From positions 124,001-188,000 of the forward strand of contig NZ_JOFL01000016.1 in assembly GCF_000719265.1 (NCBI RefSeq): DNA of 64,000 bases, in the 5' to 3' direction. A program made the position numbers and the translations under genes. Numbering within the stretch: position 1 is the first letter of the stretch; the number at the start of each line of letters is the position of its first letter. The notes beneath the pieces were generated by a model that saw only the letters and a list, made by a program, of their open reading frames with translations, had not been told where the DNA came from and ran no database searches. Shown piece after piece: positions 1 to 64,000 of this stretch. The DNA comes from Streptomyces roseoverticillatus (lineage in GTDB: Bacteria > Actinomycetota > Actinomycetes > Streptomycetales > Streptomycetaceae).

Positions 1-188
1 TCCTTCTGCTTCAGGCCCTCTCGGGCCCCTGTTGGTCATGCGTTGGACACGTGACCAACCCTCCTCGGAGACTTCCGTCCCTGGTCAGGCTTCCCGGACG
101 TCGCCACGGGGCTACGCCCGGTCTGCACGGCGTACGTGACCACGTACCGGGGGTGGGCTGGGGCGGTCGGGACCTGTTTATGCAAGGA

Positions 189-221
189 CACGCATAGTCG
201 CGTTCACGCATAGACGCGTAG
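189..221. promoter_or_regulatory. Direct-repeat element upstream of the DUF6879/XRE operon
   Basis: The 9-mer CACGCATAG occurs at 189-197 and again at 205-213, a 16-bp period, and a related ACGCGTAG follows at 214-221. The block lies 60-100 nt upstream of the first gene of the small regulatory operon, in a stretch with no supported gene. The repeats are seen directly. Calling them an operator, perhaps for the XRE protein encoded by the operon, is inference. Confidence 0.4.
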
Positions 222-284
222 CGTCACCCCCTCTACTGTCGTTGGGCAGGCGACCCAAACGGGGCCTGAGCAAGGGGGTTTGAC

Positions 285-494
285 ATGTCCGAACATTCGG
301 CTCTCACCCGGCTCACGGGCAACGGCAACGGCGAGTGCGGAGAGAAGGACTGCCCGAACGTGTATCGCACGGCGACCGGATCGTTCGTGGTGCAGGGCGG
401 CGTGTCCGACGCCTTCACCCCGCCCGCGGGTGAAGGGCTTGTGGAAATCCCGGAGGCGGTTCTCAGGGAGGCAATCCGTGCACTTGGATGGTGA
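285..494 (+). CDS. Small DUF6879-associated protein
   Basis: This 69-aa protein is the first gene of a three-gene overlapping set. The ATG at 285 is preceded by a clear AAGGGGG ribosome binding site. The sequence has a CGEKDCPNVYRT segment and ends in EIPEAVLREAIRALGW. This is the pattern of the short proteins that commonly sit just ahead of DUF6879 genes in Streptomyces. The two cysteines at about residues 18 and 23 could bind metal or form a disulfide. Its stop codon (492-494) lies inside the next gene, which starts at 478, so the two are probably translationally coupled. The molecular function is unknown. Gene reality is well supported by the RBS, length and context. Confidence 0.75.
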   Translation: MSEHSALTRLTGNGNGECGEKDCPNVYRTATGSFVVQGGVSDAFTPPAGEGLVEIPEAVLREAIRALGW

Positions 495-993
495 CGCGTG
501 GAATGACTGCTTCGATTCCATGGAGCGTGAGGCGTGGCGGCTGGAAACGCTTCCCGTCTACACCATGCCCCAGGAAGCGGAGAAGCTGAAGCGCTTCCTC
601 GCCGGGGATAATTCTCCGGACGATTACACGTCGGCCTGGATGGATGAGGTCCGGCAGTGGGCCTCGGAAGGAAAGGGCGTCGGCAGGGTACACGTCGTGA
701 CCCGCCCGCTCTCCGACTACCTTCGGTTCGAGTTCGAGTACTACTACCGGCACCACGTGAAGGCGGGCGAGGACATCCGCATTATCGACCTCACCGACCG
801 GGAGAACCCCGGGCTGCCGGACCAGGATTTCTGGATGTTCGATGAGTCCAAAGTGGTCCTGATGAACTACCGGGGAGACGGGACGCAGATCAACCGGGAA
901 CTGTACGAGGGCGACCCGGAGCCGTACCGGCAATGGAAACGGATTGCCGTTGCCGAATCCGTGCCGTTCCTGGAGTACGTGAGCAGCGAGTGA
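478..993 (+). CDS. DUF6879 domain protein
   Basis: This is a 171-aa soluble protein of the DUF6879 family, whose members accompany XRE regulators in many actinomycetes. Family hallmarks visible here are MEREAWRLETLPVYTMPQE near the N-terminus, RPLSDYLRFEFEYYYRHHV in the middle, and GLPDQDFWMFDESKVVLMNY toward the C-terminus. The frame is open further upstream, but I chose GTG 478 because an AGGGAGG ribosome binding site lies at about 464-471 and the family begins near here. The gene overlaps the preceding small gene by 17 nt and the XRE gene by four (GTGA at 990-993), giving a tightly coupled operon. The biochemical role is unknown. A part in signalling with the XRE protein is inference from context. 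Confidence 0.88.
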   Translation: MHLDGDAWNDCFDSMEREAWRLETLPVYTMPQEAEKLKRFLAGDNSPDDYTSAWMDEVRQWASEGKGVGRVHVVTRPLSDYLRFEFEYYYRHHVKAGEDIRIIDLTDRENPGLPDQDFWMFDESKVVLMNYRGDGTQINRELYEGDPEPYRQWKRIAVAESVPFLEYVSSE

Positions 994-1823
994 CGTTCGA
1001 TCCTCAACAGCTCGGGCAGCCGAAACAGGAACTTGCTGCCCTGCTGAAAGAACTACGCAAGCGAGCCGGCCTCACTGGGGATCGGCTCGCTCGGCGTTGC
1101 AACATGTCCCAATCGAAGATCAGTCGGATCGAGAATGAGAAAGCTCAGCCGAGTCTGCTGGACCTGGAAAGAATCCTCCGGGCCGTCGTGGCGCCGCCCG
1201 AGGCCATCGAGGAGGTCATCGCCCTCGCGAGGCTGGCCAACACCGAATGGCAAGACCTGCGCTCGCTGAGGCGTAGGGGCCTGGAGAAGAAGCAGACTGA
1301 ACTTGCGGCCCTTGAATCCTCGTCTACGGAGTTCCGCTTCTTCCTGCTCTCGATGATTACAGGACTGCTGTCCACCCCTGAGTACATCCGGGCTAGCCTC
1401 GCCCATTCACCGGCCGATGTCACTAAGACGATCGCGAGGAAGCTGGAGCGGCAGGAAGTTCTTTACGACACAAAGAAGCATTTTACCTTCATCTTGACTG
1501 AGCAGGCTGCGAGGTGGCCGCTCCTGTCCCCGGCCGCGATGGCGATGCAGATCGACCGACTGGCCTCGCTAACCCACCTTACGAACGTGAAGCTCGGTGT
1601 AATCCCTATCACGGGATACAAGCCCATGGCTCCGATGGACACCTTCACCATCTATGACAACACGCTGGCCACTGTGGAGAACACGACCGGTGTTGTGATC
1701 CTGAGGGATCCAAGAGACATCGAAATGCATCTGGAGCTGTTCTCCACGCTGGAGGGTTATGCCTTGTTCGGGAAGGAAGCACGAGCCTTGTTGGCGGAGT
1801 GGTCCGCCGCTTGCCGTTCATGA
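990..1823 (+). CDS. XRE family transcriptional regulator with DUF5753 domain
   Basis: This 277-aa regulator has a helix-turn-helix at about residues 15-65 (LRKRAGLTGDRLARRCNMSQ, then SKISRIENEKAQPS). A DUF5753-type C-terminal domain with the LLSTPEYIRASL segment follows. The architecture is the WhiJ/AbaA-like class of Streptomyces regulators, which usually work with small partner proteins. GTG 990 is chosen because it overlaps the TGA of the DUF6879 gene, a classical coupling arrangement. The longer open frame from 933 would overlap that gene by 60 nt. Its direct target is not shown. The neighbouring peptide/oxygenase genes, which start about 160-400 nt downstream on the same strand, are the natural candidates. 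Confidence 0.9.
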   Translation: MTFDPQQLGQPKQELAALLKELRKRAGLTGDRLARRCNMSQSKISRIENEKAQPSLLDLERILRAVVAPPEAIEEVIALARLANTEWQDLRSLRRRGLEKKQTELAALESSSTEFRFFLLSMITGLLSTPEYIRASLAHSPADVTKTIARKLERQEVLYDTKKHFTFILTEQAARWPLLSPAAMAMQIDRLASLTHLTNVKLGVIPITGYKPMAPMDTFTIYDNTLATVENTTGVVILRDPRDIEMHLELFSTLEGYALFGKEARALLAEWSAACRS

Positions 1824-1983
1824 TCTTTAGTCCATGACGGGAAAGAACTACACAGCCGCCGTTTTCCGGGTCAATGATTTCCTCCATGGCGGCGACCGAG
1901 CGAAATGAGAAGAGAGTCCGCGGCGGCCGGGGCCGGTTGCTGGATTACCGGCGGACGTTCGGCCCTGATGGTGGTGTGCGCTC

Positions 1984-2214
1984 ATGACCGGGCGCATGAC
2001 TCTGCGGGTGTCGTACGCCGGTGGCCGGACGTACGGTCCGGTGCGCACGGTGAAGGTGAACCCACGCAACGGGCCGCTCTACCTGGCCATGCTCCTCGGC
2101 GCCCTGGTCCTGATTCTCGCCGGAACCCTTGCGATCCGGTTGCCGCCGCGCTCGCCGCTGTCCCTTTGCTTCCTGCCGGATTCCCGGCGGGAGTTCCCGA
2201 GAAGAGAGAGGTAG
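1984..2214 (+). CDS. Possible small membrane protein
   Basis: This 76-aa open frame holds one convincing hydrophobic segment (GPLYLAMLLGALVLILAGTL, about residues 30-49). It is preceded by a basic N-terminal part and followed by an Arg-rich tail. It ends 5 nt before the peptide gene at 2220, which would suit an operon. The ribosome binding site is weak and I recognise no family. Overlapping frames are also open in this GC-rich stretch, so it could be a chance ORF. If real, a transporter-like or immunity role for the peptide locus is conceivable, but nothing in the sequence shows this. Confidence 0.35.
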   Translation: MTGRMTLRVSYAGGRTYGPVRTVKVNPRNGPLYLAMLLGALVLILAGTLAIRLPPRSPLSLCFLPDSRREFPRRER

Positions 2215-2219
2215 GTCCG

Positions 2220-2357
2220 ATGGTGGAAGAGAACACCACTTCGGTTGCCCCCGAGGGGGGTGGCCTGCTCGTCGCAAAGCGGAAGATCGTGGCCGCACGC
2301 ACCCGCGCCGAGCAGGAGTCTGACGTCAGCAGTGGCCGTTCCGACGGCAACGACTGA
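2220..2357 (+). CDS. 45-aa peptide, candidate RiPP precursor
   Basis: ATG 2220 follows a GAGAGAGG purine-rich ribosome binding site and gives a 45-aa peptide. It begins MVEENTTSVAPEGGGLLV, has a basic middle (AKRKIVAARTRAEQE) and ends in the polar tail SDVSSGRSDGND. There are no cysteines, aromatic residues or membrane segment. It lies 14 nt ahead of a 2-oxoglutarate oxygenase gene, followed by a reductase and a phosphotransferase gene, on the same strand. This small-peptide-plus-tailoring-enzyme layout is typical of ribosomally made, modified peptides. A leader/core split (core near the Ser/Asp/Arg-rich C-terminus) is inference. I do not recognise the peptide family. It could instead be a small regulatory protein. 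Confidence 0.55.
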   Translation: MVEENTTSVAPEGGGLLVAKRKIVAARTRAEQESDVSSGRSDGND

Positions 2358-2371
2358 CAGGAGCGCCCACG

Positions 2372-2822
2372 TTGCCTGATGCAGCCACGTGGGCGGGGCG
2401 TCTGGGCGGGGACAGGTTCCTCGCCCAGACGTACCACCGCTCCTACGCGCACTTCCCCGGAGTTGCCGACACGGCGGGCCTGTTCTCCTGGGACGACCTG
2501 AACCGGATCATCGCCACCCAGCGACTGGAGCCGCCCCGGCTGCGCCTGTCGGCTGACGGCGAGATGGTCCCGCTGCACCGCTACGCGATCCCGACCACGA
2601 ACCGCCGTGCGGTCACCTGGTCCCGTATCCAACCGTCCGACTTCCACGCCCAGCTCAGAGACGGGGCGTCGCTGGTCCTCGATGCGCTGGAGAAGATCCA
2701 CCCCGCCGTGGGGGCGGCTGCCGAGGGGCTGGCGCGCTTCCTCGGGACTTCCGTGCAGGCCAACGTGTACGCCTCGTGGACGGAGAGGGAAGGCTTCGGC
2801 CGGCACTGGGACGACCATGATG
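2372..2822 (+). CDS. JmjC/cupin-type 2-oxoglutarate oxygenase, exon 1 (split by group II intron)
   Basis: This is the N-terminal 150 codons, plus one base of codon 151, of a ribosomal-oxygenase-like cupin protein. A TTG start at 2372 is preceded by ACAGGAGCG. The exon ends right after HWDDHD (residues 145-150), where His145 and Asp147 correspond to the first two Fe(II) ligands (HxD motif). The group II intron begins with GTGCG at 2823. Read without splicing, the frame stops at 2833, giving a truncated protein without the second metal-binding histidine. Splicing to base 5339 gives a continuous 395-aa protein reading ...HWDDHDVVVVQLHGSKRW, the normal sequence of the family. The substrate may be the peptide encoded just upstream (inference). 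Confidence 0.85.
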
Positions 2823-3491
2823 GTGCGAGCTGAAAGCTGCTCTGCCCAGTGGCGGCGGGCTGAGGTGGCCCGTCGCTCCGGCTAAGTGATCACGTAGCCG
2901 GTCTCCCAGGGAGCGAACTTCGCTGGTAACAGCGGGGGAAGAAGCCTCCCGGAAAGCCTCAAGGGCAGCACCGAGCCATGGTGAAGCCACAGGGCGGGGA
3001 GAAGATCTGACGGACGAATACAAGTGAATCCCTGATGAAGCCTCGTCATCGTCAAACCGCGTCATGGCAAGCAATCGGCGGTTAATGGCCCACCGGGTTG
3101 CAAAGCCCAAAGTGGCCGTCCGGGTCGTCGTCCGGTCGGCACGATCACCACCGGGTCCGGGGTAAAGGGGACGTCCTCGCAGGTCGCATCTGGAAAGAGT
3201 GGAACAGCGAAACCCCGTAGGAGTCCGCAGCGGATGCGCTGCGGTAAGCCGAGGGTAACCGGAGCAGAACTCTCCTGCGGGAACAGGAAGACCCGAGAAG
3301 CGAATGCCGCTGGGGCGAAAGCCCAGGGGAACACGCAGAGTTCGGCACCTCAGCCGCTGCGCATAACCCGGCGGATACCGGTCCAAGTGGCCGGGCTCGA
3401 AAGGGAGCCCACGCGGGTCTGGTGGGTCCTTGAGGACACGAAGTCTCAAAAGCCATAACCAGTAGCCGAGTTGGACAACGAAGGAGGCGAC

Positions 3492-5252
3492 ATGGAAGCA
3501 GTAGCCGACGTGGCGCTGCCTGCGCTGAACGAGGAGCTGGACGACGCCGAAGCCTGGCACAGCATCGACTGGGGCAAGGCGGAGCGAGACGTACGGCGGA
3601 TGAGGCAGCGGATCTTCAAGGCCGCGCAAGATGGGGACCTCAAGAAGGTCCGTAATCTCCAGAAGCTCATGCTCAGGTCGCGGGCGAACATCCTTGTGAG
3701 CGTTCGCCGCGTGACCCAGCTGAGCGCAGGGTGCCGTACTCCCGGAGTGGACGGGCTCAGGGCGCTGGAGCCGGCGGACCGGGGGAGGTTGGCGAGGACA
3801 CTCGCCGACGAACCCGCAGCCGACGCCAAGCCGGTACGGCGAGTGCACATTCCGAAGGCGGACGGGAAGACCCGCCCGCTCGGCATCCCGACGATTCGGG
3901 ACCGGGCGCAACAGGCCAGGGTCAAGAACGCCCTGGAGCCTGAATGGGAGGCGCGGTTCGAGGGGAAGAGCTACGGCTTTCGCCCCGGCCGCAGCTGTCA
4001 CGACGCGATCGAGAAGATTTTCCGGCTCACAGCGCGCAGCACAGCTCGCCGCACGTGGGTCCTCGACGCCGACCTGGCGGCGGCCTTCGACAGGGTCAAC
4101 CACGACCGTCTGATGGAGACCATTGACGGATTCCCCGCTGCGGCGGCGATCCGGCGATGGTTGAAGGCCGGTGTGATGGAGAACGGACGGTTCGCGCCGA
4201 CAGAGGAAGGAACTCCTCAAGGCGGCGTCATCAGTCCGCTCCTCCTGAACATTGCGCTGCACGGCATGGGAGCCGCCATCGGTGACCTTGACTCTCACGC
4301 GAAATCGCAGAGGGACAAGGTGCCGCTCCTGGTCCGGTACGCCGACGACTTCGCCGTGTTCTGCACGTCGAAGAACGAGGCCGAATGGGCGCGGGAGCAA
4401 CTGGCGCAATGGCTTGAGCCTCGCGGGCTGACCATCCACCCAGAGAAGACACGCATTGTCCAACTGGCGGATGGCTTCGACTTCCTCGGCTTCAACGTGA
4501 GGAAGTACGGCCCGAAGACGCTCATCAAGCCGAGCGCCAAGGCGGTGGAAAAGGTCAAGGAAAAGATCCGTCTGGTGATTGAGAGCAGTCCGACACAGGA
4601 CGCACTCATCCAGCGACTCAACCCCTTGATCAAGGGCTGGGCCACCTACTATCGCGGCGCGGTAGCCAAGGAGACCTTCACGGACCTGGACCACTTCGTG
4701 TGGCACAGGACGTGGCGGTGGGCCCTGCGGAGGCACCCGAGGAAGCGCCGGACCTGGGTCAAGGAACGGTACTTCGGACGTCTCCACCCTGGACGGAACG
4801 ACCACTGGGTATTCGGAGACCGCGACAGCGGGCGAATCCTGCACAAGTTCGCCTGGACCAGAATTCAAAGGCACATCCCAGTCAAGGGCACCTCATCCAA
4901 GGATGACCCGAGCCTGGACGAATACTGGGCCGCTCGAACTCGCAAGCGCAGGCATCCGGAGGCTGACGGAAAGCTCAACGTCAACCTCGCCGCCAAGCAA
5001 AAGGGGTTGTGCCCGCTCTGCGGGCTGGACCTGATCGCGGGAGCGGGATACGAGCCCGAATCCGTTCGCGAATGGGCGGACTGGTTCAAGGCCGTGCACC
5101 GCACCCTCAACAGGCACCACCTGGTCTACCGATCACTCGGCGGCAGCGACAAGCCGTCCAATCTCATGCTCATCCACGCTGACTGTCACCGGAGCCATCA
5201 CGCCGGAGACAAGAAGCGCGGACCCCTGGAGGTCAATCATGCGCGGTCCTAG
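3492..5252 (+). CDS. ltrA: Group II intron reverse transcriptase/maturase with HNH endonuclease domain
   Basis: This 586-aa multifunctional intron protein assists RNA splicing and copies the intron during retrohoming. ATG 3492 is chosen for its AAGGAGG ribosome binding site; an in-frame TTG at 3471 lacks one. Visible domains in order are RT blocks (RRVHIPKADGKTRPLGIPTI, YGFRPGRSCHDAI, GTPQGGVISPLL), the catalytic YADD at residues 283-286, a maturase/GIIM segment (LIQRLNPLIKGWATYYRG), and a C-terminal HNH nuclease. The nuclease has CPLC at residues 507-510 and HHLVYRSLGGSDKPSNL with a later Cys/His. All hallmark residues are present, so the protein looks active. It lies wholly within the intron. 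Confidence 0.95.
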   Translation: MEAVADVALPALNEELDDAEAWHSIDWGKAERDVRRMRQRIFKAAQDGDLKKVRNLQKLMLRSRANILVSVRRVTQLSAGCRTPGVDGLRALEPADRGRLARTLADEPAADAKPVRRVHIPKADGKTRPLGIPTIRDRAQQARVKNALEPEWEARFEGKSYGFRPGRSCHDAIEKIFRLTARSTARRTWVLDADLAAAFDRVNHDRLMETIDGFPAAAAIRRWLKAGVMENGRFAPTEEGTPQGGVISPLLLNIALHGMGAAIGDLDSHAKSQRDKVPLLVRYADDFAVFCTSKNEAEWAREQLAQWLEPRGLTIHPEKTRIVQLADGFDFLGFNVRKYGPKTLIKPSAKAVEKVKEKIRLVIESSPTQDALIQRLNPLIKGWATYYRGAVAKETFTDLDHFVWHRTWRWALRRHPRKRRTWVKERYFGRLHPGRNDHWVFGDRDSGRILHKFAWTRIQRHIPVKGTSSKDDPSLDEYWAARTRKRRHPEADGKLNVNLAAKQKGLCPLCGLDLIAGAGYEPESVREWADWFKAVHRTLNRHHLVYRSLGGSDKPSNLMLIHADCHRSHHAGDKKRGPLEVNHARS

Positions 5253-5262
5253 GGACCTGCTT

Positions 5263-5297
5263 GAGCCGGATGCGCCGAGAGGTGCACGTCCGGTTCT
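5263..5297 (+). ncRNA. Group II intron domain V
   Basis: The 34-35-nt hairpin starts with GAGCCGGA and closes with TCCGGTTC (eight pairs including one G-U). A short bulge, an upper stem TGCGCC/GGTGCA and a GAGA tetraloop complete it. The AGC catalytic triad is at nucleotides 2-4. This is the most conserved group II intron element and forms the splicing active site. It lies directly downstream of the maturase stop codon and is followed by the domain VI hairpin that ends at the 3' splice site. Confidence 0.93.
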
Positions 5298-5338
5298 GAG
5301 GGGGGCTCCTCCGCAGCAATGCGGAGGGCCTACCCGAC

Positions 5339-6075
5339 TCGTGGTGGTCCAACTGCACGGATCGAAGCGGTGGCGCCTGTGGGGGATGACCCGTGAGGCG
5401 CCCGCCTTCCGGGACGTGGAGTCGCCGGAGGAGCCGGAGGGCGACCCGGTGGCGGACCTCGTTCTGTCCCCGGGTGACGTGCTCTACCTGCCGCGCGGCT
5501 GGTGGCACTCGGTCACCGCTGACCAGGGGACGGAATCCCTTCACCTCACGTTCGGCACGGTCCCGCACACGGGCGCTGACCTGATGCTATGGGTTGTCGA
5601 TCAGCTCCGGGCGTCCCTCGCGTTGCGCAGGGACATTCCGCGCTTCGGCTCGCTGGCGGAACAGTCGGACTTCATCGACACCGTGCGCCGTGAGGTGGCC
5701 GACATGATGGCGGACCCGCGCCTCGTGGAGCGATGGGCGGAGTCGATCGACACGACTGACCTGGGCCACGCGATCCCGTCCCTGCCGTACGTGGACGGGC
5801 TCCCCGCACGGGGGGAGATCACGGTCAAGCTCACGGCTCCGAGGGGTCGCCTGACGGCGAACCGCGAACAGGGCACGGTCACCTTCTCGGCGGCCGGTAC
5901 CGCGTGGGACTTCGCCGAGTCCGCCGCGCCCGCGCTGGGCACGTTGCTGACCAACCAGCCGACCACACTGGGCGAGATGGCCGACTCCGCCGGGCTGGAG
6001 GTCGAGGAGGTGGCCGAACTGGTCTCCGCCCTCATCGACGGCCATGCCGTCGCAGTAGTGGGGACGGCGCTGTGA
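5339..6075 (+). CDS. JmjC/cupin-type 2-oxoglutarate oxygenase, exon 2
   Basis: This is the C-terminal part, residues 151-395 of the spliced protein. It opens with VVVVQLHGSKRWRLWG, the strand that normally follows the HxD motif. The second ferrous-iron histidine is His207 in GDVLYLPRGWWHSV. After residue 220 come the helical and winged-helix-like regions seen in ROX-type (YcfD/MINA53-like) oxygenases. The frame is open upstream into the intron, but that part is intron sequence, so the exon starts at 5339. Such enzymes use 2-oxoglutarate, O2 and Fe(II) to hydroxylate protein or peptide side chains. The stop at 6073-6075 overlaps the GTG of the aldo/keto reductase gene, so the two are coupled. 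Confidence 0.87.
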
Positions 6076-6977
6076 CCGCCGCGCTCTCCCTGGGAACATA
6101 CCGCGTGCGTGCCGTCAGTCAGGCGGCACGCAGCGCCCTGGCTGCCGGTAGCCCCTGGGTGGACACGGCCCCCAACTATGCCCATGGCCGGGCGCATGAG
6201 GAACTGCGCCCAGTTCTCGGGGAGTACCCGACCGTTCGAGTAGCCACGAAGACAGGGTTCTTCACGGCGGAACAAGGGCGCAGCGCCCTGGCTGACGGCG
6301 TGCTCAGCCAAGGCGAGGCGGCCGGTAGGCACAGCCTTGAACGGAGCTTCGTCCGCTGGCAGACGGAGCGCTCGTTGGCCGCACTCGGGCGCGTGGACCT
6401 GGTGTTCGTGCACAACCCTGAGCACCACGGGCACGGCCTCGACCGTGCGGCTCTGCACGGGCGTGTGCGGGAAGCCTTCACGGCGCTGGAGGAGGTTGCC
6501 CATGCGGGCAGGATCGGCGGTTACGGCGTCGCCACCTGGTCGGGCCTGGCCTCCGGAGCGTTCAGCATCCTCGAGTTGCTCGCGCTCGCCCGGCAGGCGG
6601 CGGGTTCCTCCGGGCATCACTTCACGGGGTTGCAGATGCCCGTCAGCCTCATCATGGATGCCCCGATCACGCAAGCCCTGAACGGCGGCGGTCCGCTGGT
6701 GCAGGCGGAGGACGCGGGGCTGATCACGTTCGGCTCCGCGCCCCTGCACGGGGGCGAACTTCTTGATGCCATGACACCCGGATTGGTGAACCTCATCCGC
6801 CCCGGCCTGTCGGCCGCAGCCGCTGCCCTGCTGGCCGCCGGCTCGTGTCCTGGCCTCGATGTCGTCCTGACTTCCGCGAGCACCCGCGAGCACTGGGACG
6901 ATGCGGCCAAGGCTCTGGCTGCGCCTCTGACGGCCCAGGAACTCAGGAGGGTGACGGATGAACTCGCCGGTGAATAA
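6072..6977 (+). CDS. Aldo/keto reductase family protein
   Basis: This is a 301-aa NAD(P)H-dependent oxidoreductase of the aldo/keto reductase superfamily. The catalytic set is visible: Asp31 and Tyr36 (VDTAPNYAHG), Lys60 (VATKTGFF) and a histidine in LVFVHNPEHHG. GTG 6072 is preferred over the more upstream open frame because it overlaps the oxygenase TGA (GTGA), indicating translational coupling. It starts directly after the 2-oxoglutarate oxygenase gene and overlaps the phosphotransferase gene by 20 nt, so it belongs to the same putative peptide-tailoring operon. A likely role is to reduce a carbonyl made during tailoring, which is inference. The substrate is unknown. Confidence 0.88.
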   Translation: MTAALSLGTYRVRAVSQAARSALAAGSPWVDTAPNYAHGRAHEELRPVLGEYPTVRVATKTGFFTAEQGRSALADGVLSQGEAAGRHSLERSFVRWQTERSLAALGRVDLVFVHNPEHHGHGLDRAALHGRVREAFTALEEVAHAGRIGGYGVATWSGLASGAFSILELLALARQAAGSSGHHFTGLQMPVSLIMDAPITQALNGGGPLVQAEDAGLITFGSAPLHGGELLDAMTPGLVNLIRPGLSAAAAALLAAGSCPGLDVVLTSASTREHWDDAAKALAAPLTAQELRRVTDELAGE

Positions 6978-7812
6978 GGAGGTACAGACCCTGATGGAGG
7001 CTGCCCACGACCGGGTGGCCAAGGCACTGGGTCTCACGTGCACGGGGCCGCCGGCATGGGGCTTCCTCGGTGTGACCCTCGGGCGTCGAGCGGGGGACCG
7101 GTGGCTACGGGTGAGCCGGACGGCGAAGAGGAACGCGGGCAGGAAGTGGGGGGAGGGCATCGTCGGTGCCTCTGAGCTGGTACCTGAAAGTGTCCCGCGC
7201 CCCCGCCTGCACGGGGTGCACGACTGGACTGACGGCGAGTGGGCTTTCGAGGTCGAAGTCCTCGACTACCTCACGCAACCCGTGGTGTCCCCGGACCGGG
7301 CCGACATCGAGCACGACCCCGGGTTTCCTGACGAGTGGTGGGCGGACCTCCGGCAAGCCCTTGCCCTGCTCGCTGAAGCGGAGGGAGTGAAGGTGACCGT
7401 CCGAGACGGGTGGATCGAACGGGCCTTCCCCCAGTTCCTCGGCGTCCCGGCCCCCACCACGGTGGAGCGGGTGACAGGTCACGGCGACCTGCACTGGGGC
7501 AACCTCACCGAAGCACCCCTGTGCCTGCTGGACTGGGAGCGGTGGGGACTCGTGCCCTTCGGCTACGACGCGGGGCTCCTCCACGCCAATAGCCTGCTCG
7601 TGCCGGACGTTGCCGACCGCATTCGAACGGAGTTCGCGGCGGTTCTCGGCACCCCCGCCGGCCGAATCGGCGAACTCGCCGCATTGGCAGAGATGCTGCA
7701 AGCCGTAGCCCGTGGTTGGTATCCGGACCTTGCGCCCCACCTTGTCGCCCGCGCGGAAGCCCTCACTGGAGTGCACCCGCCCGTCCCGGTGCACTCCGAG
7801 GTGAGCGCATGA
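6958..7812 (+). CDS. APH-type phosphotransferase
   Basis: This 284-aa protein has an aminoglycoside-phosphotransferase/choline-kinase fold. The catalytic loop GHGDLHWGN (H175, D177, N182) and the metal-binding LLDWE (D192) are both present and correctly spaced. ATG 6958 has a GGAGG 7 nt upstream. A second possible start at 6994 has AAGGAGG ahead of it. The gene overlaps the end of the aldo/keto reductase gene. It could phosphorylate the product of the upstream peptide/oxygenase locus, either as a tailoring step or for self-protection. Neither role is shown by sequence alone. It is the last gene of the operon before the recombinase remnant and the tRNA. Confidence 0.85.
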   Translation: MNSPVNKEVQTLMEAAHDRVAKALGLTCTGPPAWGFLGVTLGRRAGDRWLRVSRTAKRNAGRKWGEGIVGASELVPESVPRPRLHGVHDWTDGEWAFEVEVLDYLTQPVVSPDRADIEHDPGFPDEWWADLRQALALLAEAEGVKVTVRDGWIERAFPQFLGVPAPTTVERVTGHGDLHWGNLTEAPLCLLDWERWGLVPFGYDAGLLHANSLLVPDVADRIRTEFAAVLGTPAGRIGELAALAEMLQAVARGWYPDLAPHLVARAEALTGVHPPVPVHSEVSA

Positions 7813-7825
7813 CTGCGCCCCTGTG

Positions 7826-7908
7826 CGCCACTTTCACCGATGTGCCGGTACAAGAGCGCGCGAGATCCCCAGGGCCTTGGCAATGACCGTGACGCTACTG
7901 GCGGGCAT
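7826..7908 (-). pseudogene. Possible remnant of a resolvase/invertase helix-turn-helix
   Basis: Read on the minus strand, one frame gives SSVTVIAKALGISRAL and the adjacent frame continues SRALLYRHIGES. Together they resemble the C-terminal helix-turn-helix of serine recombinases of the Hin/resolvase type. The two parts are in different frames and no catalytic domain is nearby, so this can only be a decayed fragment. It lies between the putative operon and the tRNA-Leu gene, a place where integration functions are often found. The match is short and rests on eye alone. Confidence 0.35.
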
Positions 7909-7983
7909 CGAAGATCACGAACGATCTGGGCGCCCACGAGAACCCGGTAGAGGTCTGGTCACGCCACCGCTGGAGAAACAGAA

Positions 7984-8006
7984 AAACCCCAGGTCAACTG
8001 GGGTTT
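7984..8006 (-). terminator. Intrinsic terminator downstream of tRNA-Leu
   Basis: A 9-bp perfect stem (AAACCCCAG at 7984-7992 with CTGGGGTTT at 7998-8006) has a 5-nt loop. On the minus strand it is followed by a short T run. It lies 8 nt beyond the 3' end of the tRNA gene and is correctly oriented to end its transcript. Confidence 0.8.
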
Positions 8007-8014
8007 CTACTGGT

Positions 8015-8098
8015 GTCCGAGGGGGGACTTGAACCCCCACGCCCGATAAAGGGCACTAGCACCTCAAGCTAGCGCGTCTGCCATTCCGCCACCCGGAC
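8015..8098 (-). tRNA. tRNA-Leu (anticodon GAG)
   Basis: This is an 84-nt class II tRNA on the minus strand. The 5' GTCCGGG pairs with the 3' CTCGGAC as the acceptor stem. The anticodon loop CTTGAGG carries GAG, a long variable arm follows, and the T-arm contains GGTTCAAGTCC. The CCA end is not encoded. The 3' end faces the lower coordinates, so an element integrated at the 3' end of this tRNA would lie in bases 1-8,014. I see no second copy of the tRNA 3' end in the window to prove this. Confidence 0.95.
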
Positions 8099-8105
8099 TA
8101 GGTGT

Positions 8106-9443
8106 TTGGGCAATACGGGGCAAACCTGGACGGCTGAGGCGGCCGGGAGCGGCCGGCGGCGGCCACGGCCCCTGTCGCCTTTGCGGGAGCACTTGAGGGA
8201 CACGTTCTGGTTCGCGCCCACCGTGGGGCTCCTCGGGGCGGCGGGACTGGCCGCCGGAGTGCTGGAGCTGGACCAGTTGGTCATCGGGGCCCTGAAGCAG
8301 GACGGGGACTACGGGACGGTCGAGTCGCTGATCGGGATCGCCGACGACACCAAGACGATCATCACGACCGTCGGCTCGGCGATGCTGACCTTCATCGGCG
8401 TGGTGTTCTCGATCTCCCTGGTCGCGCTGCAGATGGCCAGCGGGCAGTTCTCCCCGCGCGTGGTGCGGCTGTACGTGCGCAGCCGGATCACCAAGTGCAC
8501 GTTCGCCGTCTTCCTGGCTACGTTCCTGTTCGCCCTGCTGGTGCAGGCGTCGTACGAGGGGAACGAGGATCCGCGCACGGTCACTACGGTCCCGGTGTTC
8601 TCCAGCATCGTGTGCGTCCTGCTGGTGATGGTGAGCCTGGGACTGTTCATCGCGTACGTGAACGCCACGCTGCGGCTGATGCGGGTGAGCCATGTGATCG
8701 ACCGGATCACGCGGGAGTCGTTCCGGGTGCTGGGCAGGTACGGCGTTCCCGACGACGAGCGGCCGGCGCTGGCAGGGCCCGGCGCGGAGGTCGTGCACAG
8801 CGGGCGGGCCGGGGTGCTGCGCGACGTGCACATCGCGCGGCTGGTGCGGGTGGCGCGGCGGCACGGGGTCGTGCTGCGGCTGATCCCGCGGATCGGGGAC
8901 TTCGTGGTGCCGGGGACGCCGGTGTTCGCGGTGCACGGCGGGGCCGCGCCGGCGCCGCGGGCGCTGCGGTACACGGTGTCCGTCGGCGTGGAGCGCACGT
9001 TCCACCAGGATCCGGGCTTCGGGCTGCGGCAGCTGTCGGACATCGCCCAGCGGGCCCTGTCGCCCGCCGTGAACGATCCGACGACGGCCGTGCAGTGCCT
9101 GGACCGGATCACCCAGTTCCTCGCGGCCCTCGCCCGGCGGCCCCTCGGGGCGCTGCACCACTGCGACCGCCGGGGCGCCGTGCGGCTGGTGCAGGACGTG
9201 CCCGGGTGGGCGGACCTGGTCGACCTGGGGTTCGCGGAGATCCGCGGCTGCGCGACCGGCAGCCCGCAGGTGACCCGGCGGCTGGCGGCGGCCCTGGACG
9301 ACCTGTGGCACCTGGCCCCCGCCGGGCGCCGCCCGCCGCTGGAGCGGCACCGAGCGCTGCTGGAGCAGGCCGTGACGCGGGCGGTGCCGGACGGGGCGGA
9401 CCGGGAATTCGCCCTGCTCCCGGACCGGCAGGGGATCGGCTAG
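8106..9443 (+). CDS. DUF2254 family membrane protein
   Basis: This is a membrane protein of up to 445 aa of the DUF2254 family. Four hydrophobic stretches are visible in the N-terminal half: FAPTVGLLGAAGLAAGVLEL, IITTVGSAMLTFIGVVFSIS, FAVFLATFLFALLVQ, and SSIVCVLLVMVSLGLFIAYV. A soluble C-terminal half follows. The family segment VALQMASGQFSPRVVRLYVR is clear, as is LSDIAQRALSPAVNDPTTAVQCLD. The start is uncertain. TTG 8106 begins just 7 nt beyond the tRNA gene and would overlap its promoter. TTG 8181 (MREHLRDTFWF) fits the family better, and neither has a good ribosome binding site. Its function is unknown. Confidence 0.85.
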   Translation: MGNTGQTWTAEAAGSGRRRPRPLSPLREHLRDTFWFAPTVGLLGAAGLAAGVLELDQLVIGALKQDGDYGTVESLIGIADDTKTIITTVGSAMLTFIGVVFSISLVALQMASGQFSPRVVRLYVRSRITKCTFAVFLATFLFALLVQASYEGNEDPRTVTTVPVFSSIVCVLLVMVSLGLFIAYVNATLRLMRVSHVIDRITRESFRVLGRYGVPDDERPALAGPGAEVVHSGRAGVLRDVHIARLVRVARRHGVVLRLIPRIGDFVVPGTPVFAVHGGAAPAPRALRYTVSVGVERTFHQDPGFGLRQLSDIAQRALSPAVNDPTTAVQCLDRITQFLAALARRPLGALHHCDRRGAVRLVQDVPGWADLVDLGFAEIRGCATGSPQVTRRLAAALDDLWHLAPAGRRPPLERHRALLEQAVTRAVPDGADREFALLPDRQGIG

Positions 9444-9703
9444 CCCCAGCCGGTTCGGACCGGTGGATCCGGCACAGGGTGCGTACGGCGCGGTGTCGTA
9501 CGGCACGGTGTGCGTACGGCGCGGGTGCGTACAGCACCGCCGGATTCCACCGTCGTGGGCGGTCACCGCCGCGACGGAGGGAAGCGTGCGCGGCCGCGTC
9601 CTTCACCGGCGCCGGGGAATGACCGGGCGGGCGCCGGCGCGTCCGAGCCGCCGGGGACAATGGGGCATCCAGGAACCCCACGATCACCGGGACGTATCAG
9701 CTC

Positions 9704-10558
9704 ATGGGACGGGTCACCGCACGACGCCGCGTCATCCGCATCCGGGACGGGGCCGTCGGCGCCCGTCCGGACACGCTGGTGACCGAGGAACCGATGGAGA
9801 TCCGGCTGAACGGCAAGCCGCTCGCCGTCACCATGCGCACGCCGGGCGACGACTTCGCGCTCGCGGCGGGGTTCCTCGTCAGCGAGGGCGTGCTGGGCGC
9901 GGCGGACGAGGTCGCCAACATCGTCTACTGCGCCGGAGCGACGGACGACGGCGGGAACACGTACAACGTCGTCGACGTGCGGCTCGCGCCCGGCGTCCCG
10001 GTGCCCGACATCACGCTGGAGCGCAACGTCTACACGACGTCCTCGTGCGGGCTGTGCGGGAAGGCGAGCCTGGACGCCGTACGGACGACCGCGCGCCACG
10101 CCCTGTCCGACGGGCCGGCCCCGATGCGGCTCGAACCCGCTCTGCTGGCCTCCCTCCCCGATCGGCTGCGGGAGGCACAGCGCGTCTTCGACCGCACGGG
10201 CGGGCTGCACGCGGCCGCGCTGTTCACGGCGGACGGCGAGCTGCTGGACGTGCGCGAGGACGTGGGGCGGCACAACGCGGTCGACAAGCTCGTCGGGCGG
10301 GCCCTCCAGCAGGGGATGCTGCCGCTGGCGGGGTCGGTGCTGCTGGTCTCCGGGCGGGCCTCGTTCGAGCTGGCGCAGAAGGCGGTGATGGCCGGGATCC
10401 CGGTGCTGGCGGCGGTGTCGGCGCCGTCGTCGCTGGCGGTGGACCTGGCCGCGGAGACGGGGCTGACGCTGGTGGGCTTCCTGCGCGGGGCGTCGATGAA
10501 CGTGTACGCGGGCGAGCAGCGGATCGTCCTGGAGGAGGCGCGTCCGGCGTCCGGCTGA
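9704..10558 (+). CDS. fdhD: Formate dehydrogenase accessory sulfurtransferase FdhD
   Basis: This 284-aa protein matches FdhD, which passes sulfur from a cysteine desulfurase to the molybdenum cofactor of formate dehydrogenase. The conserved cysteine pair CGLC is at residues 115-118, preceded by the family-typical NVYTTSS. Other signatures are [52 protein letters not shown] and [13 protein letters not shown]. Length and start are normal for the family. No formate dehydrogenase gene lies in the window, so the partner enzyme must be elsewhere. The gene converges with the MarR regulator gene, separated by 16 nt. Confidence 0.95.
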
Positions 10559-10574
10559 CGTTCCGTCGGCGCCG

Positions 10575-11036
10575 TCAGGCCACCGGCCCCTCCTCCCGTT
10601 CCTCCGCCACGCGGGCGAGCAGCGCGACGAACTGTTCCCGCTCGGCGGGGGTGAGCGCCGCGAGCAGGGCCCGGTTGGCCTCGTCGCCCAGTTGCGCGAG
10701 CCTCCCCAGGCAGCTTCGGCCCTCGGCGGTGAGGGCGATGACGTTCTTGCGGCGGTCGTCGGGGTCGGGGGTGCGGGTGACGAGCCGCGCCCGCTGGAGG
10801 TCGTTGAGGATGCCGACCATGTCCTTGGGGTCGAAGCCGGTCTCGCGGCCCAGGGCCGCCTGGGCGACGGGGCCGATGTCGGCGACGGCGGCCAGGACGG
10901 CGTGGTGCGGCATGCGCAGGCCCTCATGGGCGAACGCCTCGCCGAGCAGGCGCCGGCCGCGCCCGGCGGCGCGGTTGAGGAGCCAGCTGGGGAGGGCGCG
11001 GATGCGGTCGAGCGCGGGCTCGTGGGGCTCGGTCAT
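10575..11036 (-). CDS. MarR family transcriptional regulator
   Basis: This is a 153-aa winged-helix regulator. The DNA-binding part includes VAQAALGRETGFDPKDMVGI, then LVTRTPDPDDRRKNVIALT, the typical MarR wing. It is divergent from a quinone oxidoreductase gene starting at 11170. The 133-bp gap holds four copies of a GTTGG-N5-CCAAC palindrome, which are strong operator candidates. The common arrangement in this family is that the regulator represses itself and the divergent reductase until a ligand binds. That mechanism is inference; the gene order and palindromes are seen. Confidence 0.92.
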   Translation of the reverse strand: MTEPHEPALDRIRALPSWLLNRAAGRGRRLLGEAFAHEGLRMPHHAVLAAVADIGPVAQAALGRETGFDPKDMVGILNDLQRARLVTRTPDPDDRRKNVIALTAEGRSCLGRLAQLGDEANRALLAALTPAEREQFVALLARVAEEREEGPVA

Positions 11037-11059
11037 GGTGCGACCCTACCGACATACCC

Positions 11060-11148
11060 GTTGGGATCCCCAACAAAAAACGTTGGACACCCCAACGAAG
11101 ATCCGCCTATCGTTGGAGCTCCCAACGAAAACTGTTGGGGCAACCAAC
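11060..11148. promoter_or_regulatory. Four palindromic MarR-type operators
   Basis: Four 15-bp sites with the form GTTGG-N5-CCAAC lie at 11060-11074, 11082-11096, 11112-11126 and 11134-11148. Start-to-start spacings are 22, 30 and 22 bp, a symmetric arrangement centred between the divergent genes. All four keep both 5-bp half sites exactly while the central five bases vary. They occupy the promoter region of both the MarR gene and the oxidoreductase gene. Confidence 0.85.
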
Positions 11149-11169
11149 GACACCCTGGAGGTGCGCCCC

Positions 11170-12135
11170 ATGCGCCGTGTCCGCTATTACGAGAACGGTG
11201 GCCCCGAGGTCCTGCGCCTGGAGGAGACCGACGTCCCCGCCCCCGGCCCCGGCGAGCTGCTCGTGCGCACCGAGGCCGTCGGCGTCACGCTCCCCGTCGT
11301 GCGGAAGGTGCGCGGCGGCGGGCTCCCGCTGCCCGCGGGCCTGGGCGGCGAGGTCGCCGGAGAGGTCGTGGCGACCAGCCCGGACGTCACCGGCTTCGCG
11401 GTCGGCGACCGCGTCACCGGCCTGTGCTTCGGCGACGGCTACGCCGACCACTCCGTCCTGCTGGCCGCGATGGCCTCCCCCGTGCCCGAGGGCGCGACCG
11501 CCACGGACGCCGTCGCCCTGGTCCGCTGCGGCCTGGTGGCCCGCGGGGCGTACGCGGCGGCCCGCCCGGCCCCCGGAGAGTCCGTCCTGGTGACGGGTGC
11601 GGCGAGCGGCGCGGGCCACCTCGCCGTGCAGCTCGCCAAGGAGCTCGGCGGCGGCCGGGTCGTCGCGGCCGTCAGCTCCGCGGCCGCCGAGGCCAAGGCC
11701 GGCTTCCTGCGCGAACTGGGCGCGGACCACGTCGTCACCTACGACGAGCTCGCCCGCGAGTCCGCGGACCCGGCCCGCTGGGGCGGCGAGGTCGACATCG
11801 TCCTGGACGCGGTCGGCGGCGAGCTCCTCTCCCCCGCCGTCGCCGCGCTCGCACCCGGCGGCCGGCTCGTCGCGTACAGCTCGGGCGGCGGGACGATCGA
11901 GGCGTACGACCTGCTCGTCGGCGCGAAGTCCGCGATCGGCTTCCAGATGGCACTGATCGCCCGCCACCAGCCGGAGCTGATGGAACAGTGGCGGCTGGAG
12001 CTGTGGGAGCTGTTCGCCGCCGGGCGGCTGCGGCCGCGCGTCCACGCCGAACTGCCGCTGGAGGACGCCGCGAAGGCGCACGAGCTCATCGAGGGGCGCG
12101 TCAACCTGGGCAAGGTCGTCCTGCGGCCGGCGTGA
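11170..12135 (+). CDS. Zinc-type alcohol dehydrogenase-like/quinone oxidoreductase
   Basis: This is a 321-aa NADPH-dependent medium-chain reductase of the quinone oxidoreductase group. The N-terminal GroES-like domain starts MRRVRYYENGGPEVLRLEE. The Rossmann nucleotide site VLVTGAASGAGHLAVQLAKE is at about residues 138-157. There is no zinc-ligand cysteine pattern, as expected for QOR enzymes. ATG 11170 is chosen from the family start; the frame is open far upstream but runs through the operator region. It is controlled in all likelihood by the divergent MarR regulator. Such genes often respond to quinones or electrophiles, but the inducer here is unknown. Confidence 0.92.
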   Translation: MRRVRYYENGGPEVLRLEETDVPAPGPGELLVRTEAVGVTLPVVRKVRGGGLPLPAGLGGEVAGEVVATSPDVTGFAVGDRVTGLCFGDGYADHSVLLAAMASPVPEGATATDAVALVRCGLVARGAYAAARPAPGESVLVTGAASGAGHLAVQLAKELGGGRVVAAVSSAAAEAKAGFLRELGADHVVTYDELARESADPARWGGEVDIVLDAVGGELLSPAVAALAPGGRLVAYSSGGGTIEAYDLLVGAKSAIGFQMALIARHQPELMEQWRLELWELFAAGRLRPRVHAELPLEDAAKAHELIEGRVNLGKVVLRPA

Positions 12136-12237
12136 GCCCTTTGTGCAGCCCCTCCCGCACTCCACACTCCAACTCGTATGGGCTCTTCGGCCGAGTCTTC
12201 CTTGTGTGACAGTCGTACGAGACCTACGTTCGGCCTC

Positions 12238-14466
12238 ATGGCGCCGCCGCACGTCCGCACTGCTCCCGCCGCCCCCCGAAGCCCCCTCAGAATCGCGATC
12301 GCCGCAGCCGCGTTGGCGGGTCTCGCAGGCTCCCTCCTCGTACCGCCCCCGGCCCGGGCCACCGACACCGGGTTCGAGGAGCGGGTCCTCTTCAAGGCCG
12401 GGCCGGAGGCGGCCGACGGGGACGCCTACTCCTGCTTCCGCATCCCCGCCCTGGTCACCACCGTCCGCGGCACCGTCCTCGCCTTCGCCGAGGGCCGGAA
12501 GGGCAACTGCGGCGACGCCACCGACATCGACGTCGTCGTCAAGCGCTCCGCCGACGGGGGCCGAACCTGGAGCCCGCTGGAGGTGGTCGACGAGGGGCGC
12601 GGCGACACCCACGGCAACCCCGCGCCCGTCGTGGACCGGAGCAGCGGCCGGATCACGCTCCTCACCACGGACAACCGGGGCCGCCCGGACGCGGGCAACT
12701 GCGATGTGCCGTGCGACCGCACGCCCCACGTGCAGCACAGCGACGACGACGGCGCCCACTGGTCGGAGCCGGAGGACCTGACGCGGGAGCTGCGCCCGCC
12801 CGGCTGGAACTCCTGGTACGCCACGGGGCCCGGCCACGGCATCCAGCTCGCGCACGGCCCGCACCGCGGCCGCCTGGTCGTCGGCCTCAACGCCGAGAGC
12901 CACGACGGCACCCGGGGCCACGCCAACCACGCGGCGCTCGCCCTCAGCGACGACGGGGGCGCGCACTGGCGGCTCGGGGCGGTGGACACCCATGCGGCCG
13001 CCCCGGACGGCACGTACGCGCAGAAGCCGTCCGAGCTGACGCTCGCCGAGCGGGCCGACGGCACGGTGTACGCGGGCGGGCGCGAGCAGGACGGCACAGA
13101 GCTCGGCAACCGCGACTTCGCCGTCAGCCCCGACGGGGGCACGGAGTTCGCCGGGCCGTTCCGGGCCGTCCCGGACCTCTACACACCCATGGTGCAGGGG
13201 TCCGTGGCCGTGCTGCGCCCCGGGCGCTGGCTGTTCGCGTCGCCCGCCGACCCCGACCGGCGGCGCTCGATGACGATCCGCTCCTCCTACGACGAGGGGC
13301 GCACGTGGGAGGGCGTGGAGCGGGGCAGGCTCGTCACCGCCGACTGGGCGGGCTACTCGGACATGGCCGTGGTGGACGGCGGGACGGGTACGGCCGGGCT
13401 GCTGTACGAGGCGGGCCGGGGCAACGCGCGGGACGAGATCCGGTTCGCCCGCTTCACCGAGGAGTGGCTGGGCCCGCGCTCCGGGCCGCTCCCCACGACG
13501 CCGGACCGGGCGCCGGGCGCGCGGGACGCGTACGTCCTGGGAGGCCCGCGCCCGGTCCGGGGCCGCTCCGGCGGGGGCCTCGCCTTCGACGGGGTGGACG
13601 ACGCGGTGCGGCTGCCCTACCGGGCCTCCCTCCCGCTGGGGACGCGGGACTTCACCGCGGTGCTGTGGTTCCGGTCGCCGGCCGCCAGGGCAACGGCCGC
13701 CGGATCACTGTCCGCCCGGCCGTCGGCCGCCGGGCCGATGTCCGCCCGGCCGGTGTCCGCCCGGCCTTCAGACGCCTGGTCGCCGGCTGTCCGGTCATCG
13801 GCTGTCCGGTCGCCGGCTGTCCCACCGTCGGCAACCCCGCCGCCGTCCGCCGCCGTGCGGGCCGAGCAGCCGCTGCTGTGGATGGGCGGGATGGGGGGCG
13901 CGCCCCAGGTGGCGCTGCGGGTCGCGCCCGGCGGGCGGGTGACCGGGCAGGTGACGGCGGTCGCCGGGGCGGGCCCGGCCCGTACGGCGGTCGTCCGGTC
14001 GGCCGCGTACAGCGACGGGCTGTGGCACCGGGTCGTACTGCGGCGCGGCGGCGGGAGGATCGTCCTCACCGTGGACGGGGCCGCTTCGTCGGTGCCCGGC
14101 GTGCCGGGGACGGTCAGCCGCAACTCGACGTTCGGGGTGCACCTGGGGCAGCGCCCGGACGGCCGGGCGTGGCTGTCCGGGGAGCTGGACGACGTACGGG
14201 TGTACGGGCGGGCGCTGACGGACGGCGAAGTGGCGCGGCTGGGGCGGTCTGGACAGCCGGGGCTGTCGGGGCTGTCGCTGCGGCCCGGGGAGCCGGCCCC
14301 GTCCCGCGATCTGCTGCTGTGGCTGCCCCTGGACCGCGTTGACCACGCCGACCACGTCAGCCACGCCGACCACGTCAGCCACGTCAATCACATCGACAGC
14401 GCTCAGGCCGCCCGGGAGAGCGACGGCGCGGCGGGCCCCGGCTCCGGCAGCGGCTCGCGCCCGTAG
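12238..14466 (+). CDS. Secreted exo-alpha-sialidase with C-terminal LamG-like domain
   Basis: This 742-aa protein has a signal peptide (residues 1-41, ending PPPARA). The catalytic sialidase domain starts at about residue 47 with the CFRIPALV arginine motif (Arg68). It carries several Asp boxes (SADGGRTW, SDDDGAHW, SDDGGAHW, SYDEGRTW) and the GLLYEAG tyrosine motif. A concanavalin/LamG-type domain follows from about 440. It is interrupted at about 479-541 by a low-complexity Ser/Ala/Arg/Pro segment with repeated SARPSAAGP-like units. The last 40 residues include DHADHVSHADHVSHVNHID. It should release terminal sialic acids outside the cell. The 3' end overlaps the convergent transporter gene by 64 nt. 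Confidence 0.9.
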   Translation: MAPPHVRTAPAAPRSPLRIAIAAAALAGLAGSLLVPPPARATDTGFEERVLFKAGPEAADGDAYSCFRIPALVTTVRGTVLAFAEGRKGNCGDATDIDVVVKRSADGGRTWSPLEVVDEGRGDTHGNPAPVVDRSSGRITLLTTDNRGRPDAGNCDVPCDRTPHVQHSDDDGAHWSEPEDLTRELRPPGWNSWYATGPGHGIQLAHGPHRGRLVVGLNAESHDGTRGHANHAALALSDDGGAHWRLGAVDTHAAAPDGTYAQKPSELTLAERADGTVYAGGREQDGTELGNRDFAVSPDGGTEFAGPFRAVPDLYTPMVQGSVAVLRPGRWLFASPADPDRRRSMTIRSSYDEGRTWEGVERGRLVTADWAGYSDMAVVDGGTGTAGLLYEAGRGNARDEIRFARFTEEWLGPRSGPLPTTPDRAPGARDAYVLGGPRPVRGRSGGGLAFDGVDDAVRLPYRASLPLGTRDFTAVLWFRSPAARATAAGSLSARPSAAGPMSARPVSARPSDAWSPAVRSSAVRSPAVPPSATPPPSAAVRAEQPLLWMGGMGGAPQVALRVAPGGRVTGQVTAVAGAGPARTAVVRSAAYSDGLWHRVVLRRGGGRIVLTVDGAASSVPGVPGTVSRNSTFGVHLGQRPDGRAWLSGELDDVRVYGRALTDGEVARLGRSGQPGLSGLSLRPGEPAPSRDLLLWLPLDRVDHADHVSHADHVSHVNHIDSAQAARESDGAAGPGSGSGSRP

Positions 14467-15413
14467 CGCTTCGCGAGGACCGCCCCGACCATCAGCTGCA
14501 TCTGGTGGAAGAGCATCAGCGGCAGCACGGCCAGGCTCGCCTGGGCCCCGAAGAGGACGCCCGCCATGGGCAGGCCGGCCGCCAGGCTCTTCTTCGAGCC
14601 GCAGAAGACGATGGCCAGCCGGTCCTCGCGGCCGAAGCCGAGCCACCGCGAGCCGTACGTGGTGGCCGTCAGCATGAGGCCCAGCAGGACGGCCTCCACG
14701 CCCAGCAGGGCCAGCAGCCGCAGCGGGGTGACCTCGTGCCAGATGCCGCGGACCATGCCCGCGCTGAAGGCCGAGTAGACGACCAGGAGGATCGAGCCGC
14801 GGTCCACGTAACCGAGGACCTTCTTGTGCCGGGTGAGGAACCCGCCCACACGGCGGCGCAGCAACTGGCCCGCGAGGAACGGCACGAGGAGCTGCAGCAC
14901 GATCGACAGCAGGGAGCGGGCCGAGAAGCCCCCGCCGCTGTTGCCCAGGAGGAGTGCGGCAAGGAGGGGAGTGAGCGCGATACCCACAATGCTGGAGAAC
15001 GAGCCCGCGCACACCGCTGCCGCCACGTTGCCGCGCGCCATGGAGGTGAAGGCGATCGAGGACTGGATCGTCGAGGGCACGAGGCACAGGAACAGCAGCC
15101 CGGAGTGCAGCTGCGGCGTCAGGACGACGGGGACGAGGCCGCGGGCGGCGAGGCCCAGGAGCGGGAAAAGCACGAACGTGCAGCCGAGGACCGTGGCGTG
15201 CAGCCGCCAGTGGCGCAGGCCGTCCAGGGCCTCGCGAGTGGAGAGACGGGCGCCGTAGAGAAAGAACAGGAGCGCCACGGCGCCGGTGGAGGCGCCACCG
15301 GCGACGGTCGCCGCCTGGCCTCTGGCGGGCAGGAGGGCGGCGAGGGCGACCGTGCCCAGGAGGGCCGCTATGTACGGGTCGACGGGGAGGCGGAAGCGGA
15401 AGCGCGACGGCAT
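14403..15413 (-). CDS. Bile acid:sodium symporter family transporter
   Basis: This 336-aa integral membrane protein has about ten hydrophobic segments and belongs to the SBF-like/BASS family. Recognisable parts are LVPSTIQSSIAFTSMARGNV, the helix-breaking family motif, and VFCGSKKSLAAGLPMAGVLF near the C-terminus. ATG at 15411-15413 is chosen because the protein family begins at that point (MPSRFRFRLPVDPYI...). The reading frame is open for much longer into the LysR gene on the other strand, which is a GC shadow. It is divergent from a LysR regulator, which probably controls it. The substrate is not predictable; an organic anion is likely. Confidence 0.9.
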   Translation of the reverse strand: MPSRFRFRLPVDPYIAALLGTVALAALLPARGQAATVAGGASTGAVALLFFLYGARLSTREALDGLRHWRLHATVLGCTFVLFPLLGLAARGLVPVVLTPQLHSGLLFLCLVPSTIQSSIAFTSMARGNVAAAVCAGSFSSIVGIALTPLLAALLLGNSGGGFSARSLLSIVLQLLVPFLAGQLLRRRVGGFLTRHKKVLGYVDRGSILLVVYSAFSAGMVRGIWHEVTPLRLLALLGVEAVLLGLMLTATTYGSRWLGFGREDRLAIVFCGSKKSLAAGLPMAGVLFGAQASLAVLPLMLFHQMQLMVGAVLAKRYGREPLPEPGPAAPSLSRAA

Positions 15414-15506
15414 GGCCCCAGCCTGGTGCGCGGAGCGCCTATGCGGAACCCCGTTTGCCGCTCTGACTGTCATCATGAACGGCGATGAGCGACCTACGCT
15501 GGTGCC

Positions 15507-16373
15507 GTGTTCGATCCCGTGCAGCTCCGTACGTTCCTGGCCGTCGCGCAGACGCTGAGCTTCACCCGGGCCGCCGGCCGTCTGGGGGTCCGGCAGTCGA
15601 CGGTGAGCCAGCAGGTCCGCCGGCTGGAGGCCGCGGCCGGCCGGCAGCTGTTCGTCCGCGACACGCACAGCGTGCGGCTGACCGAGGACGGCGAGGCCAT
15701 GCTGGGCTTCGCCCGTACGATCCTGGAGGCCAACGAGCGGGCCGCCCACTGGTTCGCGGGCACCCGGCTGCGCGGGCGGCTGCGGTTCGGGGCGTCGGAG
15801 GACTTCGTCCTCACCCGGCTGCCCGAGGTCCTGGAGGGCTTCCGCCGCGAGCACCCCGAAGTCGACCTGGAGCTGACCGTCGACCTGTCGGAGACCCTGC
15901 AGAAGCGGCTGGCCGCGGGGCGGCTGGACCTCGTCCTCGTCAAGCGCCACCCCGACGGCGAGCCGCACGGGCGGCTCGTGTGGCGGGACCGGCTGGTGTG
16001 GATCGGCGGCGAACGGCTCCGCCTGGACCCGCACCGGCCGCTCCCCCTGGTGGCCTTCCCGCCGCCCGCGGTGACCCGGGCGCGGGCCTTGGAGGTGCTG
16101 GAGCGCAGCGGCCGGTCCTGGCGGGTGGTCTGCACGAGCGGCAGCCTGAGCGGCCTGGTCGCGGCGGCCCGCGCGGGCCTCGGCGTCATGGCCCACACCC
16201 TGGGCATGATCCCGCCGGGCCTGGTCCGTCTGGCCCCCGGCCCGGGCCTGCCGGACCTCGGCGAGGTCGACGTGGTGCTGCTGCACGGGGCCCCTCCGGG
16301 GAGTACGGCGCGGGGGGCGGCGGAGGCGCTGGCCCGGGCGGTCCTCGCGGCGGGCGACCGGCTGCAGGGGTAG
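15507..16373 (+). CDS. LysR family transcriptional regulator
   Basis: This is a 288-aa LysR regulator. The N-terminal winged helix-turn-helix occupies residues 3-60 (LRTFLAVAQTLSFTRAAGRL, then GVRQSTVSQQVRRLE). It is followed by a linker helix and a substrate-binding domain starting near GRLRFGASEDFVLTRLPEVL. The GTG at 15507 gives the standard family N-terminus. It is transcribed divergently from the bile-acid-symporter-like gene with a 93-bp gap, the usual layout for a LysR protein regulating its neighbour. Its ligand is unknown. Confidence 0.93.
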   Translation: MFDPVQLRTFLAVAQTLSFTRAAGRLGVRQSTVSQQVRRLEAAAGRQLFVRDTHSVRLTEDGEAMLGFARTILEANERAAHWFAGTRLRGRLRFGASEDFVLTRLPEVLEGFRREHPEVDLELTVDLSETLQKRLAAGRLDLVLVKRHPDGEPHGRLVWRDRLVWIGGERLRLDPHRPLPLVAFPPPAVTRARALEVLERSGRSWRVVCTSGSLSGLVAAARAGLGVMAHTLGMIPPGLVRLAPGPGLPDLGEVDVVLLHGAPPGSTARGAAEALARAVLAAGDRLQG

Positions 16374-16542
16374 CGCGGGTCGCGTCCGGCTACGGGGTCG
16401 CCGGCTTCAAAGAGGCCGCCGGGCCCGCCCCGGCCGCGGGCCACTGTTCACCGCGCATGGGCGTCGTCGAGCTACTCGCGGAGCAATCGGTATGACGCGG
16501 ATCAATCGGTATGCCAGGGACTACTCGTGGATTATTCGCAGA

Positions 16543-17400
16543 TTATTCGCGGACCTGAGCGTTCACTGCGGGACGCGCGTCACCGCCGTCCGCGCCCAGG
16601 GCCGCGAGCAGGCGCAGCCCGTCCGCGGCGGGGCTGCCGGGGGCCGCGGACAGCACCAGCAGCTCCATGCTCGATTCGTCCGGTAGTGCGAAGTTCTCCC
16701 CGTGCAGTTCCAGCAGTCCGACGAGCGGGTGCCGGTAGGCCTTGCGTCCATGTGTGCGGGCGCGCACGTCCGCGCGGGCCCAGAGGCGGCGGAAGCGCTC
16801 GCTGCCCATCGCCAGTTCGCCGATGAGCGAGGCCAGGCGCGGGTCCTCGGGGTATTTTCCGGCGGCCAGGCGCAGGTGCCCGACCACGTCGAGGGTGCAT
16901 GTCTCCCAGTCCGCGTAAAGGCCGCGCTCGGATTCCTCGAGGAAGATGTGCCGGGCGGTGTTCAGGCCCGGCAGGCCCGGCACCGGCCGCCCGTAGAGGA
17001 GCCCGGCGAGGCGGTTCCCGGCGAGCACGTCCAGGCGGTGGTTCATGATCAGCGCGGGTGCGTCGGTGACCAGGTCGAGGACGCGCAGCAGCTCCGGCCG
17101 GACCCGCCCGCCCGGCGCCTTCGCGCGGCGGCGGCGCTGCCGGGCGAGCCGGCAGAGGTGACCGCGTTCGGTCTCGTCCAGGCCGAGGACGCGGGCGAGC
17201 GCGTCGAGGACCTGCTCGGAGGGCTGGGTCGCGCGGCCCTGCTCCAGGCGTACGTAGTAGTCGACGCTGACTCCGGACAGGTGCGCGACCTCTTCGCGGC
17301 GCAGGCCCTGCACCCGGCGGCGGCTGTCGGTGGGGATGCCGGCGGTCGCCGGGTCGACCCGGGAACGCCGGGTCCGCAGGAAGCCCGCAAGATCGTCCAT
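16543..17400 (-). CDS. XRE family regulator with MmyB-like ligand-binding domain
   Basis: This 285-aa protein has an N-terminal helix-turn-helix (VQGLRREEVAHLSGVSVDYY, residues about 28-60). A PAS-like MmyB ligand-binding domain of about 180 aa follows (ALIMNHRLDVLAGNRLAGLL onward). ATG at 17398-17400 gives the typical start MDDLAGFLRTRRSRVDP. It is divergent from an NAD(P)H oxidoreductase gene at 17540, and regulators of this class usually control such a neighbouring oxidoreductase or SDR. The 139-bp intergenic region shows no striking palindrome to me. Confidence 0.93.
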   Translation of the reverse strand: MDDLAGFLRTRRSRVDPATAGIPTDSRRRVQGLRREEVAHLSGVSVDYYVRLEQGRATQPSEQVLDALARVLGLDETERGHLCRLARQRRRRAKAPGGRVRPELLRVLDLVTDAPALIMNHRLDVLAGNRLAGLLYGRPVPGLPGLNTARHIFLEESERGLYADWETCTLDVVGHLRLAAGKYPEDPRLASLIGELAMGSERFRRLWARADVRARTHGRKAYRHPLVGLLELHGENFALPDESSMELLVLSAAPGSPAADGLRLLAALGADGGDARPAVNAQVRE

Positions 17401-17539
17401 GCCTCCCAGTATGGCCTCGGCGGTGCCCGTGAAGGTGGCCCTGCCAATACCAGGAAGTCCCGTCCGACGGAAGAGGCGCCCCTGAACGCCGGGCGCCGCG
17501 GCGCCCAGGATCGAAGGCACCCGATCCGAAGGAGTTCCC

Positions 17540-18319
17540 ATGAAGACGCTGATCGTCCACGCCCACCCGGAGCCGAAGTCGCTCAACAGCTCGCTGAAGG
17601 ACCTCGCGGTGTCCACATTGGAGGCCGCCGGGCACGAAGTACGGGTGAGCGATCTGTACGCGATGAACTGGAAGGCGGTCGTGGACGCCGCGGACTACGG
17701 CCCCGACGCCTCAAGCCCGCTGAAGGTCGCCCTGGACTCGGGCCGGGCCTTCGACGCCGGGACGCTCACCCCGGACGTCCTCGCCGAGCAGGAAAAGCTG
17801 CTGTGGGCCGACACGATCATCTTCCAGTTCCCGCTGTGGTGGTACTCGATGCCCGCGATCCTCAAAGGCTGGGTGGACCGGGTGTTCACCTACCGCTTCG
17901 CGTACGGCGTCGGCGAGCACAGTGACACCAAGTACGGCGAGCGCTTCGGCGAAGGCACCCTCGCGGGCAGGAAGGCCCTGCTGTCGGTGACCGCCGGCGG
18001 CCCGGAGTCGCATTACGCCGCTCGCGGGATCAACGGCCCCATCGACGACCTGCTGTTCCCGATCCACCACGGCATCCTCTACTACCCGGGCATCGAGGTG
18101 CTGCCGCCGTTCGTGCTGTACGGCACCGACCGGATGACCGACGAGAACTACCCGGACGTCGCCAAGGCCTGGGAGCAGCGCCTGCTGACCCTGGAGTCGA
18201 CCGAGCCGATCGCGTTCCGGCGGCAGAACTTCGGCGACTACGAGATCCCCTCGCTGCACCTGAAGGAGGGGCTGGAGCCCGTGGGCCGCACGGGTTTCGG
18301 ACTGCACGTGCGCGGCTGA
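17540..18319 (+). CDS. NAD(P)H oxidoreductase, flavodoxin-like fold (NQO1/MdaB type)
   Basis: This is a 259-aa flavoprotein starting MKTLIVHAHPEPKSLNSSL, the FMN/FAD phosphate-binding loop of the family. It has the FQFPLWWYSMPAILKGWVDR motif at about residues 94-113 and TAGGPESHY at about 154-162. Proteins of this fold reduce quinones and other electrophiles by two electrons using NAD(P)H. It is preceded by an AAGGAG-like ribosome binding site and followed within 30 bp by a strong hairpin terminator, so it is probably a single-gene transcript. The divergent XRE/MmyB regulator is the likely controller. Confidence 0.93.
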   Translation: MKTLIVHAHPEPKSLNSSLKDLAVSTLEAAGHEVRVSDLYAMNWKAVVDAADYGPDASSPLKVALDSGRAFDAGTLTPDVLAEQEKLLWADTIIFQFPLWWYSMPAILKGWVDRVFTYRFAYGVGEHSDTKYGERFGEGTLAGRKALLSVTAGGPESHYAARGINGPIDDLLFPIHHGILYYPGIEVLPPFVLYGTDRMTDENYPDVAKAWEQRLLTLESTEPIAFRRQNFGDYEIPSLHLKEGLEPVGRTGFGLHVRG

Positions 18320-18343
18320 CCGCGGCGCGGCCGAAGGCGAGCG

Positions 18344-18384
18344 GGGCCGTGCCTTCACCGGTTTTCCCGGTGAAGGCACGGCCC
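18344..18384 (+). terminator. Long-stem hairpin terminator
   Basis: An 18-bp perfect inverted repeat (GGGCCGTGCCTTCACCGG at 18344-18361 and its complement at 18367-18384) has the loop TTTTC. It lies 24 nt after the oxidoreductase stop codon. There is no T tail, which is common for Streptomyces terminators. Confidence 0.85.
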
Positions 18385-18536
18385 GAGGCGCGCCGACCGG
18401 AGTTCCGTACCGTCGGCTTCGGCGCGCCGCCTTCCGGGCGGTCCGCCCCCAACACGCCACTCCCCCAAGGTGATTGAGGGCCCCGTACGCCGGGTAGGGG
18501 CATCGCGCTGTGCGGAGCATGACAAGGAGCTGCCCG

Positions 18537-20462
18537 TTGCGCGAGATCACCGTGCCGCCGCTCGTGACGATGCCGCCCGTCGGAGGTCTGGCGGACTCCG
18601 TCTTCGACCGCGCCGCCGAGGAGCCCGGGGAGGCGGCGTTCGGCCGCAAGGGGCCGGACGGGGGCTGGCGGGACGTGACCGCGGCGGCGTTCCGGGACGA
18701 GGTCCTGGCCCTGGCCAAGGGGCTGCTCGCCGAGGGCGTGCGGTTCGGGGACCGGGTCGCGGTCATGTCCCGTACGCGCTACGAGTGGACGCTCTTCGAC
18801 TTCGCGCTGTGGTCGATCGGCGCGCAGCCCGTGCCTCTGTACCCGACGGCCTCCCCCGACCAGGTCTGCTGGATCCTGCGCGACGCGGGCGTGACGGCCT
18901 GCGTGGTCGAGCACGAGGACCATGCGATGACGGTCGGCTCGGTCATCGACCGGCTGCCGGAGCTGACGCGGCTGTGGCAGCTGGACGCCGGGGCGGTCGA
19001 GGAGCTGGCCGCCGCCGGGGCGCGGGTCGGCGACGACGTGGTGCAGCGGCACCGGATGGCCCTCACCCCCTCGACGCCGGCCACCGTCGTCTACACCTCC
19101 GGCACGACCGGCCGCCCCAAGGGCTGCGTGCTCACCCACGCCAATTTCATGGCCGAGGCCGACAACGTCGTCAGGCGCTACGAGCACGTCTTCCGCTCCC
19201 GGCCGGGCGACGAGGCGGCGACGCTGCTGTTCCTGCCGCTGGCCCACGTGTTCGGCCGGATGGTGCAGGTCGCCGCGGTGCGCGGGCGGGTGAAGCTCGG
19301 CCACCAGCCGCAGCTGACGAGCGCCGCCCTGCTGCCGGACCTGAGAGCCTTCCGGCCGACGTTCGTCCTCGCGGTCCCGTACGTCCTGGAGAAGATCTTC
19401 GCGCTGGCGCGGCGCACGGCCGAGGCCGAGGGCCGGGCCGCACCGTTCGAGCGGGCCGTGGACGTGGCGGTGCGCTACGCGGAGGCCGTGGAGCAGCGGG
19501 CGTTCGGCAGGGGCGCGGGGCCGGGGCCCGCGCTGCGGCTGCGGCACCAGGTCTTCGACCGGCTGGTCTACGCCAAGGTGCGGGAGGCGCTGGGCGGCCG
19601 GGTGCGGCACGCGATGTCGGGCGGCTCGGCCATGGACCGGCGGCTGGGGCTGTTCTTCGCGGGCGCGGGCGTGAGCGTCCTGGAGGGCTACGGGCTGACG
19701 GAGACCACGGGGGCCGCGACCGCCAACCCGCCCGAGCGGCCCCGCTTCGGCTCGGTCGGGCAGCCCGTCCCGGGCACCACGGTGCGGATCGCCGGCGACG
19801 GCGAGGTCTGGCTGCGCGGCGGCCAGGTCTTCGCCGGCTACCTGGGCGACGCGCGGGCGACGGGCGCGGTGCTGCAGGAGGGCTGGTTCGCGACCGGTGA
19901 CCTGGGGCGGCTGGACGAGGACGGCTATCTGTCCATCACCGGGCGGAAGAAGGAGATCCTGGTGACATCGGGCGGCAAGAGCCTGTCGCCGGTGCTGCTG
20001 GAGGAGCGCGTACGGGCGCACCCGCTCGTGGCCCACTGCGTCGTCGTCGGCAACGACCGCCCGTACGTGGCCGCGCTGGTCACGCTGGACGAGGAGGCGG
20101 TCGCGCACTGGCTGCACATGCGCGGCAGACCGGCGCCGGGGACGGGTCCCTGGACCGGAACCGCGTCCGGTGGCGGATCCGGGCTGCTGCAGGACGCGGA
20201 GCTCGTGCGCGACACCGACCTGGAGGCCGAGATCCGGCGGGCCGTGGTGGCGGCGAACACCCTCGTCTCGCAGGCCGAGTCCATCCGGACGTTCCGGATC
20301 CTCAAAGCCCGGTTCACGGAGGAGGACGGGCTGCTGACGCCGTCGCTGAAGCTCCGGCGGAAGGCGATCGAGGTGGCGTACGCGCGGGAGGTGGACGCGC
20401 TGTACGGCGGACAGCCCCGGGGAGGTTTCCGGGGCGACGGGGGCATCACGGGAATGCGGTGA
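18537..20462 (+). CDS. Long-chain fatty-acid-CoA ligase (AMP-dependent synthetase)
   Basis: This is a 641-aa FadD15-like enzyme that activates fatty acids to acyl-CoA through an acyl-AMP. TTG 18537 is preferred because AAGGAG lies 7 nt upstream and the product starts LREITVPPLVTMPP, the usual family N-terminus. A GTG at 18510 is also in frame. The AMP-binding signature VVYTSGTTGRPKGCVLTH is at about 184-201. Further motifs are EGYGLTETTG, WFATGDLGRLDEDGYLSITG and GRKKEILVTSGGK. A short Gly/Pro-rich insertion (GRPAPGTGPWTGTASGGGSG) lies near residue 535. It stands alone on its strand, 65 nt before an aldo/keto reductase gene. Confidence 0.92.
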   Translation: MREITVPPLVTMPPVGGLADSVFDRAAEEPGEAAFGRKGPDGGWRDVTAAAFRDEVLALAKGLLAEGVRFGDRVAVMSRTRYEWTLFDFALWSIGAQPVPLYPTASPDQVCWILRDAGVTACVVEHEDHAMTVGSVIDRLPELTRLWQLDAGAVEELAAAGARVGDDVVQRHRMALTPSTPATVVYTSGTTGRPKGCVLTHANFMAEADNVVRRYEHVFRSRPGDEAATLLFLPLAHVFGRMVQVAAVRGRVKLGHQPQLTSAALLPDLRAFRPTFVLAVPYVLEKIFALARRTAEAEGRAAPFERAVDVAVRYAEAVEQRAFGRGAGPGPALRLRHQVFDRLVYAKVREALGGRVRHAMSGGSAMDRRLGLFFAGAGVSVLEGYGLTETTGAATANPPERPRFGSVGQPVPGTTVRIAGDGEVWLRGGQVFAGYLGDARATGAVLQEGWFATGDLGRLDEDGYLSITGRKKEILVTSGGKSLSPVLLEERVRAHPLVAHCVVVGNDRPYVAALVTLDEEAVAHWLHMRGRPAPGTGPWTGTASGGGSGLLQDAELVRDTDLEAEIRRAVVAANTLVSQAESIRTFRILKARFTEEDGLLTPSLKLRRKAIEVAYAREVDALYGGQPRGGFRGDGGITGMR

Positions 20463-20526
20463 CGGCTGTGATCGTTGACGCTGGGAGTTGTGAACCCGCG
20501 ACTCCGACCGTAAGGATCGAGCACCC

Positions 20527-21378
20527 GTGAGCAAGGCTGCCTCCATTCCGTCCATCACGCTCAACAACGGCGTCGAGATGCCGCAGCTCGGCTTCGGCGT
20601 CTTCCAGGTCCCCGACGCCGAGGCGACGGCCGCCGTCGAGTCGGCCCTGGCCGCCGGGTACCGCAGCATCGACACGGCGGCCGTGTACGAGAACGAGACC
20701 GGCACGGGCAAGGCCCTGACGGGCTCCGGCATCGCGCGCGACGAGCTCTTCGTGACCACGAAGCTGTGGAACAGCGCCTCGCAGGCCTGGACGCGCGACG
20801 CCGTCCTCCGCGAGTTCGACGCCTCCCTGGAGCGGCTCGGCCTCGACTACGTGGACCTGTACCTCATCCACTGGCCGCGCGCCGTCCGCGACGACTACCT
20901 CTCCATCTACCGCGCGTTCGAGGGGATCGCGGAGAGCGGCCGCGCCCGGGCGATCGGCGTCTCCAACTTCCAGCCCGCCCACCTGGAGCGGCTGCTGGCC
21001 GAGACGTCCGTCGTCCCGGCCGTCAACCAGATCGAGCTGCACCCGTTCCTGGCCCAGTCCGAGCTGCGCGCCCTCCACGCGCGCCACGGCATCACCACCG
21101 AGGCGTGGGCACCGCTCGGCCAGGGCAAGGAGCTGCTCAGCGCCCCCGTGATCGCGGGCATCGCGGACAAGCACGGCCGCACCCCCGCACAGGTCGTGCT
21201 GCGCTGGCACCTGCAGCTGGGCCACGTGGCCATCCCCAAGTCCGTGACGCCGTCGCGCATCCGCGAGAACTTCGACGTCTTCGGCTTCGCCCTCGACGAC
21301 GAGGACATGACGGCGATCGCCGCGCTCGACACCGGCACGCGCCTGGGCCCGGACCCGGACGAGTTCGACGTCAACTGA
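20527..21378 (+). CDS. Aldo/keto reductase (2,5-diketo-gluconate reductase-like)
   Basis: This is a 283-aa classical aldo/keto reductase. The catalytic tetrad is visible: Asp50 and Tyr55 in DTAAVYENE, Lys80 in VTTKLW, and His in LYLIHWP. Family signatures GVSNFQPAHLERLLAE, NQIELHPFL and IPKSVTPSRIRENFDVF are all present. The last is the NADPH-binding loop. Length and the GTG start at 20527 match the family. It reduces small carbonyl compounds with NADPH, but the natural substrate is unknown. It is not homologous in any special way to the island reductase at 6072 beyond the superfamily. Confidence 0.94.
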   Translation: MSKAASIPSITLNNGVEMPQLGFGVFQVPDAEATAAVESALAAGYRSIDTAAVYENETGTGKALTGSGIARDELFVTTKLWNSASQAWTRDAVLREFDASLERLGLDYVDLYLIHWPRAVRDDYLSIYRAFEGIAESGRARAIGVSNFQPAHLERLLAETSVVPAVNQIELHPFLAQSELRALHARHGITTEAWAPLGQGKELLSAPVIAGIADKHGRTPAQVVLRWHLQLGHVAIPKSVTPSRIRENFDVFGFALDDEDMTAIAALDTGTRLGPDPDEFDVN

Positions 21379-21447
21379 GTCCGCTGCGCGGGGACGCGCG
21401 GGGACCGGGGCTCCGCAGCACCGTGCCGCCTCTATAGAGTCGCACGC

Positions 21448-22785
21448 ATGTTCTTCTCGCCCTGGACCCCGCCGACCCCCATCGAACAGCAGCTGCAGGC
21501 GGCGACGGCGCGCGGGGACTGGGACGGGCAGATCGGCGCCGTCGCGGCGGCCGAGCTGTACGTCGCCGTGGCCAGGGTGGAGGCCGACGGCCTGGTGCCG
21601 CCCGCGCCGCTCGCCCCGTACCGCGACCCGGCGTCCGGCAAGCGCTGCCTTCCGGTCCTGACGCGCGGGGCCCTGCCGCTCTGGCAGCCCGACTGGGTCT
21701 TCCAGCGCACCACGCTGGACGTGCTGGCCCTGGAATGGCCGCACGACAAGTGGCACCTCGCGGTCAATCCGGGGCAGCCGGCCGCGGCCGTCCTCCCGGC
21801 CACCCCGCTGGACCGCGCCGCCTGGCTGGAGGTCTACGCCGAGACGCCGCCGCCCGCGCCCGGCCGGCTGCTGTCCCTGTACACCGGCCCCCTGCACGGC
21901 CCGCTCGCCCAGGGCCTGGCCTGCGGCGCCCCGCTGTCCGTACGCGACGGCGTGCCCTGGAACGAGCTCGGCACCGTCTACCGGGACTACGCCGAGGACC
22001 GTGCCGTCCTGCGCGACACGTGGGGCGTGGCCGACCCCGCCGGCTGGTGGCACCTGACGGAACGACTGCTGGCGGGGGCCGGGGCCGGGCGGGATGCGGA
22101 GTTCGCGCTGCGGGCCCGCGAGGGACTCGCCGAGCACTCCGGCACCGCGCCCGGCTCCGGGGACGCGCAGGGCCCGGCGACCGAGGAGTGGCGTCAGGCC
22201 GTCACCCAGGTCCTCGTGCACCGGGCCGCGCCCGAGGCCGAGGTCCGGGCGATGGACGCCGCCGTCACCCGTATCGCCGAGGCCGAGGAGCGGCTGCGGG
22301 GCGAGGCGGTGCTGCAGCCCGGGCAGCGCGTCGCCTCGGCCGCCGCCCACGACCTCGCGTGCGCCGTGGCCGTCGCCCGGCTCGGCCTCGGCGCTCGGCT
22401 GTGCGGCCCGGCCGACGCGGAACGGGTCGTGCTGTCCGCCGGGGAGACCGCCCGCAGGACGTACGGGTCGTGGCCCGCGTTCGCCGCCGGCTTCCTGCTG
22501 GGGCGGGCCCTGCGGCCGGGCGGCGCGGGCGACCCGCGCACCGCGGTCCACGGCGCCCCGGGCCGGCCGGGGTTCCCCGGCAGTCCCAGCCACTCGGGCC
22601 ACCCGGAAGGCCCTGACCACACAGCTCCCGGCCACTACGGCCACGACGGCCACGACAGCGTCAGCCATGCCGGCGGGCCCGGCAGCCCCGCCAGCCCCGC
22701 CAGCTCCGACGACGAAGCGCTCCTCGCCCACCGCGTCCTCACCACCGACGCCGCGAGCCCCTGGCTCAACATCCCCTGGTCGTAA
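21448..22785 (+). CDS. DUF1266 domain protein with low-complexity insertion
   Basis: This 445-aa protein has a C-terminal DUF1266 region, recognisable from YRDYAEDRAVLRDTWGV, then DLACAVAVARLGLGARL, and the closing DAASPWLNIPW. DUF1266 members have no established function. Between the DUF1266 core and its last strand (about residues 356-420) is an insertion rich in Gly, Pro, His, Ser and Asp, with many PG, GH and GPD steps. This probably forms a disordered loop. The N-terminal 150 residues carry SseB-like features. It is a lone gene, 48 nt before the photolyase gene. Confidence 0.78.
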   Translation: MFFSPWTPPTPIEQQLQAATARGDWDGQIGAVAAAELYVAVARVEADGLVPPAPLAPYRDPASGKRCLPVLTRGALPLWQPDWVFQRTTLDVLALEWPHDKWHLAVNPGQPAAAVLPATPLDRAAWLEVYAETPPPAPGRLLSLYTGPLHGPLAQGLACGAPLSVRDGVPWNELGTVYRDYAEDRAVLRDTWGVADPAGWWHLTERLLAGAGAGRDAEFALRAREGLAEHSGTAPGSGDAQGPATEEWRQAVTQVLVHRAAPEAEVRAMDAAVTRIAEAEERLRGEAVLQPGQRVASAAAHDLACAVAVARLGLGARLCGPADAERVVLSAGETARRTYGSWPAFAAGFLLGRALRPGGAGDPRTAVHGAPGRPGFPGSPSHSGHPEGPDHTAPGHYGHDGHDSVSHAGGPGSPASPASSDDEALLAHRVLTTDAASPWLNIPWS

Positions 22786-22833
22786 CGGCCCTGCCGCCCG
22801 CGCCCCGGCCGGGTGCGGCGGCACAATCGCGGG

Positions 22834-24252
22834 ATGGGCGTACGAGCCGACCCCGCGACACCACCCCCCGCACCTGACGGCGTGTCCGTCGTCCTCTTCA
22901 CCTCCGATCTGCGGCTGCACGACAATCCGGTGCTCGCCGCGGCCCTGCGGAGCGCGCCGCGCGTCGTGCCGCTGTTCGTCGTGGACTCGGGCATCGCCGC
23001 CGCGGGCTTCGCCGTGCCCAACCGCGCCGCGTTCCTGGCGGACTGCCTCGCCGCGCTCGACGAGGGGCTGCGGGCCCGGGGCGGGGCCCTCGTCGTCCGC
23101 CGGGGCGACGTGGTGGCGGAGACCTGCCGGGTGGCCGCCGGGACCGGCGCGGGCGAGGTGCACGTCGCCGCGGGCGTGAGCGGGTACGCGCTGCGCCGCG
23201 AGGAGCGGCTGCGGAGCGCGCTGGCGGCGGACAGTCGGCGGCTGCGGGTGCACGACGCGGTCGTCACGGCGGTGCCGCCCGGCGCCGTCCTGCCCGCCGG
23301 CAAGGACCACTATGCGGTGTTCACCCCGTACTTCCGCCGCTGGTCGGCCGAGCCGCTGCGGCCGGTGCTGCCGGCGCCGCGCGCGGTCCTGCTGCCCGAG
23401 GTGCGCACGGGGCCGCTGCCCGCGGCGTCGTCCCTGGCCCGGGGCGCGGCCTCGCCCGCGCTGCCGCGGGGCGGCGAGGCCGAGGGCCGCCGCCGGCTGG
23501 CGGCCTGGCGGCGCGGCGGGCTCGCGCGCTACGCCGGACGCCACGACGACCTGGCGGGGGACGCGACGTCGCGGCTCTCCCCGTACCTCCACTTCGGGTG
23601 CCTGTCGCCGGTGGAGCTGGCCGCCGGCGCCCGGGAGCGGGCCGGCGGGGGCTGTGCGGGCGCCGAGGCCTTCGTACGGCAGCTGGCGTGGCGGGATTTC
23701 CACCACCAGATGCTGGCCGCCCGGCCGGACGCGGCCCGGCGCGACTACCGCACCCGGGGCGACCGGTGGCGCGAGGCGCCCGGCGAGTTCGACGCGTGGC
23801 GGGCGGGCCGGACGGGCTATCCGGTGGTCGACGCGGCGATGCGGCAGCTCGCGCACGAGGGCTGGATGCACAACCGGGCCCGGCTGATCGCCGCGAGCTT
23901 CCTGGCGAAGACCCTGTACCTCGGCTGGCGGGCCGGGGCCCGGCACTTCCTGGACCTGCTCGTGGACGGCGACGTGGCCGACAACCAGCTCAACTGGCAG
24001 TGGGTGGCGGGCACCGGCAGCGACACCCGCCCCCACCGGGTCCTCAATCCCCTGGCGCAGGCAGACCGCTTCGACCCGGACGGCGCGTATGTGCGCCGCT
24101 GGGTCCCCGAGCTGGCCGGCGTGCCGGGCCGGGCCGTCCACCGGCCGTGGCTGCTGCCGGACGGGGAGCGGGCGCGCTGCGGCTACCCCGGGCCGGTGGT
24201 CGGCCTGGAGGAGGCGCTGGAGCGGTTCAAGCGGGCGCGGGGACGCACCTGA
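22834..24252 (+). CDS. phr: Deoxyribodipyrimidine photolyase
   Basis: This is a 472-aa DNA photolyase that uses FAD and light to split cyclobutane pyrimidine dimers. The N-terminal alpha/beta domain starts VSVVLFTSDLRLHDNPVLAA. The C-terminal FAD domain holds LSPYLHFGCLSP, EAFVRQLAWRDFHHQ, and GYPVVDAAMRQLAHEGWMHN. It also holds the nearly invariant DGDVADNQLNWQWVAGTGSD and RVLNPLAQADRFDPDG. ATG 22834 is chosen over an upstream in-frame ATG at 22813 because the family N-terminus is short. The gene converges with the pterin dehydratase gene, separated by 7 nt. Confidence 0.95.
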   Translation: MGVRADPATPPPAPDGVSVVLFTSDLRLHDNPVLAAALRSAPRVVPLFVVDSGIAAAGFAVPNRAAFLADCLAALDEGLRARGGALVVRRGDVVAETCRVAAGTGAGEVHVAAGVSGYALRREERLRSALAADSRRLRVHDAVVTAVPPGAVLPAGKDHYAVFTPYFRRWSAEPLRPVLPAPRAVLLPEVRTGPLPAASSLARGAASPALPRGGEAEGRRRLAAWRRGGLARYAGRHDDLAGDATSRLSPYLHFGCLSPVELAAGARERAGGGCAGAEAFVRQLAWRDFHHQMLAARPDAARRDYRTRGDRWREAPGEFDAWRAGRTGYPVVDAAMRQLAHEGWMHNRARLIAASFLAKTLYLGWRAGARHFLDLLVDGDVADNQLNWQWVAGTGSDTRPHRVLNPLAQADRFDPDGAYVRRWVPELAGVPGRAVHRPWLLPDGERARCGYPGPVVGLEEALERFKRARGRT

Positions 24253-24259
24253 GCCACGG

Positions 24260-24565
24260 TCAGCGAGCGCCGTGGCCCGAGGCCACCGCTTCGATGCGGC
24301 GGGCCAGCCCGAGGTCCAGGCCGGTGACCTTGCCGCCCACGCTGTGGGTGTTCACGCTGACCGACACGGTGTTGTAGCCCAGGGTCACGTCCGAGTGGTG
24401 ATCCAGCTCGTCCTGGATCTGAGCGATGTGGATCACCATGGCGGCTGCCTGGAAGTGCCCGTCGAAGCGGTAGGTGCGGCTGATGCGGACGCCGTCCGTG
24501 GTCCAGCCGGGCAGCTCCTGGAGGCGCTCCTCGACGTCCTTCTGGGAGAGCGGTTCGACGGCCAT
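24260..24565 (-). CDS. 4a-hydroxytetrahydrobiopterin dehydratase
   Basis: This is a 101-aa pterin-4a-carbinolamine dehydratase (PhhB/DCoH family), which recycles the pterin cofactor of aromatic amino acid hydroxylases. The active-site pattern is intact: ELDHHSDV, then YNTVSVSVNTHSVGG, and the Asp in GLDLGLA. ATG at 24563-24565 gives the usual short N-terminus MAVEPLSQKDVEERL. No aromatic amino acid hydroxylase lies nearby. Length is normal for the family. Confidence 0.95.
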   Translation of the reverse strand: MAVEPLSQKDVEERLQELPGWTTDGVRISRTYRFDGHFQAAAMVIHIAQIQDELDHHSDVTLGYNTVSVSVNTHSVGGKVTGLDLGLARRIEAVASGHGAR

Positions 24566-24755
24566 GACTGTCCCCTTCGTGGGTGGGTGCCGTAGTGGGT
24601 GCGGTGGTTGCCCGGGGTAGGTGCCCGCGCCGGGTGCCGGTGACTCAAGCGTCCCACGGTGCGGGGGTGCTTTCGCGCCAATGTGCGGTACGGGGCTCCG
24701 TGTGCCGGACAAGTGCTACCGGGAAGTAGGTGACGCTCCTATGCTCCTGCGCCGA

Positions 24756-24767
24756 ACGTGTACACGT
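24756..24767. promoter_or_regulatory. Perfect 12-bp palindrome upstream of the FAD oxidoreductase gene
   Basis: ACGTGTACACGT is a perfect palindrome 22 nt before the start codon of the Tat-exported FAD enzyme gene, in the gap shared with the divergent pterin dehydratase gene. It could be a binding site for a dimeric regulator, but no regulator gene adjoins it. A 12-bp palindrome can also arise by chance. Confidence 0.25.
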
Positions 24768-24789
24768 CACCGACGCCAGGGGGCCGGGC

Positions 24790-26592
24790 ATGGACGGTAC
24801 GGGCAGCACGCGCAGGGGTTTCATCGGCGGGGCCGCGGCCGTCGCCGCGACGGCGGGCACGGCGGCGCTCGGCGGACCGGCCGCGGCCGCGGCCCCCCGC
24901 GCCAGACCCGCCGGGGCGGGCCGCACCCGCGCATCCGGCGCGCGGACCGTCGCCGTCCTCGGCGGCGGCGTCGCGGGGCTCACCGCCGCGCACGAACTCG
25001 CCGAGCGCGGCTTCCGGGTGACGGTGTACGAGAAGAAGGCGCCGGGCGGCAAGGCCCGCAGCATGGACGTGCCCGGCAGCGCGCGGGGCGGCCGCAAGCC
25101 GCTGCCCGGCGAGCACGGCTTCCGCTTCATCCCCGGCTTCTACCGCAACCTGCCGGACACGCTGCGCCGCATACCCTTCCCCGGCAACGCCGACGGCTGC
25201 CACGGCAACCTCGTGGCCTCCACCGAGGTGATGCTGGCCCGGATCGGCCACGAGGACATCCGGCTGCCGTTCCGCTCGGTCGGCAAGCCGCCGCCGCTGC
25301 TCACCCCGGACGCCCTGCGCCGCGCGCTGACCGGCTTCCTCGACGCGTTCGGCAACATCCCCGTCCACGAGACCGCCTACTTCGTGAGCCGGCTGCTCGT
25401 CTGGCTCACCAGCTGCGACGAGCGGCGCACCGGGGCGTGGGAGCGCACGCCCTGGTGGGAGTTCATCGGCGCCGCGCGGATGTCGCCGAACTACCAGCGG
25501 CTGCTGGCCATCGGCATCACCCGCAACATCGTGGCCACCAAGGCCGAGGTGGCCAGCACCAAGACGGTGTCGACCTGCATCGAGGCGTTCCTCTTCAACG
25601 CCCTGGGACGGGGCGCGGACGGCGAGCCGGACCGGGTGCTCGACGCGCCGACCAACGAGGCGTGGATCGACCCGTGGGTCGCGCACCTGCGCTCCCTGGG
25701 CGTCGCCTTCGAGATCGGCTCGGCCGTACGGGACCTGCGGATCGCCGGCGGCCGGATCACCGAGGCGGTGCTGCAGGACCCGTCCGGCGCCAAGCGGTCC
25801 GTCACCGCCGACCACTTCGTCTCGGCGATGCCCGTCGAGCACGCCCGTACGACCTGGAACGCGCAAGTGCGCGCCGCCGACCCGCAGCTGGCGCGCTGCG
25901 ACAAGCTGCAGACGGACTGGATGACGGGCATCCAGTTCTATCTGACGGAGCCGACGCCCATCCTCCACGGGCACGTCAACCACATCGACTCCCCCTGGTC
26001 GATCACCTCCGTGGGGCAGGCGCAGTACTGGTCCGAGCGCGACTTCCGGGCCGACTACGGGGACGGCGTCGCCGCCGACTGCCTGTCCGTCGACGTCTCC
26101 GAGTGGGACAAGCCCGGCATCCTCTACGGCAAGACCGCCAAGCAGTGCACGCGCGAGGAGGTCGCGCGCGAGGTGTGGGCGCAGATGAAGGCCGGTCTCA
26201 ACGACACCGGGCGCACGGTGCTGAGCGACGCGAAGATCCACTCGTGGTTCCTGGACCCGGCCGTGGAGATCGGCGGGCCCCGCCCCGTCAACGACGAACA
26301 ACTCCTCATCCACCCCACCGGCACCTGGCACAACCGCCCTTCGGCGCGGACGGCGATCCCCAACCTCTTCCTGTGCGGGGACTACGTGGCCACCGACATC
26401 GACCTCGCCACCATGGAGGGCGCCAACGCGTCGGCGCGTGCCGCGGTCAACGCCCTGCTGGACGAGACGGGTTCGCGGTCCGGCCGGTGCGCGATCACGC
26501 CGCTCTACCGTGCCCCGGAGCTGGCGCTGCCGAGGGCCGAGGACGCGGTCCGCCACGGGCTGGGGCTGCCGAACGCCTTCGACCTGGGGTGA
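24790..26592 (+). CDS. Tat-exported FAD-dependent oxidoreductase (amine oxidase/HpnE-like)
   Basis: This 600-aa protein starts with a twin-arginine signal (STRRGFIGGAAAVAATAGTA, residues about 6-25) ending near AAAAAP. An FAD-binding Rossmann motif (VAVLGGGVAGLTAAHELAER) follows at about 53-72. The C-terminal FAD signature NLFLCGDYVATDIDLATMEG is also clear. The layout matches flavin amine oxidases and hydroxysqualene-dehydroxylase-like enzymes. Twin-arginine export implies it folds with FAD before leaving the cytoplasm. ATG 24790 is chosen because it places the twin arginine near the N-terminus. The substrate is not evident. Confidence 0.87.
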   Translation: MDGTGSTRRGFIGGAAAVAATAGTAALGGPAAAAAPRARPAGAGRTRASGARTVAVLGGGVAGLTAAHELAERGFRVTVYEKKAPGGKARSMDVPGSARGGRKPLPGEHGFRFIPGFYRNLPDTLRRIPFPGNADGCHGNLVASTEVMLARIGHEDIRLPFRSVGKPPPLLTPDALRRALTGFLDAFGNIPVHETAYFVSRLLVWLTSCDERRTGAWERTPWWEFIGAARMSPNYQRLLAIGITRNIVATKAEVASTKTVSTCIEAFLFNALGRGADGEPDRVLDAPTNEAWIDPWVAHLRSLGVAFEIGSAVRDLRIAGGRITEAVLQDPSGAKRSVTADHFVSAMPVEHARTTWNAQVRAADPQLARCDKLQTDWMTGIQFYLTEPTPILHGHVNHIDSPWSITSVGQAQYWSERDFRADYGDGVAADCLSVDVSEWDKPGILYGKTAKQCTREEVAREVWAQMKAGLNDTGRTVLSDAKIHSWFLDPAVEIGGPRPVNDEQLLIHPTGTWHNRPSARTAIPNLFLCGDYVATDIDLATMEGANASARAAVNALLDETGSRSGRCAITPLYRAPELALPRAEDAVRHGLGLPNAFDLG

Positions 26593-26629
26593 GGCGGACG
26601 CGCCGGGGGCGGCGCGTTACGGTCGGATC

Positions 26630-27436
26630 ATGACGACTGTCGTGGACGCCCCCGGGGTGGGCCCGCTGCTGAGACAGTGGCGGGACAGGCGCCGGATCAG
26701 CCAGCTGGAGCTCGCCCTGCGGGCCGGCTCCTCCGCCCGGCACATCAGCTTCATCGAGACGGGCCGCTCCCGGCCCAGCCAGGAGATGGTCCTGCGCCTC
26801 GCGGACCGCCTCGACGTCCCCGTCCGGGAGCGGAACGCCCTGCTGGTCGCCGCCGGTCACGCCCCCGCGTACCCGGAGCGGCCGCTGGACGACCCGGCGC
26901 TGGGCGGGCTGCGCGAGGGCCTGGAGCGGCTGCTGACCTCCTACGAGCCGTTCCCGGCGCTCGTCGTCGACGGCACGTACGAGGTGCAGGCCGCCAACCG
27001 GGGCATCGCGATGCTCCTGGAGGGCGTCGCCCCGTCCCTGCTCGTCCCGCCGCTGAACGCCATGCGGCTCACCATGCACCCCGCGGGCCTGGCGCCCCGC
27101 ATCCGCAACTACCCCGAATGGCGGGGCCACCTGCTGCACCAGATGGAGCGTCAGCTCGCCCTGATGCGGTCCGCGCCGCTGCGGGCCCTCTACGACGAGG
27201 TCAGCGCCTACCCGGTCCCGGACGCGGTCGGCAAGGAACAGGCCCGGCGGGAGGGCGGCGACATCCCCTTCGCCCTCCCCATGGTCATCGACCACGCGGG
27301 CCACACCCTCTCCTTCGTCTCGACCATCGCCACGTTCAACACCCCGATGGACGTGACGGTCTCGGAGCTGGCGGTGGAGACGTTCCTGCCGGCCGACCCC
27401 GCGACCGCGCGCCTGCTGCCCTCCCTCATGCCGTAG
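26630..27436 (+). CDS. XRE family regulator with MmyB-like ligand-binding domain
   Basis: This 268-aa regulator has a helix-turn-helix at about 12-66 (LLRQWRDRRRISQLELALRA, then SSARHISFIETGRSRPS). An MmyB-like domain follows (YEVQAANRGIAMLLEGVAPS onward; NYPEWRGHLLHQMERQL). ATG 26630 is the family-typical start. It converges with a SnoaL-like gene, the two overlapping by 11 nt at their 3' ends. The family usually regulates an adjacent enzyme gene; the SnoaL-like protein or the FAD enzyme upstream are candidates. Confidence 0.93.
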   Translation: MTTVVDAPGVGPLLRQWRDRRRISQLELALRAGSSARHISFIETGRSRPSQEMVLRLADRLDVPVRERNALLVAAGHAPAYPERPLDDPALGGLREGLERLLTSYEPFPALVVDGTYEVQAANRGIAMLLEGVAPSLLVPPLNAMRLTMHPAGLAPRIRNYPEWRGHLLHQMERQLALMRSAPLRALYDEVSAYPVPDAVGKEQARREGGDIPFALPMVIDHAGHTLSFVSTIATFNTPMDVTVSELAVETFLPADPATARLLPSLMP

Positions 27437-27794
27437 GCATACGGTCCAGGAACCCGGTCACGGTCCGGATCCGGCCGTCCCCGTCCAGGGTGATCACGTC
27501 GGAGCCGGCCACGGGGGCGGACCCGTCGGCGAGGGACACCAGTTCCCACTGGAACCGCGCCACGTCGTGGTGCCCCTCGACCACACCGGTCCGCCGGAAC
27601 TCGAACCCGGGGAACTGCTGCTGCGCCCCGGCGATGACGGCCGCGATGCCCTCGTGCCCGCGGACGTCGGCCAGCGGATCGGTGTACGACCCGCCCTCGG
27701 CCCAGGCGGCGGCGACGGCCTTGGCCACGGCCTCCGCACCGGCGGCGTTCCAGGCAGTGAAGTAGCGGGTGACGGCGGTCTCGTACGACGACAT
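27426..27794 (-). CDS. SnoaL-like/NTF2-fold protein
   Basis: This 122-aa protein of the nuclear-transport-factor-2 fold starts MSSYETAVTRYFTAWNAAGA. It has the typical GSYTDPLADVRGHEGIAAV and a closing DGRIRTVTGFLDRMP. Members form small cone-shaped barrels and act as cyclases, isomerases or binding proteins. No specific activity can be read from the sequence. Its stop codon lies inside the 3' end of the convergent XRE regulator gene. Confidence 0.88.
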   Translation of the reverse strand: MSSYETAVTRYFTAWNAAGAEAVAKAVAAAWAEGGSYTDPLADVRGHEGIAAVIAGAQQQFPGFEFRRTGVVEGHHDVARFQWELVSLADGSAPVAGSDVITLDGDGRIRTVTGFLDRMPTA

Positions 27795-27962
27795 GGCGAA
27801 CTCCCTGAGCAGGCATCAAGAGGACGGTTCACGCCCCCGGGCCGGAGTGCGCCGGCCCGGGGTGGCGCTTGCCTTCACGATGCCGGGTGGGGCAGGGGAA
27901 GCGCGATTACCTGCGAGGTAATGCAGTCAGGCGCCGAGCAAGAACGCTGCGTGGACGGGTGT

Positions 27963-28205
27963 TCATCGCTTTGCGTACTCCACGACACATGCCGCCGCGA
28001 GGGCCGTCCCAAGGATCCCAGCTCCCGCCAGGGCCAAAATCTGCAGAGCCCCTGCTCCGTCCATCAATCCCCTGACGCTGCCTGCAAATCCGCCGACCGC
28101 CACACATATACCCAGGACCATCAGGCGGTGGTCGAGGAAGTCTCTGGCCCAGCCCCAGGGGGAACGGCTGCGCCGCTTGGGTCCAGGCGCGTTGTTCGCA
28201 TGCAT
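27963..28205 (-). CDS. Small two-helix membrane protein
   Basis: This 80-aa protein has a basic, Pro/Arg-rich N-terminus (GPKRRSRSPWGWARDFL). Two hydrophobic segments follow (LMVLGICVAVGGFAGSVRGL and LQILALAGAGILGTALAAAC). It is the third gene of a minus-strand set starting at 29707, 23 nt after the 339-aa gene. I do not recognise a family. Its position after a likely type VII-type secreted protein is compatible with an immunity or membrane-anchor role, which is inference only. Confidence 0.6.
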   Translation of the reverse strand: MHANNAPGPKRRSRSPWGWARDFLDHRLMVLGICVAVGGFAGSVRGLMDGAGALQILALAGAGILGTALAAACVVEYAKR

Positions 28206-28228
28206 GATCGGAGCCCTTCCTAACTGGG

Positions 28229-29248
28229 TTACATGACGGGCTGTTTCCCGCCGGGGGACCGGCTTCCGCCTCCGTACTCCACCCGGTTGAGCTCCTTGGG
28301 GGCCAACACCTTGGTGTCGCCCGGCAGCTTGCCCCCGCCAGGTGGCGTGCAGTAGAAATCCACCCCGGTGGCTACCAGTGAAGCGGGTAACCCGAACACC
28401 TTTCCGCCGAATTTCCCGATTTTGTTCACAGTCGTGGGCTTACGGTGGCTACCGCCACCGCCGGACTTCTCAAACCGGTTACTCACCTGCCCAGCGACAT
28501 ACGAAGGGGTGCCCCCTTCCAAGTAGTACCAGAACTTATCGCCGTCTCCATGCAATCCGTAAAACGCGGCATTTGACCACGAGCGATAACTCAAGAATTC
28601 GGCCGTAGACTGTACGGGACCACAGCCCCAACTGGCAGGCCGCACATATTCGGGGTCTTCCTCCTCCTTCGGCGTCTGCTCACGCCGGGCGTCGTCCAGG
28701 GATTTGTAGGTCTCGTGGCCGAAATCGTGCCGGTCACCGCCGTGACTCTTCCGGAGTGCTCGGGTGACGCCGGCGTCCACCTCCTGGACCTCAGCTATCA
28801 TCGAGTTGATGTAACTTTCCTGGAACGCCTTCCATTCTTCATCTTCTTTACTGGGCGGATCCACGGTGCACTGAGCCCACTCACACTTGACCAGGCCGTC
28901 AGATTTTTCCCGGACGAGGATCGCCTTGTCCTGGGCTACGGTGACAGCCGCCTTGATGTTTGACTTCAGTTCGGTGAAATCGGTGTGCGCTTGATCGAGA
29001 ACGACCCAGAGGCTTTGCGCCTCGATGTGCGCGTCCTGGAATTCTTTCGCCGTCTTACGGACAAATTCCTTGGTCACGTCGGCATTCATACCGGCCCAGC
29101 GGGCCGCATCGGACTTCTGCAGAAGGCCGCCGTACGCGTCCTTCGCGAGCCTTTCCAACTCGGTCACCATGGCCTTCCAGTCGGTGACCGCCTTGCCGAG
29201 ACTTTCGAGGGAGACCTCCATGATGTTGCTGTAGGTCAGCCTGGCCAT
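28229..29248 (-). CDS. WXG/LXG-like secreted protein, possible type VII effector
   Basis: This 339-aa protein has an N-terminal helical region of about 190 aa with a WxG step (RWAGMNADVTKEFVRKTAKE, near residue 52). That is the layout of long WXG100/LXG-type proteins exported by type VII systems. The C-terminal 130 aa differ: WGCGPVQSTAEFLSYRSWSN, a YYLEGGTPSYVAGQVSNRF segment and a Gly-rich stretch. No toxin family is recognisable. ATG at 29246-29248 has AAGGGG upstream; a GTG at 29252-29254 is also in frame. The gene is 9 nt after a smaller helical protein gene. Base composition is lower in G+C than neighbours, suggesting transfer. Confidence 0.65.
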   Translation of the reverse strand: MARLTYSNIMEVSLESLGKAVTDWKAMVTELERLAKDAYGGLLQKSDAARWAGMNADVTKEFVRKTAKEFQDAHIEAQSLWVVLDQAHTDFTELKSNIKAAVTVAQDKAILVREKSDGLVKCEWAQCTVDPPSKEDEEWKAFQESYINSMIAEVQEVDAGVTRALRKSHGGDRHDFGHETYKSLDDARREQTPKEEEDPEYVRPASWGCGPVQSTAEFLSYRSWSNAAFYGLHGDGDKFWYYLEGGTPSYVAGQVSNRFEKSGGGGSHRKPTTVNKIGKFGGKVFGLPASLVATGVDFYCTPPGGGKLPGDTKVLAPKELNRVEYGGGSRSPGGKQPVM

Positions 29249-29257
29249 GCCCACCCC

Positions 29258-29707
29258 TTACTTGAAATACTTCTCGATCTCGGAGACTGCCACGGCACGC
29301 TTGGCCTCGATCAGGTCAGCTGCGATCTCGGCGTCGTCCCGGGCATGCGCCGCCTTGGAGTAGTCAAGGTGATTGGAGATATGAGCGCACGCCTGCAGAA
29401 CCGTTTTAAGCTGAGAGTTCCACACCTCGACTGCGGTGCTGATCGCACCTGCCGTGGCGAAGTTCTCCCTCTTTAACTCCGCTACCGCGTTGGCCGTGTT
29501 GCCGTCTCCACCCTTGGCCCCACGCGTGACATCCCCGGCCTTCCGCAGGCCCTCATGGAGTAGGTACGCCTCGTGCCCGACGGCTCCCAGGTCATCCGCG
29601 TGCACGACCAGACCGGCCGCCCCGCCGCCTCCCGAGCCGGCCGAAGCGCTGTCGAGGCGTGTACTGGCATCGGCTTTATGCTGAGCCCATTCCTTCTCGA
29701 ATGACAC
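29258..29707 (-). CDS. Small ESX/WXG-like helical protein
   Basis: This 149-aa protein is predicted mostly helical with no signal peptide. It begins MSFEKEWAQHKADASTRLDS, has a Gly-rich loop (SAGSGGGGAAG, about 22-32), and has VEVWNSQLKTVLQACAHISN in the second half. The size and position directly ahead of the 339-aa WXG-type protein resemble paired type VII substrates or chaperones. It is the first gene of the three-gene minus-strand set. The family assignment is tentative. Confidence 0.65.
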   Translation of the reverse strand: MSFEKEWAQHKADASTRLDSASAGSGGGGAAGLVVHADDLGAVGHEAYLLHEGLRKAGDVTRGAKGGDGNTANAVAELKRENFATAGAISTAVEVWNSQLKTVLQACAHISNHLDYSKAAHARDDAEIAADLIEAKRAVAVSEIEKYFK

Positions 29708-29823
29708 GTTCCCGCTCCCCCGCCCAAGCCGCCACGGTCAACGGCGGTCGATGACCGCGAACTCCCGATGCTAGCCAGGGATTTGCCCAGCCAGCTGCGC
29801 CGGCTGCCGTCCTATACGCATCC

Positions 29824-30060
29824 TTGAGGCCTGCCGTTCACCCGCACGACACCTCGGCCGGTCTCGCGCACACGCTGAACATCTGGCTGGGCAACGACGC
29901 CCGCCTCAGCCCGACAGCTGCCGCGCTGTCCCTCTCGGCAACCGCCACGCGCAAGCGGCGACGGACAGCACACCCCCTGAACCCGTACGGTGCGGTGCCC
30001 TGGCAAGAGCCCGTCAGCAGCCTTGCCAGGCAATCCGTTCCCCCGGGTGAAGGGAGCTGA
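29824..30060 (+). pseudogene. Possible remnant of a PucR-type regulator C-terminus
   Basis: A 78-codon open frame contains GLAHTLNIWLGNDARLSPTA followed by AALSLS. This resembles the C-terminal helix-turn-helix of PucR/CdaR regulators (typically LRxWLxNxxxxxxTAxxLxVHRNTVRYR). The matching region ends abruptly and no PucR N-terminal part is present. The remainder of this gap (29708-30072) contains no other gene I can support. The call rests on about 25 residues. Confidence 0.25.
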
Positions 30061-30072
30061 AGGTGAGCGCCC

Positions 30073-30423
30073 TCAGGCCTGTTTGCGGTCCACGTATTCG
30101 AAGACCGAGCCGTCGGGGTGGCGGGCGACGACGTTGCGGCCGATCGGCGTGGGTACCGGGCCCGCGATGATCTGGGCGCCCACCGCCGCCAGGTCGTCGA
30201 GCGCCTCGTCGACGTCCGACACCGCGATGGTGGCGGTGATCTTCCGCAGGATGGACAGTTCCCTCTCCGGGCCGCTCATCAGGAAGAAGCACCCGACCGC
30301 GGCCACCGCGACACCGCCGCGGTGGAAGCGCAGCGCCTCGGCGCCGGTCAGACGTTCGTAGACATCGATCGCGTGGTCCAGATCTTCGACGCACACCCGT
30401 AGCGAGGTCCCCAGAATGTTCAT
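30073..30423 (-). CDS. VOC family protein (glyoxalase/bleomycin-resistance fold)
   Basis: This 116-aa protein of the vicinal-oxygen-chelate superfamily starts MNILGTSLRVCVEDLDHAID. It has the paired beta-alpha-beta-beta-beta units and a closing ARHPDGSVFEYVDRKQA. Proteins of this size usually dimerise to form a metal site; the C-terminal Glu in VFEYV fits a metal ligand. No specific substrate can be assigned. It is followed upstream on the same strand by a methyltransferase gene with a 42-nt gap. Confidence 0.9.
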   Translation of the reverse strand: MNILGTSLRVCVEDLDHAIDVYERLTGAEALRFHRGGVAVAAVGCFFLMSGPERELSILRKITATIAVSDVDEALDDLAAVGAQIIAGPVPTPIGRNVVARHPDGSVFEYVDRKQA

Positions 30424-30465
30424 GGGAACCAGGCTAGTTGGAGCCGCGGGGCGATGCGGTGCGGT

Positions 30466-31278
30466 TCACGCGCGGCACAGGATTTCGCCGTTCAGGACGG
30501 CGAACCACGCGTCCTCGTGCCGGCCCCACGCGCGCCAGGCGCCGGCGATCCGGTCGAGGGCGGCCCGGTCCGCGTGGCCGCCGTCCACCGCCAGTTGCGC
30601 GTACGCGGAGGCGATGGTGCGGTCCGCCCACAGGCCGCTCCACCAGGAGCGTTCCTCCGCGCTCGCGTAGCACCACGCGCTCGCCGTGGCGGTGGTGCGG
30701 GTGAAGCCGGCCTGCCGGGCCCAGGACAGGAGCCGGCGGCCCGCGTCGGGCTCGCCCCCGCCCGCGCGGGCGACCCGCTGGTAGAGGTCCTGCCACTCGT
30801 CGAGGCCGGGGACGCGCGGGTACCACGTCATGGCGGCGTAGTCCGCGTCGCGGACGGCGACGATCCCGCCGGGCCGGCAGACCCGGCGCATCTCGCGCAG
30901 CGCGCCGACGGGGTCGCCCACGTGCTGGAGCACCTGGTGGGCGTGGACGACGTCGAAGGAGTCGTCGGGGAAGTCCAGGGCGCGGAGGTCGCCCACGGTG
31001 AAGGCGGCGTTGTCCAGGCCCCGTTCGCGGGCGACCGCGCGGGCCGTCCCGAGCACCTCCGCGGCGGCGTCCAGGCCGGTGACCCGGCCCTGCGGGACCA
31101 GCGTGGCCAGGTCGGCGGTGATGGTGCCTGGTCCGCAGCCCACGTCGAGGACCTCCAGGTGCGGCCGCAAGTGCGGCAGCAGGTAGGCGGCGGAGTTCTG
31201 GGCCGTGCGCCAGGTGTGCGAGCGCAGGACCGATTCGTGGTGGCCGTGGGTGTACACGGCGGTGTCGTCGGAAGCCAT
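30466..31278 (-). CDS. Class I SAM-dependent methyltransferase
   Basis: This 270-aa methyltransferase has the SAM motif VLDVGCGPGTITADLA at about 44-59. Motif II is near GLDAAAEVL, and further motifs are FDVVHAHQVLQHVGDPVGAL and RVCRPGGIVAVRDADYAAM. This is the UbiE/Methyltransf_11 type acting on small molecules. ATG at 31276-31278 gives a normal N-terminus. The C-terminal third (EERSWWSGLWADRTIASAYA) is typical of actinobacterial members. Its substrate is unknown. Confidence 0.93.
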   Translation of the reverse strand: MASDDTAVYTHGHHESVLRSHTWRTAQNSAAYLLPHLRPHLEVLDVGCGPGTITADLATLVPQGRVTGLDAAAEVLGTARAVARERGLDNAAFTVGDLRALDFPDDSFDVVHAHQVLQHVGDPVGALREMRRVCRPGGIVAVRDADYAAMTWYPRVPGLDEWQDLYQRVARAGGGEPDAGRRLLSWARQAGFTRTTATASAWCYASAEERSWWSGLWADRTIASAYAQLAVDGGHADRAALDRIAGAWRAWGRHEDAWFAVLNGEILCRA

Positions 31279-31324
31279 GGCAGCACCGTAGGCGCTCGTC
31301 TCGGATAGCGAGAGTGCCGTCTCG

Positions 31325-32815
31325 TCAGTCGGGCAGGTTCCGGTAGACCACCAGCGCCTCGTTCTCCTTCTTCAGCGTCAGTGCCTCGGGGGCGGGGGCG
31401 ACTTCCCCGTCGTACGCCAGGTGCGTGCCCTCGGCGATGCCGCTGATCCGGAGGGTCCGCAGGCGGGCCGCCCGCAGCACCGGGGAGTGCTTCAGGTCGC
31501 CCGCGAGGGCCGCCGCGAGCAGCCGGGTGCGGGCCAGCGGGCCGCCCGAGACGGTGCGGACATCGAGGACGCCGTCCGCCAGGTCGTGCCGGCGCACGGG
31601 GGCGAGGCCCAGGCCGCGGTACGTGCAGTTGCCGGCGAAGAGCATCCACAGGCGCCGCCGCTTGCCGTCCACGCACAGGCGGACCGGGCGCGCCGTGCGC
31701 AGGACGTGCACGGCCGCCAGCACCCCGGCGGGCCAGGCGCCGATGCGCGGGGCCCACCGCTCGCGGACGCGGACCAGGTCCGGATAGGCGCCGATGCTGA
31801 AGGTGTTGAGGAACCAGCCCAGGTCGGTGCCGGCGCCGTTGCGCACCCGCACCATGTCGACCGCCACCGCCTCGCCGGTCTCCACGGCCCCGCAGGCGTC
31901 CGCCAGGGACTCGATGCCCAGGTCGTAGGCGAAGTGGTTGTACGTGCCGCCCGGCAGGACGGCCAGCGGCAGCCCGTGGCGGCGGGCCGCGGCGGCCGCG
32001 GCGCTGACGGTGCCGTCGCCGCCGGACACGCCCAGGGCGCCGCCCCGCTCCCGGGCCCGCAGGGCGGCCGCCTCCAGGGTCTTCCCGAGGTCCTCTCCCC
32101 CGTCCGGCCCCTCCTGCCCGTACGGGACGACCTCCGCGCGGGGCAGTGCCGCGCGCACCCCCTGCACCGGGTCGGGGCGCGTGACGGCCCGCTGCCCGGA
32201 GCCGGTGTTCACGACCACCACCAGGCCCTCGCCGCGCGGCAGCGCGGGGGCGTCGGCCCGCGGCCGGGCCGGTGGCGCGAGCTGGGAGCGGGTGGGGGCG
32301 ACGCCGCGGACGGCGAAGGCGGCGCCCGCGCCCAGCACGGCCCCGGCGAGCACGTCACCCGGATAGTGGACGCCGGTGTAGACGCGCGAGAAGCACACCG
32401 ACGCGGCCAGCGGCGCGAGGGCCAGCCCCCACAGGGGGTTCTCCAGCGCGACGCCCGTCACGAAGGCGACCGCCGACGCCGAGTGGCCGGACGGGAACGA
32501 CGTCGTAATGGGCTGCCGGGACAGCCGCCGGATCGCCGGCACGGCGTCCAGGACCGGGCGCACGCGCCGCACCGACCGCTTGCCGGCCGTGTTCACGGCC
32601 GCCGAGGCGACCGCCAGGGACGCGGCCCCGCGCAGGGCCGCCCGCCGCGCGGGCCGCCCTCCGGCCAGGGCCGCGCCCGCCGCCACGCCGAACCACAGCA
32701 GCCCGTGGTTCGCGCTGCGCGACAGGCGGGGCAGGACGCGGTCCCCGCCCGGCCAGTGGTGCGCCGCGACCGCGTGGAAGGCCGCCCGGTCCCAGGAGCT
32801 CACGATCTTCCGCAT
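31325..32815 (-). CDS. PAP2-diacylglycerol kinase fusion protein
   Basis: This 496-aa fusion begins with an N-terminal PAP2 phosphatase domain. Its motifs are KRSVRRVRP, PSGHSASA and SRVYTGVHYPGD, within hydrophobic segments at about residues 30-185. A C-terminal diacylglycerol kinase/lipid kinase catalytic domain follows, with VVVNTGSGQ at about 210, GVSGGDGTVSAAA at about 264-276 and GGTYNHFAYDLG. It probably acts at the membrane on phospholipid or polyprenyl phosphate intermediates. ATG at 32813-32815 is chosen from the domain start; the open frame extends upstream as a shadow. Confidence 0.93.
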   Translation of the reverse strand: MRKIVSSWDRAAFHAVAAHHWPGGDRVLPRLSRSANHGLLWFGVAAGAALAGGRPARRAALRGAASLAVASAAVNTAGKRSVRRVRPVLDAVPAIRRLSRQPITTSFPSGHSASAVAFVTGVALENPLWGLALAPLAASVCFSRVYTGVHYPGDVLAGAVLGAGAAFAVRGVAPTRSQLAPPARPRADAPALPRGEGLVVVVNTGSGQRAVTRPDPVQGVRAALPRAEVVPYGQEGPDGGEDLGKTLEAAALRARERGGALGVSGGDGTVSAAAAAARRHGLPLAVLPGGTYNHFAYDLGIESLADACGAVETGEAVAVDMVRVRNGAGTDLGWFLNTFSIGAYPDLVRVRERWAPRIGAWPAGVLAAVHVLRTARPVRLCVDGKRRRLWMLFAGNCTYRGLGLAPVRRHDLADGVLDVRTVSGGPLARTRLLAAALAGDLKHSPVLRAARLRTLRISGIAEGTHLAYDGEVAPAPEALTLKKENEALVVYRNLPD

Positions 32816-32908
32816 GGCGCACGTGTACCCCGCCGGCGGCGTCCGACGCCGAGGCCTCCGGCGAGACGGGGAGTAGCCGCCCGGCCGCCCCGCGCCGACA
32901 ATGGCCGC

Positions 32909-33481
32909 ATGACCGATGCGACGCTGCTCACCCGGCACAAGGAAGCGCTCGGACTGTTCACCGAGCGCGTGCACGCCATCCGCCCCGGCCAGTGGGACGA
33001 GCCGACGCCCTGCACCGAGTGGTCCGTGCGCGACCTCGTCAACCATCTGGCCGTCGAGCAGCTGTGGGTGCCGCCGCTGCTGGACGGCAAGTCCATCGAC
33101 GACGTCGGCGACTCGTTCGACGGCGACCAGCTGGGCGACGACCCGGTGGCCGTGTGGGACGCGGCGGAGGCCGCCGCACGCGAGGCGTTCGCGGCCTCCG
33201 GGGCCCTCGGCCGCACGGTGGAGCTGTCCTCCGGGCCGTCGTCCGCCCGCGCGTACTGCACGCAGATGGCGGCGGACGCCGTCGTGCACGCGTGGGACCT
33301 GGCCCGCGCGATCGGCGCGGACGAGCACCTGCCGAAGCCGCTGGTGGAGCTGACCCGGCGCGAGGTGGAGCCCTACATCGACAGCCTCGCGGGCACGGGC
33401 CTGTTCGCCGAGCCCGTGGACCCGCCGGCCGGCGCCGACGCCCAGACCCGGCTGCTCGCCCAGCTGGGACGCCGGGTCTGA
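32909..33481 (+). CDS. TIGR03086 family metal-binding protein (mycothiol-dependent DinB fold)
   Basis: This is a 190-aa four-helix DinB-like protein. The family markers are RPGQWDEPTPCTEWSVRDLV followed by NHL near residues 28-50, with the conserved histidine of the metal site. The later YCTQMAADAVVHAWDLARAI carries the remaining ligands. Members are mycothiol- or metal-dependent enzymes in actinobacteria, few of them characterised. ATG 32909 gives the standard start. It is divergent from the PAP2/lipid kinase gene. Confidence 0.9.
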   Translation: MTDATLLTRHKEALGLFTERVHAIRPGQWDEPTPCTEWSVRDLVNHLAVEQLWVPPLLDGKSIDDVGDSFDGDQLGDDPVAVWDAAEAAAREAFAASGALGRTVELSSGPSSARAYCTQMAADAVVHAWDLARAIGADEHLPKPLVELTRREVEPYIDSLAGTGLFAEPVDPPAGADAQTRLLAQLGRRV

Positions 33482-33570
33482 GAGCGGGGCGGCACAGGCG
33501 GGCGGTACGTACGGCAGTGCGCGGGTACGCCCGGTCGGGTAATCGGCCGTGCGCTGGGCAGGATGCCCGC

Positions 33571-34104
33571 ATGGCCTCCCCACTCACACTGCTGACGCCC
33601 CGCCTGACGCTGCGCCGCTGGCGCGCGGACGACCTCGACCCGATGGCCGCCGTCAACGCCGACCCGGAGGTGATGCGCTGGATCGGGGACGGCTCGGTGC
33701 AGGACCGGGAGCGGACCTCGGAAGCGATCGCCTCCTGGGAGCGGGAGTGGGACGAGCGCGGGGTGGGCCTGTTCGCCGTCGAGGTCCGCCAGTCGCGCCG
33801 GCTGGCCGGTTTCGCGGGCCTGTCCGTGCCCTCCTACCTGCCCGAGATCCTCCCGGCCGTGGAGCTCGGCTGGCGGCTCGGCCGGCCCTTCTGGGGGCGC
33901 GGCCTCGCCACCGAGGCCGCCCGCGCCGTCCTGGACTTCGCGTTCCGCGACCGCGGGCTGGCCCGGGTCGTCAGCGTGCACAACGCCGGCAACGACGCCT
34001 CGGCGGCGGTCCTGCGCAAGCTGGGGATGCGGCGCGAGCGGGAGACGACCCACCCGGAGTACGGGGTACCGGTCTGCGTCCACGTCCTCGACGCGCGCCC
34101 GTAA
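33571..34104 (+). CDS. GNAT family N-acetyltransferase (RimJ/RimL-like)
   Basis: This 177-aa acetyltransferase starts MASPLTLLTPRLTLRRWRAD. It has GWRLGRPFWGRGLATEAARA at about 104-123, the acetyl-CoA pyrophosphate loop (RGLATEA). VVSVHNAGNDASAAVLRKLG with RMERE-like ending is typical of RimL-type GNATs. The acceptor is not predictable. It follows the DinB-like gene by 89 nt and converges with the MBL hydrolase gene. Confidence 0.92.
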   Translation: MASPLTLLTPRLTLRRWRADDLDPMAAVNADPEVMRWIGDGSVQDRERTSEAIASWEREWDERGVGLFAVEVRQSRRLAGFAGLSVPSYLPEILPAVELGWRLGRPFWGRGLATEAARAVLDFAFRDRGLARVVSVHNAGNDASAAVLRKLGMRRERETTHPEYGVPVCVHVLDARP

Positions 34105-34143
34105 CCCGTCCTCGACGCACGCCTGAGAGGGACGGCCGGGGCG

Positions 34144-35181
34144 TCAGCGGGGCAGCACGCGCGAGCCGCCCACCGGCAGGTCCCACAGGTCCTCGCGCGG
34201 CCGGCCCGTCGCCTCCCACGCCGCGCGGACGCGGTGCAGCGGCTCCAGCGGAGGCTCGGCCGAGAGGATGAAGGTCGACCAGTGCATGGGGGCCATCACC
34301 CGGGCGCCCAGGTCCTGGCACGCGGCGACGGCCTCCTCCGGGTCGGTGTGGACCGTGCCCAGCATCCAGCGCGGGTCGTAGGCGCCGATGGGCAGCAGGG
34401 CGAGGTCGATGCCGCCGAAGCGCCGGCCGATGCGCTCGAACCAGTGCCCGTAGCCGGTGTCGCCCGCGAAGTAGACGCGCTGCCCGCCCGGCGCGGTGAG
34501 CACCCAGCCGCCCCACAGCGACCGGCAGGTGTCGGTGAGGGTGCGCTTGCTCCAGTGGTGGGCGGGGACGAAGTCGCAGCGGACGGGGCCGGCCGGGCCG
34601 GGCAGCTCGACCGCCTCCCACCAGTCGAGCTCGGTGACGCGCGTGAAGCGGCGCCGGCGCGCCCAGCGGGCCAGGCCGGCCGGCAGGAGCAGCGGCGTGT
34701 CGCGGGGCAGCCGCTTGAGGGTGGGCGCGTCGAGGTGGTCGTAGTGGTTGTGACTGATGAGGACCGCGTCGACCGGCGGCAGGTCCTCCCAGCGGACGCC
34801 CACCGGGGTGAGCCGGGCCGGTGTGCCGAGGATTCTGCGCGACCAGACGGGGTCGGTGAGGACCGTGAGACCGCCGACGCGCAGGATCCAGCTGGCGTGC
34901 CCCGCCCAGGTGACCGCGGTCGTGCGGGCGTCGACGGCCGGCAGCGGGCCGGGCGCGACCGGCAGGGCGGCGGCGTCGCGCAGCGCCTCGGCCCGCGGGC
35001 GCAGCCGGCCTTCGCGGGCCAGCCGGGCGAGGGCGCGGACGCCGGGCAGGGGCGCGGTGAGGCGGTCGGCGAACGACTTGGGCCAGAGGCGGTTCTCTCC
35101 GAGCGGGCGCGGCGCGGCGAGGGGACGCGGCGTGGCGAGGGGACGCGGCCCGGCGACGGGACGCTCGGTCTGTTCGGTCAT
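34144..35181 (-). CDS. MBL fold metallo-hydrolase (NAPE-PLD/UlaG-like)
   Basis: This 345-aa metallo-beta-lactamase-fold protein has the zinc motif SHNHYDHLD (about 143-151). Later ligands are VPAHHWSKR, FAGDTGYG and PMHWSTFILS near the C-terminus. The pattern matches N-acyl-phosphatidylethanolamine phospholipase D-like hydrolases. The N-terminus contains a short Arg-Pro-Leu repeat (RPLATPRPLAAPRPLG), perhaps flexible. ATG 35181 gives the longest frame and could be slightly too long. The substrate is unknown. Confidence 0.9.
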   Translation of the reverse strand: MTEQTERPVAGPRPLATPRPLAAPRPLGENRLWPKSFADRLTAPLPGVRALARLAREGRLRPRAEALRDAAALPVAPGPLPAVDARTTAVTWAGHASWILRVGGLTVLTDPVWSRRILGTPARLTPVGVRWEDLPPVDAVLISHNHYDHLDAPTLKRLPRDTPLLLPAGLARWARRRRFTRVTELDWWEAVELPGPAGPVRCDFVPAHHWSKRTLTDTCRSLWGGWVLTAPGGQRVYFAGDTGYGHWFERIGRRFGGIDLALLPIGAYDPRWMLGTVHTDPEEAVAACQDLGARVMAPMHWSTFILSAEPPLEPLHRVRAAWEATGRPREDLWDLPVGGSRVLPR

Positions 35182-35299
35182 CGAGGGGGCTCCAATCGCT
35201 GCATCGCGCGGTACGGGGCGGTACCGGCTGGCGGCGGCTGACGGCGGACGACGGCGGACGACGCATGACAGAGACGGCGCATGACAGATCGACGGTAGG

Positions 35300-36508
35300 T
35301 CAGCCGCCCGCGAGCCGGCCGAAGGCCGATCCGAAACCGGTCAGTGCGTCGGCGACGCCCGGGGCGGCCAGCGGGTCCGGGGAATCCAGGGCGCGCTGCC
35401 GCTCCTCGTCGGTGGTGCCGAGGAGCGGCGGAGTGGAGATCCGGACCCGCAGGGCGTCGGGGGCGTCGCCGAAGCGGTGGCCGCCCGGCACGGGGCGGCC
35501 GAGGGCGGTGCTGAGGTGTGCCTCCAGTTCCACGGAGTCGGTGACGGCGCGGGCGGCGAGCGGGGCGCGGAGCTCGCCGAGGTCGGCGTAGAGGTAGGGG
35601 CCGGCCTGCGGGGGCCTGCTCAGCACGCCGGCCGCGGTGAGCCGCTCGTGGGCGGCGCGGGCGAGCGCCCCGTAGAGCCGCACCGCTGCGGCGGCGCGGG
35701 CGCGGACGGGCTCCGGCTCGTCGAGGGCGTACGCGGCGGCCGCGGCGACCGGCGGGGTCAGCTCGGCCCGTACGGCGGCGAGCGCGGTGGTGACGCGGGC
35801 GCGCAGGACGGGGCCGCGGCCCCCGGCGGGGAAGCGGGCCACGGCGGCGGGCCAGGCCGTGGGGAAGAGGCCGCCGGTGAGGTCGGTGAGGACGACGACG
35901 TGGTCGGGCCACATCTCGGCCGGGCCGAAGAAGACCGTGCCGCCGGGGTCGTGGCGCATGTCGCGCCAGGTCTCGTCGCTGACGATCGTCAGCTCCTCTT
36001 CGACGGCCGCCTCGCACACCTCGTGCAGCAGCTCCGGCGGGGTGACCGAGCCCGTGGGGTCGTCGGCGGGCGACAGGACGAGGACGCGCGGCCTGCCGCC
36101 CTCGGCGCGGATCCGGCGCACGGTCTCCAGCAGGGCGAAGGGGTCGGGCACGCCTCCGCACTCGGCGGGCACCGGCACGTGGTAGGTGGGGCGCCCGGCG
36201 ATCCGGGCGAGCGGCGGGTACCAGGCGGCGCAGGGGCGGGTGAGGAGGACGTCGCCGCCGGCGCCCGCGAGGACCGCGAGCAGCAGGGGCTGCGCCCCGG
36301 GAGCGGCGAGGACGTGTTCGGGGGCGGTGGGCAGGCCGCGCCGGGCCCAGTAGCCGCAGGCGGCGGCGCGCAGGGCGGGGCCGCCGCCGACCGGTTCGGG
36401 CGCGCTGTCCCGGGCGGCCCGCGCGAGGCGCTCGGCGAGCTCCGGCAGGACGGGCAGCCCGCGCTCGGGCACGGTTCCGGCCGGGAGCGCGGGAAAGCTG
36501 GGCTGCAT
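35300..36508 (-). CDS. Aminotransferase class I/II fold protein lacking the PLP lysine
   Basis: This 402-aa protein clearly has the fold-type I aminotransferase pattern: APGAQPLLLAVLAGAGGDVL, LSPADDPTGSVTP (usual NPTG), IVSDETWRDMRHD (usual DExY) and a C-terminal LRVRIST with the carboxylate-binding Arg. Where the PLP lysine is expected (usual SxSK), the sequence reads VVLTDLTGGLFPTAWP. There is no lysine anywhere in the protein. It therefore cannot form the normal internal aldimine and is probably a pseudoenzyme, perhaps a ligand sensor. It is divergent from an amino acid permease gene. ATG at 36506-36508 is chosen from the fold start. Confidence 0.85.
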   Translation of the reverse strand: MQPSFPALPAGTVPERGLPVLPELAERLARAARDSAPEPVGGGPALRAAACGYWARRGLPTAPEHVLAAPGAQPLLLAVLAGAGGDVLLTRPCAAWYPPLARIAGRPTYHVPVPAECGGVPDPFALLETVRRIRAEGGRPRVLVLSPADDPTGSVTPPELLHEVCEAAVEEELTIVSDETWRDMRHDPGGTVFFGPAEMWPDHVVVLTDLTGGLFPTAWPAAVARFPAGGRGPVLRARVTTALAAVRAELTPPVAAAAAYALDEPEPVRARAAAAVRLYGALARAAHERLTAAGVLSRPPQAGPYLYADLGELRAPLAARAVTDSVELEAHLSTALGRPVPGGHRFGDAPDALRVRISTPPLLGTTDEERQRALDSPDPLAAPGVADALTGFGSAFGRLAGG

Positions 36509-36859
36509 CCGTCCGTACCTCCGACCGCCGCGCCGTCCGCACCGGGCGGCAGCACCTGTCCGGCCCCGGGGCCGCCCGCTGCCGCCCCCGTCCACCTTGG
36601 CAGATCACGGGGTGCGGGGCGGGGCGACACGGGCGGCCGGGTGACGGAGACCGGATGACAGGACGACGCCGGGCGGCGCCCGGATGACCACGGGTGGACG
36701 AATCACTGCCGGGAGGCCCGATCGCAGGTGGTTTTGCGGCCGCCGGGCGGGGGCAGCGGGACAAAAACAAAGGATTTTGCGGACTGCTCAGCTCCGGTCA
36801 CCATGTCGTGTCGCACATCCTGGCGAACCTGCCCGCTGGACCGAGAGGCACACCCCCTC
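36509..36859. other. Divergent intergenic region between aminotransferase-like and permease genes
   Basis: No gene is supported in this 351-bp gap. It must hold the promoters of the two divergent genes. A locally A-rich patch (GACAAAAACAAAGGATTTTG, 36760-36779) stands out from the GC-rich surroundings. Near 36640-36710 the word GGATGACCAC/GGATGACAGG recurs, but I see no clean operator. Confidence 0.4.
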
Positions 36860-38263
36860 ATGCACGACACCGACGGCACGCACACCCGCCGTTTCGGCCT
36901 CCCGACCGCCACTGCCCTGGTCATGGGCAACATCATCGGCGGCGGCATCTTCCTGCTGCCCGCGTCCGTCGCCCCCTTCGGCACGGTCAGCCTGCTGGCG
37001 TTCGGCGTCCTCACCGTCGGCGCCATCGCCCTGGCGCTCGTCTTCGGCCGGCTCGCGCAGCGCCATCCGCGGACCGGCGGCCCGTACGTCTACGCGCGCG
37101 AGGCCTTCGGCGACTTCGCCGGCTTCCTCTCCGCGTGGTCGTTCTGGACCATGACGTGGGTGAGCAACGCGGCCCTCGCGGTGGCCGGCGTCGGCTATCT
37201 GCACGTCATGACCGGCAAGGGCTCCATGGCCGGGGACCTGGCCATGGCGCTGGCCATGCTGTGGCTGCCGGCGCTCGCGAACCTGGCCGGTACGCGCTGG
37301 GTGGGCGCCGTCCAGATGATCTCCACGGTGATGAAGTTCGTGCCGCTGCTGTTCGTCGCGGTGGTCGGCCTGTTCTTCTTCGACCCGGACAACCTCGGCT
37401 CCTTCACGACGGCCGACGGCAACTGGACCGGCGGGCTGACGGCGTCGGCCGCGATCCTGCTCTACTCGTACGTGGGCGTGGAGTCCGCCGCGATGAGCGC
37501 GGGCGAGGTGCGCGACCCGGAGCGCAATGTGGGCCGCGCGAGCGTCCTGGGCACCGTGGGCGCGGCCCTGGTCTACCTGCTGGGCACGGTCTCGGTCTTC
37601 GGCACCGTCCAGCACGACAAGCTGGCCGCGTCGACGGCCCCGTTCTCCGACGCGGTCGACGTGATGTTCGGCGGCCACTGGGGCGGCATGCTGATCGCCG
37701 CCTGCGCCGTGATCTCCATCGTGGGCGCCCTCAACGGCTGGACGCTGATGAGCGCCCAGGCCCCCTACGCCGCCGCGAAGGACGGGCTGTTCCCGGCCGC
37801 GTTCGGGAAGAAGAAGCGCGGCGTGCCGACGTTCGGCGTGCTCGCCTCCACGGTCCTCGCCACGGGCCTGACCGTCGTGAACTACACCTCGGGCGTGGGA
37901 GGGGTCTTCGAGATCCTCGTCCTCATCACGACGTTCTCCGCGACGGTCCCGTACCTGCTGGCCGCTGCCGCGCAGGTGTACTTCCTGCTGACGGGGCAGC
38001 GCGACAAGGTCCGCACGGGCCGCTTCGCCCGTGACATGGTGCTCGCGCTGGGCGCCTTCGCCTTCTCCTTCTGGCTGGTGGCGGGCGCCGGGTACGCGGC
38101 CGTCTACCAGGGCGTGCTGTTCCTCTTCGCGGGCATCCTGGTGTACGTGTGGCTGACGGCCCGCCGCCCCGCGGCGGAGGCCGGGACGCAGGCCGCCGCC
38201 GCGGAGAAGGCACCGGAGAAGGCGCAGGAGAAGGCGCAGGAGAAGGCGGCCGTCACGCCGTGA
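36860..38263 (+). CDS. APC family amino acid permease
   Basis: This 467-aa membrane protein has about twelve hydrophobic segments. The APC-superfamily substrate loop GNIIGGGIFLLPASV is in the first helix (about 22-36). AILLYSYVGVESAAMSAGEV is in helix 6 and NGWTLMSAQAPYAAAKDGLF is in the later part. The C-terminal tail is a Glu/Lys/Ala repeat (EKAPEKAQEKAQEKAAV). ATG 36860 gives the typical start. The relatives are arginine/agmatine-type and broad amino acid antiporters; the substrate is not certain. The divergent aminotransferase-like protein may be linked functionally. Confidence 0.92.
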   Translation: MHDTDGTHTRRFGLPTATALVMGNIIGGGIFLLPASVAPFGTVSLLAFGVLTVGAIALALVFGRLAQRHPRTGGPYVYAREAFGDFAGFLSAWSFWTMTWVSNAALAVAGVGYLHVMTGKGSMAGDLAMALAMLWLPALANLAGTRWVGAVQMISTVMKFVPLLFVAVVGLFFFDPDNLGSFTTADGNWTGGLTASAAILLYSYVGVESAAMSAGEVRDPERNVGRASVLGTVGAALVYLLGTVSVFGTVQHDKLAASTAPFSDAVDVMFGGHWGGMLIAACAVISIVGALNGWTLMSAQAPYAAAKDGLFPAAFGKKKRGVPTFGVLASTVLATGLTVVNYTSGVGGVFEILVLITTFSATVPYLLAAAAQVYFLLTGQRDKVRTGRFARDMVLALGAFAFSFWLVAGAGYAAVYQGVLFLFAGILVYVWLTARRPAAEAGTQAAAAEKAPEKAQEKAQEKAAVTP

Positions 38264-39014
38264 CGCCGCCGTCGAGGACGAGGTCGGCGCCGACGGTGTA
38301 GCCGGCCTCGTCCGAGGCGAGGTGCAGCACGGCGGCCGCGATCTCATCAGGGGTGCCCGCCCGGCCGGCGGGCACCTCGCGGCGCATCCGCTCGGCCTTG
38401 TCCAGCGAGGACTCGCCGGGGCGGGAGGACATCGGGGTCTCGACCGGCCCGGGGCTGACGGAGTTGATCCGCACGCCCTCGCCGATGTGGTCCAGGGCCG
38501 CGTTGCGGGTCAGGGCGGAGACGGCCGCCTTCGTGGCCGTGTACGCGCCGAACCCGGGCTTCCTGCGGTGCGCGCCGACGTTGGACGCGATGTTCACGAT
38601 GGCGCCGCCGCCGTGGGCGCGCATGTGCCCGATCTCGTGCTTCATGGACAGCCAGACGCCCTTGAGGTTGGTCTCGACGATCCGGTCCCAGTCCTCCTCG
38701 GGCACGTCCGCGACCTTGGCCGGGGGCACGGCCAGGCCCACGTTGTTGACGGCGACGTCGAGGCTGCCGAAGCGGGCCACGGTCTGCTCCACGAGGGCCC
38801 GCACGTCCTCGGAGCGGGTCACGTCCGCCGTGACGGCGACGGCCTCGCCGCCCTCCGCCTCCACGTAGGAGACCGTCTCCTTCAGGGGCTCCTCCCTGCG
38901 GCCCGCGACCACGACGCGCGCGCCCTCCCGGGCGAAGGCGAGCGCGATGGCCTGGCCGATTCCCGTACCGCCGCCGGTGACGAGGACGGTCTTGCCGGTG
39001 AAGCGTGCGGTCAT
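38253..39014 (-). CDS. SDR family oxidoreductase
   Basis: This is a 253-aa short-chain dehydrogenase. The NAD(P) motif VTGGGTGIGQAIA is at about 12-24. NNVGLA is at about 90, the catalytic Ser is in IVNIASNVG, and YTATKAAVSAL holds the Tyr/Lys pair. The Arg in VVAGRREEP at about 37 favours NADP(H). It shares an 11-nt 3' overlap with the permease gene and lies 84 nt downstream of a TetR gene on the same strand, which probably represses it. The substrate is unknown. Confidence 0.94.
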   Translation of the reverse strand: MTARFTGKTVLVTGGGTGIGQAIALAFAREGARVVVAGRREEPLKETVSYVEAEGGEAVAVTADVTRSEDVRALVEQTVARFGSLDVAVNNVGLAVPPAKVADVPEEDWDRIVETNLKGVWLSMKHEIGHMRAHGGGAIVNIASNVGAHRRKPGFGAYTATKAAVSALTRNAALDHIGEGVRINSVSPGPVETPMSSRPGESSLDKAERMRREVPAGRAGTPDEIAAAVLHLASDEAGYTVGADLVLDGGVTA

Positions 39015-39098
39015 GTCGAGACTCCTGAACGGTCGGGCGGTCGGTGGTCCGTAACCGGTGGTGATCCGTCACCGGTGGTGGCGCACTTTCGGTGGTGG

Positions 39099-39680
39099 TC
39101 AGCCCAGCAGGGCGAGGGCCTGCTCCGCTGCGTCCCGCAGCCGGGCCGGCCCGGGCGAGGCCTTGCCGACGACCCGCATGCCCTGCATGAGGACGAGCAG
39201 CATCCGCGCGAGCGCCACGGGATCCCGGCCGGCGGGCAGTTCGCCCTGGCCGGCCGCCCGGGTCAGCGCCGAGGCGAGCGCCCGCTCCAGGGCAAGCCAG
39301 CTGTCCTCGACGCTGCGGGCCGCGGCGGGGTCGTGCGGCGCCAGCTCGACGGCGGTGTTGGTGACGAAGCACCCGCGCCGCAGGTCGTCCCCGGCGGCCT
39401 CCTCCGCGAAGCGGGCCACCAGCTCCCGCACGGCCGGCAGGGCCGGGCCGGGGCGCGAGAGCTCCTCGGCGATGCCCGGGCCGCGCTGCTCGCCGTAGCG
39501 CTTCAGCGCCTTGAGGTAGAGCTCGTGCTTGCTGCCGAACGTCGCGTAGAGGCTCGCCCGGGCGATGCCCAGGTGGCCGACGAGATCGGCCATCGACGTC
39601 GCCTCGTAGCCGCGCTGCCAGAACAGCTCGAGGGCCGACTGGAGCGCGGCGTCCGGATCGAATTCCTTGGTCCTGGCCAC
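39099..39680 (-). CDS. TetR/AcrR family transcriptional regulator
   Basis: This 193-aa regulator has the N-terminal helix-turn-helix ATSMADLVGHLGIARASLYA followed by TFGSKHELY (about 28-56). A TetR ligand-binding domain with RRGCFVTNTAVELAPHD follows. GTG at 39678-39680 is chosen because the family starts MARTKEFDPDAALQSALELF; the frame stays open upstream as a shadow. It lies upstream of the SDR gene on the same strand, so the pair is likely autoregulated. This subtype often controls a neighbouring oxidoreductase induced by electrophiles. Confidence 0.92.
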   Translation of the reverse strand: MARTKEFDPDAALQSALELFWQRGYEATSMADLVGHLGIARASLYATFGSKHELYLKALKRYGEQRGPGIAEELSRPGPALPAVRELVARFAEEAAGDDLRRGCFVTNTAVELAPHDPAAARSVEDSWLALERALASALTRAAGQGELPAGRDPVALARMLLVLMQGMRVVGKASPGPARLRDAAEQALALLG

Positions 39681-39735
39681 AGGTTGACGGTAGCCCTTTC
39701 GAGAACGATCGGTCAAGAATGACTCGTCGTCACCA

Positions 39736-39770
39736 CCGCCCCGGGCGCTGCCCTGCAGCGCCCGGGGCGG
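39736..39770. terminator. Strong hairpin, probable terminator
   Basis: A 15-bp perfect stem (CCGCCCCGGGCGCTG at 39736-39750 and its complement at 39756-39770) has the loop CCCTG. It lies between the end of the DUF5107 gene region and the TetR gene start, both on the minus strand. It would terminate transcripts arriving from higher coordinates before the TetR promoter. Confidence 0.7.
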
Positions 39771-39852
39771 AACCGGGGAAAGAACGGGCGCGGACCGCCG
39801 TCCCGGAGCGCCGCCTCCTTGAGAGCGCGGGACGGCGCCCCGGTCCGGCCCG

Positions 39853-41868
39853 CTACGAAGTCGGCCGCATCCTGAAGTCGTACTGCCGGGGCAGCCGCTC
39901 GGCCCGCGCCCGCGCGCGGATCTCCGCCGTGACCGGGCCCTCACCCGCCAGCAGCCGCTCCTCGGTCGCGTACCAGGTCTCGCCGAGGGACTCGTCGCCC
40001 TCGCGCAGGTCCTCCACCTCGAAGCCGCGGTCGAAGACCTCCCGCGCGGCCGCGGCGTCACCGAGAGCGAGCAGTACCCGGGCCCGGAGCAGCCGGAAGC
40101 GGCCGCGCTCGCGGATGCCGGGGCGCAAGTCCTCCAGCACGGCCGCGGCGTCGTCGGCGCGGCCGGCGGCGAGCAGGGCCTCCACCGCCTCCTCGCCGAG
40201 CGCGGCCATGGCGGCGGTCCACGAGGCGCCCTCGCGCCGATCGTCGCGGGCGTCCCCGAAGGCCTCCAGATAGCGGTCGGCGGCGCGCTCGGCGTGGCCG
40301 TCCTCGGCGTCGGCGAAGGCGAGGCAGCGCTTGACGAACCACAAGTCGTCCGCGCCCTCCCAGGCGCGGACCGCCTGCGAGCGGTCGCCCGCGTGCCAGC
40401 GGGCGACCCCGAGGTGGTAGGCGCCGTAGAGGTCGTTCCCGCCGGTCGTCTCCAGCAGCTCGCGCCACTGCGGCGACACGAGCGAGGGCGGGGGCGGCAG
40501 CACCCGGACCGGCCACGGGTGGGAGCCCGTCCGCAGGAACGCGAGCCAGGGCTCCTGCTCCTCCCCCAGCGTCTGTGGGGCGAAGGGCGTGCCCGGCAGG
40601 TCGTAGTGCCCGCGCTCGGCTTCGAGGGCGCCCCAGCCGGAGCCCGTGTGCAGGCTCTCCGCCGGCTCGGCGTCGGCGTACGGGCGCCACGCCGCGTACG
40701 CCGCGTCCACCTCGGCGCGGGGCAGGACCTCTTCGAGCCGGGCCGCCGCCTCGCCCCGGGCGGCCGCCCAGTCGGCGCCGTGCACGGCGGCGGGGTCCGC
40801 GGCCAGCGGGCCGTACGCCTCCAGCCAGGCGAACTCGCCGCCGGGCTCCAGCGGCACGTGCTCCAGCTGGGTGCGGGCGAGCCCGGCCTGGATCTCGGCG
40901 TAGCCGCCGGTGCCGGGCTCCGTGAGCCACTCCTGCCAGCGGCGGCCGCCGCGGCCCGAGCCCCAGACGAAGAGCTTGCGGCCGCGCAGCGCGTCGGTCG
41001 AGGTCTGCACGAGGCCGCGGCCGTCCGCGCCGAGCGAGGCGATCCAGCGGCGCTCTCCGCCGGGCACGTCGTAGAAGAAGTCGGCGGCGTGCGTGCTGTT
41101 CAGCGGGTACGTGCGGTCCGCGCCCTCCCACTCGGGCACCGGGACCCGGCGCAGGCTGCGCTCGTAGCCGAACCGCCAGGCCGACTCGGCGGGAGCGAGG
41201 ACGCGCGAGCCCTCCTCCTCGGGGACGGCGATGTTCGACCACCAGTAGACGGGAGCGGACCGGTGGTGGGGGTTGCGGATGCGCACGCCCACGTAGAGGA
41301 AGTCCGAGCCGTCGGGCAGCCACAGGTCGACCTGGAACGGCAGGTCGCGCAGCCGCTCCCACTCCCACAGGCGCAGCATCTCCCCGCCGCCGGGCGCGGG
41401 CACGCGGGCGGCGTGCAGCGGGGCCACGGACAGCGGGGTGTGGCCGGTGGCGCCGATGTTCCACTCGATGCCGCCGGAGAACCAGGCGCCGTTGAGCGCG
41501 AAGTGGGCGGGCTGCAGGACGGGGTTGGCGTAGAGCAGCTGCCGGCCCGTCGGCTTGTGTTCGAGGGAGTGGACGCGGCCGCCGAGACCGGGCAGGACCG
41601 TGGCGCGCAGCCGGTCGTTCTCGACCACGATCGCGTCGACGTCGGTGAGGACGCGCTTGCGCGTGTAGTGGTCGCGGCGGCGCGTGGGCAGCACGGAGCG
41701 CAACGGCTCGTAGCCCGTCTGGCGGGCCATGTCGGCGGGCAGGCCCTTGCGCTGTGCCGCGTCGAGCCGGTGGACGTCGCGGGCCGTGCGGAGGGACGGC
41801 AGGGGGTTCTCCGCGCCGAGCGGGGCGGCGGGCAGGGACAGTACGGCTCGTCTGATGGTCGTGGGCAC
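39853..41868 (-). CDS. DUF5107 domain protein with TPR-like C-terminus
   Basis: This 671-aa protein has an N-terminal DUF5107 domain, a galactose-mutarotase-like beta-sandwich. Examples are TVLPGLGGRVHSLEHKPTGR, GAWFSGGIEWNIGATGHTPL and APVYWWSNIAVPEEEGSRVL. The C-terminal 200 residues are helical repeats (tetratricopeptide type; GAYHLGVARWHAGDRSQAVR). DUF5107 proteins occur beside glycoside hydrolase genes and are thought to bind sugars, but none are seen here. The acidic/Arg-rich composition suggests a cytosolic protein; no signal peptide is visible. The enzymatic role is unknown. Confidence 0.87.
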   Translation of the reverse strand: MPTTIRRAVLSLPAAPLGAENPLPSLRTARDVHRLDAAQRKGLPADMARQTGYEPLRSVLPTRRRDHYTRKRVLTDVDAIVVENDRLRATVLPGLGGRVHSLEHKPTGRQLLYANPVLQPAHFALNGAWFSGGIEWNIGATGHTPLSVAPLHAARVPAPGGGEMLRLWEWERLRDLPFQVDLWLPDGSDFLYVGVRIRNPHHRSAPVYWWSNIAVPEEEGSRVLAPAESAWRFGYERSLRRVPVPEWEGADRTYPLNSTHAADFFYDVPGGERRWIASLGADGRGLVQTSTDALRGRKLFVWGSGRGGRRWQEWLTEPGTGGYAEIQAGLARTQLEHVPLEPGGEFAWLEAYGPLAADPAAVHGADWAAARGEAAARLEEVLPRAEVDAAYAAWRPYADAEPAESLHTGSGWGALEAERGHYDLPGTPFAPQTLGEEQEPWLAFLRTGSHPWPVRVLPPPPSLVSPQWRELLETTGGNDLYGAYHLGVARWHAGDRSQAVRAWEGADDLWFVKRCLAFADAEDGHAERAADRYLEAFGDARDDRREGASWTAAMAALGEEAVEALLAAGRADDAAAVLEDLRPGIRERGRFRLLRARVLLALGDAAAAREVFDRGFEVEDLREGDESLGETWYATEERLLAGEGPVTAEIRARARAERLPRQYDFRMRPTS

Positions 41869-41892
41869 GGCAACCTTTCTCAGCCTGATGGT

Positions 41893-41985
41893 CGGCCTTG
41901 GTCATCGGTCCTGGTCATCGGTCCTGGCGGTCAGTCCTGGCGGCCGGTCCTGCCGGCTGCCGGTCCCGGCCGCCCCTCCTGGCGG
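41893..41985. repeat. Degenerate 13-bp tandem repeats
   Basis: Units related to CCTGGTCATCGGT recur about seven times with drift (CCTGGTCATCGGT, CCTGGCGGTCAGT, CCTGGCGGCCGGT and others). They cover the intergenic gap and the last codons of the acetyltransferase gene. The C-terminal tail of that protein (RPGPAAGRTGRQD) is therefore repeat-derived and may vary between strains. Confidence 0.6.
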
Positions 41986-42560
41986 TCCGGCGGCATGTCG
42001 GCCGTGATCGCCCAGCGCTCGTGGTCGCGCCACGCCCCGTCGATGAAGAGGAACGCCGGGGAGAAGCCCTCCAGCCGGAAGCCGGTGCGCTTGACCAGCG
42101 CCAGCGACGCGGCGTTGCCCGGCTGGATGTTCGCCTCCAGCCGGTGCAGACCGAGGGGGCCGAAGGCATGGCGCAGGACGAGCCCGAGGCCCTCGCTCAT
42201 CAGGCCGCGGCCGGCCGCCGGCACGAAGGCGCCGTAGCCGAGCGCGCCGCACTGGAAGCGGCCGCGCACGATGTTGTTGATGTTGACGAAGCCTGCCGCG
42301 CGGCCGGTCTCGCGCACGCACACGAGGAGGCTCACGCGCTGCTCGCCGTCGAGCGTGGCGGCGTACGCGGCGAAGTCCTCCTCGGTGGCGGGCATGGACA
42401 GCCACGGGTGGTGCAGATCCGCGCTCGCCCGCACGAGGCGGGTGAACTCCGGCCCGTCCCCGGGCGCTACGGGGCGGATCGCGACGCGCGGCCCCTCGGC
42501 CAGCCATTCCGACACGGCTTCATCGTACGGTCCGGCGCCGGTAGCGCCACGGGCCGTCAT
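41931..42560 (-). CDS. GNAT family N-acetyltransferase (RimJ-like)
   Basis: This 209-aa acetyltransferase has FVNINNIVRGRFQCGALGYG at about 96-115 and GRGLMSEGLGLVLRHAFGPL for acetyl-CoA binding. IQPGNAASLALVKRTGFRLEG is typical of ribosomal-protein-type GNATs. The ATG at 42558-42560 overlaps the TGA of the CoA-transferase gene (ATGA), so the two are coupled. An internal GTG at 42513-42515 is an alternative start. The last 15 codons lie in a block of degenerate 13-bp repeats (see 41893-41985). Confidence 0.9.
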   Translation of the reverse strand: MTARGATGAGPYDEAVSEWLAEGPRVAIRPVAPGDGPEFTRLVRASADLHHPWLSMPATEEDFAAYAATLDGEQRVSLLVCVRETGRAAGFVNINNIVRGRFQCGALGYGAFVPAAGRGLMSEGLGLVLRHAFGPLGLHRLEANIQPGNAASLALVKRTGFRLEGFSPAFLFIDGAWRDHERWAITADMPPDRQEGRPGPAAGRTGRQD

Positions 42561-43954
42561 CGCCACTCCGGCGCGTCGGATCCCCAGCCTGCGGGGGGTC
42601 TCGCCCAGTCGCGCGGTGCGCCTTCGACGTGCACCGGCGGCCGTGCGTAGCGGACGCGGCCGAGCGGTCCGTCGGCCTCGGTGAGCCATGCGTCCGGTGC
42701 GTACGCGCCGCCGGATCCGCTCTCGTCGCGCGGCAGGTCGTGGGTGAGCCAGTGCGCTGTCCGCGCGAGGGAGAGCCGGGCGAGGCGGGTGCCGCCGGTG
42801 GCGTGCTGCTCGGTGACGGCGCGCAGGACGGCGGCCGCGAGGAGGTAGCCGGTGCCGTGGTCCAGCGCCTGCGCGGGCAGGGCGCCCGGGGTGCCGTCGG
42901 GGCCGGCTTCGGTCACGGCGATGCCGCAGGCCGCCTGCACGAGGCTGTCGAAGCCGCGCCGCCCGCCCCAGGGCCCGTCCGTGCCCCAGGCGCTCAACTG
43001 GCCGACGACCAGCCCCGGTCGCCGCTCGGCCAGTGCCTCGGGAGAGAGGCCGTGGCGGTCGAGCGCGCCGGGGCGGTAGCCCGTCACGACGACGTCGGCG
43101 CGGGCGAGCAGGTCCTCGAAGGCCGCCCGGCCGGCGCGGTGCGCGAGGTCGAGCACGGCCGAACGCTTGCCGAACCCGGTGTCGTTGTGCGCGTCCTGGC
43201 TCTCCGGGAGGTTGGGCGGGTCGAGCCGGAGCACGTCCGCGCCGAGCAGCCCGAGGGTGCGGGTGGCGACGGGACCGGCGATGACGCGGGTGAGGTCGAG
43301 CACGCGCAGGCCCTCGGCGGGCGCCCCGGCGTCCGCCGGCCGGGTGCGCAAGGGGCCGTCGGCGATGCGCTCCAGGGTGAGCAGCGGGCGGCGGGTCACG
43401 GCCGCGCCCTGCGGGTGGGCGGCCCACTCCGCGGCGGAGCGCACCGCGACGGCCAGCCCTCCGGCCGCGTTGACGGTCTCCTGGACCTCTTCGGCGTCGC
43501 GCAGGGCGAGTTCGGCGGTGACCCGGTCGACGAGGGCCTCCCCGTCGTCCGTACGGGGCAGGCCGAGCGCCTCCGTCAGCCGGGCGCGGTGGTGCGGGTA
43601 GTTGGCGTGCGTACGGACCCAGCCGTCGCGGGTGCGCCAGAAACGGGACAGCGGCGCGAACGTGGCGGCGGCGCGGCCGTCGACACGCAGGTGCCGTTCG
43701 CTGACGAAGGCGGTGGCGACGGCGCCGTCGTGCACCTGCACGGCCGGGAGCCGCCCGCCGCCGCGCCGGGCGGCGGCGAGCTCGGCCGCGGCGAGCGAGG
43801 CCACCGCGACCGTGGCACGGGCCAGTTCACGAACCGGAAGCCGGGAGGGCAGCGTGCCGCCCGGCCCGCCGTAGGTGACGGCGGCCGTGAGCGCCGGGTC
43901 GCCGCCAAGGGCGGCCCAGGCGTGACCGGTTGCGCCGGTGGCTCTCTTGATCAT
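42557..43954 (-). CDS. CoA transferase (CaiB/BaiF family)
   Basis: This is a 465-aa family III CoA transferase. LRVLDLTRVIAGPVATRTLG marks the N-lobe Rossmann part, in the second half of the chain. Further motifs are DVVVTGYRPGALDRHGLSPE, QLSAWGTDGPWGGRRGFDSL with the catalytic Asp of FDSLV, and ALDHGTGYLLAAAVLRAV. The order, with an N-terminal region of about 200 aa before the LDLTRV motif, resembles the alpha-methylacyl-CoA racemase-like subgroup. It is the upstream gene of a two-gene operon with a GNAT acetyltransferase. The substrate is unknown. Confidence 0.9.
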   Translation of the reverse strand: MIKRATGATGHAWAALGGDPALTAAVTYGGPGGTLPSRLPVRELARATVAVASLAAAELAAARRGGGRLPAVQVHDGAVATAFVSERHLRVDGRAAATFAPLSRFWRTRDGWVRTHANYPHHRARLTEALGLPRTDDGEALVDRVTAELALRDAEEVQETVNAAGGLAVAVRSAAEWAAHPQGAAVTRRPLLTLERIADGPLRTRPADAGAPAEGLRVLDLTRVIAGPVATRTLGLLGADVLRLDPPNLPESQDAHNDTGFGKRSAVLDLAHRAGRAAFEDLLARADVVVTGYRPGALDRHGLSPEALAERRPGLVVGQLSAWGTDGPWGGRRGFDSLVQAACGIAVTEAGPDGTPGALPAQALDHGTGYLLAAAVLRAVTEQHATGGTRLARLSLARTAHWLTHDLPRDESGSGGAYAPDAWLTEADGPLGRVRYARPPVHVEGAPRDWARPPAGWGSDAPEWR

Positions 43955-44111
43955 CCGAGCAGTCTGACACCGGAGCCTTGCCGGCAGCTAGGGGGAAAGC
44001 CGCGGCCGGCACCATGCCACTTGGCAGGCGGACGACGGCGAACGTGCGGATTGCGGTGTCCGCGTATGCCGCCGGTCCCTCGCCGCGGTGGCCCCTCGCC
44101 GCTGCGGCGGG

Positions 44112-44332
44112 CATTCTCCTTCCACCGCGGCGGCGAGCGACCACGGTGCCGGGAACCGGCGGTGCCGAACCGCGCCGCGGCCTCGGCGGAAGTCCGCCGG
44201 ACAGGACTACGGCGGCTGCTCCGCGTCCCGGCGAGCCGCCTTCCTTCCGCCGCAACGGCGAGAATCCGCAACGTGGTGGACCGGCGGTGCCCGACCGGGC
44301 CGCGGCCTCGGCAGACGCGCCCGCCGGACGGG
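44112..44332. repeat. Imperfect ~94-bp direct repeat in a 447-bp non-coding gap
   Basis: Two copies of a GC-rich unit (44112-44205 and 44238-44332, period 126) share ACCGGCGGTGCC, CCGCGGCCTCGGC and CCGCCGGAC in the same order. They fill most of the gap between the CoA-transferase gene and the CHAT-WD40 gene. Several open frames run through it in all directions, but none has a convincing start or a recognisable product. It looks like non-coding repeated sequence. Confidence 0.55.
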
Positions 44333-44401
44333 CCGCGGAAACAAGCGCGGCGGCCCCGCCGGGCAGGCTCCACGGCTGAGCCCGGCGCTTCCCGGCCGGG
44401 C

Positions 44402-46567
44402 TCAGCCGTACTCCCCCGGTACCGGCGTCAGCTTGACCGTCTTGTCCTCGCTGCCGCTGGCCAGCCACGTGCCGTCCGGGCCGAAGGCGACACAGAAGAC
44501 CGTGTCGTGGTGCTGCACGCGCAGCGCGCGGCCGCCGTCCTTTGTGCACCACAGTCCGGCCGTGCGGTCGGCGGAGGCCGTGGCGAACCACCGGCCGTCG
44601 GGGCTGAAGGCCACGTCCTTCACGGCGGCGCCGTGCCGGACCAGCAGGCGCTGGTGCCCGCTGCCCGCGTCCCACACCCGGACGCAGCCGTCGTCGCCCG
44701 CGGTCGCCAGATGTCCGCCGTCGGGGCTGAAGCCGACGGCCTTGACGGGGTGGTCGTGGCGCAGGCGCAGCAGGGCGTCCCCGCCGAGCGACCACACGTG
44801 CACCGACCGGTCGGCGGAGGCCGAGGCGAGCCGGGCGCCCTCCGGGCTGAAGGCGACGTCGGTGACGACCTGATCGTGCGTGATGCGCAGCATGGGGTCA
44901 CCGCCGGTGGAGTCCCACAGCCTGACGGTGCGGTCGGCGGAGGCCGAGGCCACGCGGAAGCCGTCGGGGCTGAAGGCCACTCCGAAGACCACGTGGTCGT
45001 GGCGCAGGCGCAGCAGTTCCTCGCCGTCGGAGGCCGCCCAGATGCGGACGGTGTTGTCGGCGCCTCCGGTGACGAGGCGGCGGCCGCCGGGGCTGAAGGC
45101 GGCGGCGAAGACGGACGAGAGCCAGCCGCCCACGGTCTGCTCCCAGATCCGGTTGCCGGTGTGGGCGTCCCAGACCCTGATCCGGTTGCGGGATCCGGTG
45201 GCGAGGCGTCTGCCGTCGGGGTGGGCGGCGAGGGCGTGCACCCATTGGCGGGCGTTGAGGACGCGCGAGGTGATGCCGGGGCCGGGCGGACCGGCCGCGC
45301 CGGGCACACCAGGCACACCGGGTCTGCCGTACACCCCCGGGCCGCCGGGCGTACCGGGTCCGCCGGGAGCCGGGTCCCAGGACGGCCTCGGCGGAATACC
45401 GGACGACGCGGACGGCTCGGGCGGCTCGGGCTGCGGTGAAGGCCGCGGCACCGCCGGGCCCGCCTCCGCCGTCAGCTCCGGCATGTCGAAGAGGCGGGCG
45501 TCCCCGCCGCGCAGGTAGAGGACGGGGGTCGCCCACTCCAGGCTGTCGTCCTTGTCGACGACGAGGGCGATCCGCCCGACCCGTACGGCCTCGTCGACGG
45601 TGCGGCCCTCGGCCAGCGCCTGGTAGAAGGACGCGGCGAAGCGGGTGGCCGCCTTGTCGGTGACGGCGAACTGCATGGCGACGATCGCCGGCACGGTGCG
45701 CACGAGGACGGCCGCGGTGCTGGAGAAGAGGTCCTCGGCGTTGCCCATGCCGCTCTGGCAGCTGTTGAGGATCACCAGCTGCGGCCTGGGCCGGGCCACG
45801 CTGAGGAGCGAGGCGAGGGCGGAGGCGTGCAGGTGGTGCTCGCGCCCGTCCGCGTCGGCCAGCGTGATCATGCCCTCGTGGCGCTGGGGGTCGTACGCGC
45901 CGTGCCCGATGAAGTGCAGGACGTGGCAACCGCGCAGGAGCCTGCGGGAAAGGTCGTCAGCGGTCTGGCCCTCGACCCAGTCGAGGTCGACGAGCCCGCG
46001 CCCGGTCAGCGGCCGCAGCGCGACCGCGAGGGCGGCGCGCTCGCTCTCGGCGCCCAAGGGCGCGCGGGAGCGGGGCAGCGAGGTCATGCCGAGGATCTTG
46101 AGGGGCGGTTCGGAGCGCAGCGGCGGGAGGGGCTCGGGCAGGTCGACGTAGCGGACGAGGGGCTGGCGCAGGCACAGGTAGCCGCCGAGGTCCTCGTCGT
46201 GGAGCAGCTCCCAGGGCAGGGCGGCGAGTTCGGGGGCGCGGATGCGCAGGACCACGCGGAGCGCCTGGTCGCGTTCGGCGGCGCGCTGGCGGCTGGCGAG
46301 GTACAGGCCGCGCAGGCGCCCGTCGAAGACGGTGCGGAAGAGCCGCTCCCCCACATCGCGTACGGGCCGCTCCAGGCCGAGGGCGGCCGCGCGCGGCGTC
46401 ACCGAGGAGGCGAGGACGGCCCGTTGGAGGTCGGCGAGGCGGGCGCCGATGGCATCGGGTTCCAGGGCGACCGAGGCGGCCCCCTCGCCGGCGGGCGAGG
46501 AGACCGTCACCGCGTACTGCCCGCCGGTCCCGCCGCTGATCTCGAGGACGAAGTCGGCGGCGGGCAT
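44402..46567 (-). CDS. CHAT-domain protease fused to WD40 repeats
   Basis: This 721-aa protein has an N-terminal CHAT (caspase-like) domain. The catalytic dyad is intact: His222 in HFIGHGAYD and Cys270 in VILNSCQSGMG. A disordered linker (about 365-425) contains collagen-like Gly-Pro-X steps (GGPGTPGGPGVYGRPGVPG). At least six WD40 repeats follow, each with an AFSPDG and SADRTVRLWD type signature, probably closing a seven-bladed propeller. CHAT proteases cleave partner proteins on a signal; the propeller would be the sensor. ATG at 46565-46567 follows GGGAG; a GTG three bases earlier is possible. It lies 52 nt after a membrane-protein gene. Confidence 0.9.
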   Translation of the reverse strand: MPAADFVLEISGGTGGQYAVTVSSPAGEGAASVALEPDAIGARLADLQRAVLASSVTPRAAALGLERPVRDVGERLFRTVFDGRLRGLYLASRQRAAERDQALRVVLRIRAPELAALPWELLHDEDLGGYLCLRQPLVRYVDLPEPLPPLRSEPPLKILGMTSLPRSRAPLGAESERAALAVALRPLTGRGLVDLDWVEGQTADDLSRRLLRGCHVLHFIGHGAYDPQRHEGMITLADADGREHHLHASALASLLSVARPRPQLVILNSCQSGMGNAEDLFSSTAAVLVRTVPAIVAMQFAVTDKAATRFAASFYQALAEGRTVDEAVRVGRIALVVDKDDSLEWATPVLYLRGGDARLFDMPELTAEAGPAVPRPSPQPEPPEPSASSGIPPRPSWDPAPGGPGTPGGPGVYGRPGVPGVPGAAGPPGPGITSRVLNARQWVHALAAHPDGRRLATGSRNRIRVWDAHTGNRIWEQTVGGWLSSVFAAAFSPGGRRLVTGGADNTVRIWAASDGEELLRLRHDHVVFGVAFSPDGFRVASASADRTVRLWDSTGGDPMLRITHDQVVTDVAFSPEGARLASASADRSVHVWSLGGDALLRLRHDHPVKAVGFSPDGGHLATAGDDGCVRVWDAGSGHQRLLVRHGAAVKDVAFSPDGRWFATASADRTAGLWCTKDGGRALRVQHHDTVFCVAFGPDGTWLASGSEDKTVKLTPVPGEYG

Positions 46568-46619
46568 CACGGCTCCCGGGAGGTCCGGCGGGATGTCACC
46601 ATTTCCGTTTCCCGCTTCC

Positions 46620-47414
46620 TCACGTGGCCGTGCCGTGCAGCGGGCCCGCGTTCTTCCACCAGGCGAGCAGTTGCCCGTACGAGGCGAGCGGGGCGTGCGC
46701 CTGCGCGATGATCTTCACGTCCTCGCTCGACCACGTGAGATAGGCGTCTCCGTCGTCCGGATCCTGGTGGCAGGCGAGTTCGCCGACCATCTTTCCGCCG
46801 TTGTTGTACTTCTGCCGCCCGCTGAGCGGGACGGTCGGGCCGCACGAGCTCTGGGTGAAGGTGACGTCGCTGACGAGCCGCTGGAATCCTCCCTGGGTGC
46901 TGATGTCGTCCACGAACTGGGCGTAGATGACGGGGAATCCGCCGGCCGGGGTGCACGCGACCACGGCGGCGACCGACGCCGGGAACTTGGACGCGTCGCC
47001 GTCCGAGCAGCTCGGGCGGATGGCGTCCGGCACGTGGGCGAGCAGGGACGCCGTCGCCCCCGAGGACCGGGGCGTCCCCGGCACGGGCGCCGAGGACTGC
47101 GGCTGCGGCGGGGCGGCCGGGGACGGCTGCGCGGGCGGCTGCGACGAGGGTGGTGCCGGTAATGACGCCGGTACGGATTTCTGCGGCGCGGTCCCCGGCG
47201 GAGGATCGGCCACCGTCTTTCCGGAATCCTTATTCGCCAGCAGGACAATGCTGGTGACCACGAGGCCGGCCCCGAGCAGCGCCGCCGTGGACCGGATCAC
47301 CGGGCTGATCCGGGGAAAGGAGATTTCCCGGACCGAGAATCCGCTGCCCAGCAGAGAGATGAGGACCATGAGGCCCCCGAAGACGAATAGAATGATCGAA
47401 GCAGAGGTCGGCAT
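46620..47414 (-). CDS. Membrane-anchored protein with Pro-rich linker
   Basis: This 264-aa protein starts MPTSASIILFVFGGLMVLIS. Two hydrophobic segments follow (residues about 5-22 and 42-59), then a Pro/Ser/Ala-rich linker (PAPPSSQPPAQPSPAAPPQP). A globular domain of about 140 aa containing four cysteines comes last, likely outside the membrane. A GGGGGGAAATC ribosome binding site precedes ATG at 47412-47414. It is immediately upstream of the CHAT-WD40 gene on the same strand, so the two are probably cotranscribed. The extracytoplasmic domain is of no family I recognise, though it resembles actinobacterial kinase-associated sensor parts. A partner or target of the CHAT protease is an attractive guess. 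Confidence 0.75.
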   Translation of the reverse strand: MPTSASIILFVFGGLMVLISLLGSGFSVREISFPRISPVIRSTAALLGAGLVVTSIVLLANKDSGKTVADPPPGTAPQKSVPASLPAPPSSQPPAQPSPAAPPQPQSSAPVPGTPRSSGATASLLAHVPDAIRPSCSDGDASKFPASVAAVVACTPAGGFPVIYAQFVDDISTQGGFQRLVSDVTFTQSSCGPTVPLSGRQKYNNGGKMVGELACHQDPDDGDAYLTWSSEDVKIIAQAHAPLASYGQLLAWWKNAGPLHGTAT

Positions 47415-47547
47415 GATTTCCCCCCGATGCGTCACGACCCTCCGCGGACCAGCCAGGTTATAGGAAATTCAGGGGAATGCCGCCGGGCTGTGCGCCGTAT
47501 ATTCGGTGACTCACCCCCGCGCGCTCCCGGAATGCGCCCCCGCGCCC

Positions 47548-48693
47548 TTATCGCCCGTACGGCGTGCGCGGCCGGCGCGCGTTCGCGACCGCGACAGCCG
47601 CCGCGTAGCCCGGCACGGCCTCGACGTCGCTCAGCGTCCACCCCGCGGGGGAGGCCGGGCCGGGGCCCGTGCCCACGTATGTCACGGAGGGGTTCTCCGA
47701 CAGGCCCGTGCCCGTGCCCTTGAGGTAGGCCTCCTTACGCGTCCAGCAGCGCGCGAAGGCATCCGGGCGCTGCTCCGCGGGCAGCGCGGCCAGCTCCGCG
47801 GTCTCGTCGGGGTGCAGGACGCGCGCCACCTCGTCGACCACCTCGGCGGGCTGGACCTGCTCGACGTCCGCGCCGACCGGGGTGTCCGCGAAGGCGAAGA
47901 GCGCGAGGTCGCCCGCGTGCGAGAGGTTGAAGTGCAGGGGCGCGCCGGCGGCGGCCGGACGGCCGTGCGGCCCGCCGCAGCCGGGGCACGGCTCGCGCAC
48001 GAGCACGACCGCGGCCGGGTCGGTGGCCAAGTACGCGCCGAGGAGGAGCCGCAGCCCGACGTGGGAGGCGATGTAGCGGTCGCGGTGCAGGTCACGCACG
48101 AACGCGGCGGCGCGGTCCCGCTCCGCGGGGTCGAGGATGCGCGCGTGGTCCCGCAGCGCGGCGCCGAGCGGGCCGCGGGGCGGCGTGCCGCCGGCCGGAA
48201 GGCCGTGGCCCCGCGACGCGCCGCGCGCGAGGCCGCCGCCGGAGAGACCGTCACCCGGGCCCGGCAGACCACGGGCACCGGGCTCCAGGCCACCGCCCGG
48301 GGCCTCGTCGCCCGGTGCGGCACCCGGCCGCAGGCCGTCGCCGGAAAGGCCGTCACCCGGTAGCAGGCCGGGCCCCGGGCCGCCGGGCCGCAACCCACCG
48401 GCCTCCGGCCCCCCACCCGGCCGGCCACCGGAACCGGACCGCCGACCACCGCCTGGAGCCTCCTCGCCCGGCGCGGCACCCGGCCGCAGACCGCCGCCCG
48501 GCAGGTCACCGGTCGCCGGCCGGCCGGGCCCCAGCTCACCGGCCCCCGGGCCCTCGTTCGTGAAGCCGCCCGGTCGCAGGCCGGCGAGGTTCAGCAGCCA
48601 TACGCGCGGCGGCCCGCCCGGTGTCCACGCCCCCGGCAGCGGGTCCTCGCCGAGGACCCCGGGCCGTATGCCCGGCCCGCCGCTCACGCCCAT
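47548..48693 (-). CDS. 4'-phosphopantetheinyl transferase with long Gly/Pro insertion
   Basis: This 381-aa Sfp-type enzyme installs the phosphopantetheine arm on carrier domains. The catalytic half is typical: PLHFNLSHAGDLALFAFADT, the magnesium site GADVEQVQPAEV and CWTRKEAYLKGTGTGL. Between the N-terminal strand (PRVWLLNL) and this core lies a low-complexity segment of about 140 aa (residues 36-175). It repeats LRPGAAPGxEAPGGG-like units; usual family members are about 230-250 aa. The gene starts 4 nt after the NRPS stop codon, so it belongs to the siderophore operon and should prime its aryl carrier protein and NRPS. Confidence 0.92.
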   Translation of the reverse strand: MGVSGGPGIRPGVLGEDPLPGAWTPGGPPRVWLLNLAGLRPGGFTNEGPGAGELGPGRPATGDLPGGGLRPGAAPGEEAPGGGRRSGSGGRPGGGPEAGGLRPGGPGPGLLPGDGLSGDGLRPGAAPGDEAPGGGLEPGARGLPGPGDGLSGGGLARGASRGHGLPAGGTPPRGPLGAALRDHARILDPAERDRAAAFVRDLHRDRYIASHVGLRLLLGAYLATDPAAVVLVREPCPGCGGPHGRPAAAGAPLHFNLSHAGDLALFAFADTPVGADVEQVQPAEVVDEVARVLHPDETAELAALPAEQRPDAFARCWTRKEAYLKGTGTGLSENPSVTYVGTGPGPASPAGWTLSDVEAVPGYAAAVAVANARRPRTPYGR

Positions 48694-48697
48694 CCGC

Positions 48698-51600
48698 TCA
48701 GCCCTCTCCCAGGTGGCGGGTCACCGCCTCGGCGACCTCCGCGATCGGTCCCGGCCGCGTCATGTGCGCATGCGCGCAGCCGACATCGTGGTTGATCACC
48801 CTACCCGTGACGTACGGCCGCCACGCCTCCCTCGTCACGGAGCGGGCCGGCTCGGTGTCCGTGTCCGCCGCGGTGAAGAAGAGGACGTCGCCGTCGAAGA
48901 CGCGGTGCGGGTGACGTGCGGCCAGGGCCGTCGTGGAGAGCGCGACGTCGGCCACGGACCGCAGCGTCCGGGCGGTCAGGGCGGCGAAGGGGCCGCCGTC
49001 GGCGCGGAGGGCGGCGAGCACCCCGTCCCGGGTGAGGGCTCCGTCACCGTCGCGCGCGCAGCCGGCCATGTCCAGCAGGGCGCCGAGGACGGCCTGTTCC
49101 TCGAACGCGGCGCCGGCGGGGTAGGCGTCGAGCAGCGCGAGGAGCTCGACCTTCTCGCCGGCCTCCTGCAGCCGTACGGCGACGGCGTGCGCGAGGACGC
49201 CGCCCGCCGACCAGCCGAGCAGCCGGTAGGGGCCGTACGGCTGGACCGAGCGGATGCGGTCCGCATGCTCCCGGGCCATCTCCTCCAGAGTCGCGGGCAG
49301 CGCCTCGCCGGGCGCGAACCCGCGCGCCCGGAGCGCGTGGAGGGGCTGGTCGGGGCCGAGGCCGGTGAGCAGCCCGGTGTAACACCAGCCGAGGCCTGCG
49401 GCCGGGGGCAGGGCGAACAGGGGCGTGCGGCTGCCGGTCGCGCGCAGCGGCAGAACGAGATCAAGGGCGCCCGGGGCGGTGCCGTCCCCGCATCCGAGCC
49501 GGCGGGCGAGGGCGGCCGGGGTGGGTGCGCGGAAGAGGGTGCCCAGGGCGAGGGGCCCGTCGTCACCGGTGATGTCCTCGCCGAGGACGTCGCCGATCCG
49601 GGCGACGAGACGCGCCGCGAGCAGGGACGTGCCGCCAAGGGCGAAGAAGCTGTCGTCGACGCCGACGTGCGGCAGCCCGAGGACCTCGGCGAACAGCCGC
49701 GTCAGGGTCTCCTCGCGGGGCCCCGCGGGCGCGCGGCCGCCGGTGTCCGCCTCGGGGGCGGGGGCGGGCAGCGCCGCGCGGTCGAGCTTGCCGTTGGGGC
49801 CCGTGGGGAAGGCGTCCAGGACCACGACGGCGCCCGGCACGGTGCTCGCGGGCAGCCGCGCGGCCAGCACCTCGCGCAGGGCGTCGGGGCCGGCCTCGGC
49901 GGCGGCATCCGCCGAGGCCGGAGTCACGTAGGCGACCAGGCGCCGGTCGCCGGGCCGGTCCTCGCGGACGACGGCGCAGGCGGCCTGCACGCGGGGGTCG
50001 GCCAGCAGGACGGCCTCGATGCCGTCGAGCTCGATGCGGCGCCCGTGCAGCTTGACCTGGCGGTCGGTGCGGCCCAGGTACTCGGCCTCGCCGTCGGCCC
50101 GCCAGCGGGCGAGGTCGCCCGTGCGGTACATGCGCGCGCCGGGCCCCGCGAAGGGGTCGTCGAGGAACCGTTCGGCCGTGAGGTCCGGCCGGCCCAGGTA
50201 GCCGTCGGCGAGCTGGGCGCCGGCGAGGTAGAGCTCGCCGGGGACGCCGGGCGGGCAGGGGTGCAGGGCCTCGTCGAGGATGTAGAGGCGGGTGTTCCAG
50301 ACGGGCCGTCCGATGGGGACGGGCCCGGTGTCGCCCGGGCGGCAGGTGTGGTGGGTGACGTCGACGGCCGCTTCGGTCGGCCCGTAGAGGTTGTGCAGCG
50401 GGGTGCCGGGGAGCAGCCGGTGGAAGGCGTCGGCCGTGGCGCGCGGGAGGACTTCGCCGCTGCTGAAGACGTGCCGCAGCCCGGTGGAGCCGGCCGCGCC
50501 GGGTCCGGCGAGGAAGAGCTGCAGCACCGAGGGCACGAAGTGGGCGACAGTGACGTCGTGTTCGCGGATGGTGCGGGCGAGCTCCGCGGGGTCGCGGTGG
50601 GCGCCGGGCCCGGCCACGACGAGGGTGGCGCCCTCGCGCAGCGGCCAGAACAGCTCCCACACGGAGACGTCGAAGCCGGCGGGGGTCTTGTGCAGGACGC
50701 GGTCGCCGGGGGCGAGCGGGTACTGCGCCTGCATCCAGCGCAGCCGGTTGTCGATCGCCGAGTGCGGCACGACGACACCCTTGGGGGCTCCGGTGGAGCC
50801 GGAGGTGTGCAGGACGTACGCGGGGTGCTGGGGCGTCAGGGCCCGGCCGGGATCGGTGGGGAGGTGGGCGGTGAGCACCTCGCCGAGCGCGGGGTCGTCG
50901 AGCGCGACGGCGGGCGGCGCGCCCGCGGGCAGGGCGGCGGTGCCGGCGCGGTCGGTCACGACGCACACGGGTGCGGCGGTCTCCAGCACGTCGCGCAGGC
51001 GCGCGGCCGGGTCGGCGGTGTCGAGCGGCAGGTACGCGCCGCCCGCCTTGAGGACGGCGAGGAGGGCCACGACGAGCTCGGTGGAGCGCGGCAGGGCTAC
51101 GGCGGTGACCGTGCCGGGGCGGACGCCGAGGGTGCCGAGGTGGCGGGCGAGCCGGTTGGCGCGGGCGTTGAGCCCGGCGTAGGTGAGGGTCTCGGCGCCG
51201 GAGACGAGGGCGGTGGCGTGCGGGGTGCGGGCGGCGCGGGCCTCGACGGGACCGATGAGGGTGGTGGGCGGGACCGCGGTGACGGTGTCGTTGAACTCGG
51301 CGAGGACCTGTTCGCGCTCGGCGGCGGTGGCCAGGGCGAGGCCGCCGGTCGGCAGGTGCGGGTCGCGCTCGGCGAGGCGGGCCAGCAGGTCGAGGAAGCG
51401 CGCCTGGTGGGCGGCGAGTTCGTCCTGGCCGTAGCGGGCGGGGTTGGCGTCGTAGTCGATGCGCAGGCCGCTGCCGTCGGCGCGGTCGTAGATGCCGATG
51501 GTGAGGTCGTCGACGGGCCCGGGGGCGAGGTTGTGCGCGCCCGCGCGGGCGCCGGCGAAGGTGAGCCCGTAGTCGAAGGGCATGACGTTGACGAGCGGGC

Positions 51601-52717
51601 CGGTGAGCGGCCGGCCCTCGCCGAGGAGGCCGAGGTCGCGGCGGATGTCCTCGTAGCGGTAGCGCTGGTGGCGGCGGGCGGCCCGGATGCCGAGGACGGT
51701 CTGGTGGACGAGTTCGGCGAAGGTCGTGCCGGGGGTGACGGTCAGGCGCAGCGGCAGCACGTTCATGACCATGCCGGGGACGCGCAGGGCGACGGAGCCC
51801 ATGCGGCCCATCATGGGCAGGCCGAGGACGACGTCCTCGCTGCGGGTGGCGCGGGCGACGTAGAGGGCCTGGGCGGCGAAGAGGACGTCGGTCCAGGTGG
51901 CCCGGACGGACGCGGCCAGGCGGCGCAGCCGGGCGGTGGCCGCGGGGTCGAGGTGGGCGGTGGCGCGCAGGTGGCCGCGGGAGGGCAGGGCGGGGGCCGC
52001 CGAGGAGGCGAGGGCGGGTGCCTCGGGGCGGTCGGCGAAGGCGGTGAGCCAGTGGGCGCGGTCGCGGGTGCGGGTGGCGGAGTCGCGGTAGGCGGCGTCC
52101 TCGGCGACGAGGTCGGCGAGCCGGCCGAAGGGGCTGGGGGCCGGGTCCTCGCCGGTGGCCAGGGCGGTGTAGAGCTCGGCGACGCGGCGGGCGACGAGGG
52201 AGTAGCCGTAGCCGTCGAGGACGGCGTGGTGGACGCGCTGGTACCACAGCCAGCGGGCGTCGCCGGTGCGCAGGAGGGCGTGGGAGAAGAGCGGGCCGCG
52301 GGCGAGGTCGAAGGGTTCGGCGAGGTCGGCGCGCATCCACGCGAGGGCGGCGGCGTCGGGGTCGCGCTCGGCGCGCAGGTCGGCGGTGTGCAGGGGGAAG
52401 CCGTGGCCGGGGGCTTCGACGGCGATGGGGAGCTGGCGGGGGCCGTCCGGGGTGTCGGTGATGCGGACGCGCAGGGCGTCGGCCTCGCCGACGGTGCGGT
52501 GCAGGGCCTCGGCGAAGCGGGCGGGGTCGATGTCCCCGTGGATCTCCAGGTATTCGGCGGTGCCGAGGGCGGGGCTGCCGGGGTCGAGGGCCTGGGCGAA
52601 CCACATGCCCGACTGGGCGGCCGTCAGGGGCAGCCCCTCCGGCGCGGGGGACCGTCCCGCGCCGGAGGGGCCGGGCAGGGGACGCGCCCCCGCCCGGTCG
52701 AGGGTGCGGGCGTTCAC
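48698..52717 (-). CDS. entF: Enterobactin-type NRPS (EntF-like, C-A-T-TE)
   Basis: This is a 1,339-aa single-module synthetase. The C domain has HHAVLDG at about 165. The A domain has VLHTSGSTGAPKGVVVPHS; its specificity residues read D-V-W-H-F-S-L-V-D(-K), the EntF serine code, from FDVSVWELFW, VAHFVPSVLQ, RHVFSSGE and NLYGPTEAAVDV. The T domain has FFALGGTSLLAARL. The TE has GWSAGG and a C-terminal His. It should join 2,3-dihydroxybenzoate to serine and cyclise the product. The GTG start at 52715-52717 overlaps the aryl carrier stop codon (GTGA). No MbtH-like gene is seen nearby. Confidence 0.93.
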   Translation of the reverse strand: MNARTLDRAGARPLPGPSGAGRSPAPEGLPLTAAQSGMWFAQALDPGSPALGTAEYLEIHGDIDPARFAEALHRTVGEADALRVRITDTPDGPRQLPIAVEAPGHGFPLHTADLRAERDPDAAALAWMRADLAEPFDLARGPLFSHALLRTGDARWLWYQRVHHAVLDGYGYSLVARRVAELYTALATGEDPAPSPFGRLADLVAEDAAYRDSATRTRDRAHWLTAFADRPEAPALASSAAPALPSRGHLRATAHLDPAATARLRRLAASVRATWTDVLFAAQALYVARATRSEDVVLGLPMMGRMGSVALRVPGMVMNVLPLRLTVTPGTTFAELVHQTVLGIRAARRHQRYRYEDIRRDLGLLGEGRPLTGPLVNVMPFDYGLTFAGARAGAHNLAPGPVDDLTIGIYDRADGSGLRIDYDANPARYGQDELAAHQARFLDLLARLAERDPHLPTGGLALATAAEREQVLAEFNDTVTAVPPTTLIGPVEARAARTPHATALVSGAETLTYAGLNARANRLARHLGTLGVRPGTVTAVALPRSTELVVALLAVLKAGGAYLPLDTADPAARLRDVLETAAPVCVVTDRAGTAALPAGAPPAVALDDPALGEVLTAHLPTDPGRALTPQHPAYVLHTSGSTGAPKGVVVPHSAIDNRLRWMQAQYPLAPGDRVLHKTPAGFDVSVWELFWPLREGATLVVAGPGAHRDPAELARTIREHDVTVAHFVPSVLQLFLAGPGAAGSTGLRHVFSSGEVLPRATADAFHRLLPGTPLHNLYGPTEAAVDVTHHTCRPGDTGPVPIGRPVWNTRLYILDEALHPCPPGVPGELYLAGAQLADGYLGRPDLTAERFLDDPFAGPGARMYRTGDLARWRADGEAEYLGRTDRQVKLHGRRIELDGIEAVLLADPRVQAACAVVREDRPGDRRLVAYVTPASADAAAEAGPDALREVLAARLPASTVPGAVVVLDAFPTGPNGKLDRAALPAPAPEADTGGRAPAGPREETLTRLFAEVLGLPHVGVDDSFFALGGTSLLAARLVARIGDVLGEDITGDDGPLALGTLFRAPTPAALARRLGCGDGTAPGALDLVLPLRATGSRTPLFALPPAAGLGWCYTGLLTGLGPDQPLHALRARGFAPGEALPATLEEMAREHADRIRSVQPYGPYRLLGWSAGGVLAHAVAVRLQEAGEKVELLALLDAYPAGAAFEEQAVLGALLDMAGCARDGDGALTRDGVLAALRADGGPFAALTARTLRSVADVALSTTALAARHPHRVFDGDVLFFTAADTDTEPARSVTREAWRPYVTGRVINHDVGCAHAHMTRPGPIAEVAEAVTRHLGEG

Positions 52718-52944
52718 GTTCCCGCCCCCAGCAGCGGTGCCCACTGCTCTATGGCCGGCTGCTCGGCGAGGGCCACGAAGGTGACGTCGGTGCCGTGGTC
52801 GCGGCGCCAGCGCTCGACGAGGGTCATGATGCGGACGGAGTCGAGCCCGTAGTCGACGAGGTTCTCGTCGTCGGGGATGTCGGCGGGGTCCTCGCCGAGC
52901 ACGTCGGCGACGTCGGCCCGGATCTGGTCGAGGGTGAGTGCCAT
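52714..52944 (-). CDS. Free-standing aryl carrier protein
   Basis: This 76-aa carrier protein has the phosphopantetheine serine in VDYGLDSVRIMTLVERW (about residue 35). It equals the C-terminal domain of EntB or DhbB, but here it is a separate protein. It carries 2,3-dihydroxybenzoate loaded by the EntE-like ligase and passes it to the condensation domain of the NRPS. ATG at 52942-52944 lies 5 nt after the isochorismatase stop codon. Its own stop overlaps the NRPS start, so the three genes are tightly coupled. Confidence 0.93.
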   Translation of the reverse strand: MALTLDQIRADVADVLGEDPADIPDDENLVDYGLDSVRIMTLVERWRRDHGTDVTFVALAEQPAIEQWAPLLGAGT

Positions 52945-52949
52945 GGGTG

Positions 52950-53582
52950 TTACGCCCCTTCGAAGAGCCGGTCGGTGGTGGTCACTACGGCGCACTTGGC
53001 GGCTGCCCAGCGCAGTGCCGTGGCGTGGTCCTCGGCCGAGAAGTCGGCGACGGCGTCGGCGACGAGGAAGGGCTGGATGTCGCGCATCCAGGCGTCGCAG
53101 GCGCTCATCATGACGCCGATGTGCGCGTACACGCCGACGATGACCAGCTGGTCGCGGCCCTGGGCGGCCATCCGCTCGGCGAGGTCGGTCCGCACGAAGG
53201 CGCTGTACTTCCACTTGGTCAGGACCGTGTCGGCGGCCGCCGGCGCGACGGCGTCGGCGATGGCCTTTGCGCGCTCGTCGTCCGGCAGGCCCGGGCCCCA
53301 GAAGTCCTGCTGGAGGCCGCGCTCGGCGGGGCTCTGGCCGCCGGGCTGGGCGGAGTAGACGACGGGGACGCCGAGCCGCTCGCAGTCCTTCTTCACCGCG
53401 GCGACGTTGGCGAGCAGCTCGGTGACGGGCGAGACCCCGGCCTCGAACGCGTCGAGGAAGTAGTTCTGCAGGTCGTGCACGAGCAGCACCGCGCGGCTCG
53501 GGTCGACGGTCCAGCCGACCTTGTTCGCGGGGAGGTCGGCCTCCCGCGGCATGGGATACGGGGCGATGGCAGGCAGTGCCAT
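52950..53582 (-). CDS. Isochorismatase (EntB/DhbB N-terminal domain type)
   Basis: This 210-aa enzyme converts isochorismate to 2,3-dihydro-2,3-dihydroxybenzoate plus pyruvate. It starts [20 protein letters not shown]. Motifs are [16 protein letters not shown] with the catalytic Asp, [14 protein letters not shown] with the Lys, and [20 protein letters not shown]. EntB usually has an aryl carrier domain fused at its C-terminus; here that domain is encoded by the next gene. The gene lies in the DHB operon between the ligase and carrier genes. Confidence 0.95.
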
Positions 53583-53617
53583 GGTGGTCGGTGAGCCTTT
53601 CTCGGTTCTCAGCGTTT

Positions 53618-55275
<1,658 letters not shown>

Positions 55276-55279
<4 letters not shown>

Positions 55280-56496
55280 TGGTCAACCCCCACAGCCTGC
55301 AGGAACGTCTGGAACTTGGCGCCGGTCTCGGCCGTCTCGGCCTCCGGCGAGGACTGCGCGACGACACCCGCCCCGGCGTACAGCCGCAGGGAGCGCTCCT
55401 CCGCCTCGGCGCAGCGGATGGTGACGACCCATTCGCCGTCGCCGTTCGCGTCGCCCCAGCCGACCATGCCGGTGAAGAAGCCGCGGTCGAAGGGCTCCAG
55501 CTCGCCGATGACGTCGCGCGCGATGGCGGTCGGGGTGCCGCAGACGGCCGGCGTGGGGTGCAGCGCGGAGGCCAGCTCCAGCGCGGACACCGCCGGGTCG
55601 GCCGGCTCGCCGGTCACGGTGGTCGACAGGTGCCACATGGCGGCCGTGCGCACCAGCGTGGGCCGCTCGGGCACGTGCAGGCCGCGGCAGTACGGGGCGA
55701 GGGCCTCGCGGACGGCGTCCACGACGACGGCGTGCTCGTGCAGGTCCTTCTCCGACTGCAGGAGGGCCGCGGCGCGGCGGACGTCCTCGGCGAGGTCGGC
55801 GCTGCGCGGCGTGGAGCCGGCCAGCGGGTTGGCGACGAGGGTGCCGCCGCGCCGGGAGACCAGCAGTTCGGGGCTCGCGCCGAGCAGCGTGCGGCCGGGG
55901 CCGGTAGGCAGGGCGAAGGTGTAGCCGGAGGGGTCGCGGCGGGCGAGGCGCTGCAGCAGCGCGGGCAGGTCGAGGTCGCGGTCGGAGGCGAGCTCCAGGG
56001 TGCGGGCGAGGACGACCTTGGCGAAGTCGCCGCGCCGCATGCGGCGCACGGCCTCGGCGACGGCGGCGCCGTAGCCGGCCGGCTCCGGCACGGGCCGGAC
56101 GTCCCAGCGGGCGGCGCCGGGGGCGGCGGCCGGCAGGGCGACCAGCGGGTCCTCGGCGAGCGGCGGCGCCCAGCGGACGGCCTCGGGCACGGCCAGCGCG
56201 GCGGGCGCGGCCTGGTCGAAGGGGATCGCGCCGACGACGACCGGGGCCGCGTCGCCGGCCCGCACGCGGGCGGCGAGGGTCTCCGCGACGCGCTGCGCCA
56301 CGGGGGCGGTGCCGTGCGGCACCTCGGCGCGGACGCCGTGGGCGAGGAGGGTACGGGTGGGCGAGGCGAAGAACCGGGCCCGGCCGGGCTCGTAGGCGTC
56401 GAGCAGCGAGGTGGCGGCGCCGACGGTGTCACCCCCGACGGGGGCGCCGGGCTCGCTGCCGCCCGGCCGGTCCGCGACGTGGTGAGCGGTGGTCAC
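55276..56496 (-). CDS. entC: Isochorismate synthase (EntC/DhbC)
   Basis: This is a 406-aa chorismate-utilising enzyme that makes isochorismate, the first step of DHB synthesis. The C-terminal family core is clear: [40 protein letters not shown] with [44 protein letters not shown], and [20 protein letters not shown]. Conserved Glu and His residues for Mg2+ and catalysis are in place. The gene is second in the operon after entA, with a 215-bp gap that contains a repeated intergenic element. Confidence 0.95.
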
Positions 56497-56596
56497 CTTT
56501 GCTGCTCCGTTCCTCCGGTGGGTCGCACCGGGTGGGTCTTGCGTGAAGTGTTCGGGTGGCGGCCGGCCTTGTGGGCCATCGGTGCCCCTGACCCGC

Positions 56597-56683
56597 CCCT
56601 TCGCCGTTTCTTGGGGGGCGAGCCCCCAACCCCCCGCACCGCGCTGCGCGCGGTGTCCTCAATCGCCGGACGGGCTCGAATAA
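56597..56683. repeat. Streptomyces REP-like intergenic repeat
   Basis: This 87-bp element has two hairpins: TTGGGGG/CCCCCAA (56611-56629) and CACCGCGC/GCGCGGTG (56637-56655). The tail CAATCGCCGGACGGGCT follows. From memory, this tail and its complement recur many times between genes in Streptomyces genomes. Here it sits inside the siderophore operon between entA and entC. It may weaken or attenuate read-through, or be inert. Confidence 0.7.
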
Positions 56684-56711
56684 GGCGGAGCCCCGGGAGA
56701 CGGCGGCGCCG

Positions 56712-57491
56712 TCAGGCGCGCAGCGTCGCGCCCCCGTCGACGTACAGGTCGTGCATCGTGATGTGCCGCGCGCGGTCGGAGACGAGGAACGCGACCGCGT
56801 CGGCGATGTCCGAGGGTTCGGCGATCCGGCCGAGGGGGATGCCGACGCGGTACGAGCCGGGGTCGCCGTCGATGACGCGCTGGGGCGCCTGCTCGTCGGC
56901 CCACAGGCCGCGCTGCATGGCGGTGTCGGTGGAGCCGGGCGAGACGACGTTGCAGCGGATGCCGCTGCGGGCCAGCTCCAGGCCGAGGCACTTGGTGAAC
57001 ATGGTGGCGGCGGCCTTGGAGGCGGCGTACGCGGCCATGCTGGTGCGCGGCACGCCCGCGGCGTTGGAGCCGACGGTGACGATGCAGCCGGAGCGGCGCT
57101 CGGTCATCCGGCGGGCGGCGGCGCGCGAGGCGTTGAAGACGCCGGTGGAGTTCACGGCGAAGGTGCGGTGCCAGACGTCGTCGGTGATGTCGACGACGGG
57201 CGAGGTGCGCAGCACGCCGGCGACGTTGACGAGGATGTCCAGCGGGCCGACGGTGTTCTCGACCTCGTCGACGACGGCCTCGACGGCGGTGCTGTCGGCG
57301 ACGTCGGCGGTGTGGGCGGTGACCTTGCCGCGGCCGAGCTCGGCCTCCAGGTCCTTGATGCCGTCCGGGGTCCAGTCGAGGGCCGCGACGCGCGCTCCCC
57401 GGGCGACGAGGGCGCGGGTCACGGCCTCGCCTATGCCCTGGCCGGCGCCGGTGACCAGCGCGACGCGGCCGGAGAGTTCTGACTGCTGCAC
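56712..57491 (-). CDS. entA: 2,3-dihydro-2,3-dihydroxybenzoate dehydrogenase (EntA/DhbA)
   Basis: This 259-aa SDR enzyme oxidises the dihydrodiol to 2,3-dihydroxybenzoate with NAD+. Motifs are [16 protein letters not shown] (about 13-28), [10 protein letters not shown], the catalytic Ser in [20 protein letters not shown] with Tyr/Lys in YAASKAA, and [18 protein letters not shown]. The last is typical of EntA. The GTG start at 57489-57491 is 29 nt downstream of a perfect iron box. It is the first gene of the minus-strand siderophore operon. Confidence 0.95.
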
Positions 57492-57519
57492 GGTGGGTCC
57501 CCCGATTCCGGTTCCAAAC

Positions 57520-57538
57520 TAAGGTAAGCCTTACCTTA
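57520..57538 (-). promoter_or_regulatory. Iron box (DtxR/IdeR/DmdR-type operator)
   Basis: TAAGGTAAGCCTTACCTTA is a 19-bp palindrome, perfect apart from the central base. It matches the DtxR-family iron-box pattern. It lies 29 nt upstream of the entA start codon and should repress the siderophore operon when iron is plentiful. Confidence 0.88.
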
Positions 57539-57618
57539 CATGACCCTGCCCGGCCGGGATCACCGCCCGCTGCAGGGGCGCCCCCATCGCTGCGCGCGCG
57601 GGGGGCGCACAATAAGGC

Positions 57619-57637
57619 TTAGGTTAGGCTAACCTCA
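57619..57637 (-). promoter_or_regulatory. Second iron box (DtxR/IdeR/DmdR-type operator)
   Basis: TTAGGTTAGGCTAACCTCA differs at one position from the classic TTAGGTTAGGCTAACCTAA iron box. It lies about 100 nt upstream of the first box and 128 nt upstream of entA. Both boxes are upstream only of the entA operon, because the S9 peptidase gene on the other side ends here. Confidence 0.88.
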
Positions 57638-57711
57638 CGCTCTTGCCTATAGGGGGGCGGCCCCCTGCTGACCGGCGACCGCCCCCTGGCAAGACGGGAA
57701 CTGGTTGTGTG

Positions 57712-59715
57712 TCAGGTCGCCACGAGCTCCAGGGCCGGCACGCCCGGCGCGGTCACCCCGAAGGTCTGGGCGTACAGGGAGAGCTCCGCCTCCAGCGCCC
57801 GCACGATCGTCCCGACCCGGCGGAAGCCGTGCCCCTCGCCCTCGAAGGCGATGTAGGTGTGCGGCACCCCCCGGCCGGCCATCGCCGCCAGCAGCCGCTC
57901 GCTCTGCGCGGGCGGGCAGACGGGGTCGGCCAGCCCCTGCAGCAGCAGGAACGGCGTGGAGATCCGGTCCGCCCGGTGCAGCGGCGAGCGCTCGGTGTAC
58001 AGCCCGGGCACCTCGTCCCGCGGGCCGATCAGCCAGTCCAGGTAGCGCGACTCGAAGTCGTGCGTGCCGCCCTCCGCCGTCCAGCTCTCCAGGTCCAGCA
58101 CCGGGTAGAGGACCGTGCCGCAGGCGTAGAGGGACGTGGCGGCGAGCGAGGCCACGGCCGTCCAGCCGCCCGCGCTGCCGCCGCGGATCGCGATCCGGGC
58201 CGGGTCGGCGAGGCCCTCGGCGGCCAGCGCCGCGGCCACCGCGGCGCAGTCCTCGACGTCCACCACGCCCCACTGCCCGCGCAGCCGCTCGCGGTAGGCG
58301 CGCCCGTGGCCGGTCGAGCCGCCGTAGTTCACCTCGGCGACGCCGATGCCGCGCGAGGTGAAGAAGACCGTCACCAGGTCCAGCACGAGCGGCGACCGGG
58401 CGGTCGGGCCGCCGTGCGCCCACACCACATAGGGCGGCAGCTCGCCCTCGGGGGCGGTGTGGCCGGGGCTGCGCGGCGGGTAGAGGTTGGCGTGCACCTC
58501 GCGCCCGTCCGGCCCGGCGAAGGCGCGCACCAGCGGCTCGGGGTAGTGGGCGGGGTCCACGCGGTCGGTGTGCCGGGCGCCGACGGTCCGGGCCCGGCCC
58601 GTGCAGACGTCGAGCTCGACGACCTCGTACGTGCTGCGCGGGCTCGCCGCGACGCCCACCGCGCGGGTGCCGGTCACCGCCAGGGTCGGCGCCCACTCGG
58701 TCCACGGCCCGGCGACGTCGGCGATCTCGCCGGTCCCCGGGTCGAGGACGCCGAGGACGGCGGCACCCCGGCCGTGGACGGTGGCGATCAGCCCGCCGGG
58801 CAAGGGCGCGAACCAGCGCTGCCCCACACGCCACAGCGCGCCGGCGAACTCCTCCTCGCGGCGGCACAGCGCCGCGCTCTCCCCCGTCTCCGGGTCGACG
58901 CGGTACAGGTTCCACCACCCGGAGCGGTCGCTCGCCGCGACGAGCGAGCCGTCGGCGGCCCACTCCACCTGGGGGACGGACTCTTCCGGCCCGCCCAGGA
59001 CGGTCCGGGCTCCGGACAGCCGCCCGTCCGCGGAGACCTCGGCGATCTTCAGCTCGGTGCCCTCCCACGGCATCCGGGGGTGGTCCCAGGCGATCCAGGC
59101 CGCCCGCCGTCCGTCCGGCGAGAGCCGGGGCCCGGTGACGAAGCGGTTCCGGCCGTCCGTCAGCTCCCGGACCGCGCCGCGGTCCCGCGCCGCCGAGCCG
59201 TCCAGCGGCACGGCCACGAGCAGCCGGCGCACGTCGTACGGGCCGGAGCCGGTGAACTCCTCCAGGACGCACCACACCTCGCCCCGGTCCGGCAGCAGCA
59301 CCGGATCTGCCCAGCGCAACCCGCCGCCCACGGACGAGACCGGCGTCAGCGGCCGCGGGGTGCTCCGCTCGCCGCCCGCCGGGGCATCGGGCTCGAACGC
59401 GTAGAGCCGCTGGTCGGCGAAGTGGGTGAAGACCACCAGCGGGCCGCCCGCCGCCCGCGCCGCGGCCGCCCACGGCAGGCCGCCGTACTCCATGACGCGG
59501 TTGCGCACGTTCCACGGAGCGGGCAGCACCGTCTCCTCCGGGCCGCCGGCCCGCCGCCGCACCAGCGTGAAGCGGCCCTCCTCCGCCGGGCGCGGGCTCA
59601 CCCACCACAGCTCGTCACCGGCCGTGCCCACGAAGTCCGGGCCGCCGCCGTGCGACGCGGCGAGCTCCGCGCCGACCGGGGACTGCCAGGCTCCGTAGGG
59701 CACCGTGGACACCAT
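57712..59715 (-). CDS. S9 family prolyl oligopeptidase
   Basis: This 667-aa peptidase has an N-terminal beta-propeller and a C-terminal alpha/beta-hydrolase domain. The catalytic Ser is in RIAIRGGSAGGWTAVASLA (about residue 499). The Asp is in LLLQGLADPVCPPAQSE and the His in FEGEGHGFRRV. It has no signal peptide and should cleave short peptides, often after proline, in the cytosol. It is the last of three peptidase genes on this strand and ends in the region holding the iron boxes. Whether iron controls it is not shown. Confidence 0.93.
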   Translation of the reverse strand: MVSTVPYGAWQSPVGAELAASHGGGPDFVGTAGDELWWVSPRPAEEGRFTLVRRRAGGPEETVLPAPWNVRNRVMEYGGLPWAAAARAAGGPLVVFTHFADQRLYAFEPDAPAGGERSTPRPLTPVSSVGGGLRWADPVLLPDRGEVWCVLEEFTGSGPYDVRRLLVAVPLDGSAARDRGAVRELTDGRNRFVTGPRLSPDGRRAAWIAWDHPRMPWEGTELKIAEVSADGRLSGARTVLGGPEESVPQVEWAADGSLVAASDRSGWWNLYRVDPETGESAALCRREEEFAGALWRVGQRWFAPLPGGLIATVHGRGAAVLGVLDPGTGEIADVAGPWTEWAPTLAVTGTRAVGVAASPRSTYEVVELDVCTGRARTVGARHTDRVDPAHYPEPLVRAFAGPDGREVHANLYPPRSPGHTAPEGELPPYVVWAHGGPTARSPLVLDLVTVFFTSRGIGVAEVNYGGSTGHGRAYRERLRGQWGVVDVEDCAAVAAALAAEGLADPARIAIRGGSAGGWTAVASLAATSLYACGTVLYPVLDLESWTAEGGTHDFESRYLDWLIGPRDEVPGLYTERSPLHRADRISTPFLLLQGLADPVCPPAQSERLLAAMAGRGVPHTYIAFEGEGHGFRRVGTIVRALEAELSLYAQTFGVTAPGVPALELVAT

Positions 59716-59748
59716 GATCTGCTACGCCTCCTCGTATCGGTCCAACAG

Positions 59749-59790
59749 GCTGTGCTCATCAAGCTGTGCTCATCAAGCTGTGCTCATCAA
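59749..59790. repeat. Three exact 14-bp tandem repeats over the M20 peptidase stop codon
   Basis: GCTGTGCTCATCAA occurs three times without change (59749-59762, 59763-59776, 59777-59790). On the minus strand each unit reads TTGATGAGCACAGC and gives Leu-Met-Ser-Thr-Ala in one frame. The peptidase gene ends within the array (...LMSTA, stop at 59773-59775). Confidence 0.9.
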
Positions 59791-61125
59791 GAAGTGGTCG
59801 AGCACCCGGACCCCGAAGTGCAGCGCCTCGACGGGGACCCGTTCGTCGACGCCGTGGAACAGCGCCTGGTAGTCGATGTCCTCGGGCAGCTTCAGCGGGG
59901 CGAAGCCGTAGCAGTCGATGCCCAGGCGCGAGAACTGGTTGGCGTCGGTGCCGCCGGACATGCAGAACGGCACCACGTGCCCCTCGGGGTCGAAGCGCTC
60001 GACCGCCTCCCGCATCCGGGCGAACAGCTCGGTGCCGAGCGGGGCCTGCAGCGCCTTCCCCCGCTGGTAGTAGTCCCACTCCACGTGCGGCCCCGTGAGC
60101 TCGTCCATGGTCGTGCGGAACTCGCCCTCACCGCCCGGCACGACGCGGCCGTCCACGTGCCCCACCGCGGTCCCGGGGATCACGTTGACCTTGTAGCCGG
60201 CGTCCAGCATCGTCGGATTGGAGCTGTTGCGGACCGTCGGGGCGACGAGCCGGGCCGCCGATCCCAGCTCGGCGAGCAGCGCGTCCACGTCGAAGCCCGG
60301 GGCGCCGGGGTCGGCCTCGATGCCGTACAGGGCGGCGATCTCGACGAGGGCGGCGCGCACGGTCGGTGACATCCGCACCGGCCAGCGGTGCTTGCCGATC
60401 CGGGCGAGGGCCTCGGCCAGCCGGGTGACCGCGTTGGCCTGATTGGGCTTGGAGCCGTGGCCCGCCCGGCCGCGCGCGGTGAGCCGGAGCCAGGCCGTGC
60501 CCCGCTCCCCCGCCGCCACCGGGTACAGCCGCAGCCCGCCGTCCGCGTGGAAGGAGTACGCGCCCGACTCGCCGATGGCGTACCGGCAGCCCTCGAACAG
60601 CTCCGCGTGCTCCTCGGCGAGGAAGGCGGCGCCCGTCCAGGCGCGGTCCTCCTCGTCGGCGGTGAACGCGAGCACGACGTCCCGCGGGGGCCGGGCGCCC
60701 GTGCGCGCCCAGGCCCGGACGACCGACAGGACCATCGCGTCGGTGTTCTTCATGTCGACCGCGCCGCGGCCCCACACCACGCCGTCGCGGACCTCGCCCG
60801 AGAAGGGGTGGACGCTCCACTCCGCGGGGTCGGCGGGGACGACGTCGAGGTGCCCGTGGACCAGCAGCGCGGGCGCGCCCGGATCGGTGCCGGGAACGCG
60901 GGCGACGACGTTCGCCCGGCCGCGCTCCTTCTCCAGCACCACCGGCTCGATGCCCGCCTCGCTCAGCGCCGCGGCGACGTACTCGGCGGCGGGCCGCTCC
61001 CGGCAGTCGCCCCCGCCCCGGTTGGTCGTGTCGAGGCGGATCAGGTCCGAGGTGAAGCGCACCGCCTCGTCGAGCGCGCGCTCGTCCACCCCGGCCCCGG
61101 CCTCTTCCGTCACGGTCTCAGCCAT
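59773..61125 (-). CDS. M20/M25/M40 family metallo-peptidase
   Basis: This 450-aa zinc aminoacylase/carboxypeptidase-type enzyme has the zinc and catalytic motifs LLVHGHLDVVPADPAEW, VVWGRGAVDMKNTDAMVLSV, LAFTADEEDRAWTG and FCMSGGTDANQFSRLGIDCY. All are complete. The ATG at 61123-61125 overlaps the 3' end of the M55 peptidase gene by 8 nt, so the two are coupled. It probably hydrolyses dipeptides or N-acyl amino acids. The C-terminal codons derive from a 14-bp tandem repeat. Confidence 0.94.
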   Translation of the reverse strand: MAETVTEEAGAGVDERALDEAVRFTSDLIRLDTTNRGGGDCRERPAAEYVAAALSEAGIEPVVLEKERGRANVVARVPGTDPGAPALLVHGHLDVVPADPAEWSVHPFSGEVRDGVVWGRGAVDMKNTDAMVLSVVRAWARTGARPPRDVVLAFTADEEDRAWTGAAFLAEEHAELFEGCRYAIGESGAYSFHADGGLRLYPVAAGERGTAWLRLTARGRAGHGSKPNQANAVTRLAEALARIGKHRWPVRMSPTVRAALVEIAALYGIEADPGAPGFDVDALLAELGSAARLVAPTVRNSSNPTMLDAGYKVNVIPGTAVGHVDGRVVPGGEGEFRTTMDELTGPHVEWDYYQRGKALQAPLGTELFARMREAVERFDPEGHVVPFCMSGGTDANQFSRLGIDCYGFAPLKLPEDIDYQALFHGVDERVPVEALHFGVRVLDHFLMSTA

Positions 61126-61957
61126 ACTGCTCCTCCACCGCGGCCGACACGACGGTCGTGACCGCCTTGAAGCAGCGGATTCCGTCGTACATGGTCGCCG
61201 TGGTGTACGTGACCCGCCGCTCGCCGCCCGGCTCCACGCCCGGGACCACCGTCGCCGCGCCGGCCAGGTGGTGCGCGTCGAACTCGATGTCGACGGTGAA
61301 CGGGCCGGCGGTTTTGGCGGGCTCGTACCGCACGGCGAGGGCCGTCGCCTCTTTGGCCGCGGCGTGGATGTCCGCGGCAGTGCGCGCGGGCGGGCGGCAG
61401 ACGGCCGCGTACCGCGAGACGCAGTCCTTGACGGCCACCGAACGGGCGCGCGGCGCATATCCCTTGGCGTCCGCGCAGGTCAGGTCGTCGCCCGTCACCA
61501 GCACCACCGGAACACCGTATTCGGCGACGACCAGGGAGTTGAGCAACCCCTCGCTCGCCCGCGCGCCGTCCACCCACACGCCGGTGATGGTGTTGGCGAG
61601 GTAGGTGTGGGCCAGCACGCCCGGGGTGCCGGCGCCCGTGTGATAGCCCACGAAGGCGACGCCGTCGACGTCGCCGTGCTGGACGCCTTCGACCATGCTC
61701 AGGCTCTTGTGCTTGCCGGTGAGCATTTGGGCTCGTTCGTCCAGCTTCTCCAGCAGCAGATTACGCATGCCCCAGTGCGCCTCATTGACGAGGACCTCGT
61801 CGGCGCCCCCGTCGAAGAACCCGGCGATCGCCGCGTTCACGTCGGAGGTGAACAGATGGCGGCACCTCTCCCACTGCGAGGCGCCGGGCAGCACGTCGGC
61901 CGGGCAGGTGACGCCGGTGACGCCCTCCATGTCCGCGGAGATCAGGATCTTCACCAT
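61118..61957 (-). CDS. M55 family D-aminopeptidase (DppA-like)
   Basis: This 279-aa enzyme of the DppA family of zinc D-aminopeptidases starts MVKILISADMEGVTGVTCPA, with the Asp/Glu metal ligands at residues 8-10. VLVNEAHWGMRNLLLEKLDE and FVGYHTGAGTPGVLAHTY carry the further histidine ligands. The family cleaves D-amino-acid-containing peptides, for instance from cell-wall turnover. It is first in the three-gene peptidase run (M55, M20, S9). Confidence 0.95.
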   Translation of the reverse strand: MVKILISADMEGVTGVTCPADVLPGASQWERCRHLFTSDVNAAIAGFFDGGADEVLVNEAHWGMRNLLLEKLDERAQMLTGKHKSLSMVEGVQHGDVDGVAFVGYHTGAGTPGVLAHTYLANTITGVWVDGARASEGLLNSLVVAEYGVPVVLVTGDDLTCADAKGYAPRARSVAVKDCVSRYAAVCRPPARTAADIHAAAKEATALAVRYEPAKTAGPFTVDIEFDAHHLAGAATVVPGVEPGGERRVTYTTATMYDGIRCFKAVTTVVSAAVEEQYG

Positions 61958-62358
61958 GCATCAGTCCTACCGCAGGTGAGAGGCGGCCGCACGGGTGCTC
62001 GCAGCAGTCGCCGCGGCGGACCGCCGGCCGGGGAGCGGCCGTCCGGCGTACGGGACCGGCCGCCGATCACGCGTTCGGCGCATTGCGGAGACGGCGGAAG
62101 CGCCCCCGGAGACCTCTTCGGAACCACCCGGAAGACGCCCGGACGAGATAGAGGCAAACCGCTACCGGCGCCTGGGGGAATTACACATTCCAAGAATTCC
62201 CGCATTTTACCACGACCATCGGATGGTTGAGTCAACTATGTCAAATAAAAAGGCAGTTGACGCCGGCATTGACGTCGGCAATTATCGGTTCCCGGCGTCG
62301 GCCGGAGCACTCCGCCACGAGTTTTCCCCTCAACCGGCCCTTACACCAAGGACACCGC
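61958..62358. promoter_or_regulatory. Intergenic promoter region before the hydrolase/adenylation genes
   Basis: This 401-bp gap between divergent genes has no supported gene. Its right half is unusually AT-rich for this genome (about 62160-62290, including TCAAATAAAAAGG and TTTTACCACG). A possible plus-strand promoter is TTGACG (62257-62262), then 17 nt, then AATTAT (62280-62285). A small palindrome GTTGAGTCAAC lies at about 62226-62236. Such AT-rich leaders are common ahead of secondary-metabolism genes. Confidence 0.45.
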
Positions 62359-63168
62359 ATGCCCACCGTCGCGCTATCCCGAGGGCCTGTCGAATACACC
62401 GTCCTCGAAGGCAGTCCCGAAGCGGCCCCGATCGTCCTCCTCCACGAAGGCCTCGGCTGCATCGCCATGTGGCGGCGCTTCCCGGCCCGTCTGGCGGCGG
62501 CCACCGGCCGGCGCACCCTGGTCTTCTCCCGGCACGGCCACGGGAGTTCGGGCCCGGCGCCGCAGGAGCGCACCCCACGCTCCCTCCACGAGGAGGCCCA
62601 CGAGGTCCTCCCCGAACTGCTCGGCAGAACAGGCATCCACCGCCCCGTGCTCGTCGGCCACAGCGAAGGCGCCTCGATCGCCCTGCTGCACGCCGCCGCC
62701 CACCCCGTCGAGGCCGTCGTCGCCATCGCCCCGCACCTCTTCGCCGAGGAGCAGACACTCCGCGGCGTCGCGGCCGCCCGCACCGCCCACGACTCCGGGC
62801 CGCTCGCCAAGGAGCTGGCCTTCTACCACCAGGACCCGCACACCGTGTTCCGCCGCTGGAGCGGCCTGTGGCTCTCCGAGGCGTTCCGCGGCTGGGACAT
62901 CGAGGACGACCTGGCCGGCGTCACCGCCCCCGTGCTCCTCGTCCAGGGCGAGCGCGACCCGTACGGGACCACGGCCCACCTCGACGCGGCCGAGCGCGGC
63001 CTCGGCGGGCCCGTGCAACGCCTGGAGCTCGCCGGCTGCGGCCACACCCCGCACCTCGAACGGACCGACGAGGTCATCGACGCCGTCGGCACGTTCCTCA
63101 CGAGCCGCACCGGCGGCTCCGCAGACCCCGCGGACGACCTTGCGGAAGACCCCGCAGAGCAGCCCTAG
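62359..63168 (+). CDS. Alpha/beta hydrolase
   Basis: This 269-aa alpha/beta hydrolase has IVLLHEGLGCIAMWRRFPAR at about 23-42 (oxyanion region), the nucleophile Ser in VLVGHSEGASIALLHAAA (about 103), Asp in LLVQGERDPYG and His in LAGCGHTPHLE. ATG 62359 follows AAGGACACC. It ends 17 nt before an adenylation-enzyme gene, so it may be a thioesterase-like or release enzyme in a biosynthetic locus continuing past the window. The C-terminus is an Asp/Pro repeat (DPADDLAEDPAEQP). Confidence 0.9.
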   Translation: MPTVALSRGPVEYTVLEGSPEAAPIVLLHEGLGCIAMWRRFPARLAAATGRRTLVFSRHGHGSSGPAPQERTPRSLHEEAHEVLPELLGRTGIHRPVLVGHSEGASIALLHAAAHPVEAVVAIAPHLFAEEQTLRGVAAARTAHDSGPLAKELAFYHQDPHTVFRRWSGLWLSEAFRGWDIEDDLAGVTAPVLLVQGERDPYGTTAHLDAAERGLGGPVQRLELAGCGHTPHLERTDEVIDAVGTFLTSRTGGSADPADDLAEDPAEQP

Positions 63169-63185
63169 CGCCAGGAGACCCGACC

Positions 63186-64000
63186 ATGAGCGACACCGAC
63201 GACGTCCGCCTGGACGGCCTGCTCGCCGCGGCCGCCCGCCGGCACCCCGGCCGGCCCGCCCTCACCGCCCAGGGGCGCACCTGGACCTACGCCGAACTCG
63301 ACCGCGCCGTGAGCGAGCTGGCACAGCAGCTCGCCGGGGCAGGGCTGGAGCCCGGCGACCGCGTGGGCGTCCTCGCGCCCAAGGGACCCGAGGCCGTCCT
63401 CGGCATCTACGCCGCCCTGCGCGCCGGCGCGGTCACCGCCCCGCTCGACGTCGCGGACCCGCCCGTCCGCACGGCCCACATGGTGCGCGGCGCCGGACTG
63501 TCCCTGCTGCTGGCCTCCGACCGCTCGCTCGCCGGCTGCCGGCGGGCCGCCGAGGAGGCGGGCGCGGGCCCGGAGCCCGCCGAGGGCGTCCTGGACCACG
63601 GCCTGAACTGGGTCCGCACGCTCCCTGCCGAGGAGAAGCCCGCCCCGCTGCCCGCGCCCACCGACCGCGGCGGCTACGTCCTCTTCACCTCCGGCTCCAC
63701 CGGCCGCCCCAAGGGAGTCCTCCTCTCCCACGCCAACGTCGCCCACTTCGCGCTGTGGGCCGCCGCCGAGCTCGCCCTGACCGAGACGGACCGGGTGGGC
63801 TCGCAGGCCGCCCTCACCTTCGACCTCACGACGTTCGACCTGTTCGGCACGGCCTCGGCGGGCGCCTGCGCCGTCCTCATGCCGGACGTGCTGCGCTCCT
63901 TCCCCCGGGACGTCGTCGGCTGGCTCCACGAGCAGCGCATCACCGCCTTCTACGCCGTGCCCTCCCTCTACCAGGGCATGCTCGAACGGGGCGGCATCGC
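63186..64000 (+). CDS. Amino acid adenylation enzyme, partial (runs off the window)
   Basis: An open frame from ATG 63186, with AGGAG upstream, continues past the end of the window (at least 271 residues, no stop). It is an AMP-binding adenylation domain: LTAQGRTWTYAELDRAVSEL, then YVLFTSGSTGRPKGVLLSHA at about 162-181, and ALTFDLTTFDLFGTASAGAC. The last segment replaces the common FDxSVWE core and is typical of stand-alone amino acid-loading enzymes rather than large NRPS modules. The specificity pocket is incomplete, so no substrate can be assigned. It belongs with the hydrolase gene upstream in a probable second NRPS-type locus. Confidence 0.88.
   Translation, partial: MSDTDDVRLDGLLAAAARRHPGRPALTAQGRTWTYAELDRAVSELAQQLAGAGLEPGDRVGVLAPKGPEAVLGIYAALRAGAVTAPLDVADPPVRTAHMVRGAGLSLLLASDRSLAGCRRAAEEAGAGPEPAEGVLDHGLNWVRTLPAEEKPAPLPAPTDRGGYVLFTSGSTGRPKGVLLSHANVAHFALWAAAELALTETDRVGSQAALTFDLTTFDLFGTASAGACAVLMPDVLRSFPRDVVGWLHEQRITAFYAVPSLYQGMLERGGI

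What the first reader, a model, noticed from the sequence alone, without database searches (positions are those of the whole stretch)
2823..5338. Group II intron splits a 2-oxoglutarate oxygenase gene at its metal-binding motif
An intact group II intron (GTGCG start, domain V, AC end, maturase with YADD and HNH) lies between the HWDDHD codons and the next strand VVVVQLHGSKRW of a JmjC/cupin oxygenase. Joining 2822 to 5339 restores a 395-aa protein of normal family length. Without splicing the protein ends after 153 residues and lacks His207. Bacterial group II introns are rarely found inside conserved protein genes in the sense orientation, so enzyme production here should depend on RNA splicing.
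Basis: partly seen in the sequence, partly recalled or inferred. Interest (0 to 1): 0.88.

Follow-up and report, generated by a model that had tools for sequence, protein, structure and literature searches.

The report
Mobile intron splits iron-enzyme gene
A self-splicing type of mobile intron sits exactly inside the metal-binding motif of a conserved bacterial oxygenase gene, and its guide sequences match the codons of that motif; this is a well-preserved new case of a known but uncommon arrangement, and whether it splices in the cell still has to be shown.

Summary
A complete group IIB-type intron (2823-5338) with an intact RT/maturase/HNH protein interrupts, in sense, a JmjC/cupin oxygenase gene. 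Joining 2822 to 5339 gives a 395-aa protein; ten near relatives (78-97% identical) have the gene uninterrupted, with nothing missing or extra at the junction. An unbiased covariation scan over 37 insertion sites of related introns located all three exon-recognition elements, and in this intron each pairs with the flanking exons: EBS2 with the codon of iron ligand Asp147, EBS1 with His149-Asp150, EBS3 with +1. These guides could pair fully with 25 of 29 intronless homologues. A truncated homologue in Streptomyces spiroverticillatus, about 60% identical, ends in the same HWDDHD-GAS that our unspliced reading gives, so the site was probably hit more than once. The exons show no decay. Splicing itself is untested. 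Bacterial group II introns in conserved genes are known (for example Trichodesmium), and relatives of this one often sit in genes, though mostly mobile ones. I file it as a new member of a known kind, with one unusual feature: the homing site is written by a conserved catalytic motif.

The parts
2372..2822 (+). exon 1 of the JmjC/cupin oxygenase gene (TTG start; residues 1-150 plus the first base of codon 151)
   Evidence: weak JmjC_2 match on its own, strong when joined
2823..5338 (+). group II intron, 2516 nt
   Evidence: 5' GTGCGAG, 3' CCTACCCGAC; full-length homologue L021 with the same ends; absent from 10 of 10 close homologues
5339..6075 (+). exon 2 of the oxygenase gene (rest of codon 151 to stop; contains His207)
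2810..2814 (+). IBS2, GACGA (codon of Asp147 plus two bases of Asp148)
2817..2822 (+). IBS1, ATGATG (last two bases of His149, Asp150, first base of Val151)
3049..3053 (+). EBS2, TCGTC: 5 of 5 Watson-Crick pairs with IBS2
   Evidence: unbiased covariation scan
3126..3131 (+). EBS1, CGTCGT: 4 Watson-Crick + 2 G.U pairs with IBS1
   Evidence: unbiased covariation scan
3165..3165 (+). EBS3, A: pairs with T at +1 (5339)
   Evidence: column complementary to the +1 base in 34 of 36 sites; base read
3492..5252 (+). intron-encoded protein, 586 aa: RVT_N, RVT_1 (YADD), GIIM maturase domain, HNH; AAGGAGG just upstream
5263..5296 (+). domain V hairpin
5300..5335 (+). domain VI hairpin with bulged A at 5332 (proposed branch point)
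   Evidence: branch-point role from general knowledge

Best explanation
A mobile, probably splice-competent group IIB intron with an RT/maturase/HNH protein entered this oxygenase gene by retrohoming. Its RNA guides (EBS2, EBS1, EBS3) recognised the codons of the conserved motif HWDDHDV: GAC-GA for the iron ligand Asp147 and its neighbour, ACGAYG for His149-Asp150, and T of the Val codon. After transcription the intron, helped by its own maturase, should fold, pair with the same exon bases, cut itself out and rejoin 2822 to 5339, restoring a 395-aa JmjC oxygenase. Shown here: boundaries, intact parts, exon pairing, exact empty sites in relatives, no decay of the exons. Inferred: that splicing and mobility actually occur, and that the enzyme is made.
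For: Exact ends and intact protein. Empty sites with exact junction in 10 of 10 close homologues. EBS/IBS elements found without assuming their place: EBS1 own-site score 3.97 against 1.99 (sd 0.19, highest 2.75) when sites are shuffled, EBS2 3.60 against 1.68 (sd 0.17, highest 2.35), 5000 shuffles each; EBS3 matches 34 of 36 sites. Compensatory changes between this intron and its 82% relative in Amycolatopsis marina: EBS2/IBS2 TCGTC/GACGA against TAGTC/GACTA; EBS3/+1 A/T against T/A (intron base, exon base). Homologous sites could pair fully with this intron in 25 of 29 loci. Exon dN/dS 0.08-0.17 against seven intronless homologues, like the neighbouring genes; private changes 13 silent, 3 replacing, none at a metal ligand. 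Group II introns in conserved protein genes are documented to splice in vivo in Trichodesmium (PMC4649490, abstract and passages seen).
Against: No RNA evidence. The insertion may be too recent for decay to show, so the dN/dS result is weak. 44 other places in the genome fit the guide pattern GACGANNAYGAYGT, while the intron has one copy, so pairing alone does not explain the choice of site. In the Amycolatopsis relative only 4 of 6 EBS1 positions pair, and in several relatives (for example L003, L079, L081, L095) EBS1 scores 1.0 or less.
Confidence: 0.78

Rival explanations
1. The intron is a recent insertion that splices poorly or not at all, and the oxygenase gene is in effect knocked out in this strain.
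For: No intron at this site in any of the ten closest homologues, so insertion is recent; a bacterial group II intron can reduce expression of its host gene (PMC6003770, abstract and passages seen); the gene is an accessory one near a tRNA hotspot, so loss may be harmless.
Against: Every splicing element tested is intact and pairs with the exons; maturase intact; exons undecayed.
Confidence: 0.15
2. Splicing works but is partial or conditional, so that the intron acts as a brake or switch on the enzyme.
For: The unspliced message makes a 153-aa product without His207; host-gene inhibition by a group II intron has a precedent (PMC6003770).
Against: Nothing in the sequence shows regulation; a recent single insertion has had little time to be adopted.
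Confidence: 0.06
3. Assembly error or chimera places the intron in the gene.
For: The genome is a 96-contig draft.
Against: The junction lies inside a 385-kb contig, is precise to the base, and obeys guide pairing derived mostly from other genomes.
Confidence: 0.01

Closest known systems
Group IIB introns with chloroplast-like (CL) proteins; nearest solved protein 6me0 (406.5 bits, residues 20-575; its source, Thermosynechococcus, and CL class are recalled)
   Same: RT, maturase and HNH domains, domain V/VI, EBS1/EBS2 and single-base EBS3-IBS3 pairing
   Different: sits in the middle of a conserved chromosomal enzyme gene; the CL label itself was not tested by a tree
Trichodesmium erythraeum group II introns in conserved protein genes (PMC4649490)
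   Same: sense insertion in a conserved protein gene, open frame restored by splicing
   Different: there splicing was shown in vivo; here it is predicted. Here the site is the metal-binding motif and no twintron is involved
Ll.LtrB in the Lactococcus relaxase gene (PMC6003770)
   Same: mobile intron inside a protein gene
   Different: that host gene belongs to a conjugative plasmid; ours is a JmjC oxygenase
Full-length relative in Amycolatopsis marina (L021, 82% nt)
   Same: same ends and protein; upstream exon alike (ACTGGGAC shared at -18..-11)
   Different: inserted five codons before the end of an ORF of unknown function
Relatives L106 and L107 in an isochorismatase-family gene
   Same: sense, in frame, inside a DYQN stretch of an enzyme gene (only L106 was run against Pfam)
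   Different: only 68% identical; different host gene and guides

Membership tests
Group II intron | catalytic domain V | tested here: met
   RF00029, 59 bits
Group II intron | domain VI with bulged A near the 3' end | tested here: met
   fold with unpaired A5332
Group II intron | GUGYG 5' end and AY 3' end (rule recalled) | tested here: met
   GTGCG...AC
Group II intron | exon recognition by EBS1-IBS1 and EBS2-IBS2 | tested here: met
   covariation scan and pairing
Group II intron | self-splicing or maturase-aided splicing to a lariat | not testable with these tools
   needs RNA
Group IIB structural class | 3' exon read by EBS3-IBS3 rather than by delta-delta' (rule recalled) | tested here: met
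   one column complementary to +1 in 34 of 36 sites; next best column 58%
Intron-encoded protein of CL class | placement in the CL clade of the RT tree | not tested
   only similarity to 6me0 and an HNH domain
JmjC/ribosomal-oxygenase-like 2-oxoglutarate oxygenase (host gene) | JmjC_2 domain across the junction | tested here: met
   107.4 bits, residues 120-231
JmjC/ribosomal-oxygenase-like 2-oxoglutarate oxygenase (host gene) | HxD...H metal triad | tested here: met
   H145, D147, H207 align with NO66 HYD...H; ligand roles are recalled
JmjC/ribosomal-oxygenase-like 2-oxoglutarate oxygenase (host gene) | oxygenase activity and substrate | not testable with these tools
   substrate unknown

The most novel reading that the evidence does not exclude
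This intron lineage homes to conserved catalytic motifs because the motif itself writes the target. For HWDDHDV every base in the guide duplex that can change silently (the third bases of an Asp, the His and an Asp codon) faces a G in the intron, which pairs with either C or U; so the gene cannot escape by synonymous change, and the intron can jump between homologues as different as 60% identity, as the S. spiroverticillatus fragment suggests.
Probability: 0.4. Interest if true: 0.66.

Novelty: new member of a known kind. Interest (0 to 1): 0.52.

Why it matters
It is a clean, testable case of a bacterial chromosomal enzyme gene that should need RNA splicing, with matched intronless alleles in close relatives as natural controls. 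The guide-to-codon match gives a simple reason why mobile introns could collect at active-site motifs, and predicts which genes and strains can be invaded. It also warns that such enzymes can be annotated as 'hypothetical' fragments, as in S. spiroverticillatus.

Tried and rejected
My first guess for EBS1 (intron 238-245, CGTCATGG, eight pairs with the exon) was wrong: much of that stretch is alike in introns with unrelated exons, and the covariation scan put EBS1 at 304-309.

Looking for the S. spiroverticillatus locus failed. Junction pattern in the genus: 0 of 391 genomes (nearly the same draw, and our own genome was not in the list, so there was no positive control). Intron DNA in further draws: 3 of 393 at E<=1e-150 (this genome and two 67-68% relatives), 8 of 297 of the family at E<=1e-140 (this genome included), 0 of 162 at E<=1e-200 (own genome not listed, so again no positive control). 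Viral contigs: 3 stretches matched a maturase pattern, none a relative; junction pattern, 0. The draws overlap and do not add up to one sample. That case therefore rests on one protein fragment (P0122).

Partial cupin matches in other genomes were checked (seven regions): no intron protein in any of the 7; L112 starts near residue 150 but its upstream sequence does not look like this gene or the intron (my reading).

Anti-phage function of the neighbours: no PADLOC match for the oxygenase exon 2, the reductase, the phosphotransferase-like or the DUF6879 protein; short matches for the helix-turn-helix gene, and one partial match of the upstream methyltransferase to mads_2 (43.3 bits); I do not read these as a system. 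A paper search for JmjC + aldo-keto reductase + RiPP + Streptomyces found 0; one for group II intron with cupin/oxygenase terms found 1 unrelated paper. These cover only the held library.

Codon-position test: G.U pairs in guide duplexes of in-gene introns fall at third positions in 7 of 39 cells against 2 of 97 at first and second positions (Fisher p 0.002); without this intron 5 of 36 against 2 of 89 (p 0.02). Duplexes with fewer than 5 (EBS1) or 4 (EBS2) pairs were left out first, and some rows are related. Phase 1 in 11 of 15 distinct hosts (p 0.002 against one third). I treat both as leads.

Full report
What was checked. The window lies in a 7.2-Mb draft genome of a Streptomyces-like bacterium (genus inferred from the best protein matches), contig 16. 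The intron starts GTGCGAG at 2823 and ends CCTACCCGAC at 5338. Rfam finds the domain V-VI stretch at 5261-5338 (59 bits); it folds far better than shuffles, with a bulged A at 5332. The protein 3492-5252 has all four expected domains, matches NCBI's group II maturase model at 348.8 bits against a cut-off of 300, and its best solved relative is 6me0. The intron has one copy in this genome.

The host gene. Exon 1 is 451 nt and exon 2 737 nt; joined they encode 395 aa with a JmjC_2 domain running across the join (107.4 bits). The split is inside the codon for Val151, directly after HWDDHD. By alignment with NO66 the metal triad is H145, D147 and H207, the last encoded in exon 2. Without splicing translation ends after HWDDHD-GAS, 153 aa. 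In this genome the protein search counted three matches: the two exons and one weaker match below the part of the list that was shown, so a close second copy is unlikely.

Empty sites. Of 295 genus genomes searched, 152 had some match to the oxygenase; the ten best loci outside this genome (78-97% identity) are single open frames, and their DNA runs through the junction with no base missing or added. Across seven intronless loci fetched at larger size, exon dN/dS is 0.08-0.17, comparable with the neighbouring genes. Among six of them and this strain, private changes here are 13 silent and 3 replacing (S6T, V106L, K373E), in line with the other strains. This argues against long-standing loss of function, but a recent insertion would look the same.

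Exon recognition. I aligned the first 640 nt of 41 introns (37 distinct insertion sites; a few of these lacked a firmly located 3' end) and asked which positions pair with each intron's own upstream exon better than with others'. Two sharp signals emerged: intron 304-309 with -6..-1, and 227-231 with -13..-9; apart from overlapping frames of these two, the next best position had less than a third of the contrast (0.60 against 2.04 and 1.97). Shuffling the sites 5000 times never reached the observed means. One further column (intron 343) is complementary to the +1 base in 34 of 36 sites. In this intron all 12 positions pair (10 Watson-Crick, 2 G.U). Between it and its nearest fetched relative, in Amycolatopsis marina, EBS2 and IBS2 differ in step, and so do the EBS3 base and the +1 base, while EBS1 pairs at only 4 of 6 there. 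Not every relative pairs well: EBS1 scores are 0.4, 0.8, 1.0 and 0.0 for L003, L079, L081 and L095, perhaps from local misalignment or wrong ends.

The target is written by the protein motif. IBS2 is the codon of the iron ligand Asp147 plus two bases of Asp148; IBS1 is the end of the His149 codon, Asp150 and the first base of Val151; +1 is the second base of Val151. In 29 homologous loci (48-97% identical) the site could be located in 26, and 25 pair fully with this intron's guides; one has HWDDHE, and three were not located by my motif search. The three third-codon bases inside the duplexes face G in the intron, which accepts C or U. In GC-rich DNA that G is also the plain complement of the common C, so I do not claim adaptation. 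This gene itself carries the T form at two of the three positions, giving its two G.U pairs. Against a simple reading: 44 other places in this genome fit the guide pattern (14 forward, 30 reverse; 6 for the backward control), yet only this site is occupied, so something beyond pairing, such as contacts of the protein, chance or recency, must matter.

A second hit at the same site. A search with the 153-aa fragment returned 10 proteins; one, P0122 of S. spiroverticillatus (149 aa, about 60% identical), ends ...THWDDHDGAS, the very ending our unspliced reading gives. Six of the other nine that I read (P0121, P0123, P0127-P0130) do not end so; P0124-P0126 were not read. The simplest reading is a related intron with the same first bases at the same codon of a divergent homologue. 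I could not obtain its DNA. A maturase 98% identical to ours also exists on a short contig with unknown context (P0131, 9 of 586 residues differ).

The lineage. The nearest fetched intron is in another genus (Amycolatopsis, 82% nt, 78% protein), while the relatives found in genomes of our own genus are 63-71% at the DNA level over the matched part (very short matches aside). That hints at horizontal spread, but the protein search also lists maturases of S. noursei (76%) and another Streptomyces (73%), and unnamed ones at 77-79%, and I built no tree. Of 34 introns whose joined flanks I read (32, one without a reading; 2), 18 lie in frame in sense within an ORF by my judgement; introns with an end not found, and L108-L111, whose flanks were not read for frames, are not in this count. 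Pfam was run on the joined products of nine of these relatives: eight gave a match, one of the eight (L008) below its cut-off, and one (L097) none; the matched domain clearly spans the join in four (L003, L005, L081, L106). Hosts include an XRE-DUF5753 regulator, an aldo/keto reductase (same site in two genomes), an isochorismatase-family gene (same site in two genomes), a tyrosine recombinase, TnpB/IscB-like genes and IS-type transposases (several of these names are my reading of the sequence). Antisense insertion was not tested in the same way.

Comparison with what is known. [quoted passage not shown] In vivo splicing within protein genes is documented in Trichodesmium (PMC4649490, abstract and passages); a large survey suggests that introns other than class C can enter coding sequences or intergenic regions (PMC8919778, passages); a Thiomargarita genome had 57 group II introns identified, many near key genes or interrupting operons (PMC4853749, passages). 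Listings of five searches of the held library showed no title about such an intron in a JmjC/cupin oxygenase; that is not proof that none exists. So the kind is known; the site, the full guide match to a catalytic motif and the probable second hit are, to my knowledge, new details.

Limits. No RNA data; no tree of the intron proteins; codon-position and phase biases rest on few, partly related rows; the host enzyme's substrate is unknown.

Noticed in passing
window 8011-8098 (-) and L098 19363-19450 (-): Two tRNA-Leu(gag) genes flank the stretch that holds the split oxygenase, and a tRNA-Leu(gag) lies near the cassette in four of seven fetched intronless stretches: a likely tRNA integration hotspot.
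   Followed up: partly
L098 12596-17722, about 2-7 kb upstream of the window: A gene with an MvdD-type pre-ATP-grasp domain, a PCMT-type methyltransferase and a helix-turn-helix gene lie between the hotspot repeats, resembling a graspetide-type peptide cluster (resemblance recalled).
   Followed up: partly
window 2220-2357: A 45-aa peptide gene just before the oxygenase is 93-100% identical in seven homologous loci and has no Pfam match; with the oxygenase, aldo/keto reductase and phosphotransferase-like genes downstream it may be the substrate of a small peptide-modifying operon.
   Followed up: partly
window 478-1823: DUF6879 gene followed by an XRE/DUF5753 regulator; a gene of the same domain make-up in another genome (L003) is itself split by a relative of this intron.
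   Followed up: no
L106, L107: Full-length relatives of the intron sit at the same place of an isochorismatase-family gene in two genomes of one other genus, inside a DYQN stretch.
   Followed up: partly
L005, L083: Relatives of the intron split an aldo/keto reductase gene at the same place (DIFYSHRFDP) in two genomes of the genus (Pfam on L005 only).
   Followed up: no
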